Positions 1-64,000 of a stretch of DNA of 64,000 bases are shown in pieces (positions within the stretch are counted from its first letter, which is position 1; every line of letters starts with the position of its first letter). Location: contig JASAND010005702.1 in assembly GCA_030248195.1 (NCBI GenBank), positions 1 through 64,000 of the forward strand, in the 5' to 3' direction. This stretch comes from Trissonchulus latispiculum (lineage: Eukaryota > Nematoda > Enoplea > Enoplida > Ironidae). The notes beneath the pieces were generated by a model that was not told the DNA's origin, ran no database searches, and saw nothing but the letters and a program-made list of their open reading frames with translations. Both the position numbers and the translations under genes were made by a program.

Positions 1-1359
1 GTGGAGGTGTAGCGATGATCTCTCATCGCTATGCCAAAGCGAATAATCCCTATCTGGATAATTTTGATAGTAACTTGTCTATTTCATATATTATGTATTT
101 AGATGCTAATAATTTATATGGGTGGGCTATGAGTCAAAAACAACCTTGTGCAAAGTTTCATTGGCTTTCAAAGTCTGAAATTGAGAAAATTGATTGGTCT
201 ACAGTTGATGTGGACGGGGAGGAGGGGTATGTTTTGGAAGTTGATCTGGGGTATCCAAAAGAACTTCACCCATTGCACAATGGTTATCCACTTGCTCCTG
301 AGAAATTGATCATTTCTGATGATATGTTGTCACCGTATTGTAAACAGCTGAAAGCAGATCTCAATGTAGCTGATTCAAAGGTGCACAAGCTCGTGCCCAA
401 TCTTTGCAATAAACAAAAGTATATTATTCATTTTCGTAATCTAAAACTTTATTTATCATTGGGCCTGAAATTAGAGCGAGTGCATCGTGTCCTTGCTTTT
501 CGGCAATCTGCATGGATGCATAAATATATTAGCTTCAACACTGAGATGCGCAAGGCTGCTAAGAATGACTTTGAAAAGAATTTGTTTAAATTGTTAAATA
601 ATTCTGTTTTTGGCAAGACTATGGAAAAATTGCTCCAAAATATAAATGTGGAGCTTGTATGTGATCAGACTCGTTTCAGCAAATTGGTATCAAATCCTCG
701 TTTTGAGCGGGCAACTGCTTTTAATGAGGACTTGGTAGCAGTCTGTATGAGTCGAGCGACGGTCGAGCTCAATAAGCCCATCTATGTTGGGTTTAGTGTG
801 CTTGACTTGTCAAAGCTGCTCATGTATGATTTCCACTACAATTATATTGTTCCGAAATATCAAAATAAATGTAAATTATTATTTACTGATACTGATAGTT
901 TATGTTATTTTATTGAATGTAATGATGTATATAAAGATATGTCAATTGATTCTAATTTGTTTGACTTTAGTGACTACCCTTCCGATCATTTTTTTGTTTT
1001 CCACAACCAACAAAAAGGTAATGGGGAAAATGAAAGATGAGACGAATGGTAGTCCTATTTCTGAGTTTTGTGGTTTGCGGGCTAAAATGTATAGTATTCT
1101 GTGCGGTGGGGAGGCTAAAAAGAGGGCTAAAGGGGTTAAAAAGTATGTGGTAAAAAGGTATCTTAATCATACTGATTATGTAGAAACTTTGTTTGACAAA
1201 TCTCTTCGTCGAAATGTAATGAATATGATCAGAAGCGATAAGCATCAACTATTTACTTTAACTTCAAACAAAATTAGCTTGTCTGCTTTTGATGATAAGC
1301 GTTACATCTTAGACGATGGGATTAGTAGCTTGTCGTATGGACATTGTGATGTTGTGTAG
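1..1359 (+). pseudogene. Polinton/Maverick-type protein-primed DNA polymerase B, C-terminal part, frameshifted
   Basis: This is the C-terminal polymerase domain of a family-B, protein-primed DNA polymerase (DNA_pol_B_2 type), as carried by Polinton/Maverick elements. The frame is already open at base 3, before the first ATG at 15, so the gene begins outside the window. Visible motifs in order are motif A (YLDANNLYGW), motif B (KLLNNSVFGKTME) and motif C (FTDTDSL). The thumb region (GLRAKMYS) and the usual ending RYILDDGISSLSYGH follow. The first frame runs to 1040. From about 1000 onward the homologous sequence continues in the next frame to a stop at 1359. The switch lies in a run of seven T around 988-994, so a single-base indel is the simplest cause. 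The copy is therefore probably inactive unless the indel is a sequencing error. The terminal repeat of the element was not identified. Confidence 0.85.
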
Positions 1360-1677
1360 TTTGTTCATGTAAATAAAGAAACACCAGACTTTGTCTTTTT
1401 TATTGAATAGGATAAGTATAAGCATATATACAACAAACATTAGAGTTATTCATTGTCCTGTTCTTCATTCAAGAATGATTGTAGCAGTTGACAGATAAAG
1501 TAGATAAAATTATGATAACTTACCTCAGTGGACTTATAGGTAGGAAAGTAGATAAAAGAAACCGGTTTAAACTGGTTATCTTGTAGCATTGTGTTGTTAT
1601 TGAGGTGTCTCAAGCGCCACAAAATTATAAATATTGTAACTAAATCTATATAGTGGTTGTAGTATACGGGATGATGG
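1360..1677. other. No gene seen; AT-rich flank of the polymerase
   Basis: I see no coding region here. If the polymerase belongs to a Polinton, the element's terminal inverted repeat could lie in or beyond this stretch, but its partner would be outside the window. Confidence 0.5.
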
Positions 1678-1901
1678 GTAAGAAGGGCCTCAAGCTCCTC
1701 AGGCTCCTCTGAGCCAGAACTGTCATTTTTATACTACTTGGGTAGTAATGTGCCTGGACTTCCTATGGCCGCCTACTGGTCACCCATGTCTTGAAAGCAC
1801 TTTTCTTCAATTTTACTATCTTAAATTTTTGTGCAGTAACGGTAGCATTCTGTTTAACCTTGTACTTTTATCAGGCGCTAAAATCTTTCGCTAGGGGACA
1901 A
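1678..1901 (+). mobile_element. 3' internal end of an LTR retrotransposon related to the 22-31 kb element
   Basis: The stretch 1740-1901 aligns by eye with 30920-31076, the sequence just upstream of the 3' LTR of the gag-only element. Shared blocks are ACGGTAGCAT, CAGGCGCTAAAAT and a closing purine tract (AGGGGACAA here, AGGGGAGGA there) directly before TGTT. This marks 1893-1901 as a polypurine tract and the following base as the start of a 3' LTR. No coding sequence of that element is seen upstream, so it is truncated. Confidence 0.55.
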
Positions 1902-2557
1902 TGTTAAATACTCGCGATGCGAAGTGTATTTCGTTAAACAAACGATAAAGCTTTCTTGTTACTGGCGTGTGTAAACCATCGGTTTCGCATGATGAGTCAT
2001 CACATGTGTTTAGACTACCGTACTAGTTATTCATGAATTGTCTAGACAAAAATTAGTCTCGGACATGTCTGAGACTAAAAAAATAGTCTCTGAAGTGTCT
2101 GAGATTAAGAATTTTCGTTGTCCGTAGTTCCGGACTAGCTGTCCGGTCATTAGTCTTGACAAAAATTAGTCTCGGACATGTCCGAAACTAATCAGATTAG
2201 TCTGAGACATGTCCGAGACTAATGTCTTGTTAGTCCGGACACGCTCTACATTTCACGGCGAGTTAAACGTGACGGACCCATAATCAGTTGGTATTGTTCT
2301 TTCATAGCGTACAGTTGCCTGAGGGCTCGACTTGTTTTTTATATATCTACTATGCTTTATTGATTATTATATCCCATTGTCCAGTAAAGATCTGCAAGTT
2401 ACTAAATTAAAGTGATGCCTTAAATCATTCTTTATTGGGGTAGGAGTATTTAATTAGGGGTCTATCTTGGTATACGGTTGCACCCTCTAGGCTTTACCTG
2501 TATCGGATTAGCCATTTAATTGCCGGTAGATAAAGGACAGCCTGCCGGCAGTTAACA
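1902..2557 (+). repeat. Candidate 3' LTR (solo), TGTTAA...TTAACA
   Basis: The segment starts with TGTTAAATA directly after a polypurine tract and could end at the TTAACA closing at 2557, giving short inverted LTR ends and a length of 656 bp. The start is well supported by homology of the upstream sequence. The end is only a guess from the terminal motif, since no second copy is in the window. It contains a cluster of dyad-symmetric sites at 2054-2221. Confidence 0.35.
2054..2221. promoter_or_regulatory. Cluster of four 24-bp dyads with ACATGT-type cores
   Basis: Four near-palindromic 24-mers of the pattern TAGTCTCnGACATGTCnGAGACTA lie at 2054-2077, 2084-2107, 2167-2190 and 2198-2221. They form two pairs with start-to-start spacing of 30 and 31 bp. 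Three have the core GGACATGTCY or AGACATGTCC; the second is degenerate (TGAAGTGTCT). Their position inside a candidate LTR fits binding sites for a dimeric transcription factor. The cores match the p53-family half-site RRRCWWGYYY, but spacers of about 20 bp exceed the 0-13 bp usual for that family. Confidence 0.5.
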
Positions 2558-3461
2558 TATATGTCAATGTATGGCTTGCATGACTCTTGCAGTTACAGAG
2601 GCCGAACAAATTCTTGCTGTGTGCGAGACTTTTTGTGAACAGTGTGTTGGATATTTGAGAAAGAAAGTTGTCATGTATTAACAAAATAAATGCATATGTA
2701 ATTTAAAACATAATGTTTGTCCGAACAATTTGTGCTTACCATTCACATCTTTATCTACTAGGTGTTTATCGAAATCAGTAATATTTAGTAACATCAGTAA
2801 CATTCAGTAATATCAGTAGCATGCTTAGTTTCAGACTTTAGATTTTTAGTTTTAAGCAATCAACCTCAGAATTATTAGCAATAAATATATCCCTCGACCT
2901 GATTGTTGGAAGTCACGAGTCTACAATGGAAAATCTATTGCCACCTCTTATGCACCACAAATTAAAACGAAATGACACTAATAGGGATTTAGCTTGATTT
3001 GATTTAACTTGATGATTTAGTGTGAAGGAACGAACAGTCTTGGTAAACGGAGTGATGTCCCTCTTCTTATTTTACATCGTATCATTTTCATGGCCTGGTT
3101 TGCCAAAAATAGATAATATCACATACAGTAAGTCATAGGTTATATTTCAGTGTGCACAATTGTTAAGTTCGTATTTATGTCTGTATCGCGAATGTTAAGA
3201 CTATTAGGAACTTTCAGCGAACAAGTTTTAGACAATTTATTCAATTCAATCTAAAAATCGAACATTGTATAATCCTATTATTGAACATGTATATGGCATT
3301 GCTTATCCAAAACGCTAAATTAATCCGTGCTAAAATCGCTGTTTAGGATATTACCCATAAAACTGTAGAATTTAGATGCGCAACAGTAGGAAAGCGCGAA
3401 AGCACAATATGCATAGGTTTGCTGTTGCAACGAAGCTAGTTTCACCTAAATTATCAAGGTT
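2558..3461. other. No gene seen; AT-rich, short local repeat
   Basis: I recognise no coding sequence. A short imperfect tandem built from CAGTAAYATT-like words lies at 2775-2822. The stretch ends at the left arm of the large inverted repeat. Confidence 0.5.
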
Positions 3462-4635
3462 TGCCACAGTCGGGCTCATTGTTATAGTCCGTTCCTCGTG
3501 TCTTTGTCTTTACTGTTATGTCGCACAGTGATTTAATTGTTTTAGTTTACCATGCGACGGTTAAGTTTGAAACTGGTATATTGTGGAAGTTTAGATTTAA
3601 AGTCGTGATATGGAAATTCGATTACCAGGCATATATTTTAAGTACACAGTTTCTAACTTAGAATATCAGTTAACTCGCACTCACCTATATTATTTCCGAA
3701 CTTGAGACTAAGCATCGATCATCGAGTTCGGGGTCAGTAATTCCGTTAGATTACATAAGAATTTATTTTTATCTAATAATGTTACAAGTTACACAACTTC
3801 CTACGAAATAGTTTCAATAGCGATGTTCGGTAGATGCCAAATCTTTCAGAATTTCATCAAAGGTAATTTGAACCACAAGAAAAGTGAAGCCACCCTTCAT
3901 TGTCGTATATTGACGACCCGGAAGAGCTGGGTAGGGGCAATTCCTTCGAGCTAAGTCTGTGTGACGTGGTTGGGGGTACCTCCCTCAACGCCAGCCCTAG
4001 TAGTGGATGGGAAACCTTAGTAAATGCAAAACAGGGGACCAGACATACTGACATTCAGAGCCGGAACCATTTCAAGTTAAAAATAGAAGTGCTTCTTACA
4101 CCCTCTAGTTCGAAAAGGACCCGATTAAGCAGAACCATGTGAAGTTAGCACCGGCAGGAAAGATATAAGTTATGGTCGAGACGCTAAGCCTAAGTAATTT
4201 AGTGGTACATTTTGTCAAAAGCTCAGCGTTTTCTCCGTTCTTCTGTCTAAATTCGTAGGTAAGTTAGCTAATATTCATGATCCGTTAGTTTCGGGGAATT
4301 CCCTTAATAGTTGGTTGGGAACTTGACTTGGGTAAGGTTGTTCGTATAAGTTGGGGAAAGTTCTAAGTTATTTGTTGTCGCATTTTGAGTACGCGCTATT
4401 TCTATTCGGTATTTTGTGAGTTTGTTTAGTTGCGGTTTTGTCATTTTATATTAATCAGTCTCGTTGACTGTGCGTGAAATTTAATAAATCATTGTAATAG
4501 CTTTTGCCGACTTTAAGTTGGTTAGGACTCCTCCAAGGTCACACACCACCGGTATTCACTTGTAATCTATGATCTTAACTTAATATCCAAATAGACAACA
4601 GTATTTTACTAACTCTCATGGACTCAAACTTCACA
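3462..4635 (+). repeat. LTR of retrotransposon family A, left copy
   Basis: This roughly 1.17-kb segment is present in inverted orientation at 11485-12665. It ends ..CTTCACA at 4635. Two bases later the sequence TGGCGACCGTG begins, which looks like a primer-binding site. The gag-only element at 22.8 kb has the same site with the same two-base gap after its 5' LTR, which supports 4635 as an LTR end. The 5' limit is where similarity between the two arms stops (about 3462), so the true LTR start is not certain. The stretch 3905-4162 contains the dispersed unit that recurs at 8.1, 10.9 and 12.0 kb. Confidence 0.55.
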
Positions 4636-5041
4636 TGTGGCGACCGTGTCATGCTGTGCATGTTGGAGGAGTGTGACGGCCTTGACCTAAAATTTTACCG
4701 AAATTTAGAAGTTCGTCTTCAGGATATTCAAAGTTTTTTGAATTTTTGCAAATTCTCGACTATCCGGACGAATATAACGATTTAGTTTTGCGTCAGAGGT
4801 GTTGTGAACAAACGCCAGTAATGGATCCTCGCGAGCTTGGCGAATATCGTGACCCACCTTCAGGATGGTCTTCCACCTGGAACTCGGGGTGGGACTCTTT
4901 ACCGTACTTGGGGGATTCCTTACAGTCCTACTACGATCCCTCTGCGAACTTGGGGGAGAATGCTTCAAGTAATCAAAATATTCCATCTTGCCAAGCGCAA
5001 GTCCCGGTCAGTATGGGGCGGGCCCGGAAGAGCTGGATAGG
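4636..5041 (+). mobile_element. 5' internal region of LTR family A: primer-binding site and coding start, truncated
   Basis: After the candidate primer-binding site at 4638-4648 comes about 360 bp that matches 11100-11460 on the opposite strand. The shared peptide begins with ILDYPDEYNDLVLRQR and CEQ.PVMD and continues in shifting frames, probably the N-terminus of a gag-like protein. The two copies break frame in different places, so neither is functional. Similarity stops soon after GCCCGGAAGAGCTGG. The next sequence belongs to a fold-back element on this side and to a second piece of the same LTR on the other. Confidence 0.5.
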
Positions 5042-5051
5042 GGCAGTTCTT

Positions 5052-6312
5052 TCGGGCTATTAAAGGGGGGGGGCGACTAAAATGGGGGTTCCCCAAATTT
5101 GTCCGATTGGCCTCCTTTTTGGCGAAGTTAAAGAGCTTGGGTATGGTCAAAAAAATACTTGGTCGTTGGTTCTTAGCTGCCTTCCAGCAAGGTGCAGCCG
5201 TCGCATTTATGTGCCCGACCCCCCCCCCCTTTTTCACAACTACCAACATAATTAATTAAAAATCTCTGCTGAATTCAAGACCCAAGCTTCAAACTTGTGA
5301 TTGACAAATATCATTTGGCACATGTGCCCCTATCTGCGGAAAAATACTAGAGGTCTGTATCTTGTCTGCATCTAAAAGAATTACTGTTCAAAGTTGAAGT
5401 TTCGGCAAAACTTTGAAAAGTTTTGGCTAGTGAAAGGACTATTTCGTTACTGGTACGAGCTATAAGGCTGTAATTTGGCATATACAGAGGCCTTATAGGA
5501 ATACTCATTTGTGCCAAATGGCAAGAAATTTTGCCGAGTGAAAAATTTTTATGTCAACTTTAATCTTCAAAAATTGCCAGAATTGCCGTTTTCAGTCTGT
5601 CGGATCCTATGTAAAGGCTTTCTGCAGCCATAGAAGTCGCAAACCTTCACTAATCGAGCTGAAATAGTTTGTGGGTGTGTTTTCAACCACGCTGAGTTCA
5701 AATATCTCAAAAAATTTTAATTTCAAAAAATTTGATTTTTTCGATTTCTGGGTTACTATTGCCCAAAAAACGCGATTTTGTCAATTTTTGAAGATTAAAA
5801 TTGACATAAAAATTTTTTCACTCGGCAGAATTTCTTGCCATTTGGCACAAATGAGCACTCCTATAGGGCCTCTGGATATGCCAAATTACAGCCTTATAGC
5901 TCGCACCAGTAATGAAATATTCCTTTCGTTAGCCAAAATTTTTCAAAATTTTGCCGAAACTTCAACTTTGAACAGTAATTCCCTTAGATGCAGATAAGAT
6001 ACAGACGCCTAGTATTTTTCCGCAGATAGGGGCACATGTGCCAAATGATATTTGTCAATGACAAGCTTGAAGCTTGAGTCTTGGATCCAGCAGAGATTTG
6101 TAATTAATTATGTTGGTAGTTGTGAAAAAGGGGGGGGGGGTCGGGCACATAAACGCGACGGTTGCACATTGCTGGAAGGCAGCTAACAACCAACGACCAA
6201 GCATTTTTTTGACCACACCCATGCTCTATAACTTCGCCAAAAAGTAGGCCAATCGGACAAAGTCGGGGCAAAAGTTTAGTCGCCCCCACCCCTTGAGGGG
6301 GGGGTCGCTTTT
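5052..6312. mobile_element. 1.26-kb fold-back (palindromic) element
   Basis: Arms at about 5052-5565 and 5790-6312 are inverted copies of each other, with a unique centre of roughly 220 bp. Matching landmarks are GTCCGATTGGCCTCC near the left end against its complement near 6240, and a C/G run next to TTTTTCACAACTACCAACAT in both arms. CCTATCTGCGGAAAAATACTAG and its complement also appear. A third, half-length copy begins near 63425. No transposase frame is visible. It is best described as a non-autonomous fold-back or MITE-like element. Confidence 0.75.
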
Positions 6313-6690
6313 TGGCCGATTTTTCGACCATCTCCGATTTTGCTCATTTTCACATATTTTGTAGTCCCCATGGGTCCCCAAAACAAGACAGGTGCGTTTT
6401 GCGTAATATTGTTTCTATCGTGCTGTAGAGCCCTTCAAAGGTGGCCTCGACATGTGTTAAACATAGGAAAATGAAAAAGTTAGGTTAAAAAGATTGTGGC
6501 AGAAAATTTTTTCGCTGTATGCAAGATACTGCGCTGCAACCTTGTTGTACATGTTAAGGACATATCAGAGAGTGCAAATAACACTTCTGAAGCAATTCTG
6601 GTGAGTGTCGGGTTTTTGGCGATTTTTCGAAGTCAAAATTTTGGAAAATTGGTGCTTTTTGTACCACGAAAAACAGGACCAGCAAAACAT
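6313..6690 (+). repeat. Dispersed repeat B, copy 1
   Basis: This segment recurs in direct orientation at 10165-10520 and inverted at 8890-9115. Shared landmarks are a GATTT..CATTTTCAC block, a run of C near CCCAGGTCC or CCCATGGGTCC, and AACAAGACA. CTATCGTTCTGTAGAACCCTTCAAA and AGGTTAAAAA follow. No coding potential was seen. The family seems to be part of fold-back structures rather than a gene. Confidence 0.6.
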
Positions 6691-7990
6691 TTTCGCCTCT
6701 CCTGCACGATTGGCAAATGCTACAGAAATTGCTTATATGACAGGCTTTTTGTAAAACCCGCAGATGTCGCGATTGGTTTTAAAATCGACCCTCTCCGATT
6801 TCCTTCATTTTCACATATGTTGTAACCATTATTGGTCAAAGTATGACTGCGCAATCCGTTTCTCCAAATTCCCTCGTATGCGTGAGAAAATGGCCTTCAA
6901 AGTTTCAATTTCAGCTCATTTTGAAGCTATCTGGAGCGATCAACGTTGAAACATCCTAACTGACGCTAGGATTGCTCGATTGGGCTGAAACTTTGCATGC
7001 ATATTAGCTAATATAAGTACTAATACCATGGCAAATTTGAACCAAAACGGTTAACTACTGCTCGTGTTTTGATCAAAAACTGGTGTCAGGACGGGGTCCT
7101 CACAATCATCATTTTTACGGTTTTTCGGCTGTAGCCAAAAACCTAGGTTAGGGAAACGGCTGATTTTTTGTGGTAGTTGTAGGGTCATATTGGGGCCACA
7201 CGCTCTGTCAATTTTAGCCAAATCGGTTTGGGCTTTTGAAGTCAAATTGGCACCAGAAGAGGCGTCGGCCACTTTTCGGGAATCACCAAATTTCTCATTA
7301 TTTTACGTCCACAGCTTGATAGAAACAGAATAACCGTATAACCTTCCATCAGTTAATCACTCTAAGCAGTAGAACGAGGTGTGAAAAAATTGTTTTGTTC
7401 GGTTAAGGTACTTGTAGTCGGCAACGCTTTGAATTTTGAAGTCCACTTCCAAACCAGACTTGGCATAGCTTGGCATGGCTTGGCATTTAACGAGCGCTAG
7501 CGAGAAATGCATGCATTTGAATCCAAATCAAATTTTTATGATCCAAAATTGGCATATAAAACTCTCAATGCCTGCCTGACATTAAGGTAAAGGCAAATGC
7601 TTAAAGGTAGAACTTTTCTGTCGTGTCGGCTCCTTTGATCTCTTATATGTCACAAAAAGTCAATTTTTGAAATTTCCAAAATATAGACAAATTGGGTATC
7701 ATTCGATAGCTACTGATGAGCTGAACAACTTTTCTAATAGAACTATGTGTCTGAAATGTAGTATCTGATAGTTAGAGTAAGTTAAATTTTGAGGGCACAG
7801 TTAGCTGAAAAAGGATCAGTTCACAATTGAAAAATGTACTGTGAGTGAACGACTGGCTGGATATCCCGGAGCCGTTTTAGTATTAAAAAATATTAGCCAA
7901 CCCACAGAATTAATTTGCCATATTAGTTGACCCAAATTTCGCTGCCGTTCTGTCTCTACAAGCCTTGGAGGGCAAATCACAGTGATTTTC
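6691..7990. other. No gene seen; diverged repeat B-like sequence
   Basis: Only short open frames without recognisable homology occur here. A further weak copy of the CATTTTCACATATGTTGTA word lies at about 6790-6840. A small tandem of GGCATRGCTT words lies at 7460-7490. Confidence 0.5.
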
Positions 7991-8470
7991 AAGTTTTCCA
8001 ACTTTATAGCTGAATATCTCTGCCACCGTTTGATTTCGAACTCTAATGTTGTCTTGTTTTTGAGAACATATGTACCTATATTGCGTGTGAAACTGAGCGA
8101 AATCCGTGACTATCTATTTTGACCCAAAGCGACCCCTCCCTTAACTCGGTGTGACGTGGTTGGGGGTGCCTCCCTCATCGCCAGCCCTAGTAATTGAGGG
8201 GAAACATTAGTAAATGCAAAACAGGGGACCAGACATACTACATTCAGAGCCAGAACCATTTCAAGTTAAAAATAAAAGTGCTCCTTATTTCCTCTAGTTC
8301 GAAAAGGGCACCCGATTAAGGGGATCTCTGTGATCAAAAACCGATAGTGAAGGATTTCGCTCATTTCTGCATATAATATGCCCCCATATGTTCTCAAAAA
8401 CAAGACAAGGTATAGTTTTCGAAATAAAACTTTGACCGAGTCATTAAGGTTCAAAGCTGGATAACTTGAA
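7990..8470. mobile_element. Small fold-back structure with LTR-family-A unit at its centre
   Basis: The block TTGTTTTTGAGAACATATGT around 8053 and its inverted copy around 8385-8405, with flanking GATTTCGCTCA words, form arms around 8142-8319. The centre is a copy of the dispersed unit found inside LTR family A: GTGTGACGTGGTTGGGGG, then CAAAACAGGGGACCAGACAT, then TAGTTCGAAAAGG. The piece thus looks like an LTR fragment captured in a hairpin. Confidence 0.5.
8142..8319 (+). repeat. Dispersed unit of LTR family A, copy 2
   Basis: About 178 bp match 3955-4130. The flanks differ from the LTR, so this is an isolated fragment and not a whole LTR. Confidence 0.7.
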
Positions 8471-8784
8471 ACTTACGGTGATGAGCCCTTCAAGGTAAGA
8501 TGGAGACCGAACAGGGTTGATCGATGCACCAAATTAAAGTCCTACTAAAGCTCTATTTTAGTGCAAAAGCGGCACAATGCACTGACCAAACTTTGAGCAC
8601 TGCCCAGTATAACTTCAACTAACTTTACCTTACATAGACAGCATTTTACACAAAAAGTTCTATGAGAAAAATTGCTCTTCGTCAGTGTCGATTGATTGAT
8701 TGATCGATTGATATCCAATTTGGCTACATTCATAAAAATTCAAGAGATGGGTTTTTTGACCTAAAAATCAAATATGCCGTCACA

Positions 8785-10825
8785 GCAGACTTACTCAATA
8801 TCAAGTATTTGTTTTTTTTGCCGTCTTATGTGACAGGCATTGATATATTAATCTACCAAGTTTGGTAATTTTTTGCCACATATTGGGTGATTAGCGAAGG
8901 AATGTGAAAATTATGAAAAATGGCCACAAAGTTTTTAACCTATTTTTAACACATGTCAAGGTCAGTTTTGAACGTTTCAGTTTTCTACAGAACGATAGAA
9001 CCAGTATTACGCAAAACGCTCTTATCCTGCTTTGAGGACCTGTGTGGACTACAAAATGCGTGAGAATGCCCGGAATCTGAGAAAGTCGAGAAATCGGCAA
9101 AATGTGATTCCCTCCATGAAGTAAGCTCCCGGGTGACAGGTATTTTCCTAATCGAGATTATAAAAATTAGAGCATTTCTAAAAGTATGTCAGCAAAATTC
9201 TCATCACAGGTTTTGACGTTCCCATCGTTTGTCGTTGCGGGTTTTTGCCTTTTTTGTGGATTTTAGCCTCTTTTCATGGATCTTTAGATCTTTAGATCTT
9301 TTCTTGGACTATTTCTCTTTTACACGAAATACGTTTAGTTTCTTTTTGCCAGTTGCCTTTTTTGCAGATACAGAGAACAATAAAGGACAATTATATGTCA
9401 GAAATGACAAATTATATGTTATTCAAACAGAACATTTTTAAAACTAAATCTCCGTAAATTTCAAGGCATTTGTGATATCCCTGCCTTGACTTTGACCTAT
9501 GCACAGCTTTGGATTTCATGTACATAATATTTAAATTAAAACTATGATATAAACAAATAAACCGGAAATTTAACAGCTCCCGTGGCAAGAAAAGACCAAT
9601 TATCTAACTCCAGAAATGCTAATGGACATAAAATTATTATGTAATTAATGGACAATAGAAAAACTGACATAATATACAATAGCCCACAAAATAGGCAATT
9701 GGGGAAAAAAATTAAAAGTATTTCACGTAAAAGAGAAATAGTCCACGAAAAGATGACCGTAGCCCACAAAAGACGTCCAAAATATATGAAAAGATTCTAA
9801 AATCCACAAAAAGAGGCAAAAACAAAAAAACCGCAACGGCAGCCATAAGCCTTGTGATGAGACCCTTTGGCCAGTTTCGAAAACGGTTTAACACAGAACA
9901 TTTTCTTATGAAATGTGTGTTTGGACAAACGATGGAAAATGTTGAATGCTAAGCGTAAGTCATTAACCACAAAAGCTGGGGAAACTAAGTGCTACTTGAA
10001 CCGAGAATCATTAATCAAAATAAAGGCCTATTATGAGTAACTATGGAGAACGTTGAAACCTGTGATGAGAATTTTGCTGACATGCTTCTAGAAATGCTCT
10101 AATTATTATAATCTCGATTAGAAAAATATCTGTCACCCATGAGCTTACTTCAGGGAGGGAATCACTTTTTGTAGATTTCTCTGCCTTCTCGGATTTCGCG
10201 CATTTTCACCCATTTTGTAGTACCCCAGGTCCTAAACACAAGACACTTTTTGCGTAAAATACAGCTTCTATCGTTCTGTAGAACCCTTCAAAACTGGCCT
10301 TGACAAGTGTTAAAAATAGGTTAAAAACTTTGTGTCAAAAACTCTTTGCTGTATGAAAGATACAGCTCTACAACTTTGCACACAGATTAAGGGCATATTC
10401 GATAGTGCAGCTGTTTATTTTGGAGCAATTCTGTTGAGTGACGGATTTTTGGCGAATTTATTAAGTAAAAATTTTCGAAAATCAGTCGCCTTTAAGCCAT
10501 GAAAGGCAGGACCTACAGCAATTTTTTTATCCTGAACGATTGAAAAAACATACAGAAATGGCGATTCGATAGCGGCGCTTTGCGCATAAAGCACATCTTA
10601 TGAAAAAATCCAACAGTCTATCTTCTATGGTAAGCTCAAAAAACTTGCCCCAAAAATCGACAAACTTTGCCACTTGGCCAAGATGGCCATCTGTCATAAT
10701 TTTCACATTCTTTCGCTAATTTATCACCCAAAATGTGGTGAAAAATTACCAAACTTGGTAGATTAATATATCAATGCCTGTCACATAAGATGGAGAAAAC
10801 AAATGCTTGATATGATGATTTGATA
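8785..10825. mobile_element. 2-kb nested fold-back element
   Basis: The outer arms 8790-8920 and 10690-10820 are inverted copies (AATCTACCAAGTTTGGTAATTTTT and its complement). The next arms 8920-9212 and 10053-10330 are inverted copies (for example AATCGAGATTATAAAAATTAGAGC and its complement). The innermost arms are about 9220-9350 and 9690-9935. The right half has an extra 360 bp (10330-10690). No coding sequence is recognised. The same B-type repeat as at 6313-6690 makes up part of the arms. Confidence 0.65.
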
Positions 10826-10854
10826 GAATTACACACACACATATATATAACTTG

Positions 10855-11100
10855 TGGCCTGCCGGTGCTAACTTCACACGGTTTTTGGTTAATCGGATGC
10901 CTTTTCGAACTAGAGGGAGTAAGAAGCACTTATATTTTTAATTTGAAATGTTTCCGGCTCTGAATGTTTGTATGTCTGGTCCCCTGTTTTGCATTTACTA
11001 ATGTTTCCCATCCACTACTAGGGCTAGCGTTGAGGGAGGTACCCCCAACCACGTCACACAGACTTAGCTCGAAGGAATTGCCCCTATCCAGCTCTTCCGG
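10855..11100 (-). repeat. Dispersed unit of LTR family A, copy 3 (truncated 3' LTR piece)
   Basis: On the minus strand this continues directly from the internal region 11460-11100 into a piece matching 3915-4162 of the left LTR. It lacks the first 450 bp and the end of the LTR. The join falls at GCCCGGAAGAGCTGG, a word present both in the internal region and in the LTR. A deletion or template switch at that short shared word explains it. Confidence 0.6.
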
Positions 11101-11484
11101 GCCCGCCGCATGCTGACCGGAACTTGCTCTTGGCAAGATGGAATATTTTGATTACTTGAAGCATTCTCCCCCAAGTTTGCAGAGGGATCGTAGTAGGAAT
11201 GTAAGGAATCCCCCAAGTACCATATGGAGCCCCACCCCGAGTTCCATGTGCAAGACCATCCTGAAGGGGAGTCACGATATTCGCCAAGCTCACGAGGGTC
11301 CCCCCATCCATTACTGGCGCTTGTTCACAAAACCTCTGACGCAAAACTAAATCGTTATATTCGTCCGGATAGTCGAGAATTTGTAAAAATTCAAAAAACT
11401 TTGAATATTCTGACGACGATCTATCAAATTTCAATAAAATTTTGGGTCAAGACCGTCACACTTCTCCAATATGTACCGCATGAC
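11101..11484 (-). mobile_element. Internal region of LTR family A, right copy
   Basis: This is the inverted counterpart of 4636-5041. Read on the minus strand, one frame stays open from 11434 past the shared peptide ILDYPDEYNDLVLRQR and on to 11084, longer than in the left copy. It has no recognised domain. The primer-binding site has lost one base (TGGCACCGTG). Confidence 0.5.
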
Positions 11485-12665
11485 ACGGTGCCACATGTGA
11501 AGTTTGAGTCCACGACAGTTAGTAAAATGCTGTTGTCTATTTGGATATTAAGTTAAGATCCTAGATTACAGGTGAATACCGGTGGTGTGTGACCTTGGAG
11601 GAATGTACAGTCCTGACCAACTTAAAGTCGGCAAAAGCCATTACCATAATTTATTAAATTTCACGCACAGTCAACGAGACTGGTTAATATAAAATGACAA
11701 AACCGCAATTAAACAAACTCACAAAATACCGAATAGAAATAGCGCGTACTCAAAATGCGACAATAAATAACTTATATTAACTTATATTAACAACCTTACC
11801 CAAGTCAAGCGCCCAATCAACTATTACGCAAATTACCAGAAACTAACGGATCATGAATATTAGCTAACTGACCTACGAATTTAGACAGAAGAACGGAGAA
11901 AACGCTGAGCGTTTAACAAAATGTACCACTAAATTACTTAGGCTTAGCGTCTCGACCATAATTTATATCTTTCCTGCCGGTGCTAACTTCACACGGTTTT
12001 TGGTTAATCGGATGCCTTTTCGAACTAGAGGGAGTAAGAAGCACTTATATTTTTAACTTGAAATGGTTCCGGCTCTGAATGTCAGTATGTCTGGTCCCCG
12101 GTTTTGCATTTACAAAGGTTTCCCATCAACTACTAGGGCTGGCGTTGAGGGAGTCACGTCCACGTCACACCGACTTAGCTCGAAGGAATTGCCCCTACCC
12201 AGCTCTTCCGGGTCGTCAATATACGACAATGAAGGGTGGCTTCACTTTTCTTGTCGCTCAGATTACCTTTGATGAAATTCTGAAGGATTTGGCATCTACC
12301 GAGCATCGCTATTGAAACTATTTCGTAGGAAGTTGTGTAACTTGTAACATTATTCGTTAAAAATAAATTCTTATGTAATCTAACGGAATTACATAACGCG
12401 AACTCGATGATCGAAGCCTAGTCTCAAGTTCGGAAATAATATATGTTAGTGCGAGTTAACTTATATTCTAAGTTAGAAACTGTGTATTTAAAATATCTGC
12501 CTAGTAATCGAAATTCCATATCACTACTTTAAATCTAAACTTTCCCAATATACCAGTTTCAAACTTAACCGTCGCATGACAAACCAAAACAATCAAATCA
12601 GTATGTAACACAACAGTAAAGACAAAGACACGAGGAACGGACTAATGAAGAGCACGACTGTGGAA
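11485..12665 (-). repeat. LTR of retrotransposon family A, right copy (inverted)
   Basis: This is the inverted counterpart of 3462-4635, alignable over essentially the full length with scattered substitutions and small indels. It contains the dispersed unit at 11975-12228. Left and right copies face each other with their internal sides inward. They therefore cannot be the two LTRs of one normally integrated element. Confidence 0.6.
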
Positions 12666-12738
12666 TTTATTAGCCGACAATACAGCGAACCCTATAAAAA
12701 GGCTCAGTCTTTTAGAATTTCATGAGAGAAACGAGAAT

Positions 12739-14413
12739 TTGGTAGACTCGAAGAACGCAGAGGTCAACTTTGGGGACTTTTATCGTATTTTGACGCCCCG
12801 ATACAGTAAGATCGTGGTACTCCAATTACAAAATCTGGGGGCCGAGGGGGACTCCCAAAAGTCAGGAGGGATATGTACCGGATATTCGCCTACAATTATG
12901 GGAAGGCAAAGGCCGAAGGCAAAGCCTCTGACAGAAAAGGGGTCAAGTTGGAAGGGGTCCTCCCACCCGAATTCCCGCTCCCTCCGCCCCAAAAATTAGC
13001 AGAGAGCCCAATCGCAGTCGGGGCGTCTGTGACAGCAGTTGCCTTTTCATCTGCTGACCGCCAGTACAGTGATAATTTGAAAAAACTTTTGGGAGGCCTG
13101 TGACCCGATCCCAAACTGGGGCTACCCGCCCCCAGGTCTCACAGTCTGCGGAGCCTCAGCCTTCTACGTCGCAGTCGGGGATCCCCGGGTTCTGCAGGAT
13201 GCTAACCCTTCCGAAATTCTAATTTCTGGAGAGGAAACCACAGTGAACTCACTGTCGGGGGGCCGGATATACTGCAGCCCCTGAACCAAATGCGGAGGAA
13301 CCTATTTAGACTGCTGGTCCCCAATTTGATGCTTATGACGATTCTATTGAAATTCAAAGGTCATATTTCCATGACGACCAGATGCTGACATCAGTGAAGG
13401 CATATTTAGACCGTAGATTGGAAGATATTAGTTATGCGTCAGTACCTGTCTTGGAATTGTTGGGGGAAAATAGTTCGGGGGACCCGCCAATCTGGGGGAC
13501 AAAAATCCCGAACTTTCTTCCAGTCAAAATTCTGAAAAGGACTTGATTCAGAAAGAACGTCGACACCCACCCTCTACTTCGGGGAATCCTGCAGCTTCGG
13601 CCCCTCCCCAAACTTCAATTTAAGGGATACCGGAAGTTCTCAGTCAACATCTATGGATGTAGTTCGTGTGGGGAAGCGCATCTCCCCCCTCCCCCACGAC
13701 AGGTCCCATCTACTTCTACGCATAATTCCCAACCTCACTCTACGTCTATTTTCGCCCCCTTCAGGGTTGTCAGTATGTCTCCACGTCACAGGGTCAGGTG
13801 GATCAACCCATCTTGGGAGTTCCTGGATTGGCCAGATTGGGTCAAGGGGGTTCACCGAATTTTGTCCAAAATTCGGGTTATGTTTGGCTCCCGCCGTCTG
13901 CTCAATACCCCCAAGGTAAGTATCAACGCTTTTCGCCATTTGTGCAACCACAGACTAGCCCTTATGTTAAAATTTCGTCAATTGCAGTATCGTAAAGAGC
14001 AAGTCCCTTTGCATCAGGCACAATATACGTATACTGTGCAAAACTGCCAACCTGTGCCGACTGCGGCACAACAGTATTATTACGCTGTCGATAATCACGG
14101 AAATCCAGTATACCTATATAACGCTCCACAACAAGTGCCTATGGGGCTCCTCCCATTGCTCTGAATTCAGTTTATACGTACGTACCAGTTTCGGGTACCT
14201 CTACAAATAGGATCGTTGGTTCAGCAACTAGTCAGACGGCGGGAACCACTCGACAGCCTGGTAATATTTCTGAATTCGTTTTGGGCAACTCACGGGTGGC
14301 CTCCGACTCTCCACATCAAGTCAGGGGGCGCCCCCAGTTTTTTGGTAATCGGCCACCATCGTAAAAAATGGTGCTCCTCTCCAAAAAAGGGTCATAAGGG
14401 TTACCAGGGTTAG
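12739..14413 (+). pseudogene. Degenerate gag-like coding remnant
   Basis: The base composition shifts to GC-rich, and open blocks succeed each other in different plus frames. They are 12739-12999, 12873-13103, about 13306-13545, 13545-13620, 13775-13990 and 13990-14163. The predicted peptides are rich in Ser, Thr, Pro, Gln and Tyr. One block contains an acidic helical-looking stretch (SYFHDDQMLTSVKAYLDRR). This pattern fits a broken retroelement gag or another low-complexity structural protein with at least four frame breaks. No zinc knuckle or enzymatic motif is seen, so the assignment rests on context among LTR elements. Confidence 0.4.
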
Positions 14414-15720
14414 CGCAGGTTTCACGCCGTCTCAAAAATTTCTGTCTGTGTATTGCCTGTTTAGTTGTTTATGTTAGTTAGTTTCAGCCGTCTGTTCGCT
14501 AGTCGTTTCGTCTGTTAGTCGGTCTGTCTGTAGAGTTTCGGCCACAGCCGATACAGTTAAAAAATATAAAAACCCCAGTCATAGTCCGAAAGGTCAGTCC
14601 AGACTCGTCTGTGAGCCGCGTAGTTCGCAGGCGTGGAGACAGTCTGGCTCCACTTTTAAGCTTTAGCTAGTTTTAACATCACGTTTTACCTCTAAAATTA
14701 CGGCTTGAGCGCTCAAAACTAGTGTAATCCAGTTTTATCCTTGTTTAACTTTTGTGGCAACTGGGTTCATTTCCGCGCCGTATCAGGCGGCGGAAAAAGG
14801 AGGTATTTTGTGGGATATTATGCATTGAATGGCTTAGTGCTGACTGCGCAGCAGCCTAGCAGAAAATTATGATGATTACTATTTTTGTATTTCGGAGTGA
14901 CAACGTATTTGTTTCATTCAAATTGCCATATAATTGATTCGAAAATTACAAGTGGAATAACAAATCTAATTTCTTGTTATGATTAGCTACAGTGCTAGAT
15001 TTATTAGTATAAACGTAATGATGGAAGCCCCTTTTGGCAGTTAGTCGATTGGTTTGCCCTTGGGTAATTTAGTACGTTGTTGGAGTCGAAGTTGGGGTAA
15101 CGTTTATTGGGTGTCCGTAGGCGTAGATTGGGGGATTGGGGGGTCTTTTCTTCCCGTTTTGGGTCATGTTTTGATAAAGTTGAGTTAAGCTCTGTCTCTA
15201 ATATTCCGTGTTGTACAATTTTGTGCAAGTTATTAATTTTTTGGAAGTATGAATATATTGTTGCCAAGGTTTGCACTATTTTGGTGAAGTAAATTTGTCA
15301 GGCCGTGCTCTTTAGGGGCTTCTTGATTTAGTTTAGCCTTGCTATTGCTAAGTTAGGTCCCTGAACTCAATCTAATACTCTAGTAGTTGTATCTCGCTCT
15401 CTGATACTTTCTACGCCTAGGAAACACGAACCGAGTTCCGACCTGCAATCGTTTACTGAGACTAGTACAATAGTTTATTAGGCGACGCAAACGCAAACTC
15501 CCTATAGCTACAACATAAAAAGACAGAAGCGATAGAAGTAACAAGAACTGCAGTGAAGGATTTATAATTGTCTATAAAAGTATGTCCTTACACAGTTGGA
15601 CTAAAATCTGCCAGCAGAATCTGAAGTGGTAGCGTTGATTGATTAGGCACGTTTAATAAACCTCGGGCAACTTCCAGGGAGGTTCCGGCAAATTATTCAA
15701 TTAATACCGGCAACTTATGC
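14414..15720. other. No gene recognised; TATA-like box and purine tract
   Basis: A TATA-like sequence (AATATAAAAACC) lies near 14565, and a purine tract (GGCGGAAAAAGGAGG) lies near 14790-14804 directly before TGTGGGATATT. These could be remains of an LTR or leader belonging to the preceding gag-like remnant, but I found no second copy. The rest shows only short unremarkable frames. Confidence 0.3.
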
Positions 15721-15956
15721 AAACTTCTCGCCGCAGAAGGCTAACCTGAAGTACCCCTACGCTGGGTTAGTTTCAGCTTGTTAAGTTAACCGAGTGTAGG
15801 TGACATTTTGTCAGTCAGCCTTAGCTTAAAGCTATTAACAGCACTATGCAAGCTAAGGCTAGCTGACCAATTGCCACCTACGCCAGGTTAGCTTAGCAAG
15901 CTGAAACTAACCCAGTGTAGGGATACTTCAGGTTAGCTTTCCGCGGCGGGAAGTTT
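15721..15956. mobile_element. 236-bp fold-back MITE
   Basis: Inverted arms cover nearly the whole element: AAACTTC.CGCCGC.G opens it and its complement closes it. GGTTAGTTTCAGCTTG and CAAGCTGAAACTAACC, then TTAGCTT..AAGCTAA, follow inward around a centre at about 15835-15850. There is no coding capacity. No clear target duplication was found. Confidence 0.8.
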
Positions 15957-16021
15957 GACGCATGCATTTCACGTCTACGGATATCTGTTCACAGATAAAA
16001 TGATTTTTCTTTGATATTAAG

Positions 16022-20749
<4,728 letters not shown>

Positions 20750-20987
20750 CAGGCAATTAGTAAAGATAGCGGAATTTAGTTATTCATAGCAATAGGAGAT
20801 CAGAGACAATCTATGACGCGTGCCTGTGTCAAACTCACAGTTTTCATCTCGTTGTACTAATAGAATAGATAATATGTCAGTATGAAACGCTTATGTTATC
20901 ATGCAAAGTCATGCTATGTCTGGCCATGCAAAAAACCGAAAAGAACGAAAAAATGTGTTATCTAATGGAATTAGGCTAAGAATTAAA

Positions 20988-20993
20988 AATAAA
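20988..20993 (+). terminator. Polyadenylation signal AATAAA of the MFSD8-like gene
   Basis: A canonical AATAAA lies 239 bases after the stop codon, followed by a T run. It is the nearest canonical signal downstream of the gene. Confidence 0.5.
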
Positions 20994-21499
20994 TTTTTTT
21001 AGATGAATCTTGAACAAAAACTAAAGACCCTCTCCCACATTATGTCATTTTTATCATGGACGCAATCACTTTACTATCTTTGAAGAACAAACAAAATAAT
21101 GAAAGTCGGTGTTTAGCACAAGGTTTCGGGCAACAAATTTGTGAACATTTCAACTTTGAGAGCTAATTCCGGATCGGAGTCTGCGACAAATTGATGAAGG
21201 TTACCCCATCTCTTAAATCTTTGAAGCATGCTTCTAGTCTGTACTCAATTGCAATTTTGGCCGGCAATTTTTCAAGGTCTTGGCAATTTTAAGGAAGACT
21301 CTGAGATACCTCTTAATTAAGGGACTAACCAAAAAGATCTTTTTCCAAAGTAGCTTCAATTAATCCTCTTCTTGGTTGTGCTATTAACGCATTCAAATAG
21401 CAAATCGCTTTCCAGTGATCCCAACTATTTTTTCAAATCATTTCCATATTTCTGAAAATCGGGATCGTCTCAGAGAAATAGTTTTGTCCTGAGGTATTT

Positions 21500-22473
21500 C
21501 TATATCTACTTCAGCTAGACCGTTATAGACCGTACAATGTATTTGCTTGAATCTGAGTAATCACTTAACTGAATGTGATAATAGATCCGTTCAGGAGAGA
21601 CTGAAATATTCGTCTGTAAACTGCATAGTTGGGGAATCTTTTCAGCCGTTTTCCAACTCGCATACTTCTCCGTCAGATCGAAACCTCCATCCTTGGTTGC
21701 CTGAAAGATCAGTTCAGTTCTTTCTGTTTTCTTTAGTCTACCCTCCGGATTTTGATTCCTATCCAGTTCGTAGTCGTGTCCATTTGGCTCATTGTACTTA
21801 AGCTCAACTCTGGCTCCGTCAATGTTGCCATATACTGTAGCCACATTGGCTCCTCCTCTCCTTTTTGTAGCCACCTTTTGAATTAACAATCTTGGTGGGC
21901 TTCCATTAGGCATACAATGCCTACTGGCCTTCGGGCATCGACATAGGGTGCACCAGGGGTACAGGGCACTAACATCGAAACAAAAATTTGGGCTACTTTA
22001 AAGCCATTAGTAATTTCTGTGACCTTGGCATCATCATCTATGAAATACTAAGAACGACTATATTATGTTTAATTAGTTTGTGCCAATTTTGAGTGAATCT
22101 TTCCCACAACGGGAGAAGTGTAAATTTTGGAATTTTATTCATCATGCGTTTGTATAATCCAGGAAGATAAATAGCCCCACTTTTAAACATATCAATTCCC
22201 GTTGTTCTCCAAAATTCTACTCTTCTAATATTCTACTCTACTCTACTCCAAATCTCTTCCGCAGATTGAAGGAAGGACCCTACATCTAAGTTGGCATCCC
22301 AGAATAACTGATCTCATGCTGTCTTAATTTTATTTTTTCCAAGCTGCAACGCCTCCTGTAAAGTTACCATTTCATTTCAATTCTTGCCAAAGGGTTGAGC
22401 AATGCAAATCACGGTGGGCAATTCTTGATCGATGAATAAAAGAAAAGTGAAAGCCACATATATGGAAAGCTCC
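21500..22473 (-). pseudogene. Decayed minus-strand coding region, possibly a second protein-primed polymerase B
   Basis: Read on the minus strand, several open blocks follow one another, separated by stops and frame breaks. One contains FWDANLDVGSFLQSAEEIW and another GIDMFKSGAIYLPGLYKRM. These resemble the segment between exonuclease and polymerase motifs of protein-primed family-B polymerases (N.DV.PF..A......GIDMFKDG.S.PGL). A further open frame at 21515-21913 has no clear assignment. The region is interrupted by the LTR element at 22474. Its upstream part lies at 31457-31600. The identification is tentative. Confidence 0.4.
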
Positions 22474-22845
22474 TGTTGAGAATCAACTAAAAACAAGTGT
22501 TGCAACTTAATCTTAAAAACAAACACTAAAATTGATGGTTGCTGTTTGTACAGTCTTTAGTCTGTTAGCTAAATTGATCAGCTTAGATCTGATCTTATGA
22601 ATCAGTTGATGTTTGATTTTGTAACGAGTCGGTTGGGTACCTGTACTTCGCTGCTACATTAAAAGCATTGTTACGCCACCAATCTGGTAGTTGGTCAAGG
22701 ATGCCTACTTCAACGATGGTCCTGATTTGGTAAAGTTTAGTTGAGTTTAGGTAAATTCTTGGATTTAGGCCCGGTCTAAGTACCTGCAGTCGTACCGCCT
22801 CTGAATTCCACCTTAGGTCCAGACAGCTGAGGTAGGGATTTAACA
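22474..22845 (+). repeat. 5' LTR of the gag-only retrotransposon (372 bp)
   Basis: It starts TGTTGAGAATC and ends GGATTTAACA. The first 131 bp and last 98 bp closely match the 3' LTR at 31077-31456, but 22605-22747 does not. It is preceded by CTCC at 22470-22473, repeated after the 3' LTR at 31457-31460. The candidate primer-binding site TGGCGACCGTG begins two bases after its end. Confidence 0.85.
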
Positions 22846-24387
22846 TATGGCGACCGTGCACAGTTTGACTCTGTCTGGTTGACCATCACTTTTTGACGAA
22901 AATTTCGAATTTTCAAAATTTCGAAATTTATTACGATTTTGATATTTTCTATTTTTCTAGTTTATTTGTAATTTAGATAATTAGTTTTGATTAGTTTTTC
23001 TTAGTTTTTATTGAGTTTATTCTATTCTTTGAATTTTTCAAATTATTGAGATGATTGAGCTAGTTCATAGCTACCTTCATTCTGAAATTTTCTATACTAG
23101 TCAGAAATGAATTCTCCGTGTTTTTCTGTACCCCCCCAGTAGGAATTTTCAAATTTTCAATCGACAGAATTTTTTCTAGGACCCCCATTTTGATTTTGCA
23201 CTGTCGGTTACGTACGTAAAAATTGAATTTTCATAGGCCTAGATTTTTCTGTAAAAGCTTTCTGGAAACCGATTTTTGGTCATTTTAGTACGATTAGGCG
23301 GTAAACAAGCTGTGATAAACGTGCCCCCCTTCAAAATTTCGATTTCGGTTCAAAAAAGATAAAAATCGATTTTGACCTAAAATCGCCAATTTTGACCAAA
23401 AAATCGACGAAAAATTTAATTTTTGGCCGACTTTTCTAGTTTCAAGGGTTAACAACGATTGGATAACATCAACGCCATCACGCTAGACCTGTAATTTGAA
23501 GATTTTCCGGAAAATGACCAATTTTCTAAAAACCCCCCCTGTCAAATTTTTTTTTTGAGATTCGGACATAGTCATTTTTTGAGCTAATTTTTGGAAGTAG
23601 GTATTTGGACCCCCCTATAGGTTTCAGTAGGTGCTCCACTCGTTTCTGAGCACAAAAATATCAGATTTTGTCCAAATTTTGGAAAAATTTTCCATTTTGG
23701 CACCGATTTTCCGATTTTTCATATTTTCAGTCGCGGTGCCCCCCTAGTGATTTTTCAATTTTGAGTGTTTTTGTCGGTTTTGAGCCTATCTACGACTAAA
23801 ACTACGGTCGTAGAACGTATCCTAACTGCAGATTCCCAGGATTTCTAGAATTTTTGCGATTTTGCCCTAAAACGGATACTTTTTCAGTTTTTGGTCTTTG
23901 GCCCCACTATAGTTGAATTTTAATTTTCGGTGATTTTCCCAATTTTGCCCAATCATACGGTTAATTCCACGAACGTACAGCGTAACTACGCTAGAACTGC
24001 TAGGTTTTGTTTAGATTTTCCCTATTTTCGCCAAAATTTTAGATTTTTCCATTTTTTGTCGACGTGCCCCCCTTGTGTGTTTTTTCTAATAACTCCCGAT
24101 TTTCGGACTTTTTTCTTGGAGCGACGGTAGTACGAGCCGTAGAATATTTTGTTGAGTCTTTTGTCACGATTCCATCATATTTCCAGTGATTTTTCCCTAG
24201 ATTTGACATTTTTTTTGTTTTGACCCAATAGTCGATTTTTGACCACTCCAGCTTTTGAGCAGATTTTTGAAATTTTTGTTCTGGAATACCATCTACGACC
24301 TCAACTAAAGGCGTAGATCAATTGTTTGAGTTAATTCTGACATTTTGCGACTAGTTTTCTTGGTTTTGGACGACTTTTTTCCAATTT
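22846..24387 (+). other. Untranslated leader of the gag-only element
   Basis: The candidate primer-binding site is 22848-22858. TGG plus CGACCGTG would pair with a tRNA ending CACGGTCGCCA, which I recall as tRNA-Arg-like. The remaining 1.5 kb is T-rich and has no coding frame. It shows quasi-periodic blocks, GATTTTTC-type words followed by C runs (for example GTGCCCCCCT at about 23321, 23738 and 24063), suggesting old tandem duplication. Confidence 0.6.
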
Positions 24388-25860
24388 TTGCGAAAAATTT
24401 CGACAATCGATAATTCTGCGCAAGAGCGTTTGCAAAGGCATAGAGAAAGTTGGGATAATCTTTTTGATCAATTCGCTGACTTACGCGCTCAAATCATTCC
24501 TGTGGTAACTAGAGCTCAGCATAGGCAGCATTTGAAAAATATGGCGGATATCAAAACCTATATTGCGCTTTTTAAGAGCTTAAGTCCCTATAACGGCAGA
24601 GAAACTACTTTGACTCCAGAGGAATGGATCACAAGTTTTGAGGCAATTATCCGTGCTCATGAGATCCCTGAGGAAAAGAAACGCTCCCTATTGCTAGCCA
24701 AAATTGGGGAAACTGTCCTTCATCGACTTTCTTCTCTTGGACTTCCGGATACGTACGAAGAATTGGTCAAACTTTTGAAGCTTTTGTACGAACCTGTGAC
24801 AAGGACAGCGGCTGAACATTCGAGAAATTTCTATGTACGTATTCAAAAGGAGGACGAAAAGGTACAAGATTTTGCCGCTGACTTGGAAATTTTAGCTAGA
24901 AAAGCTTTCCCGAACGAGAATGACAACGGAAGGGCAGTGAACATTTTTGAACAGCTCCGTAAAGGCCTTCGTTCTGATTTAAAAACCTTGGGCGTTTCCC
25001 TCCTAGCTGATTTGGAATGTTGGGGACAGAACATGGAAAAATTGCGCAAAATTGTGATTCAGCTTTCGCGGTTGGAGGAGGAACAAACTCAAGATTCGTC
25101 GACCTCCACTTCCAATTCCAAAAAGGAATCAAAGACGAAAGCGAAGGTCTGTAGTGTCTCTACCGCCGAAAACTCGGAGCAGGATGAAAAATTGTCCAAA
25201 CTGCAGTCCCAACTTTTTGATATGAAGCTGAAAAACGCGCAATTGGAAATCGATTTGGAAGCGGTCAAAGCAGGCAAAAGGGAAGCTCAAATTTGTACTG
25301 TGAAGGCTTCTACTTCTACCGAATTTTCTACGGTTGCTGCCGCCCAAGCTACGCCATCTACTTCTACGCAGTCTCCGCCAGCCCAGCAGCAGAATTCTAA
25401 CCAACGATCTCCTCAGTCCCCGCGTGATCTCAGTAATGTGACTTGCTACGAATGCGGAAATTTGGGACATATAGCTTCAAATTGTGCCCTGCGTACCAAT
25501 CGAGACAATTCAAATTTTCGGCGCGGTCGTGGACGTGGTAATTTCCGTGGCAATAACCGCGGCAACTACCAAAACCGAAATTGGAATCAAAATTTGCGCT
25601 CAAATTGGAACAACAGTGATAATAACAATTGGTCTCGAAATAATTCTCGTGGTTCCGGGGGTAATCGTGGAAATTCCCATAGGCGCGGTTCTCGTCCAGA
25701 TGTTTTCATGGATGCTAGCGGTCAGGCATTCCAAATTATGTCCTACGAGCAATATCAACTGGCGCAACCTAATGTTTCCTATATTGTTCCTCTAAATTCT
25801 AGCGGCCAGAATTTTCAGATTGCGGGAGGCGTAACCTCCAGGGCTCCCAACCCGCAGTAA
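24388..25860 (+). CDS. gag: Gag polyprotein of an LTR retrotransposon
   Basis: The intact frame is 490 codons counted from a TTG. The first ATG in frame is at 24541 (residue 52), giving a protein of about 439 residues starting MADIKTYIALF. The middle has the helical capsid-like pattern of Ty3/Gypsy gag (EEWITSFEAIIRAHEIPEEK, then LRSDLKTLG). A CCHC zinc knuckle, CYECGNLGHIASNC, is at residues 353-366. An Arg/Gly/Asn-rich tail (RRGRGRGNFRGNNRG) follows, expected to bind nucleic acid. A Ser/Thr/Gln-rich linker and a likely coiled coil (residues 265-300) precede the knuckle. The frame is undamaged, suggesting recent selection. The gene overlaps the next frame by 58 bases. Confidence 0.85.
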   Translation: MRKISTIDNSAQERLQRHRESWDNLFDQFADLRAQIIPVVTRAQHRQHLKNMADIKTYIALFKSLSPYNGRETTLTPEEWITSFEAIIRAHEIPEEKKRSLLLAKIGETVLHRLSSLGLPDTYEELVKLLKLLYEPVTRTAAEHSRNFYVRIQKEDEKVQDFAADLEILARKAFPNENDNGRAVNIFEQLRKGLRSDLKTLGVSLLADLECWGQNMEKLRKIVIQLSRLEEEQTQDSSTSTSNSKKESKTKAKVCSVSTAENSEQDEKLSKLQSQLFDMKLKNAQLEIDLEAVKAGKREAQICTVKASTSTEFSTVAAAQATPSTSTQSPPAQQQNSNQRSPQSPRDLSNVTCYECGNLGHIASNCALRTNRDNSNFRRGRGRGNFRGNNRGNYQNRNWNQNLRSNWNNSDNNNWSRNNSRGSGGNRGNSHRRGSRPDVFMDASGQAFQIMSYEQYQLAQPNVSYIVPLNSSGQNFQIAGGVTSRAPNPQ

Positions 25861-27632
25861 CTTCGTCCCCTCCTGGAGAAAATTCTAACCCTAGTTCTAC
25901 TATAGTTTCGAATTCTAACCCTAATGTTTGTTCAGTTTTTTCTTCATCTGAGAACGTGGTGGAAAGTTTAATGAAGACATACCCCAATCAGAAGACTATT
26001 TCATCGGATCAAATTTGTTCTGTCTTCTCTTCTTATGCGGGGGTAGTCAAGTCTAAACTACCATCTAACCATCAATTCGGACGAACAAACTTAGAAAATT
26101 TTCCAAATTCTGCAAATACGTATGTACGTACAAACATGGCATGCTCTATTCAGCCAAATTCTACTGGATTTTCAGCGCCAAATTCTAATACGTACGTACG
26201 TACAAGCCCTCCCTCTAATGTTTCTTTTCCGCCTAACGGTTTTTCTGGAAAATCAAAGCAACTTCAATCTGAAATGGAGGAACGTGTTCTTTTCATACCA
26301 GATCAGCAACGATGGGTAAAATTGGTACCTATTGACGGTAGCCAGGTCGACAAGCGTAATGCACTTTTTCTTCGACCAATTCCACAAAATTCAAGGGTAC
26401 CTAATCAAGCCAATTTTCATCAGGCAAATGCTCTTTCTGGTCTAACTTTTCGGAATTCACGTTTCCAAAATCAGAACGCTGGCTTTAGGCCATTGAATTT
26501 TCAGCAACCTAGGTTTTTGCTAGCAAATTTTCGGTATAATTTCCCTTTTCAGCGACAACAGCCTAGATTTTCGAATGCGTCTACAGTTTTTTCTGCTAGG
26601 AATAATTTTGGATTTGCTCCTCGATCGAGTGCTACGAACAGGCGCAGCTGCGAAAATCAAGCGTTTTCCTTTGGACCTCGCGTGGTTTTCCCATCTGCAA
26701 GTGCCCACCTACCAAATTTAGGGACGAGTACACCCAGATCACTAAATCAAGGGGTGCCTTCAGGAGCGAACTTTTTGGCTCGCCACTCGAGGGTTACCAA
26801 GCATAACGGTGATACTAGTCTACACGAAAAGACAGATCTCTCTGTTCATCATATAGGAAATCACTCTCCAAGATCTTTCAATTGTAGGCGACATACTAGT
26901 TCAAAATTTCCTCGTCGTGCAGATGACACAATTTCGTTTGTAACTCGTGTTTTTCATTCGCCTAAGTACAGAAGAGAAAGAAAGAAGGAACATAGACCGC
27001 ACGTCATTGAGAATACTAGGCATGCTTTTCACTCTGCGACAGTCGAAGTCCATAGCTCGAACGCGAATGTTGTAGTACCTTCAAGCCACAGTTCTAAGCA
27101 CGACACTTCCACTGAGGATAATTCACATGAACCGCCTACGTATACTAATGCTAAGGAAGAAAACAATCCTGCGAATGAAGTAACTTGTGAAAGCTTACGT
27201 ACACAAAAGAAGAAATTGATAAAAGTTGCAGACCCAGATTTTTCGGATAAATTTCTTTTTGTGGATCTTGCATCTTCGCAAATTCTTTTACCGCATGAAG
27301 TTTCTAAGGATAATGCAGACATGGAATCGAACGATTTTGATCACAACTCGCTAGAGGATACGCCATTAGATATTGAGGTGAAAGATACTGATAACTGTGA
27401 ACGTACTACATGCGAAGACGATACTAAAGTTTTATTTGAATTAGAAAACGCTACACAAAACGAAGTTGCTGACACGAATGGCGCTTTAGCACCAACACTC
27501 AATGCACTGACAGATTTTCCGTTTGTTAAGTCACTTCAGAATTCGTTCGGAAGCACCTTATCTAATTTGTTTGGCACTATTACGTCGCAACCTAAGGCGA
27601 TAGCATCACCATTTAACAAGTTGTTTTCCTAA
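25803..27632 (+). CDS. Second ORF of the gag-only element, function unknown
   Basis: A long frame in the -1 register relative to gag is open from 25803, so it overlaps the gag end by 58 bases. The first ATG in this frame is near 25971. A protein from there would have about 553 residues. It is rich in Asn, Gln, Phe, Arg and Ser in the first half. The second half is acidic, and the C-terminal region is hydrophobic-amphipathic. I see no aspartic protease (D[ST]G), reverse transcriptase (YxDD), integrase or zinc motif. There is no signal peptide and no clear membrane segment. The position fits a gag-pol style -1 fusion, but no standard slippery heptamer was found in the overlap. It could equally start at its own ATG. 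Confidence 0.6.
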   Translation, partial: RPEFSDCGRRNLQGSQPAVTSSPPGENSNPSSTIVSNSNPNVCSVFSSSENVVESLMKTYPNQKTISSDQICSVFSSYAGVVKSKLPSNHQFGRTNLENFPNSANTYVRTNMACSIQPNSTGFSAPNSNTYVRTSPPSNVSFPPNGFSGKSKQLQSEMEERVLFIPDQQRWVKLVPIDGSQVDKRNALFLRPIPQNSRVPNQANFHQANALSGLTFRNSRFQNQNAGFRPLNFQQPRFLLANFRYNFPFQRQQPRFSNASTVFSARNNFGFAPRSSATNRRSCENQAFSFGPRVVFPSASAHLPNLGTSTPRSLNQGVPSGANFLARHSRVTKHNGDTSLHEKTDLSVHHIGNHSPRSFNCRRHTSSKFPRRADDTISFVTRVFHSPKYRRERKKEHRPHVIENTRHAFHSATVEVHSSNANVVVPSSHSSKHDTSTEDNSHEPPTYTNAKEENNPANEVTCESLRTQKKKLIKVADPDFSDKFLFVDLASSQILLPHEVSKDNADMESNDFDHNSLEDTPLDIEVKDTDNCERTTCEDDTKVLFELENATQNEVADTNGALAPTLNALTDFPFVKSLQNSFGSTLSNLFGTITSQPKAIASPFNKLFS

Positions 27633-30600
27633 GTTAATGCTGTTTGTCGCACTTGTTTATTTTTTGTTTAAGGACTTCACTTTTTGACCTTATTTCATGA
27701 CTAATAGAAGATACCCATGATTTGACTTCACGCTAGAATGATGACGACGATGGATCAGTTAATCAGAATCAAAGATGTTCAGACGATGGATAGCAGGGAC
27801 ATTACACGATTGAACGGACAAATAAGTTTGACAAGCCTACCAAGAGATAAGTTTTTACCTAATTGTTAGTACGGTTGACTACGGTTAATGGTTTATTTTG
27901 TATACGTATTTGATTACGGTGCTTTGAATCGGTCTTTATTTGGCATTGACTCTTCTCAGCGAGTACGCAATGTCAAGCACTAGTATAGTGCCAGTTTTTG
28001 TGAACTTCGTTAACGCTTTGAAACTAATTGGTATTTGATATTTTGAACGAATTAGGCAACTGACTGTGACTCTCATTCTAGACTGTGTGTTCGGCGACAC
28101 TGGAAGACATTCTGTGCGTATTGATTTTGAATATTTTTGATCTTTGGTGATTATACGTAGATGGAATTGCATTGTGTATTTTTCTGTGTTTAAGGACTCG
28201 ACTAAGCACTTGGTTCTCGGTATGGTATCTGACACGATTTGGACGATTGACTCTTCCTATGGCCGTTCATTGCAATGATTCCCAGGATTCTTGACGACAA
28301 CCATTTGGAATTGATATGGTGACTATAGAACTGGACAAGCAGTTGGTTTGTTAAGTTGGTAACTCACTTTTTTGATTTTAATCTTCATATTTATTATCAT
28401 TTAACTAAATGAAGTGCCAACATTGACTTGTGACTGGTAGAATTACGACTATTTATTACTTTTATCTTTAATCATATACGTACAGTCTCAAGATTGACGA
28501 CTCATTACTTTGACATAATCCAAACTGTGACTTAATTTAAACTTGGTTGTGTTTTACATTCCTATCTACGTTGGTGAGTTGTCTTTCTGGACAATCTACG
28601 CAACAGGGTCATTAGTTTGGCTGAGTGCGAACTTTTTGGCTCGCTTTCTAGTTTAAACTGTGACCCATCCAACTCAAATTCAAATACTAATTTTGACATC
28701 TTTTCAATGGAGTATTAACCAGTAGCGTGTGCGAGATTTAAAAGTGACGTTCAAGTTTGTAAAACGGAGTTGAAAACGGACTAGTAGTTAGCTTATTTAC
28801 GGATTAGTTCAAGATTTAGCGACGAAAGTATTAAGTGACTTTTCGAGGCACGATGTAATGAAACGGAGTAATGACTTTGAAAGCCTCACGATGACAGTAG
28901 TATAGACGCTAGACTTATTTCGGAATTTTTGGTGATTCTTTAATTGTGACAGATTTAACGAGCGTAAAATGCGGAAAACAAGCGGAATTTCTACGCGCAG
29001 TATTAGTATTTGTTTTTGTGATCACATACGTTAGTAGTAATTTTGTATGACAGATAATCAGTCGGTATATATATATTCGTCTGTGTAGCTGTAGTTAGTT
29101 TTTTGTAGTTATGTAAACGTGTACAGAATTGCTAGTTGATTTGATAATTCGTAGTGGATTTTGTGTTTGAAGTTAGTTATGCATATTCAGAAAATCCTAA
29201 AAAGCAATATTCGACAAAACCCAAAAATATTTGCGTTATTTTGTTTTCGTGTTACTTATATTGTTTGTTTATTGTTATGGTTGTTTACGTACGGTTGTTT
29301 AATACGGTTACCTATATTGGTTTATTTGTGTTTTCAGCTAATGCTATTGATCGTGTACATATGTTTGCTTGTATGTTGTTGTTTCGTATTATACGTATTA
29401 TAATGATCGTATTTTTACTATGCTTTGAATTATGAATATATACTTGTGAATCACTAAGCAAACTGTATACAATGACATTTAGTCTATTTATCTTCTCAAA
29501 GATCTTCTCTTTCTAGAGTACTTCTTCTTTAACTTTCGCTTCTAGATTATATTTATCCTTTCTCTTTTTTAATTGCATTGTCGGCTCTGTATAGCCCTCA
29601 TATTATAAATGTATGTGTGTTTACTCGACGACAACAACGGATATAACGACTCCCATCGAAACCCTAACTTCGATGTCTTCTGTAGATACAGCTCCGATCC
29701 TGAAGTGGAGTTCATACGGGTTTGAACTCATCCTACGGTGAAACCAGAAGACCATCACCTTACATTTACCCCAATTCTACAATAACAACGACGCTATAAA
29801 TTATGGACAATATAGACTCTAATTTTGTTGCTTAGTATATATATATATGCATATCTCTTTGTTTGTTTTTGTTAATTTCTGATCATTTTGCCTTAATTTT
29901 TGCCTGTACTATGCATTATAACTTTGCCATTGTTTAGGTCATTATTTTTTGTGCTTTATCTATGCCATGTACAGTTTTTTGCCATATATATACTTTACTG
30001 TATGATTCGTCTATAAATTTTGATTCGTCTAGTTATGTTACCCTTTCCCTATCTTTATCCCTCTATATGTGTGTGTGCTTTAATTTTAGTAGCTATATTT
30101 ACATTTTATACGTGTTTTCTCTTGTTTTCTTGGAAAGATCAGGTGATCTTTATTTTTTATGCGGCGGAGGAAGGTCCGTACGCTAGATCTTTAAAATTTT
30201 TAGGTTAAAAATAGTTTGCAATAGAAGAAATTTTCTTTGTTTGCAATAGTCTTTACCTCATTTTATATGCATTGATTATTTGTTTGTCGTGTACAGGATA
30301 ATTTTTTGTTGTATAGCTTAGTTAGGATATTGAATGTTATGTTGTAATTAGTTAGGTTAGTTTTTGACTTTTGAAAAGTAGTTTGATATATGATGTAAAA
30401 ATTAACCTATCTACTTAATTGAATTTTCTGTGAAAATTCTCTGTATTTTGTTAGCTAAGGCTAAGCTAAGCTAAGGATTTTGTGAACTTTGTGTAGTTTA
30501 GGTAGTTTTCTTGTAGTTTTGTATAGTAGTGATTAGTTGTAAACTTTGTATTGTGTTTTCTATAAATTGACATAATGCGTGTTTGATATGTATGTATGTG

Positions 30601-31076
30601 AGTATGATTGTTGAAGGGCCATGAATCTATGAATAATTGTTGTATTTCTACTCTTTACTGTTTTCTATTCATAGTGGCTTTTTGGGTATATTGCCTTTTC
30701 TATGTGGGTCGTTCTCTTTCTCTTTTCTATTTCTGATTACTTATTTTCGCCATACCTAGTTTGGTTGGAACTACTTACTGTATTCTTTCGTTTACTTTAT
30801 TCTCCCTGTGTTTCGCTATACTTCGCCTGTCTATGACTTCCACTTTGCTACCATTTTCTAACTTTAATTTTTCTTAACTTCTATTTGTGGTTTCTTAGTT
30901 TTAACCATGGGTAAACGTGCCAGGATACGTGCCTCATAACTGGTCTCATGGGAATTGTGTGAGATCTATGTTTACCTTTGAAATTTCTTTTTAACTTTCA
31001 ACTATTGAATTACGGTAGCATCTCTTCTCCATCTTATATTTTAGCAGGCGCTAAAATTTTTCTATCCAGGGGAGGA
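27633..31076 (+). other. 3' non-coding region of the gag-only element with polypurine tract
   Basis: This 3.4-kb AT-rich region lies where pol would be expected. I find no reverse transcriptase, RNase H or integrase motif in any frame. The open frames at 29154-29435 and 29161-29403 are hydrophobic, without homology. The tract AGGGGAGGA at 31068-31076 directly before the 3' LTR is the polypurine tract. An 18-base word, GCGAACTTTTTGGCTCGC, occurs both in ORF2 (about 26766) and here (about 28627). Confidence 0.6.
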
Positions 31077-31456
31077 TGTTGAGAATCAACTAAAAACAAG
31101 TGTTGCAACTTAATCTTAAAAACAAACACTAAAATTGATGGTTGCTGTTTGTACAGTCTTTAGTCTGTTAGCTACTTTGATCAGCCTAGATCTGATCCGT
31201 CAGTTCAGTGTTGTCTTTGCTATTCTGGAAAGTGGTTGTCCCCTTTTGTGTTTATTTTATATTCTCCGTGTGTCCAGTCCTTTATGCCGGTAAAACTTTG
31301 TAATCCGATTTGGTGATCGTAGTTGGTAAGAAGTAGTGACTAGTTAGGTAGGTATAATTTAGGTAAATTATTAGAATAGGCCCGGTCTAGGAACCTGTAG
31401 TCGTACCGCCTCTAGATTCCACCTTAGGTCCAGACAGCTGAGGTAGGGATTTAACA
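31077..31456 (+). repeat. 3' LTR of the gag-only retrotransposon (380 bp)
   Basis: It starts TGTTGAGAATC after the polypurine tract and ends GGATTTAACA. It is followed by CTCC, the 4-bp target duplication. The central 160 bp (31199-31358) are unlike the matching part of the 5' LTR, while both ends are nearly identical to it. Confidence 0.85.
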
Positions 31457-31600
31457 CTCCCATTTTTGCTCAATTTTGAATCCCTTTAACCACTTTTTAT
31501 ATGAGGTACCAGCGCAAGGTGGTTTGTAATATCCAGAAAGAATTTGGGTACAGAACAGGGCCACATAATTGCTATTCTTCTTGATTGTGTAATGTAAGAA
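31457..31600 (-). pseudogene. Upstream half of the coding region split by the gag-only element
   Basis: On the minus strand a frame is open from about 31594 to the insertion point. If the LTR element and one CTCC copy are disregarded, the same frame continues at 22473 to a stop at 22377. This preservation across the empty site independently supports the element's boundaries. The peptide itself (for example YVALFCTQILSGYYKPPC) is not recognised. By position it would precede the polymerase-like blocks at 22.0-22.3 kb. Confidence 0.45.
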
Positions 31601-31619
31601 ATGAAATTGTCACTTCAGC

Positions 31620-31735
31620 ACCTGAGACCCGAAAAATTCGGGCCTCGGGCTAGATCCGAACCCACGACTTTCGGATGAACGCGGCTACCGAGGCTACAGT
31701 CGCATCAAGCTAGAAGGAGTTCGTATCCCTGAAGT
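31620..31735 (-). mobile_element. Candidate tRNA-derived SINE
   Basis: On the minus strand, an A-box-like GTAGCCTCGGTAGCCGCG and a B-box-like GTGGGTTCGGATC are spaced as in a tRNA gene. They are followed by a short hairpin GGCCCGAATTTTTCGGGTC and a tail ending TTTCATTTCTTAC. The body lacks a good acceptor stem, so a functional tRNA is unlikely. A RNA polymerase III promoter-driven SINE head is the better reading. Confidence 0.5.
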
Positions 31736-31739
31736 GATT

Positions 31740-32737
31740 GCTGTCTTGGCCAATACGGAGTAAATTAGTAGTCAAGCTACACTTTGTAAGGTTCATACAA
31801 ATTTCCCTGGATTAAACCCAAGAGTAGTATCAATCCCCGCTTTACTGTCAGGTAACTAAACCGGAAACTGTTTGGCGAATCAATGTACTTTCTCCTAAGG
31901 AGTGTGCAACTCGCTCGAAACAAGAAAATGCTATCTATGAACTACGCTAAAAAACGGAACAAAAGAAATCATTTATTATAGAGAACTTTCTAATTTCATT
32001 GGCATGAAATATGGGCGAAAGGTGATAATGACAAAAAATGGTTCTATGGACTTCACAGCACGAAAGAACAATACCAACTAATTAATTGCATTAGTTGATA
32101 GAATGACTCGAACGTCTAGATCAGCAATGTTAGTTTAAACAGCTTTGTAGAATCGCAGACCGTTATTGCTAGTTTTTCACATCGCCTTAAGCCAATCTTT
32201 AAATCTAGAAGTTTTTCCTAATCAGCTTTTTATACATCGTTTTAAAGCTTATAATTAGGATAATCACTCACATGAGATGGGGAAAATAGCAAATATTTTC
32301 TGACATAACGGCTAAATATAGACCTAAATTTTTTGAACAAGGATTTCTCAATACTGCAGAACTAGTCAAAATTTCTTTTTGCACTATCACACAGAGAACA
32401 TATAAAACGAGGGACGTTTTTTGGGTATCCTTCCGTGTCACTTAACGGTTGAGATAATTCGCAACAGGCACGGAAACACTAAAGTTTTAAACTTTGCACT
32501 AAATTTTCTCGAAACTTGGAACGTTTTAGCCAAAACCAAGAAAGTGCCCTCCGCAATAGTACGATTCTCCACTCTGCCAAAAATCTCCGGAATCCGTCGA
32601 GTATTCGATAAATCGATGTTTAAAACAAATTAACAGCTGTTTTGCCAAAATTGTTTTTCGGCCAAATCTCTAGCTGAAAGCAATAAAGTCCGGCTAATAG
32701 GGATTCATAAAATAGGCATGGACGCTGTATCGACTGA
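31740..32737. other. No gene seen
   Basis: I see no coding sequence or clear repeat. The stretch is AT-rich with only short frames. Confidence 0.4.
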
Positions 32738-33267
32738 CTATAAATGGACCAAAATTATTAGTAAGATTTGGCAGTAATTTTGAAAAACGGATTCCCTTGA
32801 AAATGGCCATTTATCCCTCAAAGTGGTTTTTTGCTTGGGTTCCATTGTAGGATTTATTGCCCGAGCCTCAGCAATGGCTCTTTCTATAGAGCGAGCTAAT
32901 TGTAAGGCTTTGGCCAAAGTCAAGTCACTTTCCATTAATAGTCGTTCCCGAATTCGAGAACTTGTGGTCTTTTCAACAATAAGATCGCGGATCACTTCGT
33001 CCTGCAAATTCCCATAATTGCAGGTTTGTTGGTTGGTTGGTTGGTTACAAAGACCCGTAATTCTGTACACCACGAATCGACCGTTTCATTTGGCAATTGT
33101 CCCCTGGACTTGTGCTTGAATAGGGCAGCAATTATATTTGTTTTTGGTTCAAACTGATTGGCACAGACATGTAAAAACCTGTTGCAAAGTAACTTCCTAA
33201 TTAGGAGGTACTGGAATGGGCGGGGTAAGAGTATGCGTTGACCTTTAACGCCTAAAAAATGAAACAA
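32738..33267 (-). pseudogene. Gypsy-type gag fragment
   Basis: The upstream part (33267-32992) holds FEPKTNIIAALFKHKSRGQ followed by ETVDSWCTELRVFV. The next part (from 33020 down) holds CNYGNLQDEVIRDLIV, RERLLMESDLTLAKALQLAR and a ...AEARAI end. This is the well-known gag pattern of animal Gypsy elements: F..R.Q...E....W...L, then C.YG.L.DE.IRD, then RERLL.E.DLTL.KAL..AR. A small insertion of CCAA repeats at about 33030 (reading as Asn-Gln-Pro-Thr) and a frame break separate the two parts. No zinc knuckle or pol follows, so this is a fragment. Confidence 0.75.
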
Positions 33268-34413
33268 CAGTGTAATCTGTCGCGACTTTGGGTAAACGTT
33301 GGGATTGGCAAAGGCACCACATGCAATCAGAAAGTTTTCAAAAAGACGTTACCAGTCCCTCCAAACGATAGTTGCTTGATCCGGAGTCGGAAGATAAGGC
33401 GGTGGTCACGAAATGGCTTGGTTCATGTTGACCTTCGTCGCCACTTAATGTTGAGTCGATAATTGGAATTTGTAGCAGAGATATAAAGTTAACACGCAAC
33501 TTTATTGTAACTAACTATAACTCAACAACGTGTTGGAGTGTTTCTCAAAATCAAAGTCTCTATTTTCTGGATTAGCTGTACTACAGAAACATGGTGCCAG
33601 CAAATGGCAAATGGTGGAGCGGCAAACTTGGAGCAAAATCTTGAGTTAGAAACTGTCTGATTAAAAGATTTTGGCAAGCAACAAAGAAACCGCTGGAAAT
33701 CCACTTCTAAACCAGGGTCCCGGAACAGTAGAGTTCGGAGAATGAAGGTTAAAACGCCATCCAGAACAGGAGGTCCAGCTTTATCCTGAGATATCCTTAT
33801 CCTTCTTGAGATTCTCTAACAACTACAACTTTGATGCATAGATACCTGATGTATGCAGATATAACGTAGTGGATCAAAAATACTAACTAAAACATTTTTG
33901 TGTATTTCATCATTCTTCTTTCTTGGGCACCACTAACGAACTGTTCCAAAAAGCACTGCGACAAAGCCCGCCTATTCGCGTAGAGATTAGCGGTCATTAT
34001 GTTGCAGTCATGGTTATAGGCAGTAGCACCTGGACAAGCTCACAATCTCCTGACCCACGTACTGCCATTGATTAGGTTTCTCGCAAAGCCTACAGTACGT
34101 TATGTCACGGGGACGAACATCTGATCAGACACCAATGTGGACTTCATATGCAAGAAATTGATGTAGTCAGGGATAAGATGAGAGACCTACAAGAATACAA
34201 AAGATATCGCAGAAGTATTCAATCTATCTATACAATGTGCTAGACAGGCTGGAAGCAGTCTGGAAGCAGTTAAAAATCATTTTGCTAGTGGCTAGCTTAT
34301 GCCAAAGATACAACTAATGTTATCCGTAACATTTCGTTTACTGTACATTAGTGCTATGCAATAATAGTGTTTTACCGTGTTATGTAATACAGTTAGTTAA
34401 CTGTGCTATGCAA
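33268..34413. other. No gene recognised
   Basis: There are only short frames without homology. A GGCTGGAAGCAGT/CTGGAAGCAGT direct repeat lies at 34240-34272. Confidence 0.4.
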
Positions 34414-35028
34414 TCATAATAATAGTCTATAGTTGTTAGTGCTCATTACAGTCTTGTGAGTCCATGGGAATACGAACCACTTATGTACAATCTTTGTGAA
34501 AATCTCCCACGTGACTCCCTTCTGATTAGTTCCTCCTTCAAACAGTTTCGCCAAGTTGTACTCCTTCGATTGGACCAAGACCTCATTAAGTAAGGGCACT
34601 ATATCTTTGCTCCGTTTTAGTCGCAGTAGGAGATCAAACACTCCTTTTTATTTTGTTTCGGAGTTGATGATATCTCGAAAGTCCAGGGTTATCCGCTGAT
34701 GTTCCACCATGTAGTCTGTCACTGGAGCGGGATCCATATTTTTACAAAGAACAACCGAATTGTCTATGATCTTCTCAACAGATGACTTCTGTGAGTCTGA
34801 AACATAAATAATTTTCAGTAACAAGTAATATGTAACAATACTTAAAACTATAAAACTGTGATGTCTAGAAATAAAATAGCTAAAAAGTACAATGATTAAA
34901 AATACAATGATTAAAAATATAATGGCTATAAAATATTAGTTAAAATGTGATGATTAAAAATACAACGAGTAAAAATTCAATGGTTAAAACGTTACAATTA
35001 ACATCTTACCGGTTTCAACGAAATTCAT
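34414..35028 (-). pseudogene. CARD-like death-fold protein, first exons, with an in-frame stop
   Basis: On the minus strand an ATG at 35028-35026 opens MNFVET. The donor G|GTAAG (intron 34797-35009, 213 nt) and the acceptor TTTCAG|ACTCAC join in phase. Exon 2 then reads ..VEKIIDNSVVLCKNMDP, DYMVEHQRITLDFRDIIN, LLLRLKRSKDIVPLLNEVL and NLAKLFEGG. This is the helix pattern of a CARD, the protein-interaction domain of innate immune and cell-death adaptors. A TAA codon at 34650-34648 interrupts it between two helices; the frame then stays open to 34414. Either this allele is broken or the base is an error. The N-terminal position suggests a CARD-first receptor or adaptor, but no other domain is visible. 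Confidence 0.55.
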
Positions 35029-35559
35029 GGCTGCGCAAACTGATGATTCGGTAATGATTCAACAAAGTCAAATGTCAGTAAAATTGGGTAATGCTCCTGA
35101 CAAAATTTTGAATATTTCAACACTTTTGCAGCATTCTTGTACTAGGTTTCATAAAATACACCATGGAAATCTTGCATACCCTTGTTCATTAATTATTGAA
35201 CAAAAGTTGTTTGCACATTGTCTCAGATATTCCCAATTTTATAAAACTACTGCCACATAATTTTTGTTGCACCCAAATTTTCATAGGTATTTTTAATTAA
35301 TTATTATTTACTAATTACTTGACCAGTTATTACTAATACGTGACCGAAGTTGGTTCACTGTTTGCTCTCTACGTAGACACCAAGATTAGTGTGATAGCTA
35401 CCACCAATCTTGCGTAATGACTGTCACAATTTCCATTTTTCAACCAACGTTTATTATATCTTGTTTACTGCTTTAATTTCATTGAGACAGGTGTTAATCC
35501 AACCGAACTAAGCTTTGGGAGACAAGTTTGAATCCTCAGCAGACATGTGCATTAGGGGA
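35029..35559. other. No clear gene; likely 5' flank of the CARD gene
   Basis: A plus-strand frame at 35027-35260 overlaps the minus-strand start and has no recognised homology. I regard it as chance. The stretch is otherwise AT-rich. Confidence 0.35.
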
Positions 35560-35770
35560 AATTCTGGGGGCGGTGTGCCGGCGGCCGAAGGCTGCCGGAA
35601 TATCGGAGTTTTTCCGGTTTTTTGCCCAAAAAAACAGGAGTTGTCCGGTTTTTTGCCCAAAAAACCGAAAAAATCCGGATTCTGGGGGTGAGGGGCCCAT
35701 CTGGGCGGGGAGAGCTCCAGGTCTTGGGGGGAGGGGTGAAACCCGTCCCAAACCCCTCCAGGTACATGTA
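35560..35770. repeat. GC-rich block with duplicated and inverted CCGGTTTTTTGCCC words
   Basis: TCCGGTTTTTTGCCCAAAA occurs twice about 40 bp apart, followed by its partial complement. A GC-rich stretch (GGGGCCCATCTGGGCGGGG) comes next. Open frames on both strands here come from composition. Confidence 0.4.
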
Positions 35771-35929
35771 TGATCCTCAGTATGCTAAAGATATGAACCT
35801 ACTAGAAGGCATGGGAGAGAAAAGTACGGTTTGGGCCCTCTTTATGCTAAAGATATGAGCCTGTGAGAAAACCGCTAGTAGTAAGAAAGACTTCACACTG
35901 GTTAGAGTCTTCAGTAGGTTTTCTACAAT

Positions 35930-36690
35930 TTTACAATTGTAGTCCTGCCTAATAATCACAATTCTACCGGTTTGTAGCCACAATATTAGCAATTGCATTT
36001 ACAATTTCAAGAATTGTAATTACGATTTTTCAATTGTAGCAATTGTAATTACAATTTCAGGAATTGTATTCACAAATTCACAAATGTGCAAATACTTGAC
36101 CTTTTGTTTACATATTATATATTACTAATTGTTTAAATTTATTCAGGCGTAAATTTTCTTTAATAATAGTACCTTTCAAAAATGGAAGTCACAGGTAAAT
36201 TTATAGATATGCAAAGATAGCCTTGAGGATTTAATTTTCTGCTAGAACTGTGGAATGGAGCTACGTTAATATGATTCAATAAAAACAGAGGGTAGCTTGA
36301 ACATCTTTCGAAAATAGACACTTTTATTATGACTACAACCCTTTCTAGTTAAGTAGAAAATGTAGTACAATTCTACAGGTAGAAATTTGAATTGTAAGAT
36401 TGTAATTGTTTTATGAAACTCAATCAAGTGTCTCCAAACTGTAGCTCTGCAATTACAATTCAGCCATGTCCATTTCATAGCTACAATTCTGAAACAATTG
36501 GACTACATATGTGACTTAATGAAACGCAAAGACTTTTACAATTATAGAGCTACAGGCCGATTGATTGTTTTATGAAACTGCACATTTCCTACAATTGTAG
36601 AGCAACAGGCCTGGCAATTGTTATATGAAACTCACTTGACTCCAAGTATAGGAATTGTAGTCTACAATTGTTTTATAAAGTAGGGCCCAG
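35930..36690. repeat. Cluster of CAATTGTAG-type repeats with about 58-bp tandem units
   Basis: The words ACAATTGTAG, CAATTGTAATTACAATT and TTTTATGAAACT recur many times. Near 36535-36650 they form two tandem units of about 58 bp (ACAATT.TAGAGC.ACAGGCC then ATTGTT.TATGAAACT). This looks like a short repeat array or a MITE made of short inverted words. No gene was seen. Confidence 0.55.
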
Positions 36691-37089
36691 ATGTCACATA
36701 GGCATGAAAAGAAAATTTTCGTTATGAAACGAAGAATGGAGAGAAAAGTTTGTAGGAATATCTTTTCTTTACTATGCTGAGATAAATAGGCGAGAAAGAT
36801 TTCCGACAGATTACTAAAAGAAAAAGTTGAAATCGTACTTTTTCAGGCAATTACTTAATTAGGGATTTAATTAATAAAACACTAATTAGGCGGTAAACTA
36901 ACTAGTTAAATACGTAGGCACTAGGTAAAGTTACTAATGTAATAAGACTATGTTACTATTATAGTACTAAGTTCCAAACATAAGCTTATAATGCTGAGTC
37001 ACAAATATAAGCTAATGTTCAAACTAAAGGGAAAAATTTGCCAACAATGACGTTGAAAGACATCTGCCTCCATTATTAATGACTTTACC

Positions 37090-37860
37090 TGTATGATTAA
37101 TGACCCAAAATGAATCCAAAGATACACCGGCTTGATGACCATAGCTGGGGCCCCCAAATTAAATCCAAGACTTAATGACTTTATTGCGCACCCTGCTGTG
37201 CCGATTCCAATTTGAAGTCTCATAGAGAGGTCAAATGGTGGTCAACTCTAATATAGTTTAATTACGGTGCAAATAGAGGGGGTCCCATCAGTGAATATAA
37301 AGATTACAAATTGTAATGTTGTAAAACAAGTGACTTTCAACTAAAGTGCAAAGTTAACTGTTAGAACATGAAAGCACTAGTTAATGCAAATAAAAATTAT
37401 TTCCTTGGATTTCTATTCAGTGGTGCGTCAAACGCAATTGTTACGAGCAATTATAAGATAAGATGAATTTGTTGAAATTTCTCAGATTTTGAATCACTTG
37501 ACTCTTTGGCAATAACTTTAGCACATGACAATAGAGATAATTCTATAGAAATTTAAAAATAAAAAATAGTTTATATTAATCAATACTTTAAAGTTCAGTA
37601 TAAGCTTTCACTTTTCAAGTTTTATCAGTTAAAGTTTCAGTTTAGATGAAAACTTGTTGTGCAACATTACTATTTGTGGTGGGGGCCCTCTATTTCCACT
37701 TCAAACTGCATTAAAGTTGACTACAATTTGACCTCTCTATTAGACTTCAAATTGGAAACGGCACAGCAGGGTGCGCTATAAAATCATTAAGACTTGGATT
37801 TAATTTGGGGGCCCCAGCTATGGTCATCAAGCCGATACACCTGTACAAAGAGGTCCCATT
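37090..37860. mobile_element. Fold-back element with arms of about 160 bp
   Basis: 37120-37290 and 37684-37838 are inverted copies. Examples are GGCTTGATGACCATAGCTGGGG and its complement, and AAATAGAGGGGGTCCC against GGGGGCCCTCTATTT. The centre is about 390 bp, AT-rich and non-coding. This is consistent with a non-autonomous TIR element. Confidence 0.65.
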
Positions 37861-39400
37861 TGCCCTCTCCTATACTACTCAAACATGTAAATAGTTAGAC
37901 TCAGCTATACTGACTCGAATACTGACCGCGGTGCGAACAGGCGAGATAGGTGTTGGCCGCCTGTGCGAACTTTCGGACTAAACTACCCGACGTGATTCTA
38001 TCCACCGTGTCTACTCACTTGTCTACCCAATCCGTGATTCTATATTCATTATATCTAAATACCTTCAAAGACGTTCTAAGTAATGCAAATTACTTAGAAT
38101 GAGCAACTGTGATATTTTCTAGAAGCCTACATGTCAGTTCCCTTTGGAATCTAGCAAACGATAAAAAGTTAAGGCCAGTACAACTGTTGCACTCTTTCAA
38201 GAAAAGTATTTTGGTCCAAAGTTTCAGAGCTTGGAATAGCCTCTTGAGCTGCCTGAAGCATCAGGGCCAATTTCTAGAGACTTAAATAATCGCAGGCACA
38301 ATAAAATACTGGAGCAGCTCCAGATTAAAGCTAACGTTCACTTAGCAGCACAATTCTCGCAATCAGCTTGCCCGTTTCCGCTGGACAAGAATTGAATCAT
38401 TTCTAGAGCTATAAGTCAGACCTGCTTAAGGCTCTAGTCGAATGGACTCCTGTAGCTGTGAGATTCAAAGGCCGCCTTTATGTCTGCCTGGCTTCTTCTG
38501 GCGCGTGTAGGAGGAACTGCAGTGGCGGCAGGTCCTCTCGACCGGGATTGTGCGCCTCCTGTTTTAGCCATTTCTGCAGGGCTTGGTATCTCTATGACTG
38601 TCGGGCTGATTGGCCTGGTTTTGTTGTTGATTAGTTCCCAGTCCAGTTCGTCTATGTGTGCCTTAGCATTGACTGTTAAAGGCCATTCTTCCTGTCGCGG
38701 CAACCCAGCGGAGTTTTAAATTCGGGTGCTGGTTGCTGAAATTTGGCTATTGGGGTTGGAAGTGCTGGTTCGAATGCCGTTCAGTCCCTCCCCTTGCGCA
38801 TTTGCAGACGCTTTACCTCAGTCCTGTAAGTTTTCTTGTTTGTGCATGGTTATTGTTTAAGGTCTAGTGGATTTTGGTTGCTACTTTTTCGCCAACTGTG
38901 GCAATAATATATCTCATATACACCGTTATGATGCGTATGATGCGCGCCTACCGTTCATGTATTTGCACATGCATCAATGCATACTTATTAGTATTTACCT
39001 TCCAGCTGTGTGAAAACATTACACTTTTCACTTACTGCAGATGAATTTTTTATACAATACTGATAGTATGGCAAAAAGTTAAACTAGTCAAACTTAAAGT
39101 TAAACTTGACAGTAAAGCTTTTGACTTCGCGACACAGTTAGAATTGCGTTTTACTACAGAACTTTAACACTTGTGCAGTTTTCTTTCGACAGTTCTGTTT
39201 GCTTATCCACTTTGGCACAGTTTCTTACTATGAACCTGCTTTCAATTGAAGACTTAAAGGATAGTATTTTAAAAGGTGAATTGATTGTTTCTGTATTTGA
39301 TGTTTTCTTTGTGAGTATTGATGAGCTTTTATCTCCAATCAAAATAACTCTAATTTGACAGCCGGATAAAGGGTGAGACGACAGCGTTTATTTGTAACCA
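37861..39400. other. No confident gene; possible coding remnant on the minus strand
   Basis: A minus-strand frame at 38434-38703 encodes a polar peptide (IDELDWELINNKTRPISP..) in locally GC-richer DNA. It is the only candidate for an old coding piece; I do not recognise it. A plus-strand peptide near 38230 (VQSFRAWNSLL) resembles the end of some LINE reverse transcriptases but is too short to call. Confidence 0.25.
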
Positions 39401-41531
39401 GGGGGCAGCTTCATAAAAGTTTTTTTAATACTTGACTCGACAACTAGACTCTGCTAGTTGTCAAGTTAGGTAGCAAATGTGTTTCATAAAAGCTTTGCAG
39501 TCGAGCTTGTACTCGCACTGGAGCTGCTAGTCTTATAACCAAGAGTACATAATACATAATACATAATACATATGACAAGCGTCATACGCTATGTATTCAG
39601 CTCGCTACATCTGATGTTATCAGCAGCTGAGCCATGCCCTGCGCGCTAACGGCCCTCACAATTGCGTATCTAGTGGATAAGTATACTTTATAGCACGGCT
39701 CTGCGTGCATTCAGAGATATATACGCACCACCGTGCGGGAAGCCCAAGTGTGTGGCACGAGTGCGCGAAGTGCATGAGTGCCACGCACGAAGGCTTCCTC
39801 GTGCGACGATGCATATATCTCTGAATGCAAGCAATGTCCTGTTGTAAAGTACTTATACAACGAAACAAGCTACAAATGAAGCTTTCCACTAAACTAATAA
39901 AATTGGATTCAGTGATGCTGCAGCTGAGACACAAGTTCAAGCAATTTTCCAGGTCATCTGACAGTAAATTTGTCGCGGCTGGGAGGCCTTTTTTGGTGTG
40001 CAGCTGAGCTGTCTGTACACACTGCTGCGCTATGCAAGTAACTGTATGGCGCAGCAAAAGTTTAGGTCCTGGCTCCCAACGTGCACCGTGCGGATAATTA
40101 AATTATCCGCACGGTGCACGATACTGAAGAGCAACAAAGCTCTCTGCAGCGTGCACTCAGCTATATATACGCACGCAATTAACATAGGAAAAGGGGAGTG
40201 AGTTGTATAAGTAATACTTTATAGCACACCTTAGCGTGCATTCACTGATTTATACGCACGCCGTGTGGGAAGCCTGAGTGTGGGGCACGAGTACGCGAAG
40301 CGCACGAGTGCCACGCACGAGGGCTTCCCATGTGACGTGCGCAGTAAAAATTAGTGAACAGCGCTAAGGTGTGTTGTAAAGTACTTATACAACGATTTAA
40401 CTCATCTCCCAATTGATGAAACCTTACTTCATTTATGTTGCAGCTGACAGATATTGCTAGACAAATTCTTATGTAGAGCTTGGCAGCATTCTCATTGCTT
40501 GCCATGGCTGGGAGGCTTATTTTTGGTGTGTGCAGCAGAGTTGTATAGGCTAGAGCTCTGTTGTACACACTGTTGAAGCATGCAGGAATATGTATGCTTC
40601 AGCAACTTTAGGTTAGTGGGATAGGCCTCCCCAGAGGGCAGCGCGTGCGTATAACTAAGATATTGCACGTTGCACTGTGCATTATCTGATTTAAATGCAC
40701 AGTCTTTACACAGTAAAAGTGCGAAAGAGTTGTGATGGTGGGAGTACATAGTGTAAGAGAAGAAAAGGCCATATAAATATTTTTTTGCTACATCCTCTGC
40801 ACGCTATCGGTTGCCTCCCCATAAGTTACCGTCTAGGTTGGCCCGCTATGTTTACACGCAACAGATGCACATTGAACCAACTGACTAGTTGCGTTTTCGA
40901 GCCTGAGCGTGTAAGCAGATAGCGTTCAGGCACTCGCTTTGGATAAGGGGTCTGATTTCGGATAAGCCGATAGGGTGCAGAGGATGTAGCGAGCTGATAA
41001 GGCTAGAAAGAAATTGACGCTTGTCATACCTCTCTTATGTATTAGGTTACTCTTTGATATAATCAAGCTGCCCAAGTCAGCACCTATATTTCATAAAACT
41101 TCGGCTATTGCTTGTTATTCCGCTAGTAGCAGCTGGCGAGTTTTCTAGACAATTTTGGGCAGATGTTATTTAGAAAAATCTGCTATAATTTTTGCGATTT
41201 TAAAACTTTTGTTTGGAAATTTTCTTACAACGTGACGGGAATTATGTTCTTCGTGATGCTCTATACTTTTAAATGGTTTCCTTTTGAGAAAGAAAAGTTA
41301 AGAATTTTTAAAAATTACCATCATTCTGGGTTCAACTTTTTCTAGCATGCTTTCAACTCGCACTAGCACTGATAGTTGTAGTAGCAGCAGCAGAATCGTA
41401 GCTAAATTTTGTCGAGTTCTCTAACAATTTTGCGAAAACACAGGAAAATTTGAACGTTAGTTTTGGAGCTTTCAGAAAATTAGCGCGCGTTAGTACTCGC
41501 CTGCGAGCAGAATTTTTATGAAACTGCCCCC
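39401..41531. mobile_element. 2.13-kb non-autonomous TIR element
   Basis: The ends are 18-bp inverted repeats, GGGGGCAGCTTCATAAAA at 39401-39418 and its one-mismatch complement at 41514-41531. Inside are two tandem copies, about 540 bp apart (from 39690 and 40230), of a unit with a strong hairpin (CACGAG..GCGAAG..CGAGTGCCACGCACGA). Each ends in GTTGTAAAGTACTTATACAACGA. A 39-bp perfect palindrome (40081-40119) and a nested MITE also lie inside. There is no transposase. Minus-strand frames at 39656-40057 and 40242-40568 are products of the repeat. No target duplication is evident. Confidence 0.65.
40787..40990. mobile_element. 204-bp MITE nested in the 2.13-kb element
   Basis: The terminal inverted repeats begin GCTACATCCTCTGCAC and continue through CTATCGG, 24 bp in all with a single mismatch. 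There is no coding capacity. Confidence 0.75.
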
Positions 41532-42060
41532 AGGCTTTTTTGCGTCCGGATGTCGGTCTCGACGCAAAGTATATTATCCGAACCTAATGAATCTTTAACG
41601 GGGCTTTGGCTAGAAGCAACATTATTTCGGCGGAAAACTTACTTTGGTATAAGTTTCAACTTTAAATGCTTCCAGCACCAATTCGGTATTTTCTAAAATT
41701 TTTTCGGTTTCTGGGGCTCGGCCCCGACACCTGGGACCGATAAAGCTAACGCGGGTTTATTTTTGCTATCTTCAACACGTGAAATAAACCGGAGCTTCGG
41801 CTTTGATAACATCGATCCCTCGTGTTTATCGCACTTTGTCATGGAATGCCAAGGTGCAAGGACATGTCTCAGTCTGGTTTGTTGAGTTGTTATCCACCCT
41901 GTATCCATATCAGATCTTTTTGAACTCGTAAATTTCATATCAACAAGTAGAGCTTGACTATGTGAATAATCGTGAACATTAATGCTGTTCTCATTCAACA
42001 GCCCAGGCAGGATCAGAAGTGGTAGAACCACGAAATTAACAAAATTTGTGACTGAACACA
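41531..42060. mobile_element. Diverged fragment of the hAT-like element at 49-50 kb
   Basis: It starts CAGGCTTTTTTGCGTCC, like CAGGGTTTTTTTTGCGTCC at 49242. It then shares GACGCAAAGT, TTTAACGGG, CAACATTATTT, AACTTTAAATG.TTCCAG and TTTCTGGGG.CTCGGCCCC. The right end was not found, so the copy is truncated. The minus-strand frame at 41693-42061 is probably incidental. Confidence 0.5.
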
Positions 42061-42529
42061 ATATCCAAATTATTTGATTTCTCTAGGGTGGTTTTTTGCA
42101 AAATGATACACAAACGGCAATTTTTGAATTAATGCAAAACTACCAGTTTCAACCACAAATAGTCTGTCATGCATACAATTTACAATGAATTTAGATTTAT
42201 TCAATCGTAAACCGATTTATTCAATCGTAGTTCATGGTATTTACAAATGCTTCACCGGTTTTGCCCTCGAACTGCATTACAATAGTTTATGCATTACGAT
42301 ACTAGACATTATGCATACATGTCTTCTGCGGTTATTGATACCGACTTTATTCAGAATTCAAGAATTTGCAGTTACGTTATGTTATGGTTAATATTTAACC
42401 TTCCAACAAGAATATAAGTAATACGACATAGCAGCGTAATGAGTGGAACAGCACAAGAAGTGGCAGTCGAAATAGAGCTATTATGAATTTCTGCAAAGTA
42501 GGGGGCTAGTAAAAGGTCAGGTTATGCCG

Positions 42530-42960
42530 AACATCGACTGATATTACTCGCCCCCATGATTACTTCTAAAATTAATGGTAGCGAGACGGATTTTAAATTC
42601 AGATAAAGTTTTAGCTAATGCAATATTGTCAGGCAAACTATTCCAAAATTTTATGATCCTTTCACTGAAGAAATGTTTTTGAATATCAATCCCATTCTAG
42701 TTAGTTGTCAGATTCAAACTGTCTCCACTATTAACTCAGTACTGTTAAGTCTGAAAAGCAACATACAGTCCAAATCAATTAAGCCGTATCAATTTTTATA
42801 AACCATTATTGGGTCCCGACGTAGACGTCTTGCCTCTATAGTTTCCAAATTTAAATGTACTCAAACGTTCTTGGCAACAAAATTGCGAGTATATTCGAAT
42901 ACCTTTAAACTATTTCCATAACTCTCACATCCTTAATGAGGGCCAGTATAAAAAGCGTAC
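42530..42960 (-). pseudogene. Decayed CR1/Jockey-like LINE reverse transcriptase C-terminus
   Basis: On the minus strand, frame-broken peptides follow the pattern that ends many CR1/Jockey-group ORF2 proteins. TIEARRLRRDPIMVYK is followed by YGLIDLD, then FKNIFSVKGS, F.I.CLTI, LKLYLNLKSV. Several stops interrupt it. No other LINE domain is attached. Confidence 0.5.
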
Positions 42961-43460
42961 GCGCACGTAGACGAAAGGTATAATTTGAGAACGCTGACGC
43001 GGACGCGTGGTTTTAAACCAGGACGCGGAGTTCTATGATTTTATTGACAAACACAAACACTCAAAGAATACATACTTCGCATAACTTACGGTCTCACAAC
43101 ATAATTTACATATTATGAAATCATTTCAATTACAATCCTTGCAGTCGTAGGTTATTGCCAACATACATTCATATATACAATGGTTACAATATACAGGTTG
43201 TCTGCACAATATGGATTTGCCTTTATTATTTACTGACATTGACAACAACAATTTTACGAACAGGTTGGTCTGTACATTGTTTGGTGCTATTCAATCGACG
43301 GCAAAGTTTTTCTCTGCCATTTTATTAGTTCATGCCAGATATTGCATACACTCTTTTATTGCCCTAACTAGCTGAATTCCAATGGGGCATTGTACCGCTA
43401 ATGTTTAATGTTCAGATTTCTAGGTCGAGAATTCTTTCAATTCCAGAAGTCCATGTTCGC

Positions 43461-46400
43461 TCATCTCGAATATTCCAAATTCACTGCAAAATTTTCTTGT
43501 GCATACACATTCGCGTTTCGTGCAATCCGTCCCAGAGACCTGACAAAAATGTCCCAAATATCTACTATTCTTTGAAAATTTCTGTACGTAACTCGAGAAT
43601 ACCTAATTGCCCATTGAGCCTGCTGAATTAGTATGTTCAGATTTGTAAGTAATTTTGGATTTCTTCTGACGACGATGCCCAAAAGCTTTTCGTGAGTTGT
43701 CAGGTCTCTATTAACGAATTGCTGCGAAGGCGCCGATACAACTTTAATTAAGTTATTAACTTTGTTCCAAAAAGGTCGAACTCTAGAACATTGAGCGATT
43801 GCGTGCACTAGATCTTCTGATATGGAAATTTGAAAAGTTTGAGCGCAGAAATCACAATTTTCCGACGGATTTAATCTCATCTGACATCCTCTTTTATTGG
43901 TAACTAAAACATTGTGAACGATTTTCAAATGATCGTCTAACGCGATACTTTCCACGAACTTAGTTTTCATGGACCCCCAAATGTACTCCCAGTCCGTTCT
44001 AGGAATTGCTGGGAATTTTTCTACCCAGTATTCCATTCTAGAGCGGGCTTTATGCGCAAATTTTTGTAGAATTATGGCCTCATGAAGCTGTTTAATTTTG
44101 ACACCGGACGGCGGATGCTGGGTACCGCTAATGCTAATTAAATTAGGAGTTATTTCTAAATTTAAGATTAAAGTTGCTTTTCGAATTTCCTTATAAAAAT
44201 GAGGCACTGTCGCCATATTTACAGATCTCATGTTTTGATCTTCAATTTGACTGTAGAAGTAGTCGAAAATTGGGTGCCATGCCTGAGCTGCACCCAATTT
44301 TCTTCTAATTAGAATTGCTAATCTCTGGCTCAGGATTCTGTATTCAGTGTGGGGAAATACTATTCCGCCTTTAGTCCTTGGCAAACATGCACACTCGTGA
44401 TTCAGAATAACTCTTTTTATTGGATGCCAAACGTAATTTTCCATCCTCTTTTTAAACGTCTCCAACACATCTCTGGAAGGACTGATAAACCAGGTTGTGT
44501 ACCAAAGTTCTGAAAGAGTATAGGTCATGAGGCTGTTCACTCTGGCATACGCTGAAGAGGTTACGGATGGTGTCAAAGCTTTTATAGATTCCGCAATTTC
44601 ATCAAATTTTTCCGTAGTTTTCATGTTTTGAATCCCATTCTCAGTTAGATAAATTCCAAAAACTTTGACTTCTGTTTTCAAATATGGTAAAGTTCAGGTG
44701 GAACGTCTTCTCGTCTAACTCCACTACAAAGAAGAAGGGCTGTTTTCTCAATTTTCAGTTTTCCTCCAGAGATGTGTTCAAATTCTTCGTACTTTTGAAA
44801 AACTTTTGTCACTGATTGGAAGTCGCGCAAAGTAAAATTTGTGTCATCTGCGTAGGCTGTAATTTTGTTTTCTCTTCCTAAAACCGGTATTCCTCGCACC
44901 GAGCCGCTTCTGCGAATGTGGTTTAAGAAAGTGCATAGAACATACAAAAGTGGCGACAAAGGGCATCCTTGTCTGATGCCCCTTTCTAATTTGAACGGCA
45001 GAGACATGTAACCGTTGATCAATAGTGAACTTTGAACAAAACCTTTTTTATAGATTGCGCCAATCCAGCGTCTTATTTTAGGACCAAACCCAAATCGCTG
45101 AAGCACCATTTTGAGAAAATCCCACTCGACTAAGTCGAAAGCTGACATTTGATCGACCGAAAGGAAAATGCAAGGCTTGTGTTTATGCCTTGCGTAGTCT
45201 AAAGTTCCTAATAAGCTCAAAATTCCATCTCTGATGTCTCTGCCGTTCACAGCGCAAGTTTGATCCTGGTTTATCAAAAATGGCATTGCTACTGACATCC
45301 GATTAGTTAGAACTTTAGCAAAAATTTTGTAGTCTACGTTTAACATGCTGAGGGGGCGCCAGTTTTTCCTATCTGCTTTATCACCTTTACCTTTGTACAA
45401 AAGAGAAATAATACCCATGTACATGTCTTCTGGCAAAATTCCGGTTTGTAAAATAGAATTAAAAATTTTTGCTAACCATGGCGCAAAGAGTTCGATACAA
45501 GAAAGATAGAATTCAATAGAAAGTCCGTCTTTCCCGGGGACTTTCTTTAGAGCAAACTGCCTAATCGCCTTTTCTACTTCTTCGGTTGTAATTTCTGCAT
45601 CTAGCTCTTGCATCAAATCGTCTGGTATACTAGCATATGTTCTTTCTAAAAAAGCAGCTGTCTTTGCTGGATCAATTCCAGAACTGCAGAATAAATTTTG
45701 GTACTGTTCTCTCATTTCTGTTAAAATTTTGAGATTGCCGAACACTTCAGTTCCTGAATCTGTTTTTAGTGAATATACATAACGCTTTTCGCCTTCCTTT
45801 TTTCCATCTTTTTGGCTTTCACTATAGAGATAGTATCTAAAAGTTTCTCCGATTTGTGGGCACGCGCCAAAGTTTGTTCAATTTCTGCCGACTCAATTTT
45901 CCTCAAACTTGCCTTCAAACTTTTTTGCATCACAGAGTCATTTTGGGATTGCGCTTCTTTGAGTTGATTTTCAAGGCTTTGCTTTTGGCTGTGTTTTCTT
46001 TGAGCGATAATTCTGCTATGAAATTTAAATAAATTCCTGGCTTCGGATTTAAACCAAAGCCAATTTTTGAGAATGTCCGCATTTGTTTCCGACTGAGTGA
46101 AACGATGTTGTGCGTCAAAACGTAAAGTTGCGTAGTCTTCTGAAAAGAAAAAATCCGAAAAGACGGTCGTATTCATTTTCCAATTCCGCGACGCTGAAAA
46201 AGTAGATTGTCCACAAACTTGACAGTCACTAGACTGTGATCTGAAAAACTTACAGGATTGTAGGTAACAGAAATGAAGGCTCCCAAGTGCCTTTCTGCTA
46301 CATAAATGCGATCTAATCGACTCCTGCAATTTCGATTTACGCTTTTGCAACTGAACTCTTTTTTGTCCGGATACTTTTCTCTGAAAACATCAACAAATTT

Positions 46401-46988
46401 GTATCTCTCTTCTAGCGTTTTGAACTCATCTTTGCCCTTCATAGTGGAGTTTAACACACCTTGATCAACAACAGGTGAATCTCTGTCGAGTTGTACGTCA
46501 GAAACAAAATTAAAGTCTCCACCCATTAATAAAACAGCGTCATCACAAACTCTGGCTTTTAAAATTTCCAATAAAGATTTGAAAAACTGTGGTCTTTTAT
46601 TGCACGTTGTTGGTGCGTAGATATTAATTAAAAAAGCAATCCTCCCACCAATTTTGGCTTTAACAAACAAGATTCTTCCTCCCTCTTCATAAATTAATTC
46701 AAATGACCCCGCAAGTGTACGACTTATCAAAACACAGACTCCTCCACCCTGCTTAGCATTAAAATACGAATGGTACGTTCGAAATTGAGGGCTCATAACT
46801 TTTTCAAAACGTTGGTCTGATTTCATAAAATTTGTTTCTTGAATGTAGACTATATCCGCCGTTTTTAAGTTAATAAAAAGCTGATCGACTTTTTTGGAGT
46901 ATCTCTTCAGACCATTTGCATTAATGCTAAGAAGGGTGAGAGGAGCCATAATTGTTAACATAAGTGCTACCAACCAAAGTTCCTTCAT
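43461..46988 (-). pseudogene. LINE ORF2: APE endonuclease and reverse transcriptase, three frame breaks
   Basis: The endonuclease (46988-46173) is intact by motif: SINANGL, QETNF, GGDFNF, RLDRIYV and SDHSLV, in the order expected for APE-type nucleases that nick the target. The frame breaks near 46175 and a linker rich in Lys/Gln follows to 45766. After a second break the reverse transcriptase (45745-44678) has motif A SVDQMSAFD, IRQGCPLSP and the catalytic AYADDTNF. A third break near 44690 leads to the C-terminal region (44681-43461) with a CDFC..H.....C type motif. ORF2 starts at ATG 46988-46986, whose last two bases belong to the TGA stop of ORF1 (ATGA). This suggests translation by termination and reinitiation. 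Confidence 0.85.
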
Positions 46989-48606
46989 TTGGATCGTTTG
47001 TCTGCCGCATCTTCACTGGGAGTTCTGGGACGCTTTGGGTTCTTCGCCTCGGTTCGGATGTGGTCTTCGTACTCCTTCTGGAATTCCGGCACCCGCAGCA
47101 TCTTTATCCGTAGCATCGTCAGCATATCACCCAGAATGTTCTTGCCTCTCCAGTTCTGGTGGTTGAAAATCTGAGGATCCGTATAGGCAATCCCTGCTCC
47201 CCAAAATTCGTCATTTGGGTTCCCCTCCACCAATCTATGGCCATTAGTGGTCAGAAGGGCTAGCCGGGCAAGTGGGTTTTGATTGAACTTGGCCGATATC
47301 CCTTGCCACATCGCCTCGAATTCCCCCTGCGCCTCCACTCACCTATCCTTTCCGGTTTCTCCTCCACCTTCCCGCCCAAGGATTTGGCACCTTTGGGGAG
47401 CGGGCTGTCCAAAATCTTGGAAGCCGTTCGCTCGTCGCCCATGAATTTGGCCTTGGACCAGAAATAGTAGTGCTCTGTTGAGAGATATTCGAGTCCGTCC
47501 AAAGTAAAAGGCGCAATATGATGATTGCTGTAGGGAAACTTGTGAGTGAAAAAGGGGATCATTTTCTCTTTATAGGTGTCCCCATAGATTGCCCGTTTAG
47601 AATTCATCAGGGCCACCCAGTTCACCTGTTTCCCCTGCAGGAGCACTGACTGGTCCGCATCCTGGGCCCCCTTGTTTCCCGAGTTGGCCTCCTCACCTGG
47701 AGTTTCCCGCTCCTCTGACTCATCGACTGCCGACAAGACATCCATGAATTCCACCGAAGAGGTCCTCCTAATGGAATCAGGGCGTCCCAGGTTCTCCATC
47801 CCATCGGGCTCGGATTGGGCTTCCTCTTGGCCAACATAGGCACCTTCGGGTACGGGTTTGGCCCCTACCGTTTCCCATCTTCGCCCGGATTTGCCAACAT
47901 TGGATCCCGGTTTGACAATAGCTTCCGGATTTTCGCAGTGACTTCGGTGGTGACCTTCCCCAAAACAGCGAAGGCACCATTTCCCCCAATTTGGATACCA
48001 AATTTGTACTCGCTGAGGGGTGCCCGTCCCTTCCGGTAGGTATGAGGCATAACCCGGTATTACCTGATCCCTTCCTGTCCTTACCATCACTGATCTTCCA
48101 CCATATCTGATAGGGGTCCTCCTTCCCGTTGCCGTCTTATAATAGGTCCACCTGTAGGGCCCAGCCACCTCCAACCCAAGGTCCCGGAGCCAGCAACTGA
48201 CGTGGGCCTCAGTGTCCGTGATGGGGATATCATAGAGATAGACAGCCCGTATCTGTAGGCGCCTACGCTCCTCTTCCCGGGGAATTTCCATCGGGGCCAG
48301 GATCTGTCCCATTTTGATACCAGAATCCGCCATTCTATCCCTCAGTTGTTTAGATGTGAAAATCAACTTTAAATGGAATTTGCCTGCTTTTCTCACATAT
48401 TGAGGAAGGCAACCTTCCTCATTGACCTCCATCAAAAGCTCAACCAATTGTGCAACAGACTTTTCCGAGTATTCGTTCGGAATGCTCAGATAACCTGTTT
48501 TTTCTAATAAGTCCATTTTCAGATTTTCATTTTGGACCGTGTCCTGACTTAGTTGACCATCTTCGATGTTATTCTCATCTCCCATGTTGGAAGCCCAATC
48601 GGGCAC
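46985..48606 (-). pseudogene. LINE ORF1: RNA-binding region, CCHC knuckle and NADAR domain, one frame break
   Basis: The first frame runs from 48606 (GTG; the first ATG is eight codons on) to 47260. Residues about 36-205 resemble the RRM-like region of Tx1-type ORF1 proteins. A CCHC knuckle, CLRCFGEGHHRSHC, is at residues 211-224, followed by an acidic linker. From residue 349 a NADAR (YbiA/DUF1768) domain begins: IPFFTHKFPYSN, LDGLEYLSTEHYYFWSKAKF, GAKSLGGKV. Its second half continues in another frame from 47338 to 46985: ISAKFNQNPLARLALLTTNG, LVEGNPNDEFWGAGI, WRGKNILGDMLTMLR. The break is at about 47338-47345 and fits loss of one base. Conserved positions (EHYY, DEFWG.G, GKN.LG..L..LR) are kept. 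NADAR domains act on ADP-ribose-linked substrates. Confidence 0.8.
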
Positions 48607-48667
48607 TTTTCAGATTGTCTTTGTCTCCCTAAATCTAGGGAGACTCCGACCCAAAGAAAAAGGAGTT

Positions 48668-48693
48668 GTTGTAACCCAAATCTGGGTTACAAC
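48668..48693. other. Perfect hairpin in the LINE 5' region
   Basis: An 11-bp perfect stem (GTTGTAACCCA and complement) with a 4-base loop AATC lies 60-90 bases upstream of ORF1. It could be part of the element's 5' UTR. Confidence 0.6.
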
Positions 48694-49117
48694 AAAAAGG
48701 AATGTAGGTTGAAAGCAGACTATTTTGCAGTATGAATGAAAGCTTCCAAATCTGGATGCCTCTGCACAAAGATCGGTGGCAGACGAATCACAGGATTCGC
48801 ACCACTTTCGAACATCGACATGCATTCCGTCCCAAAATGTTTAAACAAATGATTTTTAAATGGCTAATATGCTAATTCTAGCCTTAAAGCTTACAGGAAA
48901 GTTCTCCAAGATTGCAGCCTAGCCTTAATCAGTGTGATTACATACAAGTGCAGCATAAATAAAGCAGGTTTCATAAAAGACACTTTCTCAGCAATGCAAT
49001 TCGCGGCAACGCAAGTTATAATTCTCTTACTTTCTCGGGAATGTAAGAAATGAGTGTTGACCTTTCTCAGCAAACAAATTCTCGACAATGCCTTTCTCGG
49101 CAATGTGCATTCCCGGT

Positions 49118-50864
49118 GTCACAGCCTAATCTTTCCCTCGGCTGATTTTTCCCCGGGGTGAATTTTCTTGGGGGGAAAATTTCGCTGTGACAACGACATT
49201 TTAAAACATGGTTAAGATTATGTTAATTTATATGATACACACAGGGTTTTTTTTGCGTCCAGAAGTGCGTCTGGACGCAAAGTTTCTTATCTTGACGCAA
49301 CGAAATTTTAACGGGACGCAAACTAGACGCAACATTATTTTGGGAGAAAATTCACTTTTGTAAAAGTGAAAACTTTAAATGTTTCCAGTACCAATTTTTT
49401 CATATTTTCCAAAAATTTTCTCAGTTTCTGGGGGGCTCCGCCCCCCAGACCCCCTGGTGTTTTCCACTATGTCACCGAATGTCACAGCTTTGTAATGCGT
49501 CAGTACTTGTTGAGTTATTAGTTGAGTTATCCACCATGTTGAGTTGAGTCATCTAGTTATGTATCGATACATTACATAGCCCATTATTAATAAAATTTGT
49601 AGCCGTAGCCGAATATCCAAATTTTTGGGATCCTGTAATGTAATGAGGTTCATACAATTGCATTAGCACAGTTTGTAAAGTCTAAATTTTATTCTTGACT
49701 GGATTTTCAAAACATTTTCAGCTTCTGCGGGTTAATCCCTTAATTACCAAAAGTCAACCAAATTTGCAGAGTATCCAATTTTTGGTTTGGTTCATTTAAA
49801 GCATTCTAGCGCAGTCATCGAAAAATATTTGTCCTGAAGAAATTCAGGCATTAAAGGGTTAATCAATCGTATTCGTAACCAACGTTAATATTTCACTGTT
49901 TTTGCCTTTGATTAATACTGCACTACGCATCGCATGCACGCTCTTTGTTTAATGATACTGACTTCTCAAAATGAAAACAACTCAAAACTCTATAATTTAC
50001 AAATGTAATTTACACAAAAATGCATTAGGTATTTTAGCTAAATGTATCTGATGACAAATTAATCTTTTTAATCATTTTCGTTACGGATTTATCCGTAATT
50101 TCAAAAAAATTCTCCAACTTCTGGGGGGCTCCGCCCCCCAGACCCCCCAGACCCCAAAAATTGGTCAGGATATGTGCTAGATACAACAGATGCTAATTAT
50201 ATAAATCATTTTGAACATTTGCATTACGGATATTTCCGTAATCGCAAAAATTTTCTCAACTTCTGGGGGGCACCCCCCCCCAGACCCCCCGTCGTGTATA
50301 TAGGGCATATTTTACATATTTTACATATTTTGTAATCGTGCATTACTGTTCGGTAGCATCACCGTTCTAAGTACTTTTTCATACGATTAAATTATGTTTC
50401 ATTGAAGAAATAATCGGCATTTTTATAAAGAATACAATTTTTGCATATAAAAAACGCTAAAACAATAATTTTACCTGGACGCAAAATTTCTTAACGGGAC
50501 GCAACTTAAAATTAGCTGGACGCAAGGTTGACGCAAATCCGAAAACCAAAAAACCCTGGATACACACTGAATTGCTTGCGGTAATATGTTTACTGTATTC
50601 AGATTTCATTTCTGTCACACACATGCCATGTCGCATACACTATTTTTTCTGGGACAACTTCAGGCTAATTAGTTCAATTTTCAGGTCGAATGTTCAGTGT
50701 AGGCTGATTTGTCCTGGGGGAAGATTATCCTAGGTTGATTTATCCGGGGGGAGAATCATCTTAGGCTGATTTTTCCGGGGGGGGGGGAATTAAAAGCGGA
50801 AAAAACAGCCTAGGCTTAAATTAGTCTAGGCCGATTTTTCCGGGGGAAAGATTAGGCTGTAACA
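49118..50864. mobile_element. Older TIR element interrupted by the hAT insertion
   Basis: TGT.ACAGCCTAATCTTTCC stands at the left (from 49118) and its complement at the right (to 50864). Between the hAT right end and the right terminus lies a short tandem array (about 50690-50860). Its units contain TAGGCTGATTTWTCCGGGGG and GATTATCCTAGG-like words. The left part is only about 115 bp and itself ends in GCTGTGAC. No target duplication was found. Confidence 0.5.
49242..50558. mobile_element. Non-autonomous hAT-type element, 1317 bp, with 8-bp target duplication
   Basis: The ends are CAGGGTTTTTT...AAAAAACCCTG, flanked by perfect copies of GATACACA at 49234-49241 and 50559-50566. An 8-bp duplication and CAGGG termini are typical of the hAT superfamily. 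Short GACGCAA/TTGCGTC words repeat near both ends, as hAT subterminal binding sites often do. Inside are three GC-rich inverted words around CTGGGGGGCTCCGCCCCCCAG (49430, 50120 and a degenerate one at 50262). No transposase is present, so movement would need a full-length relative. Confidence 0.88.
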
Positions 50865-51740
50865 TCGGCAATGCAATTCTCTAACTCTAAGCATAATTCA
50901 AATGTTTTGTTCACTTTGAAAGAGTAAACTGAGCAAAGGCCTCATTTTAACTACCTTCAAAAGCCAATTCAGTTAAATAGCGGCCAGGATCAAAAACTGC
51001 CATCAGAATATGGTAACGCCGCTCCCTTCCTACAAGTGAAATAAGATGGAACTTACCGCTTGAGAAGTAAAACGTGGGATAAACTGATAAAACGGACTAC
51101 AACCATCCAACCCGACAACCCGACTGTTCTCAGGCATCGTACTACTTAATTGGTCTAAACTAAGGATTTTCTCACTGACAAAAATAAGTTCTGGCTTGAC
51201 AGGTCATTTATTGTCCCAGCTCCTAGAGGCCATCTTTACTACATAAATTTTAGTTGGGCTCAAAAAATAAGGACTTGGAAATTAGACTACTGTTCTCATT
51301 AAATAACAAATGATTTGTCATTTTTGACACTTCCTTGTTCTCTCACGGCGCTTGTGTTTGCATTTTACTATCTAGCAGAATTTGAAACATTTGCCTGCCT
51401 ATCCGACAATTTTAATTTCTACCAGATAGATAAATCACTTGAAATTACGACAGATAACTGGTGTGTCAGATAATCAAATATAAGATTAATCATACTTTGC
51501 TATCAGGCAGGAATTTTATGCCAGATATCTGGCAAATTTGTTACTTGGGTTCGACATATTCAACACAAAAATATACATAATGTTCCATATTTCCATTTTG
51601 CAATAGTTTACTTGCCACTTAATCCTAAATTTTACTTTTCAAATGTTCAACAAACAACTTGGAGCATATTCCTTTATTTAGAGATTGGGTTTAGATCTGA
51701 TATAGTCCTCTCCAGTTGGTGGTACTGAACACGAAGATTT
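50865..51740. other. No gene seen
   Basis: There is no recognisable coding sequence or repeat structure apart from the flank of the next LTR element. Confidence 0.4.
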
Positions 51741-52217
51741 TGTAGTGTATATGCATATGTGTATGCGGGGTGTTTACATTTTTGTTGCGCCTGCAGACTA
51801 ATTTGCATATTGTCTGCAGACACTTCCGTTTGCTTACATTTGTGAGTCAGTGTTGCTTGTGTCTGTCTTGTGGGACAGTCGGGTGTACCCGACTGCTCCC
51901 TTGTCTCTTCTTGTGTGTTGCCTTTGCGCTCCTGCAGGTATGTCGGCCAGAGGGCCATTATATTGTGTGCTTGTTATAACATGTATGTGTTAGTGTACTG
52001 TGCCGGCCATGCGCCTATAATTATAATAAATATAATTTGTATTCTGTAGTTTCTAGGGTTGTTAGGTTTAGTCTAGTTAGGTTACGTAGTATTTCTATAG
52101 AGTTATATCTATTGGCGAGGCTCCCCCAGGACTGGCTCTCCCCAAGCCAGGTGTGTTATCCATTGTGGGCGCAATCCTAGTAGTGGCTTGCACTGTTTAT
52201 TCGGCATTCCCGCTACA
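51741..52217 (+). repeat. 5' LTR of the 11.3-kb element
   Basis: This 477-bp LTR appears identical to the copy at 62524-63000. It contains the inverted word GTCGGGTGTACCCGAC, an AATAAATATAATT A/T stretch, and the short inverted ends TGTAG..CTACA. Confidence 0.95.
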
Positions 52218-53170
52218 TTAGTCTGCCAGGACAGCGATCTTATTCATCTCTGATATTTGATCTGATCTCATCAATTGAAGAAATAGAACCTTGCGTTCGC
52301 CTGGAACAATTTTTCCTGGACTTACCTGGTGTTCTGAATCCAAATCTTCTGACTTGATCTGATCTCATCAATGAAGAAACAGAACCTTGCGTTCGTCCTG
52401 ATATGTTTTGCGCCTCTCCTGCGTATCTATCTATGGCTTCTCCTACGCCCAAGCGGCAAGTCTAGAGCGCCTGGCCTATCCTGTGTGTGAGTCTTCCTTC
52501 GTACGTCCTGTATTGATTTTTTTCTCCCCCTATTTTTCTGAGCGTGTCAGACACACCCAGCCTTAACGGCCAGTGACTTTTTCTATATTGTTAGGTCTGT
52601 ATTTGTCTATTTAGGCGGAGTGTGTGTCAGTTTACGTACGTAGTCTATTTTGTGTGCCTGTGTTAGGCCTTTCTCTTGTTAAATTGGGGTATACGTTGAG
52701 ATAGTTTAGGGACATTTTTAGGGGATTTAAGATAGGTATAATTTTATCAAATAATCTATTATTTATAATAATTTTTTCTCGTTATTTAACTTTCCACATT
52801 TGGTACCTGTCTTATTTTTATTTTCTCTTTCAGGTCTAATAAGTCCCATTCTATAATTATAAAATTATTTCATCGTATACATTTAATTTAATAATTTCTA
52901 TTTTTAAATTTGGGGTACGTACGTAACTTACTTGTATTTTTCAAGGTATGTTGTAGCTCAGAAGAATTTTTCCATGGAGAATCTAGCACATGTCGTGCGT
53001 TGAAGCATCCACAGGAAAGGCCTTGCGCCATGCCTCTTCTACGAATACAAGAAGTCAGGGGATTTTTGATCCTCACTGTGTGGGTTGCCGGTCCTTGCGA
53101 CCTAGGTTAAGTCTGTTCACGGGGCGCCCTTTAAACATGTAAGTAAGGTAAAGGGACCCGAGCAGATTCT
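52218..53170 (+). other. Leader of the 11.3-kb element
   Basis: No coding sequence is seen. The word TTGATCTGATCTCATCAA followed by GAAGAAA.AGAACCTTGCGTTCG occurs twice, near 52256 and 52355, as a direct repeat of about 100 bp. Such leader repeats are common in retroelements, but their role here is unknown. Confidence 0.5.
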
Positions 53171-55900
53171 TGCCTTCTAAACAGGTCTTAACGACCAAAA
53201 TGGATCAGATTTATTGGAGAAAATTCCACTGAAGAACGTCGTCCGTCAGATGTCATCAGAATTTGGTTTTGGTCCTCCAGTCTTCAATTTAGAAGATGAA
53301 GAAACAGCCCAGTACGGGCAAGAAGCCGCAGATCTGGTTCATTTTGATCCGTCTACTGCTCAGTCTTCTGCTTCGGCTGGGCCTTATCACCGTCATCACG
53401 TTATTCTGGAGCGTTCATTACCTACCTTGACCTGAAACCTGACTTTCGACAAATCCATTTCCTCCGGACCTGGCTTCCAACAGAGCCCCGGGGACCGGAC
53501 TGTAATTTTCCGTGACGCTTGTATGGCCGAAGCGTCTAGCCATTTACGTCGGTCCCCGGAACCTACCTTTCTGTCTGCTGGTAACCTGGATCCGGGTGAA
53601 CTTTTTAATCAGGGTGGACAGGTGGTCCGGTCGGTGCTCCAGAGCCCTGGAATACCGACCCTGGATCTGTACTCTTTATTTGATCTATTTCTTGGCCGAT
53701 TTGACCTTTCCAAACGTCTGGTATCTTTTGGGCAAACATCGTTTGTCCTGGGATCTAATTGACTTTGAAGGTCGCTGGACAGCGGTAAACCCACCGGGGA
53801 GTCAACACCCACCCTGTGGCGCTATGTGGGGACCGACAACCCTATTGCTTATTGGTCCGGTACATGACACTACATTGACTGTACGCACGCCAATCCCGAT
53901 GTACCGGGGAGCTTTCTCTCTTGGAGTTAGCAACAGAGAGGAGCATAACCCGTCGTGACTCTCAACTCACGCTCACGGAGCAACCGTCAGCCAGGTCGGC
54001 TTAGACTTAGTAACCCGTTGCTCTCCTCCCCACCGTTATCTCGACGATTGCGGCGTTTCGTTTTGGCCTTAAACCTTGGCGATCGATCTGGTCATTCTGT
54101 GGCTCTGCCCGAAACTAAGTCCATTATGGTTCAGCTGTTGCCTGATATGGTAGTTATGCTGAATGACTATTGATTGGATTAACCGATTCGTTGAAGAATT
54201 TGTTTCAATACCTGGGACGTGGACGCTTCTATGACAGAGGCATGCCCTCGATGTGTACGAGATTTGCAACGACAGATGCGAGATCTGTGGAACCTGGTAA
54301 TCCAGCAGAACGGTGCGTTCGCTCCTCCAGCTGCAGACGGGGTAGCGGCCGCCTGTATCTCTGGACGATCCCAGCCTTGACGGCCGAGATCCTGATGATC
54401 TATGTATGCTATTGGCCCAGCAATCAAGAGGTAATTCTGGCACGACTGGATGGGCTAGTGATCCACGAAGATCAATAAAAAACGGTTTCATGTCCGTATT
54501 GCGGAACACATGGACATTACTGAATGTGGTGTTCTCATACTATCGCTCTGTTCGAGACTGGGGGACGTACCCACTCTTCGGAGCGATGTTCCGTAATTCT
54601 CGGTTTGGCACCCTGGTGTTTCCGGAACCCTCTACGGAGAACCCGAAATTCTCCGTCCGCCAAATCGGGTGGACGTGATTCCTCTAGCCGCGGTGGTGGC
54701 GGTATTAAGAAGTTTAACGGCTGAAAAGCTCCCGATCTGGTGGGCAAGGTGGCAAGGGAGGATCCGGGCAAGCCCCAAATTCGGACTAGGGAAACCAGTA
54801 ACTGGGACGCGGAATATAATCAATCTTCGCTCCGTCCTCCATTTCCCGTTGGTCTGATTCAATGGGGGTCCCACTGTGGATCTTCTGTCTCCCACCTGCC
54901 CGTACCCACAGGAGTCGCCTTCACGTAAAGGTGGACGGGACTGCTCAACGTAAGGGGCAAGTGTGTATGTTGTCAGGTCATGACCACTTTCAGGCACCTC
55001 TGATTTTTCATCGCAACCAGAGGATAGCCCTAGCGGCAGGACCCTCATGAGCGGTTATCCTCTACTTAAATGTCAACATTGGGCCTATGCGGCTGGGGTG
55101 GATTCCATCGATCCAACTGGAAATGTGGATCTCCCCCTTATGACAATACGAGAAACGAGGAAAATTAAGGGCAATGATTTTCCTGGGTGCGTTGCACCGC
55201 CTGTGTCTGAACATCAGCCGGACTAAGCGTCCAAACAGTCGAAAAAGCCGGTCTGTCATTATTTGTTGTAATCCAGATTTCTTGTTTACGTGGCATCTTA
55301 ATTCTTCAATAAGCCACTTGAGAAGATCTTCCTGTGGACTCGACTATTCTTGAACACACGAAGAAGGGTTGGACTCGTGATACGAGCCCCGGGGACCCTC
55401 CATCGTCTGTTTCACGAACTCGAGCCTAAGCGGCCAAATTAAAAGCGAAGATTCTGGAGGCTGACCAAAAATCAGTTTCCAAAATCGACTCTTCGTTGAT
55501 CCAGTGATGGCAGTGGCAATGTCCGGAGGTGAAGGTGACCTCATTGTCACCAGACCCAACGAACTCTGTTTTCCTGCCCAAAGCCCCTTCCTCTGGATCG
55601 TTCTGTCCTAGATGCCGATATGCTATTGGCATGGGATAATTTGGCCCAACGCATGGAGGAATGTGAAGAAATCCCGGAATATTACCTCCATCATCCTAAG
55701 GATTTTACGGCGGCCGACTTGACTGTTTTGGGCGACTTTAGTGGCGCCGAACTTGACTCTTCGAACCGGAGTCAACCTTGATAATTTTCGGACACTGGTT
55801 ATTCGACTTCGGAGATACGTACATAGAAGCAACCCTGATAAGCGATGAGTTGCTGGCCTTGTCGGACGGTATACCCATGCCGTTCAGCAAGTCGTCGACG
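53171..55900 (+). pseudogene. Degenerate gag region of the 11.3-kb element
   Basis: Open blocks alternate between frames, starting with a block at 53214-53435 (EKIPLKNVVRQMSSEFGFG). Around 54960 the sequence reads KCVCC in one frame and GHDHFQAPL in another, consistent with a CCHC knuckle split by a frame break. The composition is more GC-rich than the flanks, as expected for former coding DNA. The position before the protease supports gag. Confidence 0.45.
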
Positions 55901-58900
55901 GCGAAAGCGTCTTCTACGTAAAAACATCGACGAAACTCGCCCTATTTCTTGCTTCATACGTGGTCATCCATGTCGGATCGGTGGCAGCCTTAGCGCTGAT
56001 GGACACCGGTGCGAGTGTAGCCCTTGATTCCAAATTATTCTACGAAAAGATCAAGGCCTACGTGAAGACCCAATTTGGCGTTTCCTCGTTGTCATTCACT
56101 TCTGTAGCCTAAAGGCATCCAGTTGACAATCTTCAGTCAGTGCCATTTTGTTCTGCGTATGAAAAATCCTCAAGCAACCCTCATCTTCTGTGTGGTTTCT
56201 ATCCTTCAACTGGAGGTCCTCCGATGGTCCGACTTCCTATCCGCACTGGACTTCACGGTTCACCCCCATGAGGGTCATTGAGACATCGGCAGCAACCGGT
56301 GACCGTGTGTTGTTGTTCAATAGGACTGAACTGCAAGCCATTGCGACGGCTTATGGCATTGAAGTGACTCTGCGGTAACCGTATGTGTCCGGGAAGAACG
56401 CGTTTTCTGCCGGCACAGGAGCGCTTTGTCCCAGTTTGGGCCGTACTGGAAAACGGCTCCTATATGGATACGTCCATGCTCGTCCTCTATGAACCTGACA
56501 CGGATGTGATTGAAATCGCGGTGCGTATCCCCAGCCTGGAGTCCTCGAGGTATCTCCTAAGGTAATGTATATTCGGGTATACGATGGGGGCGACCGAATT
56601 TTCGATTTGCCCAGGCGCCAATGTGGGCCAAACAATCCCCGTAGCTCAGGTGGATGAGCTCTCAAGTGGCATGCGTGATCGAGGGTGGAGCCCCATTGCC
56701 CTCGTTTTACCAGCATCTCCGCTGTCGGTTGGACCACCCGGCGAATGCAGACGCCCGGTGACCGTCATGGATCCCGAGAAGCTGGTAGACCTAGTCCTAG
56801 CTTGCGCAACTCGAATGTCCAGACTGTCCAACCTCATGAGATGCGCGGACGTCCTGCTCAGTCCGAGTCCGCGGAACTTCGCCAGAAGGATCAGAATAAT
56901 CCACCAGAATGACTGATCCCCAGCCTATACGGCACAGACGACATTGATCACGGAACTGATCTGGAAGAGCACTTCTATGGAGAACATTCGAAGGCCGACC
57001 TTTTTACGCCAGGCACCGGCCAATCTCCGGAAGAAAAGATACGGGATATTGAAGCTAATGTCGATTTTGCCAAAATGGACCGCTCAGACGAGCTGAAACA
57101 ACAACTCAAGGATCTGCTTCTCGAATTCTACGATATTATTGCCGTCCTGGGATGCCAGGCCGGACAGACGCTGAACTCCATATCACTGGTACGGGAAAAG
57201 AGCGTCCTATCCAAAGTCGACCTTATCGTACGAATCCTCATCAGAAGGCTGAGGTCGAGAAGTGCATCTAAGCGATGCTGGAGGAAGGCGTCTGCAAACC
57301 CACTGCTGGCCTGTGGTAGTCACCTTGCATCCTCGTCGGCAAGACGGATGGCACCACGCGGCTGGTTATTGACTATTGAAGGCTCTGCCTCTCGTCTTTT
57401 CCATATGAAGGTGATGTTGTTTGGGATTTGCAACGCTCCAGCCACGTTTCAGCGACTCATAGAGAACGTCCTCATTGGTTTGCCCGTCTATATCGACGAT
57501 GTTCTGATCCCGTCGCCGGCCCTGTCTTCGCACCTAGACAGGCTTCGGATAGTCTTCCAGAAGCTCCGCGACAATGGGTTGCGGATCAAACTGAAGAAAA
57601 GCTCCTTCTTCAGAAGAAAGTCCCTCTCTTAGGGCACATCATACCACAGGAGGGGATTGCTGTCGATCCCAACAAAGTGGCAGCTGTGGCGAAACTGCCC
57701 GCTCCTGTTGATATGAAAGGCGTAAAATCGTTTCTGGGAATGATTGGCTACTATCGGCGATTTGTCCCGAATTATGCAAACAGTGCTGCCCCCCTCACGG
57801 AACTCCTGAAGAAAGACGTCGCCTTTCGCTGGTCCACCGCTCGTTAGCAGGCATTTGATGCTTTGAAAAGGATCCTAAACTCAGGCACCGATTTTGGCTA
57901 TCCGGCTTTGATAAGGTCATTATCATTCCGATGGATGCCAGCCATGACGGCCTGGGGCTGTTCTCAGACAGGCGCATCTGTGCCTCGCAGTGCCAAGAAC
58001 CCGGGAATGGCAAGGACTGTGGTGACTAGACCTGTGGCTTAGGCCAGTCGATGTCTCACCTCCTACGAGCGTAATTAGTCTGCATCGGACCTAGAAGGAG
58101 CCTGAGCAGATTGGGCATGCCAAAAGTTCTGGCATATGTCTCAGCCAAACTTTTCATAATCTGGATAGATCATATGGCGGTCACGGACTTACTCAGCAAT
58201 AGGTCCGTTTTGGGTGCTGGTCGTCAGGCTCGGTTCGCCTCATGATTACAGGAGTTCGATTTCATAATCGACTGCAGGCATGGGCGTGAACGTAGTCGCG
58301 GATGCGTTATCACGTCTACCGTCGCAAGAAAAGCCCACCGAGTTAGAAATTGATCTGACCGACGTCATGTGCCCGCCGGCCGTCAGCGCCATAACGTCCA
58401 AAGTGACGGTAGCCACCCGGAAACGCGAGCGGCGGGCAGATCCTGTATACAGGCGTCTGTTCGATCGCGTTAGGTTCAACCGGAGGATCCTCAGGAATTG
58501 GTGCTCCTGAAAAAGCTTCGGCCAATCTACTTCATCCGAGATGGATTGCTGACTCGATGGCGTCTTGATGAGAGGTGCCGTCGTCGGGGCAATGCCTTCC
58601 AGGTCATTGCGGCCCCTCATTGCTATCGTGAAATGATCATGGATGAGGTACATTTTGGCTTCATGGTTGGCGGTAAAAGCAGCCATAATGCCGCCAACGC
58701 GAGTTTCACTCTGCGCTATTACTGGTCGACGATGGCGCAAGATCTCGCCGAATACATTCGCGCACCTAAGGTATGTGCCAAAGTCAATCCAGGACCCTTG
58801 CGTCTGCAGGCTGGATTGCAATATGACATTCGTGTCAACCGTCCCCTCGAACTGGTCAGTCTTCATGTTACGCATTGCAGGAAAACCCCGACGCTCCGTG

Positions 58901-59440
58901 GTAATACGTGCATTCTTGTAATCGTGGATCACTTTACCCGGTTTGCTATGCCTAACGAAACTGCTGAGACGGTAGCCTATTATTGCTTTGACTTTTGTGT
59001 AGCTATTGGGCGTGCCCTCTCATTTCTTTTCTGACCGTGGGACGAACTTCTCGTCGTAACTGTTTACCGCTCCTGGCGAGCATAGTGGATCGAGCTGCAA
59101 CTCTCGAATAATATCGACGGTCAAAACGACTACCCTGCACCATACGTGTGTGCGCAGCACGTGGTCTGGGAGTCTTTCGAGCAGAAAAAGCTGGTTGGCC
59201 ATTGCCATCCTGATCCACTGCTAGCCAATCATGCTGGTTGGTTATGCGCAACACAACAGGAGGAGCCTCTTCCGGCTTTGTGCCACCGATTTTGGCCAAA
59301 AATGATGATGCGAAAATGCCAGAAGTCACCTTGAAGATCCAGACGACTGAAGCTCGGCCCGATCGTGGAAGCTTTCTGGGCGATTGAATGAAGCCATATC
59401 TTGTTAGTCCTGTCAAGAACCAGGCTTTTACGCCACAATA
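55901..59440 (+). pseudogene. pol: Degenerate pol region (protease, RT, RNase H, integrase)
   Basis: The protease motif ALMDTGASVALDSKLF lies near 55995. From 57060 reverse-transcriptase blocks appear: PYRTNPHQKAEVEKC, LVGKTDGTTRLVIDY, then LFGICNAPATFQRLIENVL, VYIDDVLI and LGHIIPQEG. KSFLGMIGYYRRFVPNYA follows. Between the second and third blocks about 50 residues with catalytic motif A are missing. RNase H traces (QAFDALKRILN, PMDASHDGLGL) follow near 57850-57960. Integrase traces cover 58500-59070: a damaged zinc region, LELVSLHV, ILVIVDHFTRFA and SDRGTNFSS. The blocks lie in different frames with many stops. The order is Ty3/Gypsy. Confidence 0.8.
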
Positions 59441-62400
59441 AGAAATATGGTAGGATCTAGACTTGCCAGGCAGTACGCCTTTAGGGTTATTTCAGTCACT
59501 GTGTGTCTATACGTATTATGTGGGTTTTTGCTGATCACTCAAACTCGCACTTGCTTGATTGGCACTGTTTTTGGGTGGGGTACTGATGTATAACATTTAT
59601 GTCTTGCATGAGCAACGCTGTTGCTTATACCCACTATTCCAATTTTTCTGTGCATCACTTACGTATATGCTACACCTTTAGTCAACCCTAATTGGATGTC
59701 TAGCCTGCACGTTTTCTTCAATGTTTTCAGATCTGGGCCGACTTTACATCAGTTTCTTGACGGAAGTTTCTGGATCAGTTTTATCCTTCCTGTTTCTCTA
59801 CAATTATGGCTGGTATTCCGTCACTATCAGTCGCCTTTGCGCATTTACTCTAGCATGCGAACAATCAGTCTCGTCGAGAAGTCTACCCTGGCCCCTATGG
59901 CATTCAATGGCCCTTGGACCCTATTAACTTGACCAGCTACCCGTCACTATTGGTCTCGTTACGGTCGACGAGGAACTCTTGGACCTAATGCTATTGGAAC
60001 TGGCGCCAGCTTATTCTCTGGCCTTATCTGGACGCTTCGTGCTTTTCGGTATCCCCTTCAGCCAATACGGCTACGTCAAGGACTGTTTGGGTCTCGCCTC
60101 GTTTATCCGGTGGCACGTCATTACTGGTGGGTCTCTTTGGCCGAGGGACCTTCCTACGCCTCCGACCAGTACTGTTCCCGAGGCTCCCGGCATGTCGCTA
60201 CGAGCTGATGACAGGAGCAGGCCGGCTCGTGAGCGTGTGGGCACTCCATCTAAGCCTATTGTCTCTAGCCACGGCGCTCAGCCAGTCCGGACCCGGCTGA
60301 GTTACCAATGACTGGAACCTTTGACGCCTCCAGGTCGGAGCAGCGAGCCTAGCGGTCGATATTAGCCTGAGGTGATCGCGGTATTCTGGGACTTGCGGAG
60401 TAGCCCAGTGCGGCTACTCAAATGAAGAAGGTTGCATCATCACCTTTTTTATCCAGCCAACAGGACATTCAGGCTTTGGCGGGTATGCCTGATGGCTTTT
60501 AGCCTAATCCTTTCGGTAGGATTATATCCCCTCATCCATGGACTTAAGTGTCCGTATCGATGCCACAAATCGTCAGTTGAGCTATGCTCCTGGCCTTTTG
60601 TTTCATTTCATTCTATCAGTTTCTATTGTCCTTGCGACTCCAACGATTAGCACCTTGTCAGGCTATGTCGATTATTGAACAGTCTGGTCCATTTCTACCG
60701 ATTTATATTCCATCAACTTTAGCAATGATTTTAATTCACATTGCTCGCTCTGGTACGATTATCATTTCAACATTTACATTCTTCGATCATCAGGGATGCC
60801 CCTTCGAGTTACGATGTTACCATCACCCTCTGGTAAGGCATCACAGATTCAACTACGAACAGGAAGAACCGGTCAGAGCGACCAAAGTGAACTGATCACG
60901 GACACTGATGCTCGATTTTTTTTCGCATTTCGCAAATCAATGCGCCAAATCCATACTCGGAACCATGCTTAACTGAAGCTACGGGTATCATCCAAACATC
61001 GTCATTTCTGCCTGCTTGGTGTTCTTCAGCGGAGTCAGCGGCACGAACACAGTGGACATGAACAATCCACTACAGTGCTAGAATGGGCAACTCGCCTCAC
61101 TTTTGTGCCTTCGTCCCATGAGGAATCCCTCTTCAAACACGTGGCTTGCACTTGCTGGAGCCGCTGTGGGTGGCTGTGAATCACCTGCTTTGCATTCGTG
61201 CTATACTACAGTGCAACATAAGTACGGTCCTACGTGCCCTTGCGGCGTCGGCAACATGGCGAGCCCGGAAGTTAACTAACGAACTCACCATATTACGCTT
61301 CCTGGGGCCCATTCATTTTAACATTGACTGTTAAATGACAATTTTATGAACTATATTAATTATGGGTAACCTTTTTACAACACATCGTTGGAGGCATGTC
61401 GTCTCGTTTCGACCTCGGCGGTGATATGATCCCTGCTACGACTCCTTGGATGGCAGTAGAAACTATAATCTGATTTCTTGGGTAACTTCAAACGGACCAT
61501 CCATCTTCTCATTGCTGGGATTAATGGATTTCCATTTCTTTCCGTGATTCGGAGCTAACTCTGAAGGGCAATACGCCTTGGTAGCCAGTCTGACATCCTG
61601 GACTCAGAGCAGCTAAGGTAGCTCCTACTCCATTCCCAAGCAAAACGCCTACCGCACCTATTGCCTACTGCAAAAGGGATCTGGACTCCAAATCACCAAA
61701 AGTGCCATCTGAAGCTTCAACTTTGTGACTTTTTTTATATTATGTTGTTAATTTTGTCAATTAATAACTGCATTTCGAATTTTTCATATGTTTGTTTTTC
61801 TAATCACAGGGAATACCCAGTTATTACCATTATTTGCTTATTTTGTTACTTCTTTCTTAGATTTTCTCGCTGTGTCTAATATATATGTATTTTGTCTTCT
61901 TTCTTTACTTCTGGTATATATTTAATATGTGTCTTAAACTTTGTACTTGTCATTTCGTTCATTTCTTTGTATTCCCAATCATGTCATAATATTACATCTA
62001 CACGTTTCAAGCTCAAGCAGCTATGTATTGTACCATTGTGGTCTATGCCATTGTGACTGTGCTGATTTCCTAGATTGCGGTACTTGCCAGTCTTTGGTTC
62101 TTTTGGACCTTCTGTGCTGCTATTGCTATGGGAATACTTTGGGATTTGGGTTATGTATTTTACTCCCTTAGGGTACCTACCTTACGGTAATGTGGTTCTA
62201 AATCTTAAGTTACTTACTCAAGGTACTTATCCTTTATTAATTCCTTGTTTCCTATTATTATTATATATTACTGTACTTAATAACCACATCCGTATGAACT
62301 ATATTCCTAAGGAGAGACCTCCATCTCTCCTACCCCCTGAGTGTTACCGGAAGTATTACCATAATTTTTTCTTTGCCAGCAGTACGCTATTGTATACTGG

Positions 62401-62523
62401 TTTTCTTTTCTATTAGATACTTAAAAATTTGTTCTTCTGTCTTTATGTATTTTGCTTTATTAGTTGTAATATTTTATTTGGAGATGATCCTCGCAGGAGC
62501 TCGTCATGGGAGCCCTGGGGAGA
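59441..62523 (+). other. 3' part of the 11.3-kb element, no recognised gene
   Basis: About 3 kb follow the integrase remnant without recognised domains. Several short frames with hydrophobic stretches (59621-59932, 60584-60895, 62075-62416) occupy the place where some elements carry an envelope-like gene, but nothing identifies them as such. On the minus strand near 61470-61615 a peptide (VRLATKAYCPSEL, then DGPFEVTQEI) resembles an integrase C-terminal module and may be an inverted fragment. Confidence 0.35.
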
Positions 62524-63000
62524 TGTAGTGTATATGCATATGTGTATGCGGGGTGTTTACATTTTTGTTGCGCCTGCAGACTAATTTGCATATTGTCTGC
62601 AGACACTTCCGTTTGCTTACATTTGTGAGTCAGTGTTGCTTGTGTCTGTCTTGTGGGACAGTCGGGTGTACCCGACTGCTCCCTTGTCTCTTCTTGTGTG
62701 TTGCCTTTGCGCTCCTGCAGGTATGTCGGCCAGAGGGCCATTATATTGTGTGCTTGTTATAACATGTATGTGTTAGTGTACTGTGCCGGCCATGCGCCTA
62801 TAATTATAATAAATATAATTTGTATTCTGTAGTTTCTAGGGTTGTTAGGTTTAGTCTAGTTAGGTTACGTAGTATTTCTATAGAGTTATATCTATTGGCG
62901 AGGCTCCCCCAGGACTGGCTCTCCCCAAGCCAGGTGTGTTATCCATTGTGGGCGCAATCCTAGTAGTGGCTTGCACTGTTTATTCGGCATTCCCGCTACA
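62524..63000 (+). repeat. 3' LTR of the 11.3-kb element
   Basis: This copy reads the same as the 5' LTR over all 477 bp. It is preceded by the purine-rich GGGAGCCCTGGGGAGA and followed by the ATTT duplication. Confidence 0.95.
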
Positions 63001-63414
63001 ATTTGGTCGATTTCTATTGATGGCCTGAACATTACAAAGGGACAACAAAACAGCAACAGTGGCCGAAGCAAACAGCAAGAAACGAACGAGTAGTAGTCCA
63101 TCTAAAATTGTGCTCACAATACATTACTAAAATACATTAAGAGCAACTTTAATAAATTTCTAGTGTTGTATTTCTATCCCTCCGACGCTGGTTTCTGATT
63201 TTAGAATGGCTTCCGAATTTGATGAACTCAAAATCGATCGACAGTTGCTTAAAACTGTGTTACTCAAACCAGGAGTACATCATTGCTTTAGTACACGTTA
63301 GAATTTGGCTACATTATCAGAATGACAGATCCTCTGTACGCCGACAACTGTCGCTCCTGCAAATTAGACCATAGCGACCCCCGCCGCAAATTGGTACCTT
63401 TTCGAAATGGTATG
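63001..63414. other. No gene seen
   Basis: This is flanking DNA to the right of the LTR element. No open frame of note or repeat was recognised. Confidence 0.4.
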
Positions 63415-64000
63415 GTTTTGCTTGTTTAAAGAGGGGGCTATTAAAATTGACTCGCCCCGACATTGTCCGATTGGCCTACTTTTTGGCACAAATCTAGAGC
63501 ATGGGTGTGGTCAAAAAATATTGGGTACTGAGATCTTAGTCGCTCTCCAGCCGTGTTCAGCCGTTGCTTTTATGCGCCCGACTCCCCATTTTTCACAACT
63601 AACAACATAATTGATTAAAAATTTCTGCTGACAGCTAGGCGAGGCGCTAGTTTCAAAGTTGCTCTGACTGCTAGGCGAGGCGCTAGCTTCAAAGTTGCTA
63701 TGTGGCATGGCATCATGATTTCGCAAATGTGTTACCACCTGCAGAAAAATACTAGACTTGCGTATCTTATATCTGTATCTAAGGAATTTGCTCTTCGAAT
63801 TTGAAGTTTCGCCAATTTATAAATTTTTGGCTAATGAAACGAAACTTGAAATTCTGGTGCAAGCAATAAGGCTGTAATTTGGCACATACAGAGGTCCTAT
63901 AGTGTCCTATTGTGTCAGATGGTAAGAAGTTCTGCCGACTATAAAAATTTTATGCCAAGTTGAATCTTCAAAAATTGCCGAAACCTCCATTTTCAGTCTG
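63415..64000 (+). mobile_element. Partial copy of the 5-kb fold-back element
   Basis: It matches the left arm 5055-5600: GGGCTATTAAAATTGACTCG, GTCCGATTGGCCTACTTTTT, TTTTTCACAACTAACAACAT, GCAGAAAAATACTAGA and TTCAGTCTG. A small insertion with a duplicated GCTAGGCGAGGCGCTAG word interrupts it near 63636-63690. It runs off the end of the window, so whether a second arm follows is unknown. Confidence 0.75.

Follow-up and report, generated by a model that had tools for sequence, protein, structure and literature searches.

A NADAR domain at the C terminus of ORF1 in an L1/Tx1-type LINE clade of the nematode Trissonchulus latispiculum

The window, i.e., the whole stretch of 64,000 nt analysed here (contig JASAND010005702.1 of the Trissonchulus latispiculum assembly GCA_030248195.1), carries on its reverse strand a LINE with two ORFs, the first of which ends in a NADAR domain. 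Its features are as follows:

46985..48585, minus strand: LINE ORF1, with ATG at 48585 and stop at 46987-46985; in this copy in two open frames, 48585 to ~47335 and ~47326 to 46985
47935..47976, minus strand: CCHC zinc knuckle of ORF1, CX2CX4HX4C (sequence CLRCFGEGHHRSHC)
47359..47538, minus strand: N-terminal half of NADAR, profile positions 11-79 of 163 (Pfam PF08719, E 7.5e-7), including EHYYFWSK, whose Glu and Lys are catalytic
47102..47320, minus strand: C-terminal half of NADAR, profile positions 90-161 (Pfam PF08719, E 3.3e-18), with RLVEGNPNDEFWGAG and GKNILG
46985..46988, minus strand: ATGA, in which the ORF1 stop and the ORF2 start codon overlap, read from the sequence
46236..46931, minus strand: apurinic-type endonuclease (EN) of ORF2 (Pfam PF03372 Exo_endo_phos, E 2.7e-10, frame 47012-46173; L1 endonuclease 8sp5, E 1.8e-11)
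44732..45379, minus strand: reverse transcriptase (RT) of ORF2 (Pfam PF00078 RVT_1, E 9.2e-26, frame 45877-44678)
43461..44693, minus strand: C-terminal piece of ORF2 up to the stop, an open frame with no Pfam match at E 0.01

The original prediction of an ORF1 combining a CCHC knuckle with a NADAR domain was thus borne out, and the profile search it had proposed returned significant matches to PF08719. The motifs it had relied on (EHYY, FWG.G and GKN.LG..L..LR) are all present; what it had missed is that the domain is split across two reading frames and that ORF2 is in pieces. In the Pfam-A scan of the window frames, the C-terminal half (frame 47338-46985, minus strand) reached 66.9 bits, above the curated cut-off of 35.1, and the N-terminal half (frame 48609-47260, minus strand) 30.0 bits, below it. 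Joined with an X, the halves matched two YbiA-class NADARs of solved structure, 8bau (E 2e-9) and YbiA itself, 2b3w (E 1.2e-8). Because the ORF1 stop overlaps the ATG of ORF2, NADAR constitutes the true C terminus of ORF1.

The LINE in the window is a decayed copy with four frame changes within 43461-47338. The first, located between about 47359 and 47320, splits NADAR, and the other three lie within ORF2, which consists of four overlapping open pieces in different frames. Three of the four breaks are near runs of at least five identical bases, and some may therefore be errors of the assembly rather than real decay. We rejected a programmed frameshift as the cause of the NADAR break, since relatives run through that site in one frame.

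RNA binding by the N-terminal part of ORF1 would follow from the CCHC knuckle. Among eight aligned relatives, weak matches to zinc-knuckle models were found in four and three, respectively (best E 0.0047 and 0.0018), and Pfam scans of the window and its relatives gave few further names for this part of the protein. Frame a of ORF1, modelled alone with AlphaFold, reached a pLDDT of 33, and the model was set aside; a search of the same frame against 5.8 billion proteins returned 4747 candidates, none of them at E 1e-3. In ORF2, downstream of ORF1-NADAR, EN precedes RT. The window RT matched L1 ORF2p (8sxt) at E 5.6e-48 vs 3e-21 for R2. As the RT is far nearer to L1 than to R2 and the EN matches the L1 endonuclease, we place the element in the L1/Tx1 group, an assignment made against L1 and R2 references.

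Several further observations concern the surroundings of the element. Directly 5′ of ORF1, at 48622-48695, lie two strong hairpins, both with AGATTT at the tip (GTTGTAACCC-AGATTT-GGGTTACAAC and GTCTCCCT-AGATTT-AGGGAGAC), within a 181-nt region with a folding z of -4.5; the tip pattern alone is no rarer in the window than chance (seven matches at one mismatch, a number reached in 11 of 100 shuffles). Third-position GC steps at the ORF1/ORF2 border, from 0.45-0.64 in ORF1 to 0.33-0.39 in ORF2 (43461-48585). A 148-nt repeat, 77% alike and in the same orientation, flanks the LINE at 41536-41683 and 49249-49396, and is too diverged to be a target-site duplication. Exact direct repeats of at least 12 bases were absent between 48590-50900 and 42300-43470, flanks chosen without defined element ends. 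Rfam gave no match in the window at the gathering score, and one snoRNA-like match near the 5′ end (E 4.3) was put down to chance. Finally, a piece at 3-1359 of the window resembles, by eye, a Polinton-type DNA polymerase B, and like frames occur in the NADAR loci L012-L031 described below.

To place the window copy among its relatives, the 734 Mb assembly containing it was searched with the window RT; 104 of 4372 first-look candidates were scored (the window among them, 100% to 49% identity), of which 25 sit in stop-free open frames of at least 1180 residues. From RT relatives with such frames we sampled 20 upstream stretches, spread over 97-50% identity. NADAR was found in ORF1 of 19 of the 20, in one of these as a scrap, and EN directly followed ORF1 in 18. 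Fourteen relatives encode ORF1 including the whole NADAR in a single open frame of 508-611 residues. As to the others, L037 has no ORF1 match at all, in L040 the match is a C-terminal scrap only, and L035, L045 and L046 have breaks or missing parts at more upstream positions. The nearest copy, L032 (97%), has a split ORF1 too, but at another place than the window. The frame change in the NADAR of the window is thus private to this copy, among the copies read, and the order ORF1-NADAR-EN-RT marks the clade. With 19 of the 20 sampled relatives carrying it in ORF1, NADAR belongs to the regular make-up of the element; the outcome that would have refuted the original prediction, other copies lacking the domain, did not occur. 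Eight of the 14 intact ORF1s were aligned for a profile; a NADAR match was present in each of them, and the profile found 8bau at E 1.7e-19 and, beyond NADAR, a single weak match (E 0.016).

The 14 intact ORF1s share, as a pairwise mean, 55.0% identity in NADAR and 53.6% in the RNA-binding part, against 33.4% in the linker that connects the two, i.e., NADAR is conserved as much as the RNA-binding part. The dN/dS analysis that had been suggested for NADAR gave ratios of 0.12, 0.13 and 0.09 in the three of 91 pairs that passed the divergence filter, all among L036, L038 and L039, which form one subgroup; for the same copies, the RNA-binding part gave 0.04-0.06 and the linker 0 to 0.4. In this small sample of three pairs, the NADAR of the clade is under purifying selection.

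Residues named in PMC11543638 were carried over to the LINE NADARs via alignments. E43, W89, K75, E125, D130 and W133 are present in all 14 intact relatives, and K50 is Lys in 11, Arg in two and Gln in one (L051). The window copy likewise keeps E43, K50 and Glu at 125. According to the same source, E125 is a mark of the YbiA class, with Asp in the BC4488 class and His in phage NADARs. By profile match, E125 and the catalytic E43 and K50, the NADARs of the clade are assigned to the YbiA subfamily of the NADAR superfamily, and the residues predicted to serve hydrolysis are largely kept. The Gly that follows W133 is Ser in 10 of the 14. Arg79, an ADP-ribose contact that holds the pyrophosphate in the solved complex (PMC11543638), is lost in all 14 (Gly in seven, Asp in three, Glu in two, His in two); it is Gly in the window copy and absent from all 10 rows of an earlier LINE NADAR alignment. 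That alignment (0 of 10 rows) had also suggested that LINE NADARs lack a basic residue at position 93 throughout, a statement that fell once the window's own clade was read: the residue is Lys or Arg in 14 of 14, with Glu in the window copy. Compared with the solved ADP-ribose-binding NADAR 8bau, the clade hence combines a basic residue at 93 with the lack of the pyrophosphate contact R79. This loss argues against a plain transfer of the known ligand, and the ligand may differ.

NADAR in a LINE ORF1 is in itself already known, and the caution of the original prediction about earlier notice was right. The passage of PMC12477816 concerned describes NADAR in a Gypsy lineage of Ectocarpus and divergent matches in the oyster Crassostrea gigas, where the ORF1s of several Tx1 LINE families apparently contain NADAR too. 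The oyster elements share with ours the Tx1 kind of LINE and a YbiA-family NADAR in ORF1; the comparison is one of descriptions, and that passage gives no copy numbers, selection or active site. Common to the Ectocarpus lineage and our clade is a retrotransposon with a conserved NADAR, but the former is an LTR element of a brown alga with the domain in Pol. Capture of an enzyme into an accessory ORF, across element classes, is also documented by the esterase ORF1s of CR1, RTEX and L2-type LINEs and the enzymatic ORF3s of bdelloid retroelements (PMC5408684, in the part drawn on here), whereas enzymes and substrates differ there.

Other NADAR carriers exist in the same genome. A search with the NADAR family yielded 2478 first-look candidates; scoring was applied to the best 150, and each of these exceeded the cut-off. 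Flanks were fetched for 20 of these 150 loci, and in none of the 20 was the window's EN or RT found within the stretches fetched. Eleven of them (L012-L015, L019-L021, L024, L026, L029, L031) lie among same-strand Polinton-like genes for a chromo-integrase, an A32-like ATPase and a capsid-like protein, with varying completeness (L024 and L026 have one such gene each); in the fuller loci, e.g., L012-L014, NADAR has the packaging ATPase gene on one side and the capsid-like gene on the other. Seven others (L016, L017, L018, L025, L027, L028, L030) have a long exonuclease-like part ahead of a C-terminal NADAR, joined in one frame of about 690-730 residues in L016, L017, L025, L027 and L030 and in different frames in L018 and L028. 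A kinase-like ORF is nearby in all seven and a Gypsy-like pol in five. Of the remaining two, L023 showed a weak kinase match only and L022 nothing. In the ORFs scanned, Pfam confirmed Chromo, rve, Pox_A32, RT_RNaseH, Integrase_H2C2 and Pkinase. The capsid-like and PolB pieces, for which no Pfam family scored above its cut-off, are presumed to be such from their likeness to Polinton proteins. The exonuclease label derives from PF01612, matched at E 8.8e-5, just below the cut-off, in one of four loci, at 0.17 in another and not in the other two; the exonuclease-like parts contain DTEG and further conserved Asp. These seven loci look like a retroelement with unusual cargo, a putative 3′-5′ exonuclease and kinases.

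In metagenomes, nine proteins join an L1-ORF1p-like part to NADAR (P0001, P0002, P0003, P0005, P0008, P0013, P0014, P0017, P0019). E43 is present in all nine, K50 is Lys in seven and Arg in two, E125 is found in eight (His in P0014), and R79 in none. Five of the fusions were scanned with NCBIfam, and their top-scoring model was TIGR02464, the riboflavin-intermediate N-glycosidase; it also ranked first for the C-terminal half of the window NADAR, at 58.8 bits vs a cut-off of 73.7. ORF1 and NADAR parts of the nine agree in their relationships with a Mantel r of 0.76 (p 0.004); this agreement rests on one close trio, as it vanishes without P0002 and P0003 (r 0.28, p 0.16). No relative was confirmed when IMG/VR was scanned with A1, P0001 and P0013, or when A1 and P0005 were run against GTDB genomes. 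With P0005, IMG/VR yielded three loci with the match confined to the NADAR part, and the two inspected (L001, L002) are stand-alone NADAR frames. Separately, other partners of NADAR, in P0022, P0024, P0025 and P0026 and in P0031-P0033, are a part that resembles RPB7 by eye and a domain of the cytidylyltransferase type (PF01467). For NADAR in Polintons, exonuclease fusions, Gypsy-like elements of this kind or L1-type ORF1p, no report was seen in the literature searched, mostly outside subscription journals.

A tree built from 49 NADARs recovered three sets as single groups: the LINE clade at 100/99, the Polinton-like loci at 95/85 and the exonuclease-type loci at 100/99. It included nine of the 14 intact LINE relatives, and P0019 and the LINE clade were joined as long branches, which calls for caution. 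Partial rows (P0027, P0031-P0033) and presumed near-duplicates (L013, L014, L017, L018, L022, L028) were left out of the trees, as were P0024, P0026, P0030 and the window row from the 49-row tree. Forcing the three sets of the host genome together was disfavoured with 49 rows (p 0.031) and gave p 0.188 with 44, and forcing LINE and exonuclease-type NADARs together was not rejected (p 0.136, 49 rows). For a single origin of all LINE NADARs, p was 0.148 (30 rows), 0.042 (44) and 0.077 (49). These results lean, weakly, towards separate captures by LINE, Polinton-like and exonuclease-type elements.

It is established for L1 that ORF1p binds its RNA. Here, ORF1p would coat the element RNA by its N-terminal region and CCHC knuckle, and NADAR, placed at the C terminus, would ride on the ribonucleoprotein and cleave an N-glycosidic ADP-ribose-type adduct from element RNA or nascent cDNA. 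The best-founded candidate adduct would be guanine-linked ADP-ribose, since NADARs remove ADP-ribose from guanine, as demonstrated for a Phytophthora nicotianae NADAR (PMC11543638, in the sections used). The outcome would be that a host modification is countered or damage repaired. The writer in the host might be an enzyme like CARP-1; activity that ADP-ribosylates guanine is described from six edible clams, with CARP-1 cloned from one (PMC11209040, in part), and NADAR action on CARP-1-type products is assumed, not confirmed, in PMC11543638. With DarT1-NADAR toxin-antitoxin pairs (PMC11543638) the clade shares the domain family and the catalytic Glu and Lys positions, but it belongs to the YbiA class (Glu at 125, not Asp), Arg79 is missing, and the host has no DarT match: a search of the 734 Mb genome, window included, for DarT (PF14487), covering DarT-type writers only and with its control positive in one of 14 genomes, gave no candidate. 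Protection of the element from host ADP-ribosylation, as originally proposed, fits the chemistry of NADAR and the kept catalytic residues but is not established. Against this reading stand the absence of Arg79, owing to which the ligand may differ, Ser after W133 in 10 of 14 relatives, Gln at K50 in L051 and the lack of a DarT match in the host genome. The whole reading, a decayed member of a large L1/Tx1-type clade whose ORF1p-tethered YbiA-class hydrolase strips ADP-ribose-type adducts off element RNA or cDNA, is therefore put forward tentatively, with a little less than even confidence.

Which alternatives could account for the conserved domain? A one-off capture or chance fusion, now a passenger, might be suggested by the broken NADAR of the window copy; it is refuted by the domain in 19 of 20 sampled relatives and contradicted by purifying selection in the pairs measured, and we give it practically no credence. 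NADAR may instead serve the ordinary processing of element RNA (cap, 5′ end, NAD-derived adducts), by analogy with SNA-3 in nematode trans-splicing. SNA-3 is likewise an animal NADAR protein in an RNA process, though a host gene with three NADARs, described from nematodes only; it interacts with the cap-binding/ARS2 complex and is inactivated in vivo by mutation of key NADAR residues (PMC9303266, in the sections cited), and processing of RNA intermediates was also proposed in the passage of PMC12477816. However, the chemistry of SNA-3 is equally undefined, and NADAR also occurs here on Polinton-like DNA elements, for which the processing of RNA intermediates would have no evident use. We consider this role unlikely, if worth keeping in mind.

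Rather more improbable is a reader function, in which NADAR would bind ADP-ribose on chromatin or nicked DNA and steer target-primed insertion without catalysis. The changed Arg79 of the LINE NADARs examined and the location on ORF1p, presumably part of the RNP, would suit it, but the largely kept hydrolysis residues would be needless for binding alone, and losing a phosphate contact should weaken binding first. We give still less weight to the clearance of protein ADP-ribosylation (e.g., on ORF1p) or, as by YbiA, of reactive riboflavin-pathway intermediates. It would agree with TIGR02464 as top model of the five fusions and the window C-terminal half, and with YbiA-critical residues (via the part of PMC9303266 that lists them) that map to E43, W89, D130 and W133 and seem to be kept. 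On the other hand, metabolic clean-up holds no plain benefit for a selfish element, and NADAR action on protein-linked ADP-ribose was not found in the literature searched, as far as the sources seen in part extend.

Beyond this element, removal of ADP-ribose from nucleic acids could be a general counter-defence of mobile elements, with NADAR taken up, in probably separate events, by Polinton-like elements, Gypsy-like elements and a Tx1-like LINE clade of one genome and, elsewhere, by L1-type ORF1 proteins; we hold this as a possibility about which we are more doubtful than confident. If true, it would mean that the host has a system placing ADP-ribose on guanine, or on other sites in the nucleic acids of invaders, for which an enzyme like clam CARP-1, with its guanine ADP-ribosylation (PMC11209040, in part), would be a candidate writer. 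The chemistry of the domain is known from bacterial toxin-antitoxin work, and host ADP-ribose marking of invading nucleic acid would therefore be directly testable. LINE ORF1 proteins are mostly regarded as RNA chaperones; here, a whole LINE clade keeps an apparently catalytic domain on its ORF1 protein, and a single genome offers naturally intact LINE copies together with two further element classes carrying NADAR as material for such tests.
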